The notes under the pieces are model-generated. The model had not been told where the DNA came from, searched no databases, and saw nothing but the letters and a program-made list of their open reading frames with translations. From positions 1 through 39,828 of the IMG/VR virus record IMGVR_UViG_3300037247_000432: a DNA stretch of 39,828 nt. The stretch is one strand, 5' to 3'. The translations under genes and the position numbers were made by a program. Of this stretch, positions 1 to 39,828 are shown one piece after another. Every line of letters starts with the position of its first letter. Positions within the stretch are counted from its first letter, which is position 1. The stretch comes from a virus.

Positions 1-294
1 GGGGTTATGAACCACACACCTAGAAGGAGCGGTGCAGGGTTGCTCCACGTCAAGATCCCGCGTGAGCCCGAGGTCCTCAGCAATCGATTCATCCATCGCT
101 TTCATCGCCTTCGCCAAAGATGGAGGCGGGTCTGCCAATTGTAAATCAGACTCGTCGTTGATCTCGGCGTCCGGAACGTGACTGTGCATTGGCGTTCTCT
201 CCGTCACCAAGACTGCCCCGACAGGCACTGGGTCCACGCAAACACCGTGAGCTATACCGTGTTTCGGGCACATCGCTCTCTGGTCTAACTCCAT
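1..294 (-). CDS. Hypothetical phage protein, 3' end missing
   Basis: This reading frame opens at an ATG at 294 and runs off the left edge after 98 codons, so the C terminus is missing. The start is chosen because a strong ribosome site (GGAGGTGA) sits five bases upstream. A second in-frame ATG at 189 has no such site. The N terminus carries a Cys/His pair (CPKHG) and another Cys, followed by an acidic, Ala/Pro-rich stretch and two more Cys near the cut end, so metal binding is possible but not shown. I do not recognise the family. It is the last gene seen in the leftward early operon, 46 bases behind a zinc-ribbon gene. Confidence 0.6.
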   Translation of the reverse strand, partial: MELDQRAMCPKHGIAHGVCVDPVPVGAVLVTERTPMHSHVPDAEINDESDLQLADPPPSLAKAMKAMDESIAEDLGLTRDLDVEQPCTAPSRCVVHNP

Positions 295-340
295 TTTCTC
301 ACCTCCAAAGTAGTGTAGATACTCTGCCGTTCTCAACGTT

Positions 341-520
341 TCAGCCGCACCATTTACAACAAATCCGACCGTGGCCGGGCATATCGGCGCGAGGAAGGCT
401 GCGCTTGCCGCATTCGAAGCCAGCGAACATCTTACCGCACAGCGGGCATGGGAGCCAGAAGTAGCCCAACAGGCATGCGGCGAATTCCCGTAGCCAGCTC
501 GGGTAGGTTCTCCGTTCCAT
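341..520 (-). CDS. Small zinc-ribbon protein, 59 aa
   Basis: This is a 59-residue protein. A hydrophobic, aromatic N-terminal segment (LREFAACLLGYFWLPCPLCG) leads straight into a CPLCG knuckle, and a second knuckle, CCKWCG, forms the very C terminus. The two pairs can coordinate one zinc ion. The layout resembles short phage proteins of unknown function with one zinc ribbon near the N terminus. The start at 520 has GGGAG seven bases upstream and lies two bases behind the stop of the 44-aa gene. The same frame stays open further upstream, but those codons overlap two other genes and lack a ribosome site. The zinc ribbon is seen; the role is unknown. Confidence 0.6.
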   Translation of the reverse strand: MERRTYPSWLREFAACLLGYFWLPCPLCGKMFAGFECGKRSLPRADMPGHGRICCKWCG

Positions 521-522
521 CT

Positions 523-657
523 CTAGTCTCCCGGTGAGGGGGTGTCCCGTTGGGTTTCGAGGAAATTGAGGCGCATGATGCCAACGAACCAGCAACCGAG
601 ATGAACGCCCCACCAACTGTAATTGCCGTCCCAGAACCTTCCAATACGCAGTCGCAT
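523..657 (-). CDS. Small Trp-rich, probably membrane-associated protein, 44 aa
   Basis: The ATG at 657 overlaps the TGA of the VRR-NUC gene (ATGA), and the TAG ends two bases before the next start, which is the packing of a translationally coupled gene. The protein is basic at its N terminus and then aromatic and hydrophobic (GNYSWWGVHLGCWFVGIMRL), consistent with a short membrane-inserted helix, ending in a polar tail. Similar very short Trp-rich proteins occur in phage accessory operons, but I cannot assign a function. A competing frame beginning with TTG at 644 overlaps two genes and was not chosen. Confidence 0.55.
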   Translation of the reverse strand: MRLRIGRFWDGNYSWWGVHLGCWFVGIMRLNFLETQRDTPSPGD

Positions 658-1055
658 CACTCCCTCTCTTTCGGGCCAATGTACTCCCACACCCCCTCGA
701 CCTGTCTCGCAATCCCCTGAGACGTCAAGTAGTTACCCGCTATCTCCACGTCACCGACCACAACCGGAAGGCCGCAAGATCCGGCGAAGTGTTTGTGCTC
801 ACGCTGCGCGGGCGTCAGCCGTCCACGTCCTGCCTTTGCCTCATGCCAAAAAGCCAAAGCCGTTGGTGGATGGTAGACCATCATATCAGGAAGTCCCGGG
901 GTCCGGCCTGGGGTGCCACGACGTTGGTTTTTCCCCTTCCGTTGTCCCGGGTCTGAGTTCTCATACACCACGCAACGACCGATTAACCTGTAAAACTTGG
1001 CGACCGCTCGCTCGGTGGCCTTGCCTTTCAAGACGTTTGCAGCACCGCCTCTCAT
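657..1055 (-). CDS. VRR-NUC domain nuclease, 132 aa
   Basis: This is a stand-alone VRR-NUC nuclease, a PD-(D/E)XK-related fold. Family residues visible are Glu15 in the first helix (KATERAV), Asp57 in GLPDMMV and Glu72-x-Lys74 in FWHEAKAGRG, followed by LTPAQREH. The length is close to the stand-alone phage VRR-NUC form. Known members cleave branched or junction DNA in recombination and repair, which would suit processing of phage replication intermediates; that role is inferred. The ATG at 1055 overlaps the stop of the upstream Cys-rich gene (ATGA), which fixes the start although the frame is open further upstream. The downstream 44-aa gene is coupled in the same way. Confidence 0.85.
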   Translation of the reverse strand: MRGGAANVLKGKATERAVAKFYRLIGRCVVYENSDPGQRKGKNQRRGTPGRTPGLPDMMVYHPPTALAFWHEAKAGRGRLTPAQREHKHFAGSCGLPVVVGDVEIAGNYLTSQGIARQVEGVWEYIGPKERE

Positions 1056-1318
1056 GCTACCCACCCACAGCATCGGAACCAACGTCTCCCAATGAAATGC
1101 ATGAGCCGGGCGGTTTTCTCGCACCGTTCGCACCACCGTTTCCCATTCGATCGGGCTTCCGGCAGTTCCATGTTGACGGTGACGTTGATCCCGTGGTCTG
1201 AATGGGGTTTGCCCCACATACCGCGTAGGGCTGCACGCTGGCCTTTCGAGGCGCCCCGGCGTTGGAAGTCGCGGTGGGTGATCGCCGCACGGCTCTCTTG
1301 TTGTGTTGCTGTCGTCAC
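1052..1318 (-). CDS. Cys-rich probable zinc-binding protein, 88 aa
   Basis: The frame starts with GTG at 1318, overlapping the end of the 127-aa zinc gene, and ends with a TGA that overlaps the VRR-NUC start. The first 60 residues are basic and polar (QRRGASKGQRAAL). The last 30 hold a CERC pair and an RCCG pair about 20 residues apart, a minimal zinc ribbon. No catalytic motif is visible. Its coupling to the nuclease hints at a shared DNA-related task, but that is inference. The start is only fairly sure, because an alternative GTG or ATG inside would shorten the basic arm and leave the zinc ribbon. Confidence 0.55.
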   Translation of the reverse strand: MTTATQQESRAAITHRDFQRRGASKGQRAALRGMWGKPHSDHGINVTVNMELPEARSNGKRWCERCEKTARLMHFIGRRWFRCCGWVA

Positions 1319-1698
1319 TCTTCACTCCAGTCAGGGTGTTGGCCTTCCATGTGACGTTTGAGGTTGGCGAAGTTGCGTCGGCAGCACGGACAGATACCCT
1401 TGCTGACTCGACGCTTGATCTTGGTCACTTGGCCTTTGAGCGCCGCACGGCTGCGGCGTGTCGTCTCCAGGTTGTTGCGTAGGGAGATGTTGCGATGATT
1501 CGATTCGTTGAGTTCACGCCGTAACCGCTCCTCTTTGGACTCGATCATCCATCTGCGACAGCAGCCGTTCGGACAGTAGAAATCCTTGTGGTCTGCCCGG
1601 CGCGCCCGATAGAAGCCGTCAGAGATCGCATACGGCACGCCACATCCCCCACAGGAGATCGAGACAAAATCCGTGGCGATTTCAAACGTTGTTTTCAT
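1315..1698 (-). CDS. Zinc-knuckle/coiled-coil phage protein, 127 aa
   Basis: This protein has three parts. An N-terminal zinc-binding unit (ISCGGCGVPYAI, then FYCPNGCC) is followed by a charged coiled coil (about residues 50-95, ESKEERLRRELNESNHRNIS) and then a C-terminal C2H2-like unit (CPCCRRNFANLKRHMEGQH). This architecture is common in phages of many bacterial groups; its function is not established. A nucleic-acid-binding role is likely from the C2H2 tail. The start at 1698 has AAGGAG seven bases upstream and overlaps the stop of a 28-codon frame (ATGA). It lies between the methyltransferase pair and the VRR-NUC gene. Confidence 0.75.
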   Translation of the reverse strand: MKTTFEIATDFVSISCGGCGVPYAISDGFYRARRADHKDFYCPNGCCRRWMIESKEERLRRELNESNHRNISLRNNLETTRRSRAALKGQVTKIKRRVSKGICPCCRRNFANLKRHMEGQHPDWSEE

Positions 1699-1781
1699 AC
1701 CGTCACTCCTTCCCGCCTCTGGCGGGCCGCAAAAATCATTCGTACCATATCTAGGTCGGAGGGGGTGCGAGAGTCGGTCAT
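1695..1781 (-). CDS. Tiny coupled reading frame, 28 aa
   Basis: An ATG at 1781 overlaps the stop of the large methyltransferase gene (ATGA), and its own TGA overlaps the ATG of the next gene in the same way. The product would be a 28-residue peptide with an acidic N terminus and a basic middle (AARQRREG). The ribosome site for the next gene (AAGGAG) lies inside it. It could be a real micropeptide or simply a ribosome-transit frame that couples the two neighbours. Size and lack of homologue knowledge keep confidence low. Confidence 0.35.
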   Translation of the reverse strand: MTDSRTPSDLDMVRMIFAARQRREGVTV

Positions 1782-3145
1782 GCGCTTTCCCGGTCGAATG
1801 TCTCGGGTTCTGGTGCTGTGCGGCCGGAGCCGGTAAACAAGTCAGTTTGTTCCTTAGCGCTGGCAATCCGCTGGCGGGCGATCTCGCAATATCCTGCGTC
1901 GACGTCAATGCCGATAAATCGGAAACCCTCAAGACTCGCAGCAACACCCGTCGAGCCCGAACCGCAGAAGGGGTCGAGGATCAACCCATCGGGCGGAGTG
2001 ATAAGGCGACACAGCCAGCGCATGAGAGCGACAGGCTTCACTGTGGGATGGTTGTTGTCCTCGCCACGTTCCGAGCGGCTCGCCTTGGCGCAGTAGAAGA
2101 AGCGGGCGGCGGAACCGGAGTCCCCATAGGTGTCGGCGTCGGCTGCGTTGCCTCCATAAGTTCCATAACAAACACTGCCGGGTTCATTCTGTGCTGCCCG
2201 TCGAGTCCCCGCTCTCATCGTCCCGCTCACCGTCTGAGGGAACATCCCCACCACTTCCTCGCTCCCGTCGTGTACTACGTTGGCGGGCCAGCGACCCACG
2301 GGTTGCTCAAAATCACGGCCAGTCGTCTTTCCCGGTGCCATCATCCCCGCTGCCGCGTCGGATCGCTCTGCGCCGGGAAGGTCGGCGCGGCCTCCGGTCT
2401 TCGCGTATGCGCCACCGCCAAGGTCTTCGTCTGTTGTCACTCGGCACCCGTCGATATTCAGCCCAGCCGTTCCGTGCTTCTGTACGTTCGCCGCCACCGT
2501 TCCCATGAGAGGCTTGCGGGCGAGAATGATGGGCTCCCATGCAGGCTTGAGGGCTGTGCCCCAACCGCCCCACTGTTTGGCGGCGCCGGTGGCGGGGGCG
2601 GTGATGTAACGCTGGCCCTCACTGTTGCCGACCATACCGTGTGGTTTGCCATTTTCCTGCTGAAACGATCCGACTCGTCGGTTCGCGCTGTCCTGAGCTT
2701 CTGCTATCACCTCACGCTCCACCCCCGCTGCTTTATCGATCGCCTTCCCCACATCAAGCGACTTCGGGAATCCTGACCCATAGACCCACATCACACAGTC
2801 CCGTATCTCCCAACCCGCATCCTCGATGGCGCACATCAATCGGTGATGGGTGCGGGTGCCTCCGAAGGCCAAGAGGTGCGCGCCGGGCTTCGCCACACGC
2901 AACGCCGCTTGCCAAAACGGCACACCGGGAACCTGACCGTCCCACTCTTTGCCCATAAACCCCCGCCGGGCTTTACTCGGCCCGCTACGTCCGTAAGGAG
3001 TGGACAGGTCTCCAGGTTGGGCACTCCCGTTTCTTGATGCACCGACCAACGCATACGGCGGGTCACAAACAACGGCGTCCACGCTTGCATCCTCCATGCC
3101 ACGCATCACGTCTAGGCAGTCCCCGTGGATCACTTCCCAGGTCAT
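1778..3145 (-). CDS. DNA methyltransferase (N4/N6 amino type), 455 aa
   Basis: This is an amino-methyltransferase of the DPPY class. The catalytic motif DPPYA is at residues 28-32 and the S-adenosylmethionine-binding motif DPFCGSGSTG is near residue 395, preceded by the usual HPTVKPVALM. The order (catalytic motif first, FxGxG last) is that of the beta group, with a long target-recognition region of about 300 residues between. It should methylate adenine N6 or cytosine N4 in a specific site, probably shielding phage DNA from host restriction. The target base and site cannot be read from sequence. The start has GGAGGT six bases upstream. It follows a second, smaller methyltransferase by 22 bases; no partner endonuclease is beside it. 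Confidence 0.92.
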   Translation of the reverse strand: MTWEVIHGDCLDVMRGMEDASVDAVVCDPPYALVGASRNGSAQPGDLSTPYGRSGPSKARRGFMGKEWDGQVPGVPFWQAALRVAKPGAHLLAFGGTRTHHRLMCAIEDAGWEIRDCVMWVYGSGFPKSLDVGKAIDKAAGVEREVIAEAQDSANRRVGSFQQENGKPHGMVGNSEGQRYITAPATGAAKQWGGWGTALKPAWEPIILARKPLMGTVAANVQKHGTAGLNIDGCRVTTDEDLGGGAYAKTGGRADLPGAERSDAAAGMMAPGKTTGRDFEQPVGRWPANVVHDGSEEVVGMFPQTVSGTMRAGTRRAAQNEPGSVCYGTYGGNAADADTYGDSGSAARFFYCAKASRSERGEDNNHPTVKPVALMRWLCRLITPPDGLILDPFCGSGSTGVAASLEGFRFIGIDVDAGYCEIARQRIASAKEQTDLFTGSGRTAPEPETFDRESA

Positions 3146-3167
3146 GCCGCCACCTCCAGCGCCCGCC

Positions 3168-3815
3168 TCACGGCCTCAACTCCATGACGGTCTGAGCGAG
3201 ACGTTGCGCTGCGATCTCACAGTAGGCTTCCACGATTTCGATGCCGATGGCACGGCAGCCGTGATCTTTTGCTGCCACAAGCGTCGTCCCGGACCCGGCG
3301 AATGGGTCGAGTACGGTGGGACCTCCCCACCATTTCACCAGCCAGCGAACGTGCTGGAGTTGCCGTGGCGTCGGGTGGCCGTTCGTCTTGGCCGTGCTGA
3401 AATCGTTGGCCGTGAGGATCATGCGACCAGGGATGACGCGGGCACTGGCCCACGACGGTTGAGGCTTGCCGTACAGGTAGGCAACGTCGCCCGTATACAG
3501 CAGCGCACCCTTGTAATGCGGCCTGACGTATTCGAGCCAGCAGACACGAAAGAACCGCCACGTCGCAGGAATGGCTGCAAGAAATCGTGGGTCACTGTCA
3601 CACCCCAACTGAACGGCGAGCCGAGTCGCCCCCGAAAGCGTCTCTAGCATCTCACCAAAGAGCCCCGCGGGGTCCTTCCACCCACGTAGATCGGGTGCCG
3701 CGTTTGGCCACACAGGATCGGTGATGACGGAGTCAACCGGCTCCAGCTGCGGCAATATCTCCCGGCAGTCCCCGTGATAGATCGTGATGCCGTCGACATC
3801 GTAGTACGGTTTCAC
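3168..3815 (-). CDS. DNA methyltransferase with variant DPVW motif, 215 aa
   Basis: This is a compact methyltransferase. The catalytic loop reads ITDPVW (Asp33-Pro-Val-Trp36) rather than DPPY or DPPW, and the cofactor motif DPFAGSGTT is at residues 170-178, followed by GIEIVEAYCEIAAQRL. The order is that of the beta group, but the target-recognition part is very short, so specificity may be low or a partner may be needed. Replacement of the second Pro by Val is seen in some phage enzymes, so activity is likely but not certain. The start is GTG at 3815, with GGAGGG eight bases upstream and a GTGA overlap with a tiny upstream frame. It sits directly before the larger methyltransferase. Confidence 0.85.
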   Translation of the reverse strand: MKPYYDVDGITIYHGDCREILPQLEPVDSVITDPVWPNAAPDLRGWKDPAGLFGEMLETLSGATRLAVQLGCDSDPRFLAAIPATWRFFRVCWLEYVRPHYKGALLYTGDVAYLYGKPQPSWASARVIPGRMILTANDFSTAKTNGHPTPRQLQHVRWLVKWWGGPTVLDPFAGSGTTLVAAKDHGCRAIGIEIVEAYCEIAAQRLAQTVMELRP

Positions 3816-3877
3816 AGCGCCGCCCTCCGGCTTGCGTTACCGCCCGGGAGCGGGTGAGACAGCAGAACGTCGATCAC
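3812..3877 (-). CDS. Tiny coupled reading frame, 21 aa
   Basis: A GTG at 3877 overlaps the stop of the small membrane gene (GTGA), and the TGA at 3812 overlaps the GTG of the small methyltransferase. It would encode 21 residues beginning with a hydrophobic run (MIDVLLSHPLPGG). The ribosome site of the methyltransferase lies within it. It may be a micropeptide or a spacer kept open for translational coupling. Confidence 0.3.
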   Translation of the reverse strand: MIDVLLSHPLPGGNASRRAAL

Positions 3878-4014
3878 GGCTCCCCTTCCACGTCGCTCTC
3901 ATCCCGGTGAGTCCAGTGGGTATAGAACGCCCCAATGATCGCTCCACCTGTTGCTGCGGCAATGAAGAAGAGCAGCCAGTAGAACCAGTCGACGAGGGCG
4001 AGAAACTCAGCCAC
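3874..4014 (-). CDS. Small single-pass membrane protein, 46 aa
   Basis: The frame begins with GTG at 4014 (AGGGAG six bases upstream) and overlaps the previous gene by eight bases. One strong transmembrane segment covers about residues 8-31 (WFYWLLFFIAAATGGAIIGA), followed by a short charged tail with His, Asp and Glu. The arrangement suggests a membrane protein with a cytoplasmic acidic tail. The function is unknown. It is one of several very small membrane proteins in the early operon. Confidence 0.6.
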   Translation of the reverse strand: MAEFLALVDWFYWLLFFIAAATGGAIIGAFYTHWTHRDESDVEGEP

Positions 4015-4198
4015 CCGTCTCTCCCTCTCCCGTAGTGGGTGCGGCCCATGATTCCTCGGCGTTCAGAGACTTTACCAACCGGGCTCCACACGACGAGCAC
4101 TTCGGCCCGTACCGCTCGTTGCGGCAACTGTAGACTTCTACCGTGGCCTTCTTACCGCAGTCGCAGAGCGGAGCTTTAATCTTTCTACTATGAGCCAT
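4007..4198 (-). CDS. Small zinc-binding protein, 63 aa
   Basis: A CDCG knuckle at about residues 12-15 and a CSSCG knuckle at about 34-38 are separated by a beta-rich stretch (ATVEVYSCRNERYGPK). This fits a single zinc-ribbon fold found in many short phage proteins. A Thr/Gly/Glu-rich tail follows. The start at 4198 lies downstream of AAGGAGGGG, with somewhat long spacing. It follows a 41-aa zinc protein and precedes a small membrane protein. The fold is probable; the role is unknown. Confidence 0.65.
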   Translation of the reverse strand: MAHSRKIKAPLCDCGKKATVEVYSCRNERYGPKCSSCGARLVKSLNAEESWAAPTTGEGETGG

Positions 4199-4207
4199 CG
4201 GTCTCTC

Positions 4208-4333
4208 TCACCCCTCCTTCCGGGCCGTAAGGGCGACCGCTAGTTCTTGCACTTTCCCAACACATTCGCGGCACCAGCCTTTATACTGCTCGGACTGGCA
4301 GACCTCCTTGTCACACGCCGGACACCTAGCCAT
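4208..4333 (-). CDS. Small zinc-ribbon protein, 41 aa
   Basis: This is a 41-residue protein that starts at 4333 with TAATG overlap to the upstream gene and a good ribosome site (GAGGAGGG). It contains CPAC, a further Cys in EVCQ, and CRECV, spaced as four Cys ligands of a zinc ribbon (residues 4, 7, 21 and 24), followed by a short helix (KVQELAVALTARKEG). No known function. It is followed closely by another zinc protein of different sequence. Confidence 0.6.
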   Translation of the reverse strand: MARCPACDKEVCQSEQYKGWCRECVGKVQELAVALTARKEG

Positions 4334-4824
4334 TATCCACCCTCCTCAGCACGGTGAACTAGATCGAGTAACCATGCAACGAGTTCGGCGGTGTCGGGCA
4401 ATACCTCAACCCTGCCCGTCGCCTCCTGCCACAACTTTGTGCCTCGTTGGATAGCGTCATGGTACAAGTCAAAGATCTTCTCCCACTCCGCGTCCTCGAT
4501 GGTGAGCCGACACATCTCCCGCATCGTTGCCGCCGCCAAACCTTCTTCACCGTCAAGTTTGCTATCAGGATGTCCTCCAAGCTCCATCCGCACGCTGACA
4601 CACACTGGACATTCTGGCGCGTCCTCGATCAAACCACGAAGCCGCTCCACAACATCTGCGATGGTACAGCGAGCCGCCCTATGGTCGTCGCGAGCCTTGT
4701 CCACAAGATTGCAAACGGCATAAACGATGTCCTGGTACTTGATTCGAGTCGCTTTTTCGTGCTCGATCTCCATGACCAACTTTGAAAACAGAGCGTCATG
4801 GTCGGTTAGTTCGATCTCAGGCAT
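4333..4824 (-). CDS. Hypothetical protein, helical, 163 aa
   Basis: The start is placed at 4824, where GGAGAG lies six bases upstream, rather than at a longer open frame. It overlaps the upstream stop by eight bases. The protein is charged and mostly helical, with one CPVC pair near the middle (APECPVCVSV). A repeated acidic theme (LTIEDAEWE) recalls the LTIEDAPGG segment of the neighbouring 320-aa protein, suggesting the two genes share a short sequence module. No catalytic motif is seen. Function unknown. Confidence 0.6.
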   Translation of the reverse strand: MPEIELTDHDALFSKLVMEIEHEKATRIKYQDIVYAVCNLVDKARDDHRAARCTIADVVERLRGLIEDAPECPVCVSVRMELGGHPDSKLDGEEGLAAATMREMCRLTIEDAEWEKIFDLYHDAIQRGTKLWQEATGRVEVLPDTAELVAWLLDLVHRAEEGG

Positions 4825-5779
4825 TTTTCTCTCCGTTGGCAAGTTGGTTGAGCTTTTCACGGCAGGGCGCTAGTCCGGCTCGCCACAATTTGAAGTGGTC
4901 CACTACGCCTAGCGCAGCCTGTCGTGCGACTTCTTCGGCCACAGCCCGTCCAATCTTCTCTTTGAGTTCCGGTGGGATGTCGTCCACCGCATCCATCTGG
5001 TACGGTCCTCCTGGCGCGTCCTCAATGGTGAGCCGAGGGTGGGCATTAACGGCGTCGTACGCACGCAGCCCAGCATCCAGTGCTTTTTCCCGTCTATTGG
5101 TTACTTCCCACTCAGGCATAACGGCTGTGTGTGCTTTGATGAATGCGAGCTTGGCTTCATCACTCGGCGCTACGGGCGCGGCGTCTAAGGGTAGGGGCTC
5201 ACTAGGAGCCCCGTCTAAATGTCCGGCGGCAAGGGCGACGTTATCGTCGGCGTGTGCATTGGGCATCACCTCCAGTTCGTCATCGTTTAAGTATCTACCT
5301 TCTCCCCTTACGGCTTCTTCGATTCCCTGTAGCACCTCCTTTGGGGGCGCATCTACCACCGCCAGTATACGCCGCAAATTCTCCCGCGCATCCTCGTCAA
5401 TTCCCGCATCGTCAGCATGGACAAGAAGGTATCGTGCCGCCTTTGCGAGACGCCGATCGGGCTGGGGCTGCTCAGTCCCCTGGTTACAATCGGGACAACG
5501 GGGTGATGTAATCGTTAGGTAGCCACCACCACCGCAACGATCGCAGGAACCAGTCTTCTGCCTGGGTCGCGTCTCCTCTTTTGGGGCCGCAGCCTCAATG
5601 GCATCTTCGAGACGTTCATACCAGCGGTCGAGGTCCGCCTCCGTAACGCTGGCCTTGTTGACCTTATCCATCTCAGCTAGTACACCCTTGGCTGCTTCGT
5701 GTAACGTCTCCTTTGGGGACGCAGCGTCGGGACGTTTACCAATTAGTTCGTCGTTCGTCAGAAAGTCGCTATCCACCAT
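4817..5779 (-). CDS. Hypothetical protein with a DnaJ-type zinc pair, 320 aa
   Basis: The start at 5779 is two bases behind the upstream stop, with a GAGG site; the frame is open further upstream but without support. The N-terminal third is acidic and helical. Near residue 77 a CDRCGGGG and a CPDCN form a zinc pair like half of a DnaJ cysteine-rich repeat. The rest alternates acidic, Ala-rich linkers with short helical blocks (AKLAFIKAHTAVMPEWEV), and the C terminus is an amphipathic helix. The composition looks like a multi-linker protein of replication or accessory regions. I do not recognise the family. Confidence 0.55.
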   Translation of the reverse strand: MVDSDFLTNDELIGKRPDAASPKETLHEAAKGVLAEMDKVNKASVTEADLDRWYERLEDAIEAAAPKEETRPRQKTGSCDRCGGGGYLTITSPRCPDCNQGTEQPQPDRRLAKAARYLLVHADDAGIDEDARENLRRILAVVDAPPKEVLQGIEEAVRGEGRYLNDDELEVMPNAHADDNVALAAGHLDGAPSEPLPLDAAPVAPSDEAKLAFIKAHTAVMPEWEVTNRREKALDAGLRAYDAVNAHPRLTIEDAPGGPYQMDAVDDIPPELKEKIGRAVAEEVARQAALGVVDHFKLWRAGLAPCREKLNQLANGEKNA

Positions 5780-5780
5780 C

Positions 5781-6020
5781 TCATCCCTCTTTCTGGGCTG
5801 CGTGGATAAACGGGAGATGGTTAGCTTCCGCTCCACACGTACAGGCAGAGGTGATCGGCCTCGTATGGTGATAGTGGTTCGCCCCACATAGCGGTGCGTG
5901 GTGAAGCCCGCCCGACATACTATCTTGTCGCTGCACTTGCACACCGCGACCCACAACGGGGATCAGCAACCACCTGATGATTCGTTCAGCGAGCCAGGTT
6001 CGTAGCCGTTTGTATTTCAT
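5781..6020 (-). CDS. Small His/Cys-rich protein with hydrophobic N terminus, 79 aa
   Basis: The ATG at 6020 overlaps the upstream stop (ATGA) and has GGAGGGG just upstream. A basic start is followed by a hydrophobic helix (ERIIRWLLIPVVGRG), and the rest is rich in His and Cys (GLHHAPLCGANHYHH, then ACTCGAEANH). The ligand pattern would permit zinc binding. It could be a small membrane-associated metal-binding protein. The role is unknown. Confidence 0.5.
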   Translation of the reverse strand: MKYKRLRTWLAERIIRWLLIPVVGRGVQVQRQDSMSGGLHHAPLCGANHYHHTRPITSACTCGAEANHLPFIHAAQKEG

Positions 6021-6601
6021 TTCCCCTCCGTCCGGGCCGTAAGGGCGGCGCAGTTTCCAGACCGCGCGAGAACTTCCAATAGCCTTGCGATGTCGTCACC
6101 GTTGAGGCCGAACGTGATAGCACCATCCTTGTTCCCCACGACATGTTCCGCCTCACAGCGCAGAATCATGTAGCCCTTACGAATGTGGACATCAGCCGAA
6201 CCGGGATGCGTACCGAGTTGGTAGCAACGACCACCAGCAACCACAGTGCTCTCACCCAAGTCTTCCACCATTTCCTCTGTTACCTCTGGGGGCGCGTCTG
6301 CGGTGGCAGGTTCTCTCAAGCCTTCTCGTAACAAATTCACTACCCTCCGTCGCCAGTACCCGCAACCTTCTCCGCAACAAGCGCAGTTGTTTCTGCCCGC
6401 AGGATTGGTGCAGTTGTCTGCGGTGGCGCTGTCGGGAATAATGGGAACGCCCGCCTCGTTGTGCGGGATCTCCGGGCCGGCCATCGCGCGCTGCGTTGCG
6501 CTCTCCACGATCTCACTCCCCCGCAGCTCGTAGTCCTTGCCGGGTTTGAGTAGGGCGTCACCGTGGGGCGATGCCTCGAGTCCGTGAGGTAGGCCGCTCA
6601 T
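6017..6601 (-). CDS. Hypothetical protein with Cys cluster, 194 aa
   Basis: The ATG at 6601 overlaps the upstream stop (ATGA). A Cys-dense cluster (CTNPAGRNNCACCGEGCGYW) at about residues 64-83 could bind zinc or an iron-sulphur centre. Behind it comes a helical segment and then a compact beta-rich region (HIRKGYMILRCEAEHVVG). The C-terminal part is a short alpha/beta end (DDIARLLEVLARSGN). The family is not recognised. Confidence 0.5.
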   Translation of the reverse strand: MSGLPHGLEASPHGDALLKPGKDYELRGSEIVESATQRAMAGPEIPHNEAGVPIIPDSATADNCTNPAGRNNCACCGEGCGYWRRRVVNLLREGLREPATADAPPEVTEEMVEDLGESTVVAGGRCYQLGTHPGSADVHIRKGYMILRCEAEHVVGNKDGAITFGLNGDDIARLLEVLARSGNCAALTARTEGK

Positions 6602-6831
6602 CCGAACAACCGGAGCACCAGCAACCCCAGTACGCCCGTCAATGCCGCCGCACTCATAGACACCGCCCAGATTATCGCCGCCGTGGGCTTTAATGCTTCA
6701 TCGAGTTTGAGTAGAATCTCCGTGACGCGCGTCCAGCCGCGGCCTTCAAGATTCAACCATTGCGTACCGTCGCGGTCGATACGTGCCCATACATAATTAG
6801 GCACATCGATTTTATGGCCAAGTTTATTCAT
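6598..6831 (-). CDS. Small C-terminally anchored membrane protein, 77 aa
   Basis: The start at 6831 uses a TGATG overlap with the coiled-coil gene before it. The N-terminal half is soluble (VPNYVWARIDRDGTQW) and the C-terminal 25-30 residues form one transmembrane helix (AIIWAVSMSAAALTGVLGLL). That makes a tail-anchored topology. Its pairing with the preceding membrane coiled-coil protein suggests that the two act together at the membrane, but this is inference. Confidence 0.55.
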   Translation of the reverse strand: MNKLGHKIDVPNYVWARIDRDGTQWLNLEGRGWTRVTEILLKLDEALKPTAAIIWAVSMSAAALTGVLGLLVLRLFG

Positions 6832-7508
6832 CAAAACAGCGCCTCTCCCGCCAAGCATATCACGAGCGCAACCGCTGCCCCCGTGAGTGCCTTGCCGTTG
6901 TTGATCTCTGCGACTACCGCACCTGCACCAGCACACGCGAGTTTCCGTGGGATGTCCTTGAACAGATCCCGGAAGAAGTTGGGACTCGCTGCGGCGATCG
7001 CGTCACTACTCAGTGCCAACGCACTATCCCGCTGGGCCGTCACATCCAAGAGTAGGATACGGAGCGCACGTTGACGCTCGAGGAGCTGGGCGATCTGCCG
7101 CCCGGCGCTCTCTCTCAACCCTCGCTCAAGGTCGCGTTCAACACGGAAGGACTCGGCCACGTTTCGCTCAAGGGTTAGGAGGTTGCGGAGGCCGGCGCTC
7201 AACGTGTCTTCCTCGATGGTCGCTCGCGTAGAGTCCCGCACCTGGACGATCCGCACGGTTCGCGTTCGCGCCCGTTGGAGGAGCACTGTGTTCAGTTGCT
7301 CGAGGGAGTCGCGGGCGATGGAGTCGGCTGCGAGTTGAGCCATCAGCACGGCTTGCCGTTCGTCGCTCACCCGGGCAGTAAGTTGCTGCGCGGTTTCCCG
7401 TTCCCGGAGGTCTGCGATCGTCCGGCTGTCGAAGTACTTCGACACGCCACCGAAAACCAGCAGGCCGATCACCGCGGCCACAATCAGCATTATGATGTTG
7501 CGGGTCAT
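6831..7508 (-). CDS. Membrane-anchored coiled-coil protein, spanin-like, 225 aa
   Basis: A signal-anchor helix (IIMLIVAAVIGLLVFGG) at about residues 5-21 is followed by about 140 residues of Arg/Glu/Leu-rich coiled coil. The C terminus is a Gly/Ala-rich hydrophobic region (ACAGAGAVVAEINNG, then LTGAAVALVICLAGEALF). An N-terminal anchor with periplasmic coiled coil resembles inner-membrane spanins (Rz), but spanins lack the hydrophobic C terminus and usually sit beside the endolysin, which here is 7 kb away. A hydrophobic C-terminal hairpin makes it more like a two-ended membrane tether. The start overlaps the upstream stop (ATGA). Confidence 0.6.
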   Translation of the reverse strand: MTRNIIMLIVAAVIGLLVFGGVSKYFDSRTIADLRERETAQQLTARVSDERQAVLMAQLAADSIARDSLEQLNTVLLQRARTRTVRIVQVRDSTRATIEEDTLSAGLRNLLTLERNVAESFRVERDLERGLRESAGRQIAQLLERQRALRILLLDVTAQRDSALALSSDAIAAASPNFFRDLFKDIPRKLACAGAGAVVAEINNGKALTGAAVALVICLAGEALF

Positions 7509-8233
7509 GTCATTAACCCATCCACCGCACCGGCCGCGAGCGTCTTCCAGTGTTCCAGCACCGCGGGCGCTGGACTACGCGACTCGTCAATCAGTTTTTG
7601 CGCCTCCAGCGCAAACCGTTTCCTACTCTCGGGTTCACGAATGAGCGCCTGGAACATCGGCCTCCTTTCCTCATCCCAGAACTGGGGATAAAGCACGTCA
7701 TTGTAATCAACCAGTCGGTATCCGTGTTTCAGGTGGCGGGTGCGACGTATGATATCCATGTCCGCACACGACGCCTGGAATCCCGTCACTCCCAGTTTTC
7801 GAGCCGCGTAGTTGAACGCTGCGGTTGCGGCCATGCTCATGGCGTAAACGCACGTCCCGTAGTCTTGCGGTCGATCAACAAGGCCGTGGATGTATTTCAG
7901 CAACTCCTCCTCCGTGTCCAGCCGAGGGACCTTGGCCTCGCGCATCTCCTTCTCGGTGAGCACGCCAGCCTGGGCGATTGCCGCGTCGGACTCCGCCCGC
8001 TGCTGTTCGAGGTCCGCCTTAGCACGTTCGGCGGCTTCGTCCCGCGTGAGCAGTTTATGGCCTACGCGTTTCTCAGCCCGCGCCTTGGCCGACTCGTGAT
8101 CCTCACCGGGCATCACCTCGTGGTCCATTCCATTGAAGGCAAACGACACGGTTTCGTCACGGTCCGCAGCCTGGACTGCGGCCTTTTTCAGCGCGTCCAA
8201 AAGGTCCACGCCGCCACTGATTTCAATTCTCAT
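7505..8233 (-). CDS. Conserved phage protein of unknown function, 242 aa
   Basis: The N-terminal 110 residues are acidic and coiled-coil-like (AAERAKADLEQQRAESDA). The C-terminal half holds a compact, likely conserved core: YGTCVYAMSMAATAAFNYAA, then VTGFQASCADMDIIRRTRHL and YRLVDYNDVLYPQFWDEE. Proteins with this core occur in phages and prophages and have no established activity as far as I know; the Cys residues (YGTC, ASCADMD) are possible functional residues. The start at 8233 has AAGGAG upstream. The gene sits between the replication genes and the membrane coiled-coil gene. Confidence 0.7.
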   Translation of the reverse strand: MRIEISGGVDLLDALKKAAVQAADRDETVSFAFNGMDHEVMPGEDHESAKARAEKRVGHKLLTRDEAAERAKADLEQQRAESDAAIAQAGVLTEKEMREAKVPRLDTEEELLKYIHGLVDRPQDYGTCVYAMSMAATAAFNYAARKLGVTGFQASCADMDIIRRTRHLKHGYRLVDYNDVLYPQFWDEERRPMFQALIREPESRKRFALEAQKLIDESRSPAPAVLEHWKTLAAGAVDGLMT

Positions 8234-8246
8234 TTCTGTCTCCTTT

Positions 8247-8309
8247 TCACGCCGCCCCCACGATCCGCAAGGCTTCCTCGAGCGTGAGGTATTCCGGGAG
8301 CCGGGTCAT
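8247..8309 (-). CDS. Tiny reading frame, 20 aa, HTH-like fragment
   Basis: The ATG at 8309 overlaps the stop of the helicase-loader-like gene (ATGA). The 20 residues (LTLEEALRIVGAA at the end) look like the first helix pair of an excisionase or MerR-type helix-turn-helix, cut short by a stop. An AAAGGAG site for the next gene lies directly behind the stop. It could be a remnant of a small DNA-binding protein or a coupling frame. Confidence 0.3.
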   Translation of the reverse strand: MTRLPEYLTLEEALRIVGAA

Positions 8310-8821
8310 TGAGTATCCCCAGCCGGCAAGGGTTTTGTGACAGAGACCGACCCCACAGGAAGAAGATACTTCCGAGCATCCACCGGTCCCGTCCGCGGTC
8401 CTGCGTAACCCACACCAGCCTCATAGTGAATTTGATGGTCATGGTAGACCTGCGGTCGGCGTGTCTCGTTGGCGCTGTCTGTCTGGAGGACCGCACCACA
8501 TACTGGGCACGGCTCGGTTGCGATGTCACCGCTCGTCTGCCAGCGTGCGTATTGCACATTCAGCGGCAGGGCCCGGGTGGACCTGGGATTCCTACGCCTC
8601 TCCTCATCGATGATGGCCCGGAGTTTCGCCGGCGTCGGCCAGTATCGCTGTCCCGTGGCGAGGTAGTCCTCAACTGCGTTTCGGAACTCGAAGGGTTCCG
8701 CGTCCTCCAGGGCCTTCCTGTAGACTCGCGCCATCCGGTCGAGGTCTTCCCTCCCACTCGGGGGCCTGAAGACCACCGCCAACTCGCGGAGTCCGGCCGA
8801 TACGTCACTTTCTGCCAGCAT
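8306..8821 (-). CDS. Putative helicase-loader/inhibitor-like protein, 171 aa
   Basis: The N-terminal 75 residues are helical, with a pattern like the phage G39P-type helicase loader/inhibitor: a VYRKALEDAEPFEFRNAVED helix pair, then LATGQRYWPTPAKLRAIIDE. A CPVCG near residue 104 and a DHQIHYEAG segment suggest a zinc unit behind it. Such proteins deliver the host replicative helicase to an origin bound by a replisome organiser. The gene directly upstream is organiser-like, which supports this. No Walker A motif is present, so it is not a DnaC-type ATPase loader. The start overlaps the upstream gene by 17 bases. Confidence 0.5.
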   Translation of the reverse strand: MLAESDVSAGLRELAVVFRPPSGREDLDRMARVYRKALEDAEPFEFRNAVEDYLATGQRYWPTPAKLRAIIDEERRRNPRSTRALPLNVQYARWQTSGDIATEPCPVCGAVLQTDSANETRRPQVYHDHQIHYEAGVGYAGPRTGPVDARKYLLPVGSVSVTKPLPAGDTQ

Positions 8822-9629
8822 CTTTGTCTCTCTTTAGGGCTGTAGCCTCGGCCTTGTCCCACGCGCTATCGTGGCCGGTTGACCTGGTTGTGTCCACGCC
8901 TTCGGTGATGTGGCGCATGGCGTCCGCGGTGTAGGTCCGGAGGGATCTAGCGGTTGGACGTTGGCCGTTGGTCACAAGATCGCAGAGCGCGAGACTCAGA
9001 CCCTCCGGGGTCGGCCTGGGCTTGATCTGGCGCTCGCCAGCGAGGATCATCACACATTCGCCGATCAGGGCCTCTGGCTGTTGACTGGCCCTGACTAGCC
9101 CGTCGAGTGCTTCGTGGCCCTCTAGGGTGAGTTGGTTGCGAAACTCCGCGCGCGCGGTGGTTGTAGGGGTAGACTCTCCCTTCTCCCTTCTCCCTTCTCC
9201 CTTCTGCACGCCTACACCGACTACGGGGGCGTCTACACCGTCTACAAGTAGCCGTTTCTTCTCCCTTACTCCATCTCTCCACCGCTGCTGTCGTTCAGCT
9301 CTTTTGACCTGAGACTCTGTCCGCATGTCACGATAGGCCTGGTAGTTGATGAGCTGCCACCCACGATCGACCCTCTCGATCCGCCGGCCTTCTTGCTCTT
9401 GGTTTTTGCTGTACGGGTCGGGTTTCTGGAACTTATCAAGCGCGGTCTCACACTCCTCGAGGGTGATCCGGGCACGACCGGCCAGCCCCGGGACCGCGGC
9501 CTCGATGTATCCGGTTGAGTCGGCCATTAGGAGCATGGTGATCCAGAGTCGCACGGTAGGGTGATCTTCTGCCCAGATAGAGCTATCGAGGATGGTCGCA
9601 TACAACTTCGCGAAATGGTCAGATGTCAT
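8805..9629 (-). CDS. Replisome-organiser-like replication initiation protein, 274 aa
   Basis: The N terminus (FAKLYATILDSSIWAEDHPT, then VRLWITMLLMAD) is the start of a winged-helix domain found in phage replication organisers. RGWQLINYQAYRD at about residues 89-101 is the typical end of that domain. A basic helix (KRAERQQRWRDG) and a Gly/Lys/Glu-rich linker encoded by a 7-bp tandem repeat follow, and then a helical C-terminal domain. Proteins of this type bind an origin, often inside their own gene, and recruit helicase. The next gene looks like a helicase loader. The start at 9629 has GGGGA upstream and follows the largest gap in this part of the window. Confidence 0.7.
   Translation of the reverse strand: MTSDHFAKLYATILDSSIWAEDHPTVRLWITMLLMADSTGYIEAAVPGLAGRARITLEECETALDKFQKPDPYSKNQEQEGRRIERVDRGWQLINYQAYRDMRTESQVKRAERQQRWRDGVREKKRLLVDGVDAPVVGVGVQKGEGRREKGESTPTTTARAEFRNQLTLEGHEALDGLVRASQQPEALIGECVMILAGERQIKPRPTPEGLSLALCDLVTNGQRPTARSLRTYTADAMRHITEGVDTTRSTGHDSAWDKAEATALKRDKDAGRK
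9178..9201 (-). repeat. Four G-tracts in a 7-bp tandem repeat inside the replication gene
   Basis: On the minus strand four GGG runs are separated by identical four-base AGAA spacers, forming a 7-bp unit repeated four times. The spacing fits an intramolecular G-quadruplex. Because 7 is not a multiple of three, the repeat is read in all three codon phases and gives a Gly/Lys/Glu/Arg linker. Adjacent on the same strand, between about 9212 and 9250, GTAGACG and GTGTAG-type words recur. The position inside a replication-initiator gene suggests an origin element, which is inference. Confidence 0.6.
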
Positions 9630-9798
9630 TCACTATCCCCGGCTACGGTAGACCCGCCTAACGCCTACGGTAGACCTTTGTCGCCAGGAAGTCAATAGGG
9701 ACCGGGACGCTTTCACGACATGAACCGACCATCATGGCAAACGAGGCGGTCGAGACACTAGGCACCCTCCACCTTCCCGTTGAGATCAAACTCTGTGG
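9630..9798 (-). promoter_or_regulatory. Leader of the replication gene with promoter and paired 12-bp repeats
   Basis: This gap holds no long frame. On the minus strand a -35-like TTGACT (9690-9695) and a -10-like TACCGT (9667-9672) are 17 bases apart. The 12-mer GGTCTACCGTAG occurs twice without mismatch, at 9665-9676 (across the -10) and 9643-9654, with a period of 22 bases, about two helical turns. This layout fits an operator on a promoter for the replication gene. The -10 is weak, so the promoter is tentative while the repeat is certain. Frames of 14 and about 25 codons (the first starting at 9802, ATGA overlap) exist but have no other support. Confidence 0.5.
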
Positions 9799-10062
9799 TC
9801 ATGTGCTGCTCTCAGTAAACGGTCGTTCACAGGCTGGGCATACGGTTGGACGATCCGGATCGTGGAGCACAATTATCCCTCGTGGTTGCTTGTGGTGTCT
9901 GAGGATGTAGCCTTTGCGTTCCAGCGCCTCGACCGAGTAGTAGGCCGGTGCCCCAGTCGCCTGTGAAATCTCCCACAAGGTAGGTGCCCTCGACTCACGC
10001 CTGTCATACGCGATAATGAAACGCAGGGCCACCTCTTGGCGCTCACTCAGTGGTGTCAACAT
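9799..10062 (-). CDS. LexA-type winged-helix protein without protease domain, 87 aa
   Basis: Residues 1-66 follow the LexA DNA-binding domain closely: LSERQEVALRFIIAYD, then APTLWEISQATGAP, then VEALERKGYILRH and PRGIIVL, the wing. The C-terminal 20 residues carry CPACERPF, a probable zinc pair, instead of the self-cleaving peptidase of LexA. It is likely a small transcription regulator. It lies just upstream of the promoter with 12-bp repeats, so it is the best candidate to bind them; that is inference. The start overlaps the upstream gene by 20 bases. Confidence 0.7.
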   Translation of the reverse strand: MLTPLSERQEVALRFIIAYDRRESRAPTLWEISQATGAPAYYSVEALERKGYILRHHKQPRGIIVLHDPDRPTVCPACERPFTESST

Positions 10063-10303
10063 TCACCTCCACCAACACACGATCCGGGCAATCTTCCGCC
10101 ACGCGCTCGCCGTCGAACTTGAGACACTCCCCGATCACCACCGTCACTCCCTTTTTGTCCATGTATGCGTAGTCGAGCGCCGCCTCGAGGTCGCATTGAT
10201 ATCCCTGTCCCGCTTGCCATCTGAGAGTGCAGCGATCGCAGTTGCGCCGCCTCCAGCAGAGGAAGTCAGCGCCTTTCGCAAAGGGACGGACGCGCTCAGT
10301 CAT
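10043..10303 (-). CDS. Cys-containing conserved phage protein, 86 aa
   Basis: The start at 10303 overlaps the upstream stop (ATGA). The sequence has the pattern KGADFLCWRRRNCDRCTL, later GYQCDLEAALDYAY and GECLKFDGE. Short phage proteins with this spacing of Cys residues behind a Trp/Asn motif are widespread and uncharacterised. Four or five Cys could bind zinc. The Glu/Ala-rich helix after the third Cys is part of the common pattern. It precedes the LexA-type gene. Confidence 0.65.
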   Translation of the reverse strand: MTERVRPFAKGADFLCWRRRNCDRCTLRWQAGQGYQCDLEAALDYAYMDKKGVTVVIGECLKFDGERVAEDCPDRVLVEVNVDTTE

Positions 10304-10476
10304 ACCTTGAACCCAACCCATCTCCATCCATCCGGCCGGCACTCGTAGATCGTACCGCTCGGCATTCTAACACGACGAAATTTCTCAGAGAGAGCCGTGG
10401 CTTTTCTTGGACTTCCGGACTTCCGCATCACCCGCTTTAGTAGACCTGGGAACCTAGTTTTGTTAGACCGTGCCAT
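10300..10476 (-). CDS. Small basic protein, 58 aa
   Basis: The start at 10476 has GAGGT six bases upstream and lies inside the last codons of the HNH gene. It is Arg/Lys-rich in the first 45 residues (ARSNKTRFPGLLKRVMRK) and ends in an aromatic stretch (CRPDGWRWVGFKV). Nucleic-acid binding is plausible from charge alone. The family is not recognised. Confidence 0.5.
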   Translation of the reverse strand: MARSNKTRFPGLLKRVMRKSGSPRKATALSEKFRRVRMPSGTIYECRPDGWRWVGFKV

Positions 10477-11044
10477 GCTCGACCTCTTCCTCGTACCGAT
10501 CCACAAGCCGACGTATCTTCAAACCTTGGCGCCTGCGTTTAAGCCTCAGTCTCTCTTTGTTGCAAGTGAGGCAGTATTTCAGACCCGTTGGCGAATAGCT
10601 ACATCCGTGGCCGTACTTGCACGTTGTTCTAAACCGACCGCCCGTGATGCCCAGCGCTAGATCAAAACCGCGACGCCGAAGGAACCTTATGCGATTTCTC
10701 ACGGCATCGATTGTACGACCAGTGGCCCGCGCGATCGACGGTGCGGTTTCTTTTGCACGCCAACGCTTCACAAGATCCGCGCTTTGGGGTGCGGTCCAAA
10801 CGTGATTGGCGTGACATAACCGATGATGCGCGCCGTTTGATTCGTGAACTTCAAGATTCTTGGGCCGGTTGTCCGCAGGATCGCCGTTGATATGATGAAC
10901 AACTTCGTTCCTCCGGAGCGGGCGCCCTAACGTTCGGCTGGCGACGAGACGATGCTCGTAGATAGCACCGTTGGTATGCGCATTAGGGTGGCCAGCCGCC
11001 CTCACCAAGACGTAGCCATATGAATGCGTCCATCCCTCACCCAC
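10463..11044 (-). CDS. HNH homing endonuclease, 193 aa
   Basis: The HNH core lies at about residues 24-66: IYEHRLVASRTLGRPL, NEVVHHINGDPADNRP, NLEVHESNGAHHRLCH. A helix-turn-helix follows (APSIARATGRTIDAVRNRIR), then a four-Cys unit (CKYGHGCSY, CLTCNKERLRLKRRR). This is a free-standing homing nuclease of the phage HNH type that nicks or cuts a target to spread its own gene. The start is GTG at 11044, chosen because AAGGAG lies seven bases before it and its codon overlaps the upstream stop (GTGGGTGA). Longer upstream frames would overlap the neighbour by over 100 bases. It separates two otherwise packed early genes, as expected for an inserted element. Confidence 0.85.
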   Translation of the reverse strand: MGEGWTHSYGYVLVRAAGHPNAHTNGAIYEHRLVASRTLGRPLRRNEVVHHINGDPADNRPKNLEVHESNGAHHRLCHANHVWTAPQSADLVKRWRAKETAPSIARATGRTIDAVRNRIRFLRRRGFDLALGITGGRFRTTCKYGHGCSYSPTGLKYCLTCNKERLRLKRRRQGLKIRRLVDRYEEEVEHGTV

Positions 11045-11420
11045 GGCCTGTCTCCTTCCGCCACTGAGCGGTGTGCGCTGCGGCTTTCTTGTAGAGATCC
11101 ACGTTGTGATGGATGCAAAATTGTCCGGTGTGTTTCTCTTGCTCGTCATGGCATGCAGGAAGCAGCAGGGCGATGTTGTAGAGCACCATGCCGGTTCGGC
11201 TACGTGGGATCAGGTGCGCACGGTGGCGATAGCCCCACCGTCCACATTCGCAATCACACGGGCCGCACTCCTCCGTCATCGGCTTCATCCACTTCCACTG
11301 TGCCTTGTCGTCGGCCGTGAGCTTGAACATCGTCCCGCCGCGGTTGCGGAGCCGCGTGTGCCGAGCGATCGGTGTCCGCTTGAGTCGAGAGCGGGAAGGG
11401 CGGATAGGCGTGCGCTTCAC
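11037..11420 (-). CDS. HNH-like nuclease with Cys cluster, 127 aa
   Basis: A basic N terminus (KRTPIRPSRSRLKRTPIARH) is followed by CGPCDCECGRWGY and then RHRAHLIPRSRTG, NIALLLPACHDEQE and CIHHNVDLYKK. The order Cys pair, AH(L/I)xxR, N, CH is that of small phage HNH endonucleases linked to recombination. It likely cuts branched or double-stranded DNA. The GTG start at 11420 overlaps the upstream stop (GTGA). It neighbours, but differs from, the homing endonuclease. Confidence 0.6.
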   Translation of the reverse strand: MKRTPIRPSRSRLKRTPIARHTRLRNRGGTMFKLTADDKAQWKWMKPMTEECGPCDCECGRWGYRHRAHLIPRSRTGMVLYNIALLLPACHDEQEKHTGQFCIHHNVDLYKKAAAHTAQWRKETGRG

Positions 11421-11545
11421 GCGATCTTCACCGGGGTCTGCGTTCCGGGCAGGTACTTCCCCGGAGCATCCTTATGGAGAAGGTGGTGCGTGCCCTTGTC
11501 GTGGTTCGGGCCACGCACGTTGTAACCACAGATTGAACACTTCAT
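11417..11545 (-). CDS. Single zinc-finger mini-protein, 42 aa
   Basis: An ATG at 11545 with GGAGAG close upstream opens a 42-residue protein. CSICGYNV at residues 3-10 is followed by HDKGTHHLLH, giving a C2H2-like ligand set. The remainder is Pro/Gly-rich. The TGA overlaps the GTG of the next gene. It could be an RNA- or DNA-binding adaptor; the function is unknown. Confidence 0.55.
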   Translation of the reverse strand: MKCSICGYNVRGPNHDKGTHHLLHKDAPGKYLPGTQTPVKIA

Positions 11546-11564
11546 GTCTCTCTCCGTAGAAGGC

Positions 11565-11636
11565 GACGGGCCGGCGGCATCACTTCCCCTGCGAGCGGGA
11601 GGACGTTCCCTCGCCCTGATCCGCTACCGGCCCGTC
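11565..11636 (-). repeat. Long inverted repeat in an intergenic gap
   Basis: A perfect 10-bp inverted repeat (arms 11565-11574 and 11627-11636) extends inward by three more pairs after one mismatch. It encloses about 50 bases that contain their own GGGA/TCCC hairpin. It fills most of the 100-base gap between the 66-aa and 42-aa genes. No run of T follows on the minus strand, so it is not a simple terminator. It could be a structured RNA, a processing site or a translational switch for the gene behind it. Confidence 0.55.
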
Positions 11637-11648
11637 ACCGGGCTGGTG

Positions 11649-11849
11649 TCACCCGGCTTTTGATTCCAATTCAGCAAGCTCGCTGCGTAGTTGGGTAATA
11701 GCCCGCTGACGTTTTCCCAACTCCTTGGTGTGGTTGAGATGCCGCCGCATTGCACCGCGGCTTTGAGCGACACCAAAGCGGATTTCCAGTTTCTTTATGT
11801 CACGAAGGATCGCCTTGTAGTCCTTGTCGTTCAGCTTCGGTCTGTTCAT
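11649..11849 (-). CDS. Small coiled-coil protein, 66 aa
   Basis: This is a short, highly charged, fully helical protein (DYKAILRDIKKLEIRFG, then ITQLRSELAELESKAG) with a leucine heptad pattern in the last 25 residues. The start at 11849 has AGGAG seven bases upstream, three bases behind the stop of a 45-codon frame. No motif is recognised. Confidence 0.6.
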   Translation of the reverse strand: MNRPKLNDKDYKAILRDIKKLEIRFGVAQSRGAMRRHLNHTKELGKRQRAITQLRSELAELESKAG

Positions 11850-11852
11850 CTC

Positions 11853-11990
11853 TCACTCCTGGTTTGCTGTTACAAGGACGGGGCACGACAGGTGCCGCAT
11901 GAACTGTGTTCTTCGCCTACAAGTAGGCACGGTTGGTATGCCGCACCCCGTCCTCTCTTCGTATGCTGCTGCACGATAGGCCACCGTCAT
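11853..11990 (-). CDS. Possible small Cys-containing protein, 45 aa
   Basis: The ATG at 11990 follows GGAGGGG closely, and the TGA ends three bases before the next start. The peptide has three Cys residues and an Arg cluster (TGCGIPTVPTCRRRTQF). The same DNA contains nested inverted repeats: GGACGGGG/CCCCGTCC at 11876-11883 and 11946-11953, and GCCTAC/GTAGGC at 11915-11928. The stretch may therefore act as RNA structure instead of, or as well as, coding. I am not sure it is a gene. Confidence 0.35.
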   Translation of the reverse strand: MTVAYRAAAYEERTGCGIPTVPTCRRRTQFMRHLSCPVLVTANQE

Positions 11991-12255
11991 CCCCTCCGCA
12001 TCCTTAAACTGGCGGACTTGGCAGACTGGAAACGCGGACTTTCCCCAGTCACTTACGAGACTCCCACAGTGCCACTGTGGTTGCTTTCGGAGACGGTCGG
12101 CTACTCCGCCACCGGGCTGTTGCCGGCCTACCGTGCAGCATCTTCATTGGGAGCGCCGCACCTTCGAGTTGGTCGTATGCGACACCGGCCAATCCGAGCC
12201 CGTTGGAACACACCAGGTCATTCGTTCGCTGGTGTCGGTGCGACACTCCTATGTA
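11991..12255 (-). other. Stretch without a clear gene, many short overlapping frames
   Basis: No frame here is convincing. A 65-codon frame begins with GTG at 12246 and ends at 12049 but lacks a ribosome site. Shorter frames of 25, 33 and 21 codons chain through ATGA and GTGA overlaps towards 11990. A near-perfect palindrome, two 8-bp arms around one base (CCACAGTGCCACTGTGG), lies at 12064-12080. The stretch may be a regulatory RNA region or several micropeptides. Nothing resembling a tRNA could be folded. Confidence 0.4.
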
Positions 12256-12456
12256 TTAGTTGGCATACGGATCATCCAAGATCGGCACTGGTTTTCCATA
12301 ATTATCGCCGGTCTTAATCAGCAATCCGTCCACCTGAATCACCGTGTTGTCGCTCGGTGGAATACACGGCCACCGGGCGCCTTTGAAAAAGCACGTCTGA
12401 TCTTTCGTGATCGGGCGCCCGCAGCGCGTGCAGGACTCAGTAGGGCTCGCTACCAT
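12256..12456 (-). CDS. Small zinc-binding protein, 66 aa
   Basis: The start is set at the ATG at 12456, inside the end of the annealing-protein gene (20-base overlap); the ribosome site there is weak. CTRCGRPI at residues 9-16 and DQTCFFKGARWPC give four Cys ligands of a zinc finger. The C-terminal half is beta-like (TVIQVDGLLIKTGDNYGKP). It probably cooperates with the annealing protein, but only location supports that. Confidence 0.55.
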   Translation of the reverse strand: MVASPTESCTRCGRPITKDQTCFFKGARWPCIPPSDNTVIQVDGLLIKTGDNYGKPVPILDDPYAN

Positions 12457-13351
12457 TTTCCAAGTCTTGCCGCCGCTGATCGGCCTGGAGTTCGCACGCT
12501 TCGGCGAGCTTCTCATGCTTGTTGTGCTCACGGCACCACTTGGCGCACTTCATCAACGTGTCGGTGTCGATCTCTTTGAGCTTCGTCCCCGTGAATTTCC
12601 CGATCGTCATCTTGATGGGGAGATCACCCGATGGGTCTTTCCGCTCAGGCTCATCCTCCTTTGCGGCCTCGAATATTTCATCGGTGCACGTCGCGACGAT
12701 GACAGCTTGGACGAGCGCACGCTTCCGCGCTCGGGCGGTCACGTCGTTGAGGGCTGCGCGGAAGTCGGGCGCTCGTTTCTCGTTCGTCCCTCCGTCTCGG
12801 GTGTTTTCGTAGTGACCCCCGTACTTCCGTTTTACCCCTATGGATTGGAATCCACTCTCGGCTGTGCTGCATGAGGACATGGCGCTACCCACGGTTCGCC
12901 CGAGATGATCCAGCAACACCATGGAGACCGTCGCGTCACAGTAGTCTTTCTCTTTGGTCTGGTTGAGCAGCTCGATCGGGCCGGCAAAGAACCGGAAGAA
13001 GCTGCTGATCTTTCCCCCACCCACCTTGGTCAGTTGGTGCTTATCGTAATTGGGAAGCCGGTAGTAGTCGCCGAGTTTTCCGGGAACCGGGTAGCCTTTC
13101 TTGTTGTATTCCGCCTCTACGAGCTGCTCCGCGATGAACTTCAACACGGCTTTGCGCATCGCGCCGTACCGCTGGAGGTTCTGCTCCAGGTCCAACGGCT
13201 TCTCGAGCTTCGCTAGCTCTACGGCCTGGCCGCGGGGGATCGGCTCCTGTGTCTCCTCATCCCATGCCATGCCGATCGGCACAAGGAAGGCCGCTTGCGC
13301 TTCCGCAGCGGTCAAACGTTCGCCTACTTCGGGCTTTTGTGATGTGGTCAT
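12437..13351 (-). CDS. Putative single-strand-annealing recombination protein, 304 aa
   Basis: The central region (about residues 90-215) shows a pattern seen in phage annealing proteins of the Erf/Rad52-like group. A beta segment (DYCDATVSMVLLDHLGRTVG) is followed by a Ser/Cys-rich turn and ESGFQSIGVKRKYGG. Then comes ALNDVTARARKRALVQAVIV, a helix that in the family leads to an ATxxxxxF end, here ATCTDEIF. The C terminus has IGKFTGTKLKEIDTDTLMKC, like the DUF3820 tail found on several such proteins. Annealing of complementary strands during phage recombination is the likely role. Family assignment is by pattern only. The start at 13351 has an AAGG site. Confidence 0.5.
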   Translation of the reverse strand: MTTSQKPEVGERLTAAEAQAAFLVPIGMAWDEETQEPIPRGQAVELAKLEKPLDLEQNLQRYGAMRKAVLKFIAEQLVEAEYNKKGYPVPGKLGDYYRLPNYDKHQLTKVGGGKISSFFRFFAGPIELLNQTKEKDYCDATVSMVLLDHLGRTVGSAMSSCSTAESGFQSIGVKRKYGGHYENTRDGGTNEKRAPDFRAALNDVTARARKRALVQAVIVATCTDEIFEAAKEDEPERKDPSGDLPIKMTIGKFTGTKLKEIDTDTLMKCAKWCREHNKHEKLAEACELQADQRRQDLENGSEPY

Positions 13352-13367
13352 TTAGTGCTACCTTTCT

Positions 13368-13619
13368 CTATAGAACCGTCTCCACCCGCGCCAACTCCGC
13401 AACTTGCTCGAGCATCCCTTCCCATCGCTTCTCGTGATCGATCCGGAGCCGTGCGACCGCCTTATCAATCTCGGCGTGCATCTCCTTGCGGAGCTTGTAG
13501 AGCACGAGGTGTGCCGTGTTGGCAATGAAGAGGCTGAGTTGATCCTCTGTGATCGTGAGCGGCGGCTTCGGTGGAACGCCCTCATGGTCGGCCGGGCTTT
13601 GGCCAGTGGAATCAGTCAC
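13368..13619 (-). CDS. Hypothetical helical protein, 83 aa
   Basis: The GTG start at 13619 overlaps the upstream stop (GTGA) and has AGGAG seven bases upstream. A Pro-rich N terminus is followed by a coiled coil (LYKLRKEMHAEIDKAVARLR). It lies just ahead of the annealing-protein gene. No known family. Confidence 0.6.
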   Translation of the reverse strand: MTDSTGQSPADHEGVPPKPPLTITEDQLSLFIANTAHLVLYKLRKEMHAEIDKAVARLRIDHEKRWEGMLEQVAELARVETVL

Positions 13620-13786
13620 GAAGCGACTCCTGTCTGCAATTCCAGTTCCCTCACCCGCCGCAGGAGTTGGCGGTGACGCAGGTGGAGTGTGCGGTGGGAC
13701 GTAATGAGCCTCATGACTGGTTCGTTGTCCTTCCACGATTCTGCATAGCCGTCTATCTCCTGCTCAGTCAGCACGCGGTCAGCCAT
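13616..13786 (-). CDS. Hypothetical helical protein, 56 aa
   Basis: The ATG at 13786 forms a TGATG overlap with the membrane gene before it. The protein starts ADRVLTEQEIDGYAESW and ends with a basic coiled coil (LHLRHRQLLRRVRELELQTG). A longer in-frame extension to 14017 would overlap two genes and was rejected. Function unknown. Confidence 0.5.
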   Translation of the reverse strand: MADRVLTEQEIDGYAESWKDNEPVMRLITSHRTLHLRHRQLLRRVRELELQTGVAS

Positions 13787-13989
13787 CAGTTCACCCTCGC
13801 ATTTGTGGGGTGTTCGATACACCGGACCGCCACGTCGGCCATCACTCGATCGAGTGCGCAGTCCTGGATCATCCGCCTGATGCGACGTGCCTGAATCTCC
13901 CGCACCTTCAACACATGGTAGCGGTAGCCGATGAGGAATCCGACGCATAGCCAGAGCATCCAGGAGAGCGTGAGATCGTTCGGGGTCAC
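13786..13989 (-). CDS. Small membrane protein, 67 aa
   Basis: The GTG at 13989 overlaps the upstream stop. One transmembrane helix (LSWMLWLCVGFLIGYRYHVL) covers about residues 8-27, followed by a basic cytoplasmic-type helix (VREIQARRIRRMIQD). It is the second gene of the early operon. No known family. Confidence 0.55.
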   Translation of the reverse strand: MTPNDLTLSWMLWLCVGFLIGYRYHVLKVREIQARRIRRMIQDCALDRVMADVAVRCIEHPTNARVN

Positions 13990-14168
13990 TCCGATTCCGC
14001 CTTCGCTTCGACTTCAAGGCCGAGCTTCATCAGTCGGTCGCGGCGGGCAACATGAAAGGCCAACCGGCACGTCGTAGAACAAAAGACTTGATCCCGCCGA
14101 CGCTGCTCAAATCGGCCCTCACACTGAGGGCATTGCTTGACCTTGGTTCCTATCTCCCTACCTGTCAT
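13986..14168 (-). CDS. Small zinc-finger protein, first gene of the early operon, 60 aa
   Basis: The start is the ATG at 14168, behind AGGGGG with four-base spacing and directly downstream of the strongest promoter in the window. The frame is open as far as 14234, but those codons lie in the promoter. CPQCEGRFEQRRRDQVFCST is followed by a third and fourth ligand region (TCRLAFHVARRDRL), a zinc finger like those on phage proteins related to MYM/FCS units. It is likely a DNA- or RNA-binding early regulator. Confidence 0.65.
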   Translation of the reverse strand: MTGREIGTKVKQCPQCEGRFEQRRRDQVFCSTTCRLAFHVARRDRLMKLGLEVEAKAESE

Positions 14169-14205
14169 AAGTCCCCCTGGCGTGCGTATAATGCGTGGGA
14201 CGCTT

Positions 14206-14234
14206 ATTATGGGGGATCGCACGCGGTCCGTCAA
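14206..14234 (-). promoter_or_regulatory. Sigma70-type promoter of the early operon
   Basis: On the minus strand TTGACG (14229-14234) and CATAAT (14206-14211) are separated by exactly 17 bases. Transcription would begin around 14199 and read into the zinc-finger gene at 14168. The boxes match the bacterial sigma70 consensus at five of six positions each. It is the best promoter I see in the window. Confidence 0.7.
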
Positions 14235-14240
14235 TACGCA

Positions 14241-14282
14241 GAATCTAGACAGTCGGAAGTGTCACGAATCTACACAGTTGGA
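14241..14282 (-). repeat. Two direct repeats upstream of the early promoter
   Basis: Two 17-bp copies, 14241-14257 and 14266-14282, match at 15 positions and repeat with a 25-base period. On the minus strand they lie just upstream of the -35 box, where an activator or an upstream repressor site would be. A third element, TTGACA at 14285-14290, lies beside the distal copy without a matching -10. Confidence 0.6.
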
Positions 14283-14311
14283 GGTGTCAATATTATTGGC
14301 GGTTGGAGTCG

Positions 14312-14359
14312 CGGGGTGGTAACTACCCCGTCCAAGGAACCGCACCGGAAATCCGGCGC
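14312..14359 (-). terminator. Hairpins after the lysis genes, possible terminator
   Basis: Between the endolysin stop and the early promoter there are two inverted repeats. The first has a 7-bp stem (14342-14348 with 14353-14359, loop ATTT on the minus strand, one G-T pair). The second is the near palindrome CGGGGTGGTAACTACCCCG at 14312-14330. No clear U-run follows, so Rho-independent termination is only possible. The second palindrome could also be an operator. Confidence 0.4.
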
Positions 14360-14397
14360 AGGGGGGTCTCGTCGGGCACCAACTCTGGACGGACGGA

Positions 14398-14826
14398 TCA
14401 AGTGGAGACGAACGGATCAACCGCCTTGACCCACTCAGGGCGTGCCGGGCGGACCTTGATGTAGGCGTTCTGCCGCTCGGCGTCGGCTTCCGTCTGGGTG
14501 CGCGACCCTCCACCGGCGGCACCAATCGTCAGAATGCGCTCACCGACGACGTGCCACACGATCTCGACGTGTCCGATCTTCTGCCCACGAAACCAAAAGA
14601 GTAGGCAGCCCGGCCGCAGCTTGGTCACCTCACGACCCTCGAAGCGCTTGGCTAGCCCAGCGGCCGTCCAGTCCCCTTGGGCCGGCAGAATCCCGACCGA
14701 CTTGAGGTGCTCGATCACCAACCCTGAGCAGTCGAAACCCCCAATCGGATCATCTCCGCCCCAGCGGTACGGTTTCCCGAGTTCCTTCTCCCAGAGGTGG
14801 AGCGCGATCGAGCGGAGGTTCTTCAC
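14398..14826 (-). CDS. NlpC/P60 peptidoglycan endopeptidase (endolysin), 142 aa
   Basis: The family motif is clear: YRWGGDDPIGGFDCSGLV with nucleophile Cys33, and GHVEIVWH with catalytic His86, followed by a beta strand ending IGAAGGGS. The enzyme cleaves peptide bonds in the cell-wall stem peptide. It has no signal peptide and no separate wall-binding domain, so it probably needs a holin. The start overlaps the upstream membrane gene (ATGA), and two membrane proteins precede it. It is the last gene of the late region. Confidence 0.88.
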   Translation of the reverse strand: MKNLRSIALHLWEKELGKPYRWGGDDPIGGFDCSGLVIEHLKSVGILPAQGDWTAAGLAKRFEGREVTKLRPGCLLFWFRGQKIGHVEIVWHVVGERILTIGAAGGGSRTQTEADAERQNAYIKVRPARPEWVKAVDPFVST

Positions 14827-15098
14827 TTCTTGCCGTTCCCCTTGATCGCCTCGAGCACGTCACGGATTGCAGCCGGGATGAAACCCAGGTAGTTCGTCAC
14901 GTACTCCTTGCTCGCGATGAAGAAGCCAAATCCCACGACCCCCATTGCGAACCAGAGCGGGAACTCCGGCACGATCTTCGGGAGTGCGAACCCAGCGATT
15001 ACGACAAGCGCCCCGGTCAAGGTTTGCCATGCCTTCTTCGATTGCTTGGCGGCTGGGATGGCGTTGATCTTCTTCGTCTGCGCTTCAACGTGTTTCAT
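14823..15098 (-). CDS. Probable holin with two membrane segments, 91 aa
   Basis: A basic N terminus (KKINAIPAAKQSKKAWQTL) is followed by two hydrophobic helices, LTGALVVIAGFALP and FAMGVVGFGFFIASKEY, and a basic C terminus (EAIKGNGKK). Size, charge and position before the endolysin fit a class II holin. Identification rests on topology and context, because holins lack conserved motifs. It overlaps the gene before by 14 bases. Confidence 0.65.
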   Translation of the reverse strand: MKHVEAQTKKINAIPAAKQSKKAWQTLTGALVVIAGFALPKIVPEFPLWFAMGVVGFGFFIASKEYVTNYLGFIPAAIRDVLEAIKGNGKK

Positions 15099-15345
15099 CG
15101 CGTTCCTCCAGTATCGTATTGAGCCGGACCACAGCCTCGCCGAGCTTACGCACCGTGACGTCGAGAGTCTCGACCGTCCTCCTCACCTCTTGAACGTATT
15201 GCCGGTCCTCGCCCCGGGCTTGCGTTAGTTCATTTCGTGTAACCTTGTCCTGCCCGAAGGTGAGCCAGGCCGTGATCCCCGTGACTACAATACCCGCCAT
15301 CACGTAGGTGGCGATCCGGTAGAAACCGTTAGTCGGTGGGGGCAT
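15085..15345 (-). CDS. Membrane-anchored coiled-coil protein in the lysis cluster, 86 aa
   Basis: One transmembrane helix (YRIATYVMAGIVVTGITAWL) at about residues 9-28 is followed by a charged coiled coil (VRRTVETLDVTVRKLGEAVV). The topology resembles inner-membrane spanins and XhlA-type holin partners. No lipoprotein partner (LSGC-type box) is visible nearby, so a two-part spanin is not supported. It is the first of three lysis genes, four bases behind the ejection protein gene. Confidence 0.55.
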   Translation of the reverse strand: MPPPTNGFYRIATYVMAGIVVTGITAWLTFGQDKVTRNELTQARGEDRQYVQEVRRTVETLDVTVRKLGEAVVRLNTILEERDETR

Positions 15346-15348
15346 GGG

Positions 15349-18300
15349 TTATCTCCGAATTGGTAGTCTGGGTGGTTGCGGTCGTCTCGGGGCACGAGGA
15401 CCCCCTATACTCCTTGCACGATCCCCAAAAGTAGATACTCCTATACCGAGAAAGGCACTCCCACCAGCGAGGGCGGCTCTCGACAGACCAGCGTCACGGA
15501 AGGCCTCATGTACATCCTCAAAGATTATCGGCAGCATAGCGCGAACCGCTGTTTCGCTGGGTGTGGTTTCTTCGCCTACGGCTGTTTTGCCCCGATAGAG
15601 TTCTAAGGGGATGCTGACTGATGGTGCGATCTTGAACGCCGTGAACCGACCGAGCAATTCAAGTGGATTCACCTCTTTCTCGGATTCCGTTAGCTCCTTG
15701 CCGGTGAGACCAAAGCGATCCGTCAGGCCGAGAAAGATACGCACCAAGACTCGCACTGGTTGCTGTACGCCTCCCCAAATATCAATTCTCGTGTTCCCAA
15801 TTCGTATCTTGCCGAAGTCCGAATCACGCGGATCTAGCCCAACTCGAAGCCCGGCTGCCGCAGCCAGCCCAAGCGCGGTCAGACCCAACGCTACAACGGC
15901 TGCGTAATCCTTGGCAATTTCCTTACGGACGCGGGGTAGCCGCCAGAACTTGAATATCATGAACGGCGTTTGTATGCGGCTTACGGCGAAGCGGGGTGCG
16001 AAGAAGACGATGGCCATCTCGTTTGCCACGACCGCCAAGCGGCCCAAGTCACCTCGGCCCGAGGCAACGTTGACCCAATTTGCCCAGGCCCGCAATTCGT
16101 CAGTAGTCGCATTGGGATATAATTCAAGGAATTGGTCAAAGGCAGCAACACGCATAAGGTTGAGCGTTGTGGTCATTGACTGGTTAGATGCCCGCACCAC
16201 CGCACCGAATACGGGAAGTTGTTCTGCCAGATTTGATGTAAACATCTCCTCTCGGTCGGAGAGCTTGCCCCCGCGTTCAGTTAGGATCAACTTGGCCCTG
16301 TCTCGAAGAAGCTGATTCGGGTGCTGGCGAATGGCGTTGTCAATCTGATCAGCGGTAAATTCCCTGAAAAATGCTATTACGGACCTCCCGAATACTTGTG
16401 TCGCCTTAATAGGCCGCCGAGCAGAAAGCCAAAATGCCTGGCGCATAGTAGCCGACATGTCCGCAGTCGCCTTCATCGTGCGGAGAAACCCTGTTGTTTC
16501 CCCTATGGCACGGTGGAGGGTGAGAGGGGCCATGCGTTCGATGGCGTCACGCCATTTTCTTTGGGCACGTTTTAAGGCGATTTGGTTCCGCTCCAACTGT
16601 GGAGATATGTGAGGGGCCACGCGCCGCTTTGGGGTTTTGAAATCGCCCGTGCGTAACTGTTCGTTGAGGTCAGCTAGCAAATCCTCCACGCGCATCTCTT
16701 GACGGAGCCCGCGAATCTTTGCCTGTATCGCCTCTAGTTCGGGGGTGACCTCAACGGGCTGACCACGTTTAATGTTGCGGAAGTGGTTTGTCAGTTGGTC
16801 TTGAAGTTCGTTAAGCGTAGCTATAGCGCGTTCTAGTCTTTCGGGGCGTAGCCCAGCGCGATAGGCGCTGTTCCGTAGGTCTGTCAATCGTTTCTGGAGC
16901 TGGCGAATCTCGGCTGGAGCAATCGGTCGCTTCCTACTGGGAGCGAACAGCCCCACTTCTGCATCTTCGACCTGGGTTATCAACCGCGCATGGGTCTTCA
17001 GGCGACGTACCTGTTGTGCCGCATCACTCGCTTGTTGCTGTTTCCGCTTCGGGTCCCGGGCGTTCAATGCTTCGTGGATGTCGCGGGGCCGGATCTCGGG
17101 GTTGTTTAGCTCGGCAAGTACCTCGTCAACGATGCGATTAAGTTCAACCTTTTCACCTGTTCTTGCCACGGTTTCTCGGATGGTATTGACCGCCAATTTG
17201 CCAATCAGAAACAACCCCTCTGCCGATACGCCACTGATGTCATTCAGGCGTAAGCCAAGGTCTCCGAGTTGCTTGAGTATGACTTGACGTTCTTGGAGTC
17301 GGGCAACTACACCTCCTCTGGGTTTCCGTTTTACTTCAACCCGTACCACCTGTTCCGCAATGGCCTTCAGGCGTTTTTGCTCCAACTCGTCATTCTCGGT
17401 GCGGAGTTTGGTGTTCTGTTCTTCCAGTGAAGAGACCCGCCCCGTAAGCTCCTCAATCTTGTTGACCTCTTGCGGTGCCAGGGAGCCCCCTTTACGACTC
17501 CGCGCCATTTGAAGCCCGCTAGCAAGCGTAAATGTCTCCACGTTCGCACGAAGGCGTCGGATCGACAGGGCACGCCCGGCCTCCGAGCCAGTACGATCTG
17601 TGGCCTCAGTCAGCGCGTCTATCTCATCTAGGATACGATCACTGCGAATTGACAGTTGTTGCGTAACCTGATCGTTGCCGTCACGTATAGCATCGGCTAG
17701 AGTGGAACGCACTTCGGTCAGGTCCCGTTCTAGCTCTAGATACCTCTGGACCGCTCCAGCGTGTTCAGTCGGTGTCAGGGGACGCTTCGAGGCGGCAGCC
17801 TCTTGGGCAACATCAGTGGCCTGCTCGGCCAGATTGCGACCTTTCGCTTCATCCCACGCCGCCTGGAAACTTTGCCTTACCGCTGGTTGTAATTCTTCCA
17901 ACCCCAGCCGTTCCCGGATTGCGGCCCCTTCAGCCTTGTTGAGCGAAGCTATCTCAGGGGTCGGTGTGGGTTCCTCTGGCACGACCCTTTCTACGGTTGG
18001 TGCTGTTGAAGCGTCACTAGGGCTGAGTTTGATTGCATCATAGAACCGTTGAACCGTTCTACCTTCCATTTCGTGCTCTACCAGAACCATACTGGTGCGG
18101 CCGCTCCCGAGCGGTTTTTCGGCACCCTCTATAACTCGACCAGTGAAACCAAGTCGATCGTGTGTGACCTGTGATCCAGGAGTTGTAACTGCTTGCGTCC
18201 ACCGCCGTTCTTCAGCGACGAGGTTGGCATCATCGACGATTTGGTTGAGAGATGATTGCTGCTCTGCGGAGAACCCCAAGCGCCGCGCCGTAACGTCGTC

Positions 18301-19602
18301 TAACCCACCAGAAACGGTGGCTTCCGGTAGGTTGAGTCTCTCCCGGTCTGCTGCCGAAACCTCGGGATGACGCCTAACGGGGCGACGAGGTTTGTCCAGT
18401 TCACGTAAGTCCCGTGCTAACTCCTCCTCAAACTCTTGCATAGTGCGTGGAGCCGGTCTGTCAGAAACCACTGGAGGTTTTTCTGACGGTTTGCGCTCCA
18501 GTAGTTCTTCCAGGCGGAACGGTTCAACTTCTGGTGCAGCGGGCAACCCTCTTGGTTCCGGACGTGGAGTCTTGGCTTCGCGACGGAGTATGGCCGCTGC
18601 CTCACTCACGACCTTGAATAATTCCTCATCGGGTGTCGGACCCGCTTCGTGAAATTGTGCAGCACGCCGGCGGAAGGCCACGCCGATTTCAGTGTCAGTA
18701 GGGTTCTCACCAAGCCCAAGGATACGGCGGGCATGGCCAATTTCCGCCTCCGGTGGAAGACCTCCCGAACCCCTAGCTGTCTCGGCTGCCTCTATGATCT
18801 CCCGTGGTGCTATGAGTGCCGTGGACTTTGAGAAACGGAGCCTTGCAAGCAGTCCCCCGAAGGCACCTATACCAGCGGCTATTGGGGGAATGGCAATCGT
18901 ACCAACCGCAAAGGCCGTAGCGGCCTCGCCTGGCGTCGGTAGTTCACCCTCGCGGGCACCCTTCGAGACGGCTTCTGCGGCTACGGCCCCCGTTCCCGCT
19001 GTTCCGGTAGCGCGGACGGCATTTGCAATGGCCCGGTCGATGACCGGGGTGGCAGTCTTTCCCGCCGTGGCCAATCGAACGAACTTGTCGGCTACCTTCA
19101 CACCCTTTTTCGCTAGTAGCTCGATGCCCCTGAAGGCCAGTTTCTCGCCAGCGATAAACGGGAGTAGAATCATGGGATCGACGAGGGAGCCGAGCATCTC
19201 CCCGAGTTCTGTGGCCGTGTCGCCCTCAAGGTCCCCTTCCTCTACGACCAGGCTGCCTTCTTCAACCCGCTCGGCCATCAACTCCCGTTTCCGACGCGGG
19301 GTTTGAATTGGCCGTTGATCCATGAGGCCACGCTCACGCGCTGTAGTACCCGCTGCTGTAAGGAACCTCTTCAGCCCGCCAGCTTCGGGGACTCCGAAGA
19401 TTTCCGGGTGGGGCTTCTCACGTAGTTGGACGGTAGTAACATCCCGCGCCATCGGGCGTGTCAAAGGCGCAGCGATTTCCCCTAGTGTTGGGGGCTGTTC
19501 CCCTAGTATTGATGGGGGTTTCCCTAGTAAGTCATCGAGCCGGAAGATTGGCTGTTCCTTCTCCGGGCCGAGGAGTTGGTCAAGTCGAAAGACGCCGCCC
19601 AT
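15349..19602 (-). CDS. Large ejection / internal virion protein, 1417 aa
   Basis: This is the largest gene. The N terminus carries short repeated motifs, FRLDQLLG (5-12) and FRLDDLLG (20-27), with FRLEELLE again at 362-369. Hydrophobic Ala/Gly segments lie around 130-160 and 215-255. A J-domain-like stretch at about 290-342 has helix 2/3 features (PTDTEIGVAFRRRAAQFHEA, then DEELFKVVSEAAAIL), but the HPD triplet is changed to HEA. Long coiled coils fill 560-760 and 940-1010. The C-terminal 300 residues hold FFAPRFAVSRIQTPF, two hydrophobic helices and SDFGKIRIGNTRIDIWGG near 1262, a motif common at the end of very large phage and polyvalent proteins. It probably sits inside the capsid and enters the host with DNA. 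Confidence 0.7.
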   Translation of the reverse strand: MGGVFRLDQLLGPEKEQPIFRLDDLLGKPPSILGEQPPTLGEIAAPLTRPMARDVTTVQLREKPHPEIFGVPEAGGLKRFLTAAGTTARERGLMDQRPIQTPRRKRELMAERVEEGSLVVEEGDLEGDTATELGEMLGSLVDPMILLPFIAGEKLAFRGIELLAKKGVKVADKFVRLATAGKTATPVIDRAIANAVRATGTAGTGAVAAEAVSKGAREGELPTPGEAATAFAVGTIAIPPIAAGIGAFGGLLARLRFSKSTALIAPREIIEAAETARGSGGLPPEAEIGHARRILGLGENPTDTEIGVAFRRRAAQFHEAGPTPDEELFKVVSEAAAILRREAKTPRPEPRGLPAAPEVEPFRLEELLERKPSEKPPVVSDRPAPRTMQEFEEELARDLRELDKPRRPVRRHPEVSAADRERLNLPEATVSGGLDDVTARRLGFSAEQQSSLNQIVDDANLVAEERRWTQAVTTPGSQVTHDRLGFTGRVIEGAEKPLGSGRTSMVLVEHEMEGRTVQRFYDAIKLSPSDASTAPTVERVVPEEPTPTPEIASLNKAEGAAIRERLGLEELQPAVRQSFQAAWDEAKGRNLAEQATDVAQEAAASKRPLTPTEHAGAVQRYLELERDLTEVRSTLADAIRDGNDQVTQQLSIRSDRILDEIDALTEATDRTGSEAGRALSIRRLRANVETFTLASGLQMARSRKGGSLAPQEVNKIEELTGRVSSLEEQNTKLRTENDELEQKRLKAIAEQVVRVEVKRKPRGGVVARLQERQVILKQLGDLGLRLNDISGVSAEGLFLIGKLAVNTIRETVARTGEKVELNRIVDEVLAELNNPEIRPRDIHEALNARDPKRKQQQASDAAQQVRRLKTHARLITQVEDAEVGLFAPSRKRPIAPAEIRQLQKRLTDLRNSAYRAGLRPERLERAIATLNELQDQLTNHFRNIKRGQPVEVTPELEAIQAKIRGLRQEMRVEDLLADLNEQLRTGDFKTPKRRVAPHISPQLERNQIALKRAQRKWRDAIERMAPLTLHRAIGETTGFLRTMKATADMSATMRQAFWLSARRPIKATQVFGRSVIAFFREFTADQIDNAIRQHPNQLLRDRAKLILTERGGKLSDREEMFTSNLAEQLPVFGAVVRASNQSMTTTLNLMRVAAFDQFLELYPNATTDELRAWANWVNVASGRGDLGRLAVVANEMAIVFFAPRFAVSRIQTPFMIFKFWRLPRVRKEIAKDYAAVVALGLTALGLAAAAGLRVGLDPRDSDFGKIRIGNTRIDIWGGVQQPVRVLVRIFLGLTDRFGLTGKELTESEKEVNPLELLGRFTAFKIAPSVSIPLELYRGKTAVGEETTPSETAVRAMLPIIFEDVHEAFRDAGLSRAALAGGSAFLGIGVSTFGDRARSIGGPRAPRRPQPPRLPIRR

Positions 19603-19603
19603 C

Positions 19604-20803
19604 CTACCTTACTTTGTACCCCTCTGACAGCATGATCCGGCGGATGTCCTCACGGGTTTTGCCCTCTTCCTCTAGCTCTAGGGCACGCATTTGGGCTTCC
19701 ATGAACCTCGGACCCCGTTCTTCTTCTGCCCCTGGCACCTGAAGAAATCTGTCCGATGGTGACTCTCCCGATGATACTTCCGGCCTCTGGAATCTCCGTA
19801 TGGCTTGTTCTGCCTTTTCAAAAAAGCCTGGACCCTCCTCTCCCTCTACCACCTCCGGCTCTGGCGCTCGGGGTGTCATTGGACCGCCACGGGCTATCTG
19901 TCGTGCCTCGGTGAGTATCACGTCGAGGGGTTTTTCGTAGCCACTGAAAACGAGCTTTCCGGTCCCATCATCCTCGAACTTCGCATAGCTGTCCTTTAAT
20001 ATCTCGTAGGCCTGTTGCACGGATAGGTCGCCGGGGGTACGGGGGCTGGGGGTATGGGGGAACTCCGCCGCAAACTCATCGGCCTGTTGCCTCGTTCCCC
20101 CGGTAAGCGTGCGACCACCCGTCCCGGTGACCCCGAACCGTAGGGAGGATGCTGCGGGTGGGGCGGTGGCAACATCAAACACGTCGTCGAACGTCCCTAG
20201 CTCGTCGAGGGCTTGCCGCATGGCGGGATCTTGCATAGCCGCTTCACGTTCCTCTGGCGACAGGGCCATGAATTCGGCGACCTTGCCCAAGAAGCCACTT
20301 CGTTCCTCTGCCTCTCGCTCGTCCGCAGATGGTCCGATCTTAATGAAGCCCGGTGGTAGCGATCCCGCCCCGACTGCCCGCGGATCGGCACCGGGTTGCC
20401 GGGTAGCCGTTGGAGACACCACCTGGGCAGGCAGTCCTTGGGCTCCGACGCCCTCTAGTATTCTCGCACCGGTAGCTCCGCGAAGATTGGAAACCGACTC
20501 GGGAACTTCCTGAACGGCGCCCGCCGGTGCACCGCGGGGCGTGCGCACGATGCCTGTTTCTTGGAACAGCTCGAGATCTTCGAGCTGCTGGGCCCTCAGT
20601 CTATCCTCGGCTGCGCGCTCCCTGTCCTCGGCCGCCAGCGTATCCTCCCGACCCTGTCGGGCGCCTTGCACGCGGAGCTGTTCGGCGACCTGTTGCTCAA
20701 GCCTGCGCCGGCGCTTGAAGTCAGTAATCGTGCTGAAGCCGCCAGAGACGCCTTCGATGAACCCACCGATCGGGCTACCGGCTTGTACGGCTGGTCCTGT
20801 CAT
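19604..20803 (-). CDS. Ejection / internal virion protein, 399 aa
   Basis: A Gly/Ser-rich start (PIGGFIEGVSGGFSTITDF) leads into a coiled coil rich in Arg, Glu and Gln (AAEDRERAAEDRLRAQQLED). The middle and C-terminal parts are low-complexity Pro/Glu/Gly linkers with short helices, ending LEEEGKTREDIRRIMLSEGY. Such proteins in podovirus genomes lie beside the giant ejection protein and form its complex. Assignment is by position and composition. The start lies one base behind the upstream stop. Confidence 0.55.
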   Translation of the reverse strand: MTGPAVQAGSPIGGFIEGVSGGFSTITDFKRRRRLEQQVAEQLRVQGARQGREDTLAAEDRERAAEDRLRAQQLEDLELFQETGIVRTPRGAPAGAVQEVPESVSNLRGATGARILEGVGAQGLPAQVVSPTATRQPGADPRAVGAGSLPPGFIKIGPSADEREAEERSGFLGKVAEFMALSPEEREAAMQDPAMRQALDELGTFDDVFDVATAPPAASSLRFGVTGTGGRTLTGGTRQQADEFAAEFPHTPSPRTPGDLSVQQAYEILKDSYAKFEDDGTGKLVFSGYEKPLDVILTEARQIARGGPMTPRAPEPEVVEGEEGPGFFEKAEQAIRRFQRPEVSSGESPSDRFLQVPGAEEERGPRFMEAQMRALELEEEGKTREDIRRIMLSEGYKVR

Positions 20804-20804
20804 C

Positions 20805-21242
20805 TCAGATCACCTGTGAGCCTACAGCGGCGCCGGGGGGTCCGCCCACTGCGAAACCAATACCCGCGCCGACGACCGATCCGATCGCTCCCAGCAGCGC
20901 AGACTTCCGCTTACGTTTCGCCTCTTCTTCCTGGAAATCGAGTCCCCGGCTTTGGAGCCTGAGACCACTGGCACCGACACCTGTGTTGAGGGCGCCTAGC
21001 GTGGCCCTGCTGGCAATTTGGCCGAACCGATCGGTGAATTCCCTATTGACGCCTTCGAGCGCGACCTTCGTACCGCCACTCCGTAAAGCACCGATCTCGT
21101 TGAGTCCACCCAATGTGTCACCGATCCGCTCCAGCAGTTCAGGCCGGAGCAGCTCACCGCTGGCTATCACACCTTCACGGGTGAAGTCCTGGGCTCGCGG
21201 GACGTCACGGAACGGGTCGAAAGTCCTTTTAGGTGTAGGCAT
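20805..21242 (-). CDS. Small ejection-type protein with glycine-zipper C terminus, 145 aa
   Basis: The protein is helical and ends in a Gly/Ala-rich membrane-active segment (GAIGSVVGAGIGFAVGGPPG). This is typical of small internal virion proteins that help form a channel for DNA across the inner membrane. A basic patch (EEEAKRKRKSALL) directly precedes the zipper. The start overlaps the upstream stop (TAATG). The role is by analogy to T7 gp14 or P22 gp7. Confidence 0.6.
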   Translation of the reverse strand: MPTPKRTFDPFRDVPRAQDFTREGVIASGELLRPELLERIGDTLGGLNEIGALRSGGTKVALEGVNREFTDRFGQIASRATLGALNTGVGASGLRLQSRGLDFQEEEAKRKRKSALLGAIGSVVGAGIGFAVGGPPGAAVGSQVI

Positions 21243-21613
21243 TAGAGCGTCTCCCTCAACAACTCGGCTTCGAGTTGGCTGATACCAAGCTGTTGCAACC
21301 GCCGGACATGCGCATCGCGGTTCTTGTGGGGGTTCGGGTTGCCGCGGTGCCCACCACCGGCCCGGGTGAGCGCTTCACCTACCGCCTGACTGAGAGCGGC
21401 GTCGTTGTCGTCACCACCGCCACCCATGAGCTTACCACCCTCACGCCTGAGCGCCGCGCCCATCGAGTGCGCGGGGAACTCGGCGTCAACCGGGTCCACG
21501 TCGAACGGCTGAGGCTGTTGCGGTGGTTGAGGCTGCATGAGTTGCTGGCCTACAGCCCGGGGATCGGGCGTAGGCTGTTGGCCGGGTCGTGTAAATCCGA
21601 AAGCGCCTGGCAT
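21242..21613 (-). CDS. Pro/Gln-rich virion-associated protein, 123 aa
   Basis: The first 40 residues are Pro/Gln-rich (QQLMQPQPPQQPQPFDVD), the middle is Gly-rich, and the end is a short charged helix (HVRRLQQLGISQLEAELLRE). The start at 21613 follows AGGAGG inside a very small upstream frame. It lies between the spikes and the ejection genes, so a structural or assembly role is likely. No family is recognised. Confidence 0.5.
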   Translation of the reverse strand: MPGAFGFTRPGQQPTPDPRAVGQQLMQPQPPQQPQPFDVDPVDAEFPAHSMGAALRREGGKLMGGGGDDNDAALSQAVGEALTRAGGGHRGNPNPHKNRDAHVRRLQQLGISQLEAELLRETL

Positions 21614-21617
21614 ATTA

Positions 21618-21668
21618 TTAACCGCCTCCTACCGGAACTACTTGGTTCCATGCTATTGCGTATGCCAT
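21618..21668 (-). CDS. Tiny reading frame, 16 aa
   Basis: An ATG at 21668 is preceded by AAGGAG with nine-base spacing and opens 16 codons, MAYAIAWNQVVPVGGG, ending with TAA five bases before the next start. The sequence looks like the first residues of a phage tail protein. It contains the ribosome site of the next gene. It may be a leader peptide or the stub of a lost gene. Confidence 0.3.
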   Translation of the reverse strand: MAYAIAWNQVVPVGGG

Positions 21669-21682
21669 CTATTTTGTCTCCT

Positions 21683-23125
21683 TTAAGCCACTAAATTTTG
21701 ATGATCTGTTGTACTTGTCCCTGAATCGGTGATTGCTGTTGCCCAATTTAATACTGTGTTATTCGTGAGGACGTTCTTTTCAGACGTACCACTCGGCTCC
21801 GTCACGTAAAGCCCGATGCTGCCCGCTACGTTGTTTCCATGTAGGGTGTTAGAAGAAACGACATTGAAACTGCACGTAGACCCCGCAGCGTTGTTGAAGA
21901 TGGCAATACCCCGAACGTCACCGGAGGCTGGTGCGTGTATGACATTCCCGGTTACCGAATTGTAGTTCGAGTTTGTTGTGCCATCTGCGTATATCCGTAT
22001 TCCCGCATCCTCGGCTGCATTTCCGGCGTTTCGGATCGTGTTGCCACTTATGGCGCAATAAGACGACTTGTTTACAGAAAAGCCATTGCCGGTGGCAGCC
22101 CGCTCAATGGTATTCCCCGAAGCTGTACAATAACTAGACGTGACAATTTCAATGCCGAGTCCACCGGCATCAACGTGGTTGTCGCCGATACTAGTGTAGG
22201 GAGAGCCGTCATTACTAATGCCAAATGTTCCAGCGGCTTCTATCGTATTACCTGAAACTACACCCCCACCCTCCGAGTTCTGCCAATACTCAATCCCCAT
22301 ATCACCTGCGGACGCGATATAGTTCCCAGAGATGTTAGCCCTGTGACTGTCGTTCCCCACCCAGATACCATTCCCATCAACGCCCGTTGTGTCGATGTGA
22401 TTTCCCTTAACCCGAACGCCGGGACAGCGCCAGTTACAAGCGATTGCGTGGTTTGACGATCCACCACTGCCCTTCGTCCCGACATTGACGACCCAATTGT
22501 CTTTGATTAAAAGCCCTGTGTTGATCTTAGCTGCATTGTTAGACCCAATGCGAATTGCACCGTTGATCATGTCGAAGAAATGACACTCAATGATTGAAAC
22601 CCTATCGGTTGCCCTCGTAGTGTTAATGAACCGGATACCATGCCTATCGTCGGTCGTGTTGTTCGACTCATTACCATCCCAAGCCAAACGATATACCGTG
22701 AAGTTCTCCAGGTCCGCCGCCGTATCATTGATGAGCATGCTTAGGTTGACGTTGTTGTCTTGCTTAATGGTGGCAGCACGACCTCCAGGACCCTGTAGAG
22801 TCACGTTGGACTTCGCCACCAACGAGGCAGTGATACGATAAGTTCCTTCTGGGAGGTAAACAACTCCCCCACCATCCGAGTTTGCTTGATCTAGCGCTGC
22901 CTGAACCGCTACTGTATCGTCTGTCACCCCATCACCCTTCGCACCGAACGCAAGAACATTAAACACGCCGGGATTGTTTATAAGCTCTGTTAACGCTGCG
23001 TCACGCTGATCGGCAAAACTCAACCCCGACATCAGACCCCTGAAGTATTGCGAGATTGCGGTGGAGAGCCTACTACCGACGATATTGCCCTGGTTGCTTG
23101 TAGGCCACGAAGAGAAAAAAGTCAT
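21683..23125 (-). CDS. Tail spike with pectate-lyase-type beta helix, 480 aa
   Basis: Residues 1-50 form an anchor (WPTSNQGNIVGSRL, DQRDAALTEL) also found in the neighbouring spike. Residues 54-110 are the start of a pectate-lyase-like beta helix (VFNVLAFGAKGDGVTDDTVA, GGGVVYLPEGTYRI). Up to about residue 460 follow right-handed beta-helix rungs with NosD-like repeats (ISGNTIRNAG, VTGNVIHAP). Proteins of this kind bind and often degrade host surface sugars. Catalytic residues cannot be assigned by eye. The start lies directly behind a 24-base repeat shared with the other spike. Confidence 0.8.
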   Translation of the reverse strand: MTFFSSWPTSNQGNIVGSRLSTAISQYFRGLMSGLSFADQRDAALTELINNPGVFNVLAFGAKGDGVTDDTVAVQAALDQANSDGGGVVYLPEGTYRITASLVAKSNVTLQGPGGRAATIKQDNNVNLSMLINDTAADLENFTVYRLAWDGNESNNTTDDRHGIRFINTTRATDRVSIIECHFFDMINGAIRIGSNNAAKINTGLLIKDNWVVNVGTKGSGGSSNHAIACNWRCPGVRVKGNHIDTTGVDGNGIWVGNDSHRANISGNYIASAGDMGIEYWQNSEGGGVVSGNTIEAAGTFGISNDGSPYTSIGDNHVDAGGLGIEIVTSSYCTASGNTIERAATGNGFSVNKSSYCAISGNTIRNAGNAAEDAGIRIYADGTTNSNYNSVTGNVIHAPASGDVRGIAIFNNAAGSTCSFNVVSSNTLHGNNVAGSIGLYVTEPSGTSEKNVLTNNTVLNWATAITDSGTSTTDHQNLVA

Positions 23126-23149
23126 GCTCTCGCCTGTACGGTTCGCATT
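23126..23149 (-). repeat. Copy 2 of a 24-bp direct repeat before a spike gene
   Basis: These 24 bases are identical to 25014-25037. Here they are mostly non-coding, between the stop of the first spike (23148) and the start of the second (23125). In the other copy they encode the last residues (MRTVQARA) of a 162-aa gene. The copies are 1888 bases apart and each lies directly before a spike start codon. This looks like a duplication or insertion scar. Confidence 0.85.
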
Positions 23150-25010
23150 AGTTCACGCTCCGAGAGTCTTCATTCCATACTTGATCGTTATACATCGTAA
23201 GGGTCAGGGTGTCGCTGTCCGTCATGTCGTAGTCAGCACCGCCGGCAAGGATGATAGGTGTGCCGTCAGTGATCTTTACGCTGTGAGCAGCAAGGATCGT
23301 AATCGTTTGCCCCACGACACCGTCATCGAAATCTGTAATTGTCGTGGTCCCGCCTGTTTTGAAACGGTTGCCAGCCGAGACGGATGGAGTTGCATCGTCG
23401 GCCAACGTGGTTACCGTCGTTGGCACGAACGCTCCGGTGATGGTAAACGGACCATAGATCGTCCCTCCAAGAATACTAAGTATTCCCGTTTGGGCTTGCG
23501 AAGCCGCAAAAAGGAAGATCCGGGCCAGCCGGACAGTTGCAGCAGCCATACCCTCTAGCGTGATCCTCAACTGAGAGATGTTATTGATAGTCAGATCCGC
23601 CGGGATTGCAGTGACAACCTGGGTAGCAACATTGACGGTAGTTGCGAAAAGAGTCTTCCAAGACGAAGAGTCAGAATCAAAAAACTCAATGGTTATCTGC
23701 TCGGCATAGCGGGCACCGTGAAACTGAATCCCTACTGCCGCAGGGGCATTCACCGTCGTGTTGGTGTTTACCGTAACTATCGTAGGAGAACTAGTGTCAA
23801 TATTGTTCCACTCCGCATACGTTGTTGGATCGGGATGAAACATGTTTGCCAGCGCTCCGCCACTCTTGGCAACCGAAGAGGTAATGGTAAACCCACGCTC
23901 ATCCGCAGCAACAAGGAAGTCGTCCACTCCAGCGAAGTTACGTGTGCTGAAGGAGTTTGGAGGCAGTAAGTAGTTAACGGCTAAAGGCAACGGGGTAGCG
24001 GTCTGCAGATCGATCCGGTTCTTATCCCCTTTGTCGAGGATATGAGTCCCATCCAAACCTTGGATACGCAACCAATTTGTCACGCCGAATAACTCAACAG
24101 CTACCGGGAACCCAGCCGCAGTACCAGCCCGATAATCCCAAACCAACAACTCAAAGAGATTATTAGTACCTTCGCAGTAAATGATCCTTTCCGTAGCGGC
24201 GTGTGTCTGAACCTGCCCCTCAAAGCGGTTCCCATCACACTGCTCATCAGAAGCGAGTCCCTCTAAATAAATTGCATACACCGCCGCTGTGATGTTGACC
24301 ACACAGTTGCATCCGTTGATGTAGGTCGTGCCGGAACCTAGTGTGTTCTCTGGGTTGAAATGAATCCCATAGTACGTAGCCTCGATCTTAGCACGAATGC
24401 GAATAAACGAAATAAAGTTTCCATTGTCGGCATGAAGCCGGACACCGGCACTACTGGTCTGACGATTGCCTATAATCCGGCCCCCGCCCGCAATGATGTC
24501 AGAAGTTGTCGTGTTTGTGAACCAATTATTATCACCCTCAACGATTACCCCGGCCTTTGTGAATGTTGCTAAAGCAGAAAAGTCAATATCCCCATTCAAC
24601 TCAATAGTACCTCCACGGTTGAGATCGACTACATTCCAATCGCCGGAAGGGGCCAGTGTAGCTCCGAAAGCCACAACTAATTGAGCAGAAGCAGCCACTA
24701 TCAAGCCAGGCGTGCCTATGGCATAGGTGCCAGCCGGAACCATCACGATCCCACCAGATACAGCAGCATCATCAAGAGCAGCCTGGATTGCATCGGTATC
24801 GTCTGTAACCCCATCACCAACGGCACCATACGACTTGACGTTGAACACCTCGGGAGTCGTCGCGAGCAATTCCGCAAGGGCCGCGTCTCTTTGGTCGGTT
24901 AAGCTCAAGACGTTGAGCCCACCAGTGAACCGGTGGTACAGCTCGTTGGCGAGTCGTGTGCCTACGATGTTGCCCTGGTTCGACGTCGGCCATGATGGAT
25001 ACTTGGACAT
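23148..25010 (-). CDS. Tail spike with pectate-lyase-type beta helix, 620 aa
   Basis: The N terminus (SWPTSNQGNIVGTRL, LTDQRDAALAEL) matches the anchor of the 480-aa spike. Residues 57-115 are the beta-helix start (VFNVKSYGAVGDGVTDDTDA, GGIVMVPAGTYAI). The middle is a beta helix. From about residue 390 a separate beta-sandwich-like part follows. The last 100 residues form a C-terminal module seen on phage spikes and fibres (TTVTTLADDATPSVSAGNRF, GQTITILAAHSVKITDG, MYNDQVWNEDSRS). It is the first of two tandem spikes and overlaps the upstream stop (TAATG). Sugar binding or cleavage is inferred. Confidence 0.8.
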   Translation of the reverse strand: MSKYPSWPTSNQGNIVGTRLANELYHRFTGGLNVLSLTDQRDAALAELLATTPEVFNVKSYGAVGDGVTDDTDAIQAALDDAAVSGGIVMVPAGTYAIGTPGLIVAASAQLVVAFGATLAPSGDWNVVDLNRGGTIELNGDIDFSALATFTKAGVIVEGDNNWFTNTTTSDIIAGGGRIIGNRQTSSAGVRLHADNGNFISFIRIRAKIEATYYGIHFNPENTLGSGTTYINGCNCVVNITAAVYAIYLEGLASDEQCDGNRFEGQVQTHAATERIIYCEGTNNLFELLVWDYRAGTAAGFPVAVELFGVTNWLRIQGLDGTHILDKGDKNRIDLQTATPLPLAVNYLLPPNSFSTRNFAGVDDFLVAADERGFTITSSVAKSGGALANMFHPDPTTYAEWNNIDTSSPTIVTVNTNTTVNAPAAVGIQFHGARYAEQITIEFFDSDSSSWKTLFATTVNVATQVVTAIPADLTINNISQLRITLEGMAAATVRLARIFLFAASQAQTGILSILGGTIYGPFTITGAFVPTTVTTLADDATPSVSAGNRFKTGGTTTITDFDDGVVGQTITILAAHSVKITDGTPIILAGGADYDMTDSDTLTLTMYNDQVWNEDSRSVN

Positions 25011-25498
25011 TACGCTCTCGCCTGTACGGTTCGCATTTGAAGGTGGGCAGCGTAGAGGATGGGATCAAATGCACCATCCCCCACAACGCGGATTTCAATT
25101 TCCTCGTCACCGCCGTTCGGAGCGAACACGGTCCACGAACCCTCATCGGTCTGCTCACTTGCGTTCGTGAGGGTCGCGGTAGCCATCGCCGCCGAAGTCG
25201 TGACGTTGTAGAGTTGCACGATCACGGAGCCACTGGCGCTGTTCTCGCCTCGCACCACGAGCCTTACCGAGTCCACGCCGGCGTCTTGGAAGTCAATCAT
25301 GGTGCGCGTCTTCGTAAGTGCCGTACCTGCTCCCGACGCAGCGTTCGTCACCGTGTGCCCGCCGATCTCCAACAGGAGGGCGACCACCGAGAGGCTTACG
25401 ACCTTACCGAACAGTGCGTGGAGGATATCCAGTACGCTTCTGAGCGGACCGGGCTCCGGCCGGAGCCCGAAATCGATGACTGGGTCTTTCCTGCTCAT
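25010..25498 (-). CDS. Beta-rich tail/virion protein, 162 aa
   Basis: A short N-terminal helix with a hydrophobic segment (KVVSLSVVALLLEIGGHTV) is followed by a beta-sandwich pattern (MIDFQDAGVDSVRLVVRGEN, SGSVIVQLYNV, GDEEIEIRVVGDG). Such jelly-roll-like domains are used as carbohydrate-binding or chaperone modules of phage tails. The last residues are encoded by the 24-bp repeat. The gene is directly before the first spike and coupled to it (TAATG). Confidence 0.55.
   Translation of the reverse strand: MSRKDPVIDFGLRPEPGPLRSVLDILHALFGKVVSLSVVALLLEIGGHTVTNAASGAGTALTKTRTMIDFQDAGVDSVRLVVRGENSASGSVIVQLYNVTTSAAMATATLTNASEQTDEGSWTVFAPNGGDEEIEIRVVGDGAFDPILYAAHLQMRTVQARA
25014..25037 (-). repeat. 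Copy 1 of a 24-bp direct repeat, at a gene end
   Basis: This copy encodes the C-terminal MRTVQARA of the 162-aa protein and adjoins the TAATG overlap with the 620-aa spike. It is identical to 23126-23149. Being in frame here, this copy is probably the parent sequence, and the other is the scar left after spike duplication. Confidence 0.85.
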
Positions 25499-25917
25499 CG
25501 CACGCTCCTCCGTGGCACAACGTACTGCTGGGCTTTCCCCAATTCTGCCGCAGCGTCGAACGAAGAAAGCGTGTGCTTCACCTGGAAATTCGTGCCCCCC
25601 TCGAACACGGGAGCGACGACGATCGGATTGTCGCCGATAGCGAGCGTTTTCGAGACGGTGCTGCCGGATTCTTGCTGATCCCGGTAGGGTGTGGTCACGA
25701 CCGTCACGGCTCCGTCCGCATGCACATGCTGGACCGCACGCCGGAATGTCGAATAGCCGCCGTCCCTGCCAACGTCGAAAATTGTCGACAACACAAACGG
25801 GGCGTAGGCGCTACCACCCGTTCCCGCCAAAGCCGCTTGATCTTTCACGACCGCCTCGTCATCAAGCGTAAGCACTTGGCCACTGTGCGCCTCAACGGCA
25901 TAAAAAGGAATCGACAC
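25495..25917 (-). CDS. Probable tail/virion protein, 140 aa
   Basis: The protein is beta-rich (FYAVEAHSGQVLTLDDEAVV, VTVVTTPYRDQQESG, IVVAPVFEGGTNFQVKHTL) and ends in a short charged helix. Both ends overlap neighbouring genes in the tail block. It follows the nozzle-like gene, suggesting that it attaches to that protein. No family is recognised. Confidence 0.5.
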   Translation of the reverse strand: MSIPFYAVEAHSGQVLTLDDEAVVKDQAALAGTGGSAYAPFVLSTIFDVGRDGGYSTFRRAVQHVHADGAVTVVTTPYRDQQESGSTVSKTLAIGDNPIVVAPVFEGGTNFQVKHTLSSFDAAAELGKAQQYVVPRRSVR

Positions 25918-27722
25918 TATTCGTCACTACAGTCAACGGTGAGATCGACCTGCGATGGTGTGGAATACGCACTATCCGCCGGCCACCCCGAGTCCCTCGA
26001 GCGGGCTTTGTAGTCGGCGACTTCGCCGCACTCCACTCCGGTGTCGTTTACGACAAATGTGCCGCTCGGCTGGCTCGAATAGGTATTCCACACGGTGTAG
26101 CCGCCGCCATCAATTTGACGCTCAACGACCAGATCTGTGCCATCCGAGTTTTGGGTGAGGGTCAGTTCGATGAGGGACGTCGATCCGACTTGAACCGCAG
26201 AGCACCCGGGCACGGCAATCAACGTCTGGGCGCTCGTGCCCGCCTCGACGTCCCACTGCGAGGTGATACCGCTCTTGCGGTGTCGGACGCGCCAGAAATG
26301 CTCAATGTGGTTTGTGAGCCCTGTTCGCGCCAACAAGGCCGTAGCAGCATCTATGACGTCTATGAGCGTCCACGTCCCGCCGCTCCCCTCCTTCTCCCAG
26401 AACTCGGTCTGTGCGGTCGCATCACCATTCGTCCAGTTGCCTTGATAGCCCGACGTAGTTTCGGCGGTCGTGGATGGGGAGGAAGGCGCAGCCGAGGGAC
26501 CCCCTTGCGCCCCTGATGAAGATCCAGTCGTGGTCGTGATCGCCGACGCATGGAACAGGTCAGCCCCGAATTTGTGATTCGGCTGCCACACCGACCGCTC
26601 GATATCCCACGCCCATACGACCCAAGGATACGTAGCAGAGCGCCCCGTCGCCGATTCCGTCGGATGCAGCCCAAACAGCATCAGACGCCGCTCGGGGTGA
26701 TACGCAACCCACGAGTCGGCCACGTTGTCGATACTACGCCATGACGGGCGCCTTGGCCCGACAAGCGATTCGAGTGTGAACCCGTCGGTCCTGAGCGGCC
26801 CTTGCGCTCCGATGCCCCACCAGAAGCCCTCTGCAAACACCAGAGCCTTCGGATTGGCGATCCCCAGCCCCTGCGTGTTCTCGACAGATTCAACCTGATA
26901 TTGCCAGCCGGCAAACGCCCTACCAAACCCGCTCACACGGTGGAACTCGTTTTCCTTGGCGACAAGCAGGATGCCGCGGCCTTTTCTCAACGCGCTGATC
27001 CGCTGGCCTTTCGCTCCAATCAGGTTCCACGCATCAGCATGGAACCCGTCCGCTGCGTCTGGGCTCTTGCCTAAGAACGAATGCCTGAGAAACTCGGGGC
27101 GGTCGAGGTCGCCCGCGTCTTCCGTCCCGTATCCGGCGATAAACAAGACGCCGTTGTATTCCTCGAGACAGAACGGGTAAATCTCCGCCGCCGCGCCGGC
27201 CCCGAACTGGAATGCACGACTGGTGACGGTGCCCGCATTGTCGAAGCCGAGCATCTCGTTGCGCGCGGTGATGTCCGTCGTAGCGTCGGCGATAAACATC
27301 TTTTCCCATACCTCGGCCATGACGGGCCGTGCGGGTGCCGATGCGTTGTCCCAGGTGGTCGACGGGGCCGTGGTCAGGTTTTTGATCGATCCCGCTTCGT
27401 TGGGTTCGTAGTCCATATCGGCCGTGACCCGGTATGCGTAGTGCGCGTTCTCGGTGTCACTCCAGCCGACGATAAGCCCGCCCACCGCCGTGAACGGCAC
27501 GATCGCACACACATGGGCGAGTTCGGCGGGCGAGACGTTGTCGTCCTTCAGGGTCAGCATGATCCGTGACCCGCCGCGCGTGCGCTGTCGTCCGGCTCGA
27601 GTGGGCACGAAGTTCTCGCCATCCTCGATCGTGCCGGTCGCCAGAGTGCCGGGTTCCGCACCTTCTACGAAACCCTGTACCCACCCGGGGACGGAACGCG
27701 GAGCAACAGCGAGACGGGTCAT
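25917..27722 (-). CDS. Tail nozzle/stabilisation-like protein with FN3-like C terminus, 601 aa
   Basis: Residues 1-400 have the character of a phage tail beta-propeller. They begin with GxxxxxLxxGxxxxGENFVPTRAGRQRTRGGSR and continue with repeated Trp/Tyr-rich blades (PYPFCLEEYNG-type blocks, RISALRKGRGILLVAKENEF, WVVWAWDIERSVWQPNH). This resembles P22 gp10 or T7 gp12 by context. A Ser/Thr-rich linker at about 400-430 leads to two fibronectin III-like units (TSGYQGNWTNGDATAQTEFW, HFWRVRHRKSGITSQWDV, then SLIELTLTQNSDGTDLVVER). The C-terminal units may bind other tail parts or host glycans. Confidence 0.55.
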   Translation of the reverse strand: MTRLAVAPRSVPGWVQGFVEGAEPGTLATGTIEDGENFVPTRAGRQRTRGGSRIMLTLKDDNVSPAELAHVCAIVPFTAVGGLIVGWSDTENAHYAYRVTADMDYEPNEAGSIKNLTTAPSTTWDNASAPARPVMAEVWEKMFIADATTDITARNEMLGFDNAGTVTSRAFQFGAGAAAEIYPFCLEEYNGVLFIAGYGTEDAGDLDRPEFLRHSFLGKSPDAADGFHADAWNLIGAKGQRISALRKGRGILLVAKENEFHRVSGFGRAFAGWQYQVESVENTQGLGIANPKALVFAEGFWWGIGAQGPLRTDGFTLESLVGPRRPSWRSIDNVADSWVAYHPERRLMLFGLHPTESATGRSATYPWVVWAWDIERSVWQPNHKFGADLFHASAITTTTGSSSGAQGGPSAAPSSPSTTAETTSGYQGNWTNGDATAQTEFWEKEGSGGTWTLIDVIDAATALLARTGLTNHIEHFWRVRHRKSGITSQWDVEAGTSAQTLIAVPGCSAVQVGSTSLIELTLTQNSDGTDLVVERQIDGGGYTVWNTYSSQPSGTFVVNDTGVECGEVADYKARSRDSGWPADSAYSTPSQVDLTVDCSDE

Positions 27723-27725
27723 TCC

Positions 27726-28073
27726 TTACTTCGCAGCCACCCAGATCGACACATAGCCACTATCGCCACCGTTGCCGCTCGCTTCCAACTCGACGCTCAC
27801 GGCTTCGTTATTGTCGCCCTTGAGCGCCACCGGGAACGCGAACGCGAACGTGTTGCTGGTGAAGTCCCAGCGGAACGTGATGAACGTAGTAGATCCGTGT
27901 TTCACCGTGACCGTCTTGCGCGCACTGACCGAGGCGTCGTAGTGCGCTTCGATGCCCAAGATCAGGTGTTGGGTGCCGTCAACCGCGGCCACCGTCGCCG
28001 TGGCGGTCGCATTGTCCGCACCGGACGATTGCGTGACCGATCCCCTGAGTAGGGGCGCGAGTGAAACGGACAT
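27726..28073 (-). CDS. Beta-rich surface protein, copy B, 115 aa
   Basis: The protein is a probable beta-sandwich (QSSGADNATATATVAAV, HLILGIEAHYDAS, TVTVKHGSTTFITFRWDF, FPVALKGDNNEAVSVELEAS). It matches the 115-aa protein at 29090-29437 at about 70 positions in a gapless hand alignment of all 115 residues. Short phage proteins of this pattern are uncharacterised and may decorate heads or tails. It follows a small 52-aa gene, and the matching copy also follows a small gene. Confidence 0.65.
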   Translation of the reverse strand: MSVSLAPLLRGSVTQSSGADNATATATVAAVDGTQHLILGIEAHYDASVSARKTVTVKHGSTTFITFRWDFTSNTFAFAFPVALKGDNNEAVSVELEASGNGGDSGYVSIWVAAK

Positions 28074-28076
28074 CGC

Positions 28077-28235
28077 TTAGACTCCCATTATGAGAAGAAA
28101 GATGATCGAACGGAATCCGCGCACAGCGGATTGGAGATAGCCCATCCCCTGCACCATGCTGCCGCTCTCGAGCAGAAGGAAGCCTCCATCCTCTTTGAGG
28201 AGGGCATCACCGTTTTCAAGAAGGATTCTATTCAC
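28077..28235 (-). CDS. Small protein of duplicated cassette, copy B, 52 aa
   Basis: A GTG start at 28235 with AAGGAG eight bases upstream opens a 52-codon frame. The first half is made of short repeated units (ILLENGDALL, then GGFLLLESGS), and the second half reads GYLQSAVRGFRSIIFLLIMG, ending in a hydrophobic stretch. The second half matches the 45-aa protein at 29437-29574 (GYLQAMIRGFRSIILMLWG), so the pair are paralogues. The ILLENGD unit is reminiscent of phage structural proteins with short beta repeats. The stop lies three bases before the 115-aa partner gene. Confidence 0.55.
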   Translation of the reverse strand: MNRILLENGDALLKEDGGFLLLESGSMVQGMGYLQSAVRGFRSIIFLLIMGV

Positions 28236-28366
28236 TTCTTCGGCTCCTTAACTTCCTTCAACTTATCCAAGATTCCCGCCACAAGATGCGCGAGTCTACC
28301 CGCATAGGTTGAGGTTTCAACTGTCTCGATTAGGAGTCGCTTTTCCTGTGCTGTTAACTGCTTCAT
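28232..28366 (-). CDS. Small helical protein, 44 aa
   Basis: This 44-codon frame starts at 28366, two bases behind the fibre-like gene, and its TGA overlaps the GTG of the 52-aa gene (GTGA). The peptide is amphipathic and helical (QEKRLLIETVETSTYAGRLA, then GILDKLKEVKEPKK). The ribosome site is weak, so expression probably depends on coupling. Function unknown. Confidence 0.5.
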   Translation of the reverse strand: MKQLTAQEKRLLIETVETSTYAGRLAHLVAGILDKLKEVKEPKK

Positions 28367-28368
28367 CT

Positions 28369-29079
28369 TTACGGTCCTGCGATCAGGCCAAGGGTGACAA
28401 GAGCAGCATGAATCCCACCGGAACTTATTGCCACTCCTGTTGGCTTAGATACCGGAGCCGTTGTGAAAAAGCCCGCCTTGTCGCCGTCGTGGTTGAGGTC
28501 CTTATCAATTCTGATGTCCCCATATGTGCGTAGGATGCTCGCCGTTCCGACGCCTTTGATGTCGGCGGCAACGGTGCCGGTGGTTGTGGTTGTATCGGCA
28601 GCAGTGTAAAATGCGTGTTCTGTGGCGGTGTTGTATCTAGAGCTACCCCCTCCAAAAAAAAGCTTATTAAACGAGGTTGCCGTTTGCCCCATCACTAGCA
28701 GCATGCTTTCTTCTGCAATGGTTCGGTGGCGCACCGTAACTTCACCTAGTTTGGTTGTCGCATCCGTCGCAGAATTAGCGAGGCAAAGGGCTGCTGTCGA
28801 TCCCACCACATCCAACTGCGGGTTCGTCGTTGCGGCGACCGTGGCGCCGATGAGAACAGCACCATTGTCCTTGATCCGCATTCCGGTCGACGCACCTGAA
28901 TCACCGCGAAGGTCAAGTACTCCTGCACCTGTAGTTCCCTGCAGAAACTCGCCACTCTCCAACGTATGTATCTGCGCGCGAGTCTCCTTCTTCGTCGTCC
29001 CGCCTTGGTTCACCGCGAACTCGTCTGTGGAGGCCGGAGTCGTGACGGCGGGAAGGGCTGAGATCTTTGCGTTAGCCAT
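28369..29079 (-). CDS. Tail-fibre-like protein, 236 aa
   Basis: The first 40 residues follow a pattern frequent at the N terminus of phage fibre proteins: ANAKISALPAVTTPASTDEF, then VNQGGTTKKETRAQIHTL. The middle is a Thr/Ala/Gly-rich beta region (GTTGAGVLDLRGDSGASTGM, TEHAFYTAADTTTTT), and the end is AGFFTTAPVSKPTGV with HAALVTLGLIAG, a typical C-terminal fibre unit. It probably forms a slender trimeric fibre or spike-associated fibre. It lies between the two copies of the duplicated cassette. Confidence 0.65.
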   Translation of the reverse strand: MANAKISALPAVTTPASTDEFAVNQGGTTKKETRAQIHTLESGEFLQGTTGAGVLDLRGDSGASTGMRIKDNGAVLIGATVAATTNPQLDVVGSTAALCLANSATDATTKLGEVTVRHRTIAEESMLLVMGQTATSFNKLFFGGGSSRYNTATEHAFYTAADTTTTTGTVAADIKGVGTASILRTYGDIRIDKDLNHDGDKAGFFTTAPVSKPTGVAISSGGIHAALVTLGLIAGP

Positions 29080-29089
29080 TGTTCAATCC

Positions 29090-29437
29090 CTAGTTGGTAG
29101 CCGTGTAAATGGTTGCACGCCCATTGATGCCACTTGAGCCACTCGCCTCGAGTTCGACGCTGACCGCTTCGTTTGGATCGCTTTTGAGTGCGACTGGGAA
29201 ATTGAATGCGAAGGGTCCGTTGTTGAAGTCCCAGTTGAAGGCTTCCCACGTTGTCGAGCCGTGCTTGACCGTGATCGTCTTGAACGCTGCGACCACGGCG
29301 TCGTAGTCCGCACGAACACCGAACGCCAAGTGTACCGTCGCTTCGGTAGCCGATACGGTGGCCGTCGCGGTGGCGTTATCCGTTGCGCTCGACTGTGTCG
29401 CCGTTCCCCTTAGCAGGGCCGCAGTCTCAACTGACAT
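29090..29437 (-). CDS. Beta-rich surface protein, copy A, 115 aa
   Basis: This is a paralogue of the 115-aa protein at 27726-28073, with identical length and conserved blocks DNATATATV, TVKHGSTT, FPVALK and NEAVSVELEASG. The start at 29437 overlaps the stop of the 45-aa gene (TAATG). A frame extension of four codons upstream is not needed. Sequence around the aromatic residues differs between copies, so the two may bind different partners. Confidence 0.65.
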   Translation of the reverse strand: MSVETAALLRGTATQSSATDNATATATVSATEATVHLAFGVRADYDAVVAAFKTITVKHGSTTWEAFNWDFNNGPFAFNFPVALKSDPNEAVSVELEASGSSGINGRATIYTATN

Positions 29438-29574
29438 TAGGCACCCCACAACATGAGAATGATCGAACGAAAGCCACGTATCATGGCTTGCAGGTAACCG
29501 CCACGCCCGCGTCCTATGCGTGCAATAGAGCCCGAGTTCGCGCCGTTCTTGAGATATATCGGGATCATCGGCAT
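29437..29574 (-). CDS. Small protein of duplicated cassette, copy A, 45 aa
   Basis: The ATG at 29574 is one base behind the 444-aa gene. The 45 residues contain PIYLKNGANSGSI and GGYLQAMIRGFRSIILMLWG, the latter matching the 52-aa protein of copy B. The hydrophobic end could insert in a membrane or pack in a virion. It is coupled to the 115-aa gene (TAATG). Function unknown. Confidence 0.55.
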   Translation of the reverse strand: MPMIPIYLKNGANSGSIARIGRGRGGYLQAMIRGFRSIILMLWGA

Positions 29575-29575
29575 A

Positions 29576-30910
29576 TCAGTCGATCTCCTGCCAAGTGATC
29601 GAGCCCTCGACTTCCATGGCCGACACACCGCCATTCGGGCGCACGGCGAGCATCAGTTCGCTACGCGTCCCGTCGACCGCGGCACCGAGCGTGAGCGTCG
29701 ACGGGACTATGCCGCCATCCGATGCGGCGCCTTGGGCGTTGTTGCCGGTCTCCAGGAAACCGCCGCCGACCTCAGTGCCACCCGATATATCGTTTGCTGT
29801 CGCGCCGAGCGCAGTTTGTAGCGCGCTGTTCGCCAGGTCGGCATACGTCAACGAGCCACCGACTGTAATCACGTCGTTTTTTGTGCCATGCACGAGCACC
29901 CATTCGAGCGACTCTCCTGCTGTCTGAATTTGGAGTTGTACGTCAACGACCCTAATATGCGCGCCGAGATGCGTGGCCTTGAGGCGAAGCGCGATCAGAC
30001 AAAACAGCTCGTTTTCCGTGTCGGTGACCAATACCGCTCCGGCGGTAGACCTGTAACGGATCGGGCCGCGTTCGTTGATGCCGCCTTCAGAAATGACCGC
30101 TGCACAGATGCAACGCATCGAGCACACGCCGCTGGACGTGGTCGTGATGATCTGATACCGAAGGGGCAGGTTGGGCGTGCTGGCCCACGGTACTGCCAGG
30201 ATGTTGGCGGCATTGAACTCGTGGACGTAGTGGATACGCCCGCCGATCTCGATGCCGAAGCGCACGCGCCCCGCGGACAGCCACTGGAAATCGAACACGA
30301 AAATTTGTGCCTTCGTGGCGTCCAAGGTGTGGTGGGAAGGATTCGACGTGCTGTCGGATCCGTCCATCACGTCGAGGTTCCAGTTCGCCTTGTCGATCTC
30401 GTTGTCCACGGGCGACCCGGTATCCTTCGTGCGCACTACGACCTGGATCACACCCTCGTTCGACGCGAAGAAGACCCCGTTGTCGTTGTCAAACGGGCCT
30501 ATGCGGCGCTCGCAGCCAGTCTTGGTGCCGCTCGCTAGCTCCAGCACGCCCGTCATGAGGATCAACTGAGACTTGCCTGGCTGATAGTTGAAGCGTTGGA
30601 ACGTCTGTCGGGTGCGCTGGCCGGCGGTCGTGTCCGACGACGTGAAATCGATAAAGGGTTTCGCTGCCGTCGGCCCTGCGGTCGCCATCGTGCCCGATTC
30701 CAGTTCTTCGTCCCAGAAAAGATCCTGGGAGTCGCCGTGCAGCAGCTTGGAGTCGAACAGCGTGTTCGGTTCCGAAGTGCGCCATCTACCGAATGCGTCA
30801 ATCGCAGCGCTATTGGAGGCTCCGATCAGCACCTTCTGGAATTTGACGCCACCTTGATCTTCGGCGGCGTAGAGTTCTCCAGTTCCTGGTAAAATTGTGT
30901 TATCGGACAT
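29576..30910 (-). CDS. Phage structural protein of unknown role, 444 aa
   Basis: The protein is beta-rich and long, with blocks that look conserved: AFGRWRTSEPNTLFDSKLLH, FNYQPGKSQLILMTG, IFVFDFQWLSAGRVRFGIEI, and YQIITTTSSGVCSMRC. Large phages carry uncharacterised structural proteins with the pattern 'FNYQPGKSQ' and 'W...GRVRFG'. The C-terminal 100 residues differ in composition (Ala/Gly/Thr-rich). It is probably a virion surface protein. The gene follows the adaptor-like gene (TAATG). Confidence 0.5.
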   Translation of the reverse strand: MSDNTILPGTGELYAAEDQGGVKFQKVLIGASNSAAIDAFGRWRTSEPNTLFDSKLLHGDSQDLFWDEELESGTMATAGPTAAKPFIDFTSSDTTAGQRTRQTFQRFNYQPGKSQLILMTGVLELASGTKTGCERRIGPFDNDNGVFFASNEGVIQVVVRTKDTGSPVDNEIDKANWNLDVMDGSDSTSNPSHHTLDATKAQIFVFDFQWLSAGRVRFGIEIGGRIHYVHEFNAANILAVPWASTPNLPLRYQIITTTSSGVCSMRCICAAVISEGGINERGPIRYRSTAGAVLVTDTENELFCLIALRLKATHLGAHIRVVDVQLQIQTAGESLEWVLVHGTKNDVITVGGSLTYADLANSALQTALGATANDISGGTEVGGGFLETGNNAQGAASDGGIVPSTLTLGAAVDGTRSELMLAVRPNGGVSAMEVEGSITWQEID

Positions 30911-31563
30911 TACGAATACGAATCCGAGTACAGGCGGGTGCGCGCGACCTGAGAGCCCCGGCGCCCGACGTGGTGGATGAGCTGGTTTCTGCGGTCGAAC
31001 CAGCGGCTCTGAAGATCGGGAGGCGTACGTTGCTCACCACCGAGACCGAACGCAAAAAGCGCCTCGAGTGCAATGACATCATGGAACTTGAGCGGGATCC
31101 CGGACGGCACGTCGTTGTCATCCGTCATGTCGGCAAACCATTGGGTATACCGCAGCCAAATTGCCTTACCCCCTTCCGAGTCGGGGCTCGTCTCGAGCGT
31201 CGGGGCGGAGTCGATGCCGGTGATGATGAAATGATCCGCTCCCGCAGCTCGTAGCTCGTCGTAGCGCACTTCAATCAACTGCAGCCCGTCCGAGTCGGTC
31301 CAGCGTATGTCACGCCAGCGTGCAAAATCGGTGATCGGCGTCGATTGCGAGGCGAACGTGTAGACCCTTCCACTCGATGAATCGGCCGCAAGCGTGACCG
31401 TCGTCGAGTTGTAGTCTGGGCTCTGCTCGTTGATGTCCGTGAGCAGCGAGTCGACGGCTTCCTGCACGATCGGGTTGAGGATCGTGTCGCTATACGCCGG
31501 GTCATCGTCCGGCGTAGCGAGGAAGCGCCGGATGCTCGCGACGATCGTGGAGCGCGCGGCCAT
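30910..31563 (-). CDS. Head-tail adaptor-like protein, 217 aa
   Basis: The N terminus (TIVASIRRFLATPDDDPAYS, then ILNPIVQEAVDSLLTDINEQ) has the length and helical layout of podovirus adaptor proteins (P22 gp4-like). A beta-rich centre (VTLAADSSSGRVYTF, IEVRYDELRAAGADHFII) and a helical C terminus (ALEALFAFGLGGEQR) follow. In its position downstream of the coat gene it would ring the portal. Assignment is by layout and context only. Confidence 0.5.
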   Translation of the reverse strand: MAARSTIVASIRRFLATPDDDPAYSDTILNPIVQEAVDSLLTDINEQSPDYNSTTVTLAADSSSGRVYTFASQSTPITDFARWRDIRWTDSDGLQLIEVRYDELRAAGADHFIITGIDSAPTLETSPDSEGGKAIWLRYTQWFADMTDDNDVPSGIPLKFHDVIALEALFAFGLGGEQRTPPDLQSRWFDRRNQLIHHVGRRGSQVARTRLYSDSYS

Positions 31564-31575
31564 CCGTCTGCCTTC

Positions 31576-31887
31576 CTATGCCGCCAACGCCCGGCGGTGT
31601 ATGGCGCATACCCCATCCTCAACGCTGTTCGTAATCCGGCACGGTTCTCCCGACTTCGTCTTGGCGGTGCATCGGCGATCGACGGCTTCCGCGGCCGCCT
31701 CATTCCGAGCCTCGGTCAGTTTCCGCTCGAACACGAGCCATCGCGCATAGACCAACTCTGGGTCCTCGCGCCACTGCTTGGTGACCCGGAAATAATTGAC
31801 GAACCCCTTGATGATGTCGTCGGGATACTCGACCTCGACATACTGCCCCGAAGGCCCTGCATCATGATCCCATTCGCGAAGCTGCAC
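31576..31887 (-). CDS. Small protein with C-terminal Cys/His motif, 103 aa
   Basis: The start is taken as GTG at 31887, because GGAGGG lies four to five bases upstream. A TTG at 31899 in the same frame has no site, and the upstream stop lies just before the GTG. A helical middle (YVEVEYPDDIIKGFVNYFRV, WREDPELVYARWLVFERKL) is followed by a C-terminal motif, CTAKTKSGEPCR ... CAIHRR, frequent in phage and mobile-element proteins and probably zinc-binding. The role is unknown; connector or assembly functions are possible. Confidence 0.55.
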   Translation of the reverse strand: MQLREWDHDAGPSGQYVEVEYPDDIIKGFVNYFRVTKQWREDPELVYARWLVFERKLTEARNEAAAEAVDRRCTAKTKSGEPCRITNSVEDGVCAIHRRALAA

Positions 31888-31888
31888 G

Positions 31889-32347
31889 CTACCCTCCAAT
31901 GTCTGTGAGTACGCCCACGCTCGTTGCGCCCCTCAGGCGTTTGGCGCGGTCGTTGACCAAATCTGCGAAGTCCTCGCCGCCCTGCCTGTAGCGCCTTTGG
32001 CCTTCGGCGCGGTTCCCTTTGATGCGTTTCATCACTTCTTTTTTGGTCGAGCCGGCGCCGTCGAAGGGGTTGGCCACGAATGTCATTTCAAGGTTCTTCA
32101 GCGCGTCCCGCATCGTCTCGTCGTCCAACTCCCGAAAGGGATGAAGACCCGTCATCGGATCGGGCTTGACCGGCATGCCCGTCAAGGGGTTCTTGTAGAC
32201 GCCCCAAAACTGAGAGCGGGGCACTCCGTCGGCGCTTGTCAGGATGAACTCCCAACGTGAGAGCGTCTCGTTGTACCGGATATCGTCCTGTTCGAATCCG
32301 GTCAGCGCCCGGAGTGCCCGGACCCAGGAAGGTTTAGGCTCACGCAT
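31889..32347 (-). CDS. Hypothetical head-region protein, 152 aa
   Basis: The protein begins with a basic/aromatic helix (PSWVRALRALTGFEQDDIRY) and contains LSRWEFILTSADGVPRSQFW. It ends in a Lys/Arg-rich helix (KKEVMKRIKGNRAEGQRR). The start overlaps the upstream stop (TGATG). It lies in the head-completion block, but no family is recognised. Confidence 0.5.
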   Translation of the reverse strand: MREPKPSWVRALRALTGFEQDDIRYNETLSRWEFILTSADGVPRSQFWGVYKNPLTGMPVKPDPMTGLHPFRELDDETMRDALKNLEMTFVANPFDGAGSTKKEVMKRIKGNRAEGQRRYRQGGEDFADLVNDRAKRLRGATSVGVLTDIGG

Positions 32348-32649
32348 CAGAGCCCCACCTTCACAGTTACCACAGGGTAGGGATAGCAGAGCGCTACCCC
32401 TACGTCCTGTGGATCACCCTGATCATCGTCTACCTCGTACTGACGGTATCGGACTTCTACGGCTGTCACCGTGTAATCTGACAACGCACCATCCCCTACG
32501 GCGTGAGGCACCACGTCGTCCACCTCGGTTCGCCAGAAGGTGCAAGCCTCCCAGACAAGCGAATCGTCGGTATTCAAGCGGAATTCCGTCAGGACTCCGC
32601 TGTGTAGATACCCAACCCTGTTCGTCGGGTGGGGACAGACTATTGCCAT
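32347..32649 (-). CDS. Hypothetical head-region protein, 100 aa
   Basis: This is a small beta-rich protein (GYLHSGVLTEFRLNTDD, WEACTFWRTEVDDVVPHAVG, YTVTAVEVRYRQYEVDDDQG) with an acidic loop. It overlaps both neighbours (TAATG and TGATG). A connector or decoration role is suggested by place only. Confidence 0.5.
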   Translation of the reverse strand: MAIVCPHPTNRVGYLHSGVLTEFRLNTDDSLVWEACTFWRTEVDDVVPHAVGDGALSDYTVTAVEVRYRQYEVDDDQGDPQDVGVALCYPYPVVTVKVGL

Positions 32650-33641
32650 TACGACAGCTGGCTCAGATCGGACTTGTAGTGATTGCCCGATAGCCTCCAG
32701 CCGGACGTTTCAAGCTGCGCGAGCGAGTGACTGAACGAGCTAGCGCCCACGCCGGTCGCCAGGTGGTTGCCTACGATCCTGCCGCCGATCGACGACGCGC
32801 TCGTGCCCGGCTGCTTGTACAATTTCACCCAAGCCGAGGCCGGGAAATTGTAGCCCATGATGTTCTCTTGGATCAGGTAATCCCTGGCGATCGAGCCAGC
32901 CTTGCTCTCTACCGCGTAGGTGCAGCCCACGAACGTACCCCTGATGATCTGGGCCGAACCTGGGCGTCCAGCACCGCCTCCTGCGGAGTTGTCGATCAAG
33001 AACCCAGCGTCCATGGGATTGCTCGCCCCCTGACCGCCACGGAAATCGCAGTCGGAGGCACGAACCAACGCCGCGCCCCGGTTGACGAGCCCGTAGTTCA
33101 CGTCGGCCTGAGCGTAATTGTCGAGCGTGCAACGGTCGAGCCACGTACCGTAGCCGTCGGTTGAGGCAGCTTCACCATCGATTATGACGCAGGCGTTGTA
33201 GTCGTCACCGCTCGACTGGGAACCAACGAACTGGAGCCCGTAGATGTAGCAGCCCTTGGTGATCTTGGCTGACGGGCCATCCGTGTTGGTGTTCTTGTGG
33301 GCGAAGAACTGAGGGCTACCCTGTAGGCTCATGCCGAAGTTCTCGGCGACGACCATGATGCCCTGTTTGTCGAAGTTGATGGTAGCGGTCGGCTCGTCGT
33401 AGCCACGCATCCGTATGACGAGATCGCCGCGGTCGGCCGCCGTCAGATCGATAGCAGCCTGTAGCGTTGCCGTCGCGTCGTCGGCGCGTTCACCGCTGTT
33501 GTTGGTGCCACCGTCGATCGGGTCGAACCACCACACACGACCTACCTGGCCGAGTGAAAGGAACGATTCGATTTCTCTGGCTGCGCGCAGATTGCCTATG
33601 CCGTCACGCATCCATCCGAAAGTCCTGCTTGTGAGTGTCAT
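32649..33641 (-). CDS. Beta-helix virion protein in the head block, 330 aa
   Basis: Residues 1-60 resemble a spike-type entry (SRTFGWMRDGIGNLRAAREI, then a Gly/Asn-rich segment and ATATLQAAIDLTAADRGDLV). The centre has beta-helix rungs (GCYIYGLQFVGSQSSGDDYN, ASDCDFRGGQGASNPMD, IQENIMGYNFPASAWVKLY) up to about residue 320. It looks like a pectate-lyase-related trimer but without the VFNVxxxGAxGDGVTDDT signature of the two tail spikes. Its gene lies among head-completion genes rather than in the tail block, so it may be a head decoration, tail-needle or fibre protein. Confidence 0.6.
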   Translation of the reverse strand: MTLTSRTFGWMRDGIGNLRAAREIESFLSLGQVGRVWWFDPIDGGTNNSGERADDATATLQAAIDLTAADRGDLVIRMRGYDEPTATINFDKQGIMVVAENFGMSLQGSPQFFAHKNTNTDGPSAKITKGCYIYGLQFVGSQSSGDDYNACVIIDGEAASTDGYGTWLDRCTLDNYAQADVNYGLVNRGAALVRASDCDFRGGQGASNPMDAGFLIDNSAGGGAGRPGSAQIIRGTFVGCTYAVESKAGSIARDYLIQENIMGYNFPASAWVKLYKQPGTSASSIGGRIVGNHLATGVGASSFSHSLAQLETSGWRLSGNHYKSDLSQLS

Positions 33642-33657
33642 TGTTCTGATCCTCGTA

Positions 33658-33679
33658 GGGCGGGACCCGAGCCCCGCCC
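33658..33679 (-). terminator. GC-rich hairpin between HNH and beta-helix genes
   Basis: Seven perfect pairs (GGGCGGG at 33658-33664 with CCCGCCC at 33673-33679) and a short loop lie in the 48-base gap between the HNH stop (33690) and the beta-helix gene start (33641). On the minus strand there is no T-run behind it. It could weaken read-through from the coat gene or protect an mRNA end. Confidence 0.45.
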
Positions 33680-33689
33680 CATTATGGGT

Positions 33690-34358
33690 TCAAGCCGCGA
33701 TCGGGCGTTCAGCCAAGAAAACGATCATCGACTTGTCGGTCTTTTCTCTGTTACATGTGCGGCAGGCGGGAACGACGTTGCCTACCGCGTGATCACCGCC
33801 TCGGTTCAGCGCCACGACATGATCCATCGTCAGGTCGTCGCACCTTACGAGACAGTAGACGCAGAGCCAGAGGTAGGACGCTTTCAGGTCCTCCCACTGC
33901 TCGGCGGTTATGGGTTCAATGGTGGATTCAATCGCCGCACGCCGCTTCGCGCCCTGCACTTTCGCGTTGGCGCGATGGGCAGCACGGCGATTGGGGGTCT
34001 TGTTGTAGGTGAGAATGTCGTCGCGATGCTGTTGGTAATAGCGACTGTCGTCTTCGCACTTCTTTACCCGATTGCGCACACGCCAATCTCTTAACAATCC
34101 TAGGTATCGCTCTCGATTGGCAATGCGCCAATCAGAAGACCGATTTTTGATAGCTTCGGAATTGTCCTCGTAGTACGCACGAGACGACGCTTTCCGACAC
34201 AGCTTACACCGTGGCCGATAGCCGTCTGAGTGGTTGCGCTGACGGTGAAATGCGGAATACGACTTCGTCTCTCCACACCCCAGGCACGCCTTGGCGCCAA
34301 CGGCAGGGCCAGAGGGACCTGACCCCACCATCGCCTTAGTTTCGGTACTGACAGACAT
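33690..34358 (-). CDS. HNH homing endonuclease behind the coat gene, 222 aa
   Basis: The N-terminal third holds a zinc unit (CLGCGETKSYSAFHRQRNHS, CKLCRKASS), and the C-terminal third holds the HNH core (LWLCVYCLVRCDDLTMDHVV, ALNRGGDHAVGNVVPACRTC, NREKTDKSM). This arrangement is typical of free-standing phage HNH nucleases. The ATG at 34358 is one base behind the coat stop. The gene interrupts an otherwise tightly coupled morphogenesis operon, so it is likely an invading mobile gene. Its target is probably the coat gene or its surroundings in relatives. Confidence 0.88.
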   Translation of the reverse strand: MSVSTETKAMVGSGPSGPAVGAKACLGCGETKSYSAFHRQRNHSDGYRPRCKLCRKASSRAYYEDNSEAIKNRSSDWRIANRERYLGLLRDWRVRNRVKKCEDDSRYYQQHRDDILTYNKTPNRRAAHRANAKVQGAKRRAAIESTIEPITAEQWEDLKASYLWLCVYCLVRCDDLTMDHVVALNRGGDHAVGNVVPACRTCNREKTDKSMIVFLAERPIAA

Positions 34359-34359
34359 C

Positions 34360-35607
34360 TTACGCGTGTCGATCCAGAGTCAGGTCATTCAAATCTTCTA
34401 TGACTCCGTTGGCATTTCTTTGGATCGTGGCAAGATTCCAGTACTTACGAATGTAACCTTCTATCGCGTCCTTATCGACAACACGGTCGAAGGTTGCTCC
34501 GTCCATATCGGCCCACTCGGTGCCGACGACGTCGGCCATCCTGAACGCCGACGTGTTGAGGAAAAACATGCGGGAACCCGGGCAATCGACATCGCCGATA
34601 ACCGGGATCGCGCCACCCGCGTGGATTATCGCGGCGATCGGCTTGTACCCGCCCTTGAGCTGCACGTCCTGACCGTCGAGACGGCGGAGCGGCAGGAACA
34701 GTTCGGAGTACTTGAGCACGACGCCCGGCGTGGTGACTACTAGGTTCGGCACCTGCCGTGACCGCGCGCGGATCGTCTCGATCATCTGCATGACGAGCGA
34801 GTCACTCACATCCCTTTTCGTGCCACCGTTGGCCAACACAGCAGCCTTCCAGTTGGAAGTGATCGGGATGGTCTCGAACACGTTCGACGCCTCGATAGCC
34901 GCGAGCAGGCCGTTGGCCTCACCTGCGGTCTTGTTGTCGTCGTCGTCGGTCGAGCGCGTAACGAAGTCGCCCGCAGTCGTTTGCGGATCGGAATCGACCA
35001 GGATCGAGTTCGCTCCGTAATCCACGGAGGTAACGGTTCTGCGATTCCTAAGCGGTGAACCGCTCGGATCGTAGAACGCAACCTTGTCGCCGGCATACAA
35101 GTGCCGAGCACCCGCGCCTCCGTTGGGAACGGAGTAATCGAGCGTGAGCACCTGAGTGGTGCCCGAGTCAGTCAGAACATCGGCCAGCTTGCCATCAGCC
35201 GCGCAGAACATCTGGCGGTTGACTTCCAGGTCGTGGGCCTGGAGCCTGTCTGACATCGTCTCCGCCAATGCCGGCCGGTACGAACCCTGCTGCCGCTTCG
35301 TGACCTCGATCGCCAGGCCATCCAAAGCCATGCGCGTGTATGTACGCACGACTTGCATCTCGCCCTGATCGTATTGCCCTTCGTCGGCGGGAGGGAGTGT
35401 CTTGTTCGCTCCGGCGTTACTCGAAGCGCCACCGATGAAACTCTTGATCCCGAAGATCCACTTCTTGCCTGTGAAGTTCGCGTTCTCCAGCCGTGCGAAC
35501 TGGGCCTTGAGCGCCGTCTCCGGGTTGGTCTGGTTTGCCCAGACGTTCGTGAAATAATCCTTAGCGAGATCGGTGAGCTCGCTAAGGGTCGATGGTGTTA
35601 CAGCCAT
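34360..35607 (-). CDS. Major capsid (coat) protein, 415 aa
   Basis: The protein has the length and character of a podovirus coat protein of the HK97 fold. An N-terminal helical arm (TLSELTDLAKDYFTNVWANQ) is followed by a beta-rich core and AVLANGGTKRDVSDSLVMQM. Later come QVPNLVVTTPGVVLKYSEL, KPIAAIIHAGGAIPVIGDVD and MFFLNTSAFRMADVVG, which fit the peptide-rich spine and P-domain. The start has GAGGTGA six bases upstream. It follows the scaffold gene, the usual order portal-scaffold-coat. Confidence 0.8.
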   Translation of the reverse strand: MAVTPSTLSELTDLAKDYFTNVWANQTNPETALKAQFARLENANFTGKKWIFGIKSFIGGASSNAGANKTLPPADEGQYDQGEMQVVRTYTRMALDGLAIEVTKRQQGSYRPALAETMSDRLQAHDLEVNRQMFCAADGKLADVLTDSGTTQVLTLDYSVPNGGAGARHLYAGDKVAFYDPSGSPLRNRRTVTSVDYGANSILVDSDPQTTAGDFVTRSTDDDDNKTAGEANGLLAAIEASNVFETIPITSNWKAAVLANGGTKRDVSDSLVMQMIETIRARSRQVPNLVVTTPGVVLKYSELFLPLRRLDGQDVQLKGGYKPIAAIIHAGGAIPVIGDVDCPGSRMFFLNTSAFRMADVVGTEWADMDGATFDRVVDKDAIEGYIRKYWNLATIQRNANGVIEDLNDLTLDRHA

Positions 35608-35648
35608 TTCTGGTCACCTCAGAGCCTTGCTGTTCCAAGTGAGAGCAG

Positions 35649-36701
35649 CTACCCGGCTTTAGACCACGCCGAATTCTTCTCGGCCAGTTCATTTGGGCCG
35701 AAGGTTTCGGGTGGTACGTAACCTTTGGCGGGTGCTCCTGCCCCGGTAGCTACCGGAACGGTTTTCGCCCGCCTTACCGCGTGCCGCGTCGTCTCGTTTT
35801 GCTCCTCGGCGGTTTGTGAGGCCGTCAGCGTGTCGATCTTTGCTGAGAGGGTGGCGAGTTGGTCACGGAGTGGCTTTGAGGCTCCTGAGAGGTACTCTGC
35901 TTCCGCTTGGTAGATGCTCCGCACATCGGAGATGTCGAGGCTCGCCTGTCCTGCGGTTAGGCGTTGGCCGTAGATGGACGCGACTCTACCTGGGTCGACG
36001 CCATCGAATTCGGGTCCTAGCTCCTTGATCCACCCGAGGGCGGTTGTCGAGGCTTCCTGTACTACACGCGCATCCTTATCGTCCAGGAGGGCATCACGCT
36101 CGGCTACGATTTCCCGGTTGGCCCAGCGGTCATCCCACGTTTTCCTGTACATCGGGTTGCTTTGCAGCATATCCAGGTGCTGCTGGTACTGCGCCGCGCT
36201 CTCTGGATCGCTGAGGGCGGCTTTGATTTCCGCTTCCTGCTCGGATAGATACTTCCCCTTGGCTTCGAGCTTCGCGCGCTCCGCCACCACGTTGGACTGC
36301 GACGTTTCAAACGCCCGGCGCTCGTTGCTGAGTTCTGTGGTCTTGGTGCGGTAATCCTGCTCGAGCATCCCGCGCTTACGCACTTCTTCGATCGGGACGT
36401 ACTCGATCTCGTCGCCGCGCTTGAGCGGAATCCGCACCCCTTCGGGTAGCTGGAACGCTTCGTCTCCCAGCTTGCACTCGATGAATTTCTGAACGACCTC
36501 TGCGACGGCCTTCGCCTCCCCGGCAGCCTCACCGGCCGTCTCAACGGCCCCAGTGGCTTCGTCACCGGTCGCGGTGACCTCTTCAACTACCGCTGCGGCC
36601 CCTTCAACTACCTCGGCGGTGGCTTCGCCTGCCGGCGTCTCGGTCGTCTCGGGTTCGGCCTCTTCGGTGCCGTCTTTGATCCAGGTCTCTTTGTCTGCCA
36701 T
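35649..36701 (-). CDS. Scaffolding protein, 350 aa
   Basis: The N-terminal 75 residues are acidic and Ala/Val/Thr-rich (ETTETPAGEATAEVVEGAAA). Residues 80-290 are strongly helical with heptad repeats (LSNERRAFETSQSNVVAERA, KLEAKGKYLSEQEAEIKAAL). The C terminus is basic (ETTRHAVRRAKTV). Such charge polarity and coiled coil are typical of phage scaffolds, which bind coat protein by the basic C-terminal end. It lies between portal and coat. Confidence 0.75.
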   Translation of the reverse strand: MADKETWIKDGTEEAEPETTETPAGEATAEVVEGAAAVVEEVTATGDEATGAVETAGEAAGEAKAVAEVVQKFIECKLGDEAFQLPEGVRIPLKRGDEIEYVPIEEVRKRGMLEQDYRTKTTELSNERRAFETSQSNVVAERAKLEAKGKYLSEQEAEIKAALSDPESAAQYQQHLDMLQSNPMYRKTWDDRWANREIVAERDALLDDKDARVVQEASTTALGWIKELGPEFDGVDPGRVASIYGQRLTAGQASLDISDVRSIYQAEAEYLSGASKPLRDQLATLSAKIDTLTASQTAEEQNETTRHAVRRAKTVPVATGAGAPAKGYVPPETFGPNELAEKNSAWSKAG

Positions 36702-36714
36702 CTGCCGTTTCCCC

Positions 36715-38904
36715 TTACGCTGCCTGTGTTGCCCCGCTGGCTTTGGCTTGCGCCTCAGCCAAAGCCTGGGCTTGGATCTGGAGTATCGATTGGTGTTCGC
36801 TGATATGGAGCGCCACGACCTGCCTGACGTCCCACGGCTTCGTATCGTCCAGTAGGATCTCTTCGTGGATCCTGATATGCGTCTCGTGCTCGTCGTTCAT
36901 CGGGAGCAGATACGGCGAGCCGTCTTCGGGATGCAGTAGGGCGGGGGTGCCGGCGAGCGGCGTGCCTTCCGGCGCCGTGATGATCTCGAGTTCGCCCTTT
37001 TCAATCGCCAGATTCTCGCGGCGAGCACGTGCGTAGTGCCGACTCTCGCTCTCGAATGCGCCTTCGATGCCGCGTCCCAGGTCCATCATGCGCAGACCTG
37101 CCCGGGGCTCGATCCACTGCTTATCGATCGCATCGCGGATCTCGGCATTGAAGGCGGTCTTCGATTGCGGCCGGAACCCCTCTAGGTCGAGCGTGATTGT
37201 CTCGGGGTCGGGGAGGTCGGTGCCGTTGATGGACTCCAACAGGAATCCAAGGTCAGGACGTTCGACCGGGATCCAGCGTTCCTCATGCTCGCCGTAGCCC
37301 CAGCGCGCTATGCCGAGTACATGCTTGCCCCAGCTCAGCAAGGACGATTTGAGCGTTTTGACTGCGTCGGCGAGCTGGCCGGCCTCGGCTTCCTGAAGGC
37401 GCTGGATGGCAATCCCGGAATCGAGACCGGGCGGTATCTGGCCACGCTGGATCTCGTGGAACGCGCCGATGTCGAACATCACGGATTTCGCTTCGGCGAT
37501 CAGACGCCAGCGGTCACTAGATACATTGATCGGTGGGACGCGCTGCACGATGTCACCGATGCTCCGATTGGCTAGAGCCGATTGCATCGGGATCTTGATG
37601 TGCGCGGCGCTGACGTTGGTGATCTGTTCGGACAGACCCGGTACGTCGAACATGGCCCACTGGCCGATACCGTTCAGTGCCTGCTCCTCCATCGCCAGTG
37701 ACCACTGGATATTGATGACCTTCTGGGGTGATACCAACTGCCCTACCGTCGCACGACCGTAGGCATCGAATGGGCGCGTCTCGTCGTAGATGGCGACATG
37801 CGGCACAAACCCTTGAGGGAGTACGTCGTCGTAGAGGAGTTCCTTGCCGGCCACCACGACCAGCCTACCCCCGGACAATGGATCGCTCGGCCCCTCCCAG
37901 TACTCCGACAGCAAAGTCAAGTCGCGGTCAGGTAGCTGCTTGCCGCTACTTCCATGCCCAAAACCGGTGAGACTTGGGCTTCGACGATGGCCGACCGACG
38001 CGATCAGATGCTCGAACTGCTTGAATTGAGCGACCCCCGCGACCGTCTGCACGTCCTTGGCCACTTCGCCGTACTTCTCCTTGACGACGCTGATCGGTAC
38101 TGCCTCGGAGTCGATGAGCCAGCGGAAACCCTGCGCCGGCAGCAGCCCGAACGCATCCGGATTGAGCCGGATATTGAAGATCGAGCGCACCGCGGTATCG
38201 ACATCACCTTGCCTGTACCGGAACGCTGTATCGGCCTCAGACAATGGATCGCCCGTCTCAGGGTCAACAAGCGGCTGGCCGTCAGAGTCGACGGTGTACT
38301 CGGTCGCTACGCCTTGGCCTGTCTGCGGGTCGATCTGGAACGGATGGGGCAGAATGACAGTCGCAGCGACCAATCCGCCGAGATCCGGGTTCCAGAACGG
38401 CTTCAGATATGCAACCCCGCAACTGAACGAGAGCCAAAGGGCAGATCGGAGTTTGCCGTCCATCTCCGCACCGCTCCAGCGAGAATCAACCACGTTCGTG
38501 GCTACCGTCGCCTTGTCACGGGCTTCGTGTGCGTTTGAATCCGGTGTGGCATGCCAGCTCATTTCCGCCGACATGAGACGCTGGATACGCGCCCGCAGGA
38601 TGGGGAGGATGTAATTGTTTTTGGCATAGAGGCGACCCTCGGGTTGGGGCGCGTCACGCCAAATCTTGTCTTTCAGGTTCCAATCGATCCACTGGCTACC
38701 GTCAGCGAACAGCAGGTTGTAGCTCGCGCGCTTGTAACGCTCGAACGCATAGCTGTCGCCGTCCTTGAGGAGACGGCCGACGTAGTCAACTACTTTGGTC
38801 GGTGAATCGCCCGGGGGCGGGTACTGATCGCCCCGGGTTTTGCTTAGGGATTGTCTGGCGTCTTGTTGTGCTGGCACACCAGAAAGGTGTGAGTTTGCCG
38901 ACAA
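36715..38904 (-). CDS. Portal protein, 729 aa
   Basis: The length and sequence fit a P22-type portal. Visible blocks are FERYKRASYNLLFADGSQWI and YAKNNYILPILRARIQRLMS (the wing and early crown), then WSLAMEEQALNGIGQWAMFD and the clip/stem-type helices around DTAVRSIFNIRLNPDAFGL. A long helical region ends in a Gln/Ala-rich barrel-like tail (EHQSILQIQAQALAEAQAKA). The portal is the dodecameric gate for DNA packaging. The start codon is TTG at 38904, because an in-frame TGA lies just upstream; no strong ribosome site is seen, so the true start may be slightly inside. The terminase genes expected ahead of it are not in this window. Confidence 0.82.
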   Translation of the reverse strand: MSANSHLSGVPAQQDARQSLSKTRGDQYPPPGDSPTKVVDYVGRLLKDGDSYAFERYKRASYNLLFADGSQWIDWNLKDKIWRDAPQPEGRLYAKNNYILPILRARIQRLMSAEMSWHATPDSNAHEARDKATVATNVVDSRWSGAEMDGKLRSALWLSFSCGVAYLKPFWNPDLGGLVAATVILPHPFQIDPQTGQGVATEYTVDSDGQPLVDPETGDPLSEADTAFRYRQGDVDTAVRSIFNIRLNPDAFGLLPAQGFRWLIDSEAVPISVVKEKYGEVAKDVQTVAGVAQFKQFEHLIASVGHRRSPSLTGFGHGSSGKQLPDRDLTLLSEYWEGPSDPLSGGRLVVVAGKELLYDDVLPQGFVPHVAIYDETRPFDAYGRATVGQLVSPQKVINIQWSLAMEEQALNGIGQWAMFDVPGLSEQITNVSAAHIKIPMQSALANRSIGDIVQRVPPINVSSDRWRLIAEAKSVMFDIGAFHEIQRGQIPPGLDSGIAIQRLQEAEAGQLADAVKTLKSSLLSWGKHVLGIARWGYGEHEERWIPVERPDLGFLLESINGTDLPDPETITLDLEGFRPQSKTAFNAEIRDAIDKQWIEPRAGLRMMDLGRGIEGAFESESRHYARARRENLAIEKGELEIITAPEGTPLAGTPALLHPEDGSPYLLPMNDEHETHIRIHEEILLDDTKPWDVRQVVALHISEHQSILQIQAQALAEAQAKASGATQAA

Positions 38905-38987
38905 TCACGGCAGTCGGCTATTTAGTTGTCAACTATATCGTCGGCACCCCATACCACGGAGGCCGGCGCGATCGCCAGAGCCCTTAC
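38905..38987 (-). promoter_or_regulatory. Gap before the portal gene with weak promoter elements
   Basis: This 83-base gap precedes the portal. TTGACA (38927-38932 on the minus strand) is present without a good -10 at 17 bases, and TATAGT (38932-38937) is present without a good -35. A late promoter may exist here but is not convincing. No terminator is visible after the truncated spike gene. Confidence 0.3.
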
Positions 38988-39239
38988 TCATACCAGGCTA
39001 CCAGTTATGAGATATTTGCCGGCTGGTACAAAAGCCATATCATTGGCAGCACGGGCATCCTTAATCGCAGCACGAAAAGCAGCGGTATCGTCCGTTACGT
39101 AATCACCGACAGCGCCATAATCCCTGACATTGAAACGAACCTTCCCACGGACTGGAAATGAACGCCGTTCGGGAAGCTGTAACCCCAATGGGGCCAACAC
39201 AATCGCCAGCAATGAAGCGACAACTGAGCGACGATTCAT
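38988..39239 (-). CDS. N-terminal stub of a pectate-lyase-like protein with Arg-Arg signal, 83 aa
   Basis: The start is the ATG at 39239, which overlaps the upstream stop (ATGA). The first residues (NRRSVVASLLAIVLAPLGL) look like an export signal with an Arg-Arg pair. Residues 34-83 match the start of the spike beta helices (FNVRDYGAVGDYVTDDTAAF, FVPAGKYLITGSLV), after which a TGA ends the protein. The usual 300-400 more residues are absent. It is probably a decayed third spike or an intentionally short fragment. A longer upstream start exists but lies inside the previous gene. Confidence 0.65.
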   Translation of the reverse strand: MNRRSVVASLLAIVLAPLGLQLPERRSFPVRGKVRFNVRDYGAVGDYVTDDTAAFRAAIKDARAANDMAFVPAGKYLITGSLV

Positions 39240-39331
39240 GATCGGTTCTTCCAGAGACCGTGCAACGCACCGCCAATGAAACCTAGAAGTACACAAAGAG
39301 CCGCAAACCCCAAGATTTCCAGAAATTTCAT
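39236..39331 (-). CDS. Small membrane protein, 31 aa
   Basis: A 31-codon frame begins at 39331 and overlaps the stops and starts of its neighbours (ATGA on both sides). The sequence is one hydrophobic helix (LGFAALCVLLGFIGGALHGL) with a basic end. It could be a holin-like or signal-like peptide, but its place before the portal is odd for either. Confidence 0.5.
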   Translation of the reverse strand: MKFLEILGFAALCVLLGFIGGALHGLWKNRS

Positions 39332-39597
39332 CGCCGCTCCATCTCCGTAAGAGGTCTCACGTAAGAGAGATTCTCCTCCTCGCGGAACTCAAAGCGCCAA
39401 TGGTGGACATGGCCCGTTTGCAGCTGACGGCGAAGTTCGGTCAAATCGGACGGCTTGATGAGCAGGTCCGTCTCTGGGCTCCCGAAACACACCCCGGACT
39501 GCTCTACGGGCTGGCTCACCCTAATGGGTAGGTGCGAGAACATTCCCAGTACCGGAATCCCGCAAACCACCATCGTAAGAAATTCAGATCGCCTCAT
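39328..39597 (-). CDS. Hypothetical protein with Arg-Arg signal-like N terminus, 89 aa
   Basis: The N terminus reads MRRSEFLTMVVCGIPVLGMF, an Arg-Arg motif followed by hydrophobic residues, similar to a twin-arginine or ordinary signal sequence. The remainder is a small soluble region (LRRQLQTGHVHHWRFEFREE). The start has GGAG about six bases upstream. It lies between the partial HTH gene and the small membrane gene, in a three-gene overlapping chain. Confidence 0.5.
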   Translation of the reverse strand: MRRSEFLTMVVCGIPVLGMFSHLPIRVSQPVEQSGVCFGSPETDLLIKPSDLTELRRQLQTGHVHHWRFEFREEENLSYVRPLTEMERR

Positions 39598-39657
39598 TTC
39601 TCCATCCCCGTGATATAGGGTTCCACGTCAAAAGTTCTCTTCCTCGCCCACAACCTG

Positions 39658-39828
39658 TCAAGGATGCTCGTCCTCGAATTCGCGGAGATACAACTCCACC
39701 ATCAATTGCCTAGGCTCGCGATCGACACCCGATTTCCGCACGATCCGCTGCACGTAACTCCGCACGGTCCCGATGTGGAGGCCCATCGTGATGGCCACCG
39801 TGTTCCAGGGCATCCCGTCGCGGCCGAC
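39658..39828 (-). CDS. LuxR-type HTH protein, 5' end missing
   Basis: The frame enters from the right edge and ends at 39658; the N terminus is cut off. The visible 56 residues contain a LuxR-type helix-turn-helix (WNTVAITMGLHIGTVRSYVQ, then RIVRKSGVDREP). The recognition helix pattern GTVRSYVQRIVRKSGV matches LuxR/FixJ-type regulators. It may activate the morphogenesis operon that follows. A terminase small subunit is another possibility, because that protein also uses an HTH and normally lies here. Confidence 0.6.
   Translation of the reverse strand, partial: VGRDGMPWNTVAITMGLHIGTVRSYVQRIVRKSGVDREPRQLMVELYLREFEDEHP

Follow-up and report, generated by a model that had tools for sequence, protein, structure and literature searches.

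This analysis concerns a 39,828-bp metagenomic virus record (‘the window’), an unfinished contig whose structural genes lie on the minus strand throughout. In minus-strand order, genes for portal, scaffold and major capsid protein are followed by those for a 601-aa tail protein, gp140, a 162-aa protein, two tail spikes (spike1 and spike2), gp123, gp145, a 399-aa protein and a 1417-aa protein (Table 1). Stop/start overlaps of −1 and −4 are frequent in the gene table of this cluster. The best explanation of the region is a modular receptor-binding locus of an unclassified tailed phage. Within a phage collection, the capsid reached only ~24% to Arthrobacter/Microbacterium phages and the tail protein matched nothing. 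Alignments of both proteins against bacterial and archaeal genome contigs returned no match, and therefore no prophage relatives or host were found. Rfam and tRNA scans of the window gave no match either.

Table 1 Features of the spike locus, with positions in the window.
Feature	Position	Strand	Basis and remarks
gp140	25495..25917	-	conserved; precedes the spike position in relatives
162-aa gene (adap162)	25010..25498	-	ORF; AlphaFold model; homologues in relatives; 3′ end is repeat copy 1
Repeat copy 1, AATGCGAACCGTACAGGCGAGAGC	25014..25037	-	codes for the end of the 162-aa protein; probable start region of spike1
spike1, 620 aa, anchor + beta-helix tail spike	23148..25010	-	PF12708 5e-13; phrog_12123 tail spike 3e-44 over residues 42-523
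spike1 N-terminal anchor, ~58 codons, GC3 0.76	24837..25010	-	
Repeat copy 2 (scar)	23126..23149	-	between the spikes, directly before the spike2 start
8-codon mini-ORF MRTVQARA in the scar, ATG CGA ACC GTA CAG GCG AGA GCA TGA	23122..23148	-	predicted from sequence
spike2, 480 aa, anchor + right-handed beta-helix	21683..23125	-	PF12708 6e-17; PF13229 6e-16; phrog_2234 tail spike 6e-23
spike2 N-terminal anchor, ~57 codons, GC3 0.58	22955..23125	-	
gp123	21242..21613	-	conserved; follows the spike position in relatives

By domain content and family similarity, both spikes are phage tail spikes with a pectate-lyase-like beta-helix. PF12708, the entry to this helix, was detected in the two proteins at 49.7 and 62.5 bits, against a curated Pfam cut-off of 27, and spike1 also resembles the tail spike of Bacillus phage Goe8 (26.5% over 77% of spike1). 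The single-sequence fold of spike2 was poor (pLDDT 48) and was left out of the fold search. The products are putative trimeric spikes that bind or cleave surface polysaccharide.

A preliminary description of this DNA had proposed that the two spikes share an N-terminal anchor and the pectate-lyase entry, while their bodies have diverged strongly. Both points were borne out: the ~58-residue anchors are identical at 34 of 61 residues (~56–57%) and lead into PF12708 in either protein, BLASTP aligned the pair at 46% over residues 1-155, and beyond residue ~153 only trivial matches were left. Among the eight anchors found, those of the two spikes are closest to each other (sister support 82/90). 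Nucleotide alignment of the N-terminal regions, suggested at the time as a check, gave 56% identity over the first ~110 aligned codons; at the four-fold sites of conserved residues in this stretch, 9 of 32 positions were alike, which is the chance level and implies saturation. The longest exact word common to both genes measures 11 nt. Because the four-fold sites are randomised, we infer that the spikes split long ago. Base composition varies within the pair as well. The GC3 of the spike1 anchor (0.76) resembles that of much of the genome; it falls sharply to 0.38 just past the anchor (P = 5e-4) and averages 0.52 over the body, and the spike2 anchor has 0.58, contrasts that, read from codon composition, indicate parts of different history. 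Two receptor specificities on one tail, as originally envisaged, are plausible from these sequences: both spikes would use the anchor to dock at the same kind of tail site and would bind or cleave different surface polysaccharides.

The 162-aa protein encoded directly upstream was modelled by AlphaFold (pLDDT 80) as an N-terminal helix followed by an eight-stranded beta-sandwich. Its fold matches, to TNF/C1q-like and carbohydrate-binding beta-sandwiches, were weak and generic, and we rejected its designation as a proven adaptor on these grounds. From the model, it may conceivably serve as an adaptor or a short fibre tip.

The 3′ end of the 162-aa gene recurs between the spikes. The 24-mer AATGCGAACCGTACAGGCGAGAGC occurs exactly twice in the window and, apart from a 7-bp tandem array at 9175, is its longest exact direct repeat. 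In first-order random genomes of the same size and dinucleotide make-up, the longest such repeats reached 14–18 bp, so the stretch preceding each start codon, identical in both copies as first reported, is far longer than chance allows and a chance origin was rejected. Copy 1 encodes the C-terminus of the 162-aa protein (...MRTVQARA) and is separated from the spike1 ATG by a GTA; copy 2 abuts the spike2 ATG, and its first two bases are the last two of the spike1 TAA stop. The initial placement of the copies, one at the end of the upstream gene and one between genes, thus holds, although the GTA intervenes in the first case and the second copy is not featureless, as it carries the mini-ORF discussed below. 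The exact 24-mer was present in no other contig of IMG/VR. In a one-spike relative (G002), the orthologous stretch reads CAGATGCGCACCGTGCAGGCGAGATCATGAGC and agrees at 20 of 24 positions, with several of the four differences being silent. Copy 2 duplicates part of the 162-aa gene's 3′ end and is a genuine scar; apart from the possible mini-ORF, it has no role in encoding protein. That the repeat might instead reflect a coincidental match, or a promoter-like signal that arose without duplication, is a reading in favour of which nothing was found and to which we assign next to no weight: besides the ≤18 bp attained by chance repeats, copy 1 is coding and has its orthologue in G002, and a promoter and terminator scan stayed at or below the chance level, with no promoter-like site at either copy.

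Capsid and tail-protein searches of IMG/VR yielded about a dozen relatives. In G002 (L005/L024), gp140 and the 162-aa gene are followed by a single spike and then by gp123 and gp145, i.e. by the same flanking genes as in the window. G013/L031 has gp140, the 162-aa gene and gp123 with no spike at this place, and G010/L051 likewise lacks a spike gene between the 162-aa homologue and the next genes. In G005, G007, G008 and G009, a fibre or spike gene separates gp140 from the 162-aa gene, while the nearest relative (L003/L004) retains ~22 N-terminal residues of the 162-aa protein, followed by a different fibre body. The comparison of one- and two-spike versions called for earlier thus revealed zero, one or two spikes after the 162-aa gene, with two in the window only, among the relatives examined. 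IMG/VR searches recovered no relative when queried with the two anchors of the window, none when queried with the 162-aa gene alone, and only G002 when that gene was aligned with its G002 homologue; they uncovered neither a second two-spike genome nor a donor phage with spike1 or spike2.

The anchor is also found elsewhere. In G005 and G008 it forms the N-terminus of short proteins encoded between portal and scaffold, and in G013 it begins two proteins whose genes lie upstream of the tail protein. Distant spikes lacking the repeat had been named as the finding that would mark the repeat as accidental; anchors do lie at distant sites without it in these three genomes, but the repeat is not thereby a product of chance. 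Since the relatives vary around the 162-aa gene and carry the anchor at other places, the comparison suggests that the anchor is a reusable docking piece and that the neighbourhood of the 162-aa gene is a hot spot for receptor-binding genes. A 179-aa gene lies before the anchored spike of G009, and a homologue of this gene precedes the anchored protein in G008; a related gene is located nearby in G005.

Had a single event duplicated the 24 bp together with the anchor, both would be expected to diverge alike. Instead, the repeat and the spike coding part differ in apparent age, with 24 of 24 positions retained in the former and saturated silent sites in the latter. As the 24 bp are identical against this background, although G002 differs from them at 4 of 24 positions, the repeat probably arose after the spikes had split. 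The earlier proposal of gene duplication followed by divergence therefore survives in part: the anchors are homologous and the repeat is the scar of a duplicated segment, but an origin of 24 bp and anchor in one duplication is not supported (9/32 four-fold sites versus 24/24). The sequences are better explained by the arrival of a spike that was different from the outset than by duplication and subsequent drift.

Our preferred reading, to which we assign a probability of roughly 0.58, is that an already diverged second spike was joined to the locus by recombination at the tail of the 162-aa gene, leaving the 24-bp scar. The most economical route would be one unequal crossover between related phages in a mixed infection, an event that we infer from one genome. 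It would have linked the end of the spike1 gene (...AACTAATG) to the internal Met155 codon (...CAAATGCG) of the partner's 162-aa gene, with only AATG in common. With this one joint, the last 24 bp from the partner would remain as a scar, and the partner's spike would come with them. Gene ends of the TAATG type do exist, since the fibre gene of G005 has one, its stop overlapping the next start. At the copy-2 junction (AGAGC-ATGA), the overlap is −4, as it is between the 162-aa gene and the next gene in G002; the L031 overlap is also 4 nt. Because of this agreement, copy 2 looks like a resident junction, which favours spike2 as the resident spike. GC3 and closeness to other anchors favour the spike1 anchor as native. 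If the flanks are joined across the repeat, 1888 bp are lost, the 162-aa protein stays unchanged and spike2 comes to lie at an ATGA overlap, as in G002, so that the locus could cleanly lose spike1 and return to one spike. As a counterpoint to the crossover, the 24 bp could in principle have been kept identical by selection acting on the start region.

In-place tandem duplication of the 24 bp plus spike, with divergence by point mutation and body exchange, corresponds to the view of the preliminary description. It would account for the two anchors being each other's nearest relatives (sister support 82/90), and the joint sits where a duplicated unit would leave it. We nevertheless consider this course rather unlikely, because silent sites are saturated yet 24 mostly non-coding bases are identical: at 60% anchor identity, the chance of an exact 24-mer is ~5e-6, and even at the 82–85% identity of the closest relative's core genes it rises to only 1–2%. 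An old duplication in which the 24 bp stayed identical, either because they are selected as a site of translation initiation or through gene conversion, is less probable still. The stretch does precede both start codons, but it differs at 4 of 24 positions in G002 and is hence not frozen; moreover, a start region needs ~10 of the 24 bases, and agreement of the 14 free sites, at the identity of four-fold sites, has a probability of ~2e-8. Gene conversion would have to be confined to 24 bp with no homology on either side, which would be unusual.

The contig is an unfinished metagenomic one and the repeat length is near short assembly word lengths, so two strain variants of a mixed population might have been joined artificially via a common 24-mer. 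Such a false path would still need real reads linking the end of spike1 to the 24-mer, and the joint leaves every gene intact and in register; we regard an assembly artefact as very unlikely.

If recombination at the tail of the 162-aa gene did create the joint, the scar would still serve as the start region of spike2. Closer inspection revealed that copy 2 holds all but the last bases of the 8-codon mini-ORF, which overlaps the stop of spike1 by 1 nt (TAATG) and the start of spike2 by 4 nt (ATGA). The spikes themselves are 22 nt apart. In reporter tests, a distance of ~20 nt between genes nearly abolished coupling and reinitiation, while the last 15 nt of an upstream gene were enough for reinitiation (PMC10666635). 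The overlaps of the mini-ORF, −1 with spike1 and −4 with spike2, are those of termination-reinitiation pairs, in which TAATG and ATGA are the coupled types (PMC10666635); in the window, by contrast, the mini-ORF would act as a bridge between two genes. The mini-ORF may therefore pass translation from spike1 to spike2: it would bridge the 22-nt gap, such that ribosomes ending spike1 would move on to spike2. Independent initiation of spike2 is also conceivable, as the scar contains a possible weak ribosome-binding site. A demonstrated short ORF passing ribosomes on is ORF-11 of the integron attI1 site (PMC8876359). As in the window, an ORF of 8–11 codons is located at a recombination joint beside the start of the next gene; however, ORF-11 is provided with a strong ribosome-binding site of its own and is part of a site-specific integrase system, whereas in the window no such site was seen and no integrase was noted among the genes scanned. 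More tentatively, the scar might be a working part altogether, with the tail of the 162-aa gene turned into an 8-codon relay ORF that keeps the added spike in the translational chain, and with the repeat permitting precise loss of spike1, so that a population could alternate between one- and two-spike forms with every gene intact. We attach a low probability to this extended proposal.

With dual spikes made by gene duplication, the locus shares homologous N-terminal anchors in adjacent genes and a one-spike relative having the same flanks, but not an equal age of repeat and coding part. Multiple spikes with common N-terminal parts and exchanged bodies are already known from the Ackermannviridae, whose TSP1-4 genes are likewise adjacent and combine conserved N-terminal structural parts with diverged receptor-binding bodies (PMC11414711, PMC8432352). 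For that family, gene duplication and recombination have been proposed, with an added spike having recombined with or deleted its neighbours (PMC11414711, PMC8432352). Ackermannviridae spikes, however, form a branched complex via XD/TD domains and share sequence at their 5′ ends, whereas the window features an anchor of ~58 residues, no recognised XD/TD domains, saturated silent sites and a scar derived from the tail of the preceding gene. The locus also resembles the mosaic exchange of receptor-binding modules in tailed phages, with a conserved anchor, foreign bodies, joints at gene borders and the GC3 break in spike1; it differs in that a whole second gene was added rather than replaced and a short direct repeat was left behind. 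What is specific here is the scar from the preceding gene's tail, the age mismatch and the possible translational relay.

Joining in a second spike by recombination would be a largely familiar route for phages to collect host-recognition genes. The locus catches a recent step in gaining a second one, with zero-, one- and two-spike relatives for comparison, and suggests a simple rule behind the survival of such joints, namely that the crossover preserves the stop/start overlaps that expression of the following gene may rely on. Were this demonstrated, it would explain how spikes can be added without breaking the translation of tightly packed phage operons.

The 16-codon ORF between the second tail-spike gene (spike2) and the conserved gene gp123 carries a strong AAAGGAG site and ends just 5' of the gp123 start. 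Because its initial bases resemble the start of gp123 in the one-spike relative G002, we consider, from sequence comparison, that this ORF may be a further remnant of a joint. Relative G013 offers a possible parallel to the exact 24-bp repeat preceding both spike starts: in it, two genes for anchor-bearing proteins (that is, with the N-terminal part common to both spikes) share ctgagcc 5' of their GTG starts, a length compatible with chance. These two proteins map to 2760 and 3981 (reverse-complement coordinates) of contig L050, with 1.2 kb between them.

Features of the window with their coordinates
Feature	Coordinates	Strand	Location
16-codon ORF MAYAIAWNQVVPVGGG	21668-21618	-	between spike2 and gp123
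115-aa gene, one copy	29437-29090	-	
115-aa gene, other copy	28073-27726	-	
330-aa gene	33641-32649	-	behind capsid and endonuclease genes
Endonuclease VII/HNH-type gene	34358-33690	-	directly 3' of capsid gene
Short ORF, ~83 aa	about 39250-39000	-	precedes portal gene

The 115-aa gene is present twice in the window, the 41-nt stretches 5' of both copies being 71% alike, and as three tandem copies in the nearest relative (L004 7742-8804).

The ~83-aa ORF has an N-terminus that looks signal-like, and its match to the pectate-lyase beta-helix (PF12708 5e-13) covers no more than the first turn; the ORF is of insufficient length for a working beta-helix. A similar ORF lies at 1-600 (minus strand) of the G002 contig. 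The 330-aa gene, which has a beta-helix-like look, returned no match in Pfam and diverges fast among relatives (36% in L004). As for the endonuclease gene, a homologue at the post-capsid place was found in L009 alone among the relatives, and the gene therefore looks like a mobile insertion.
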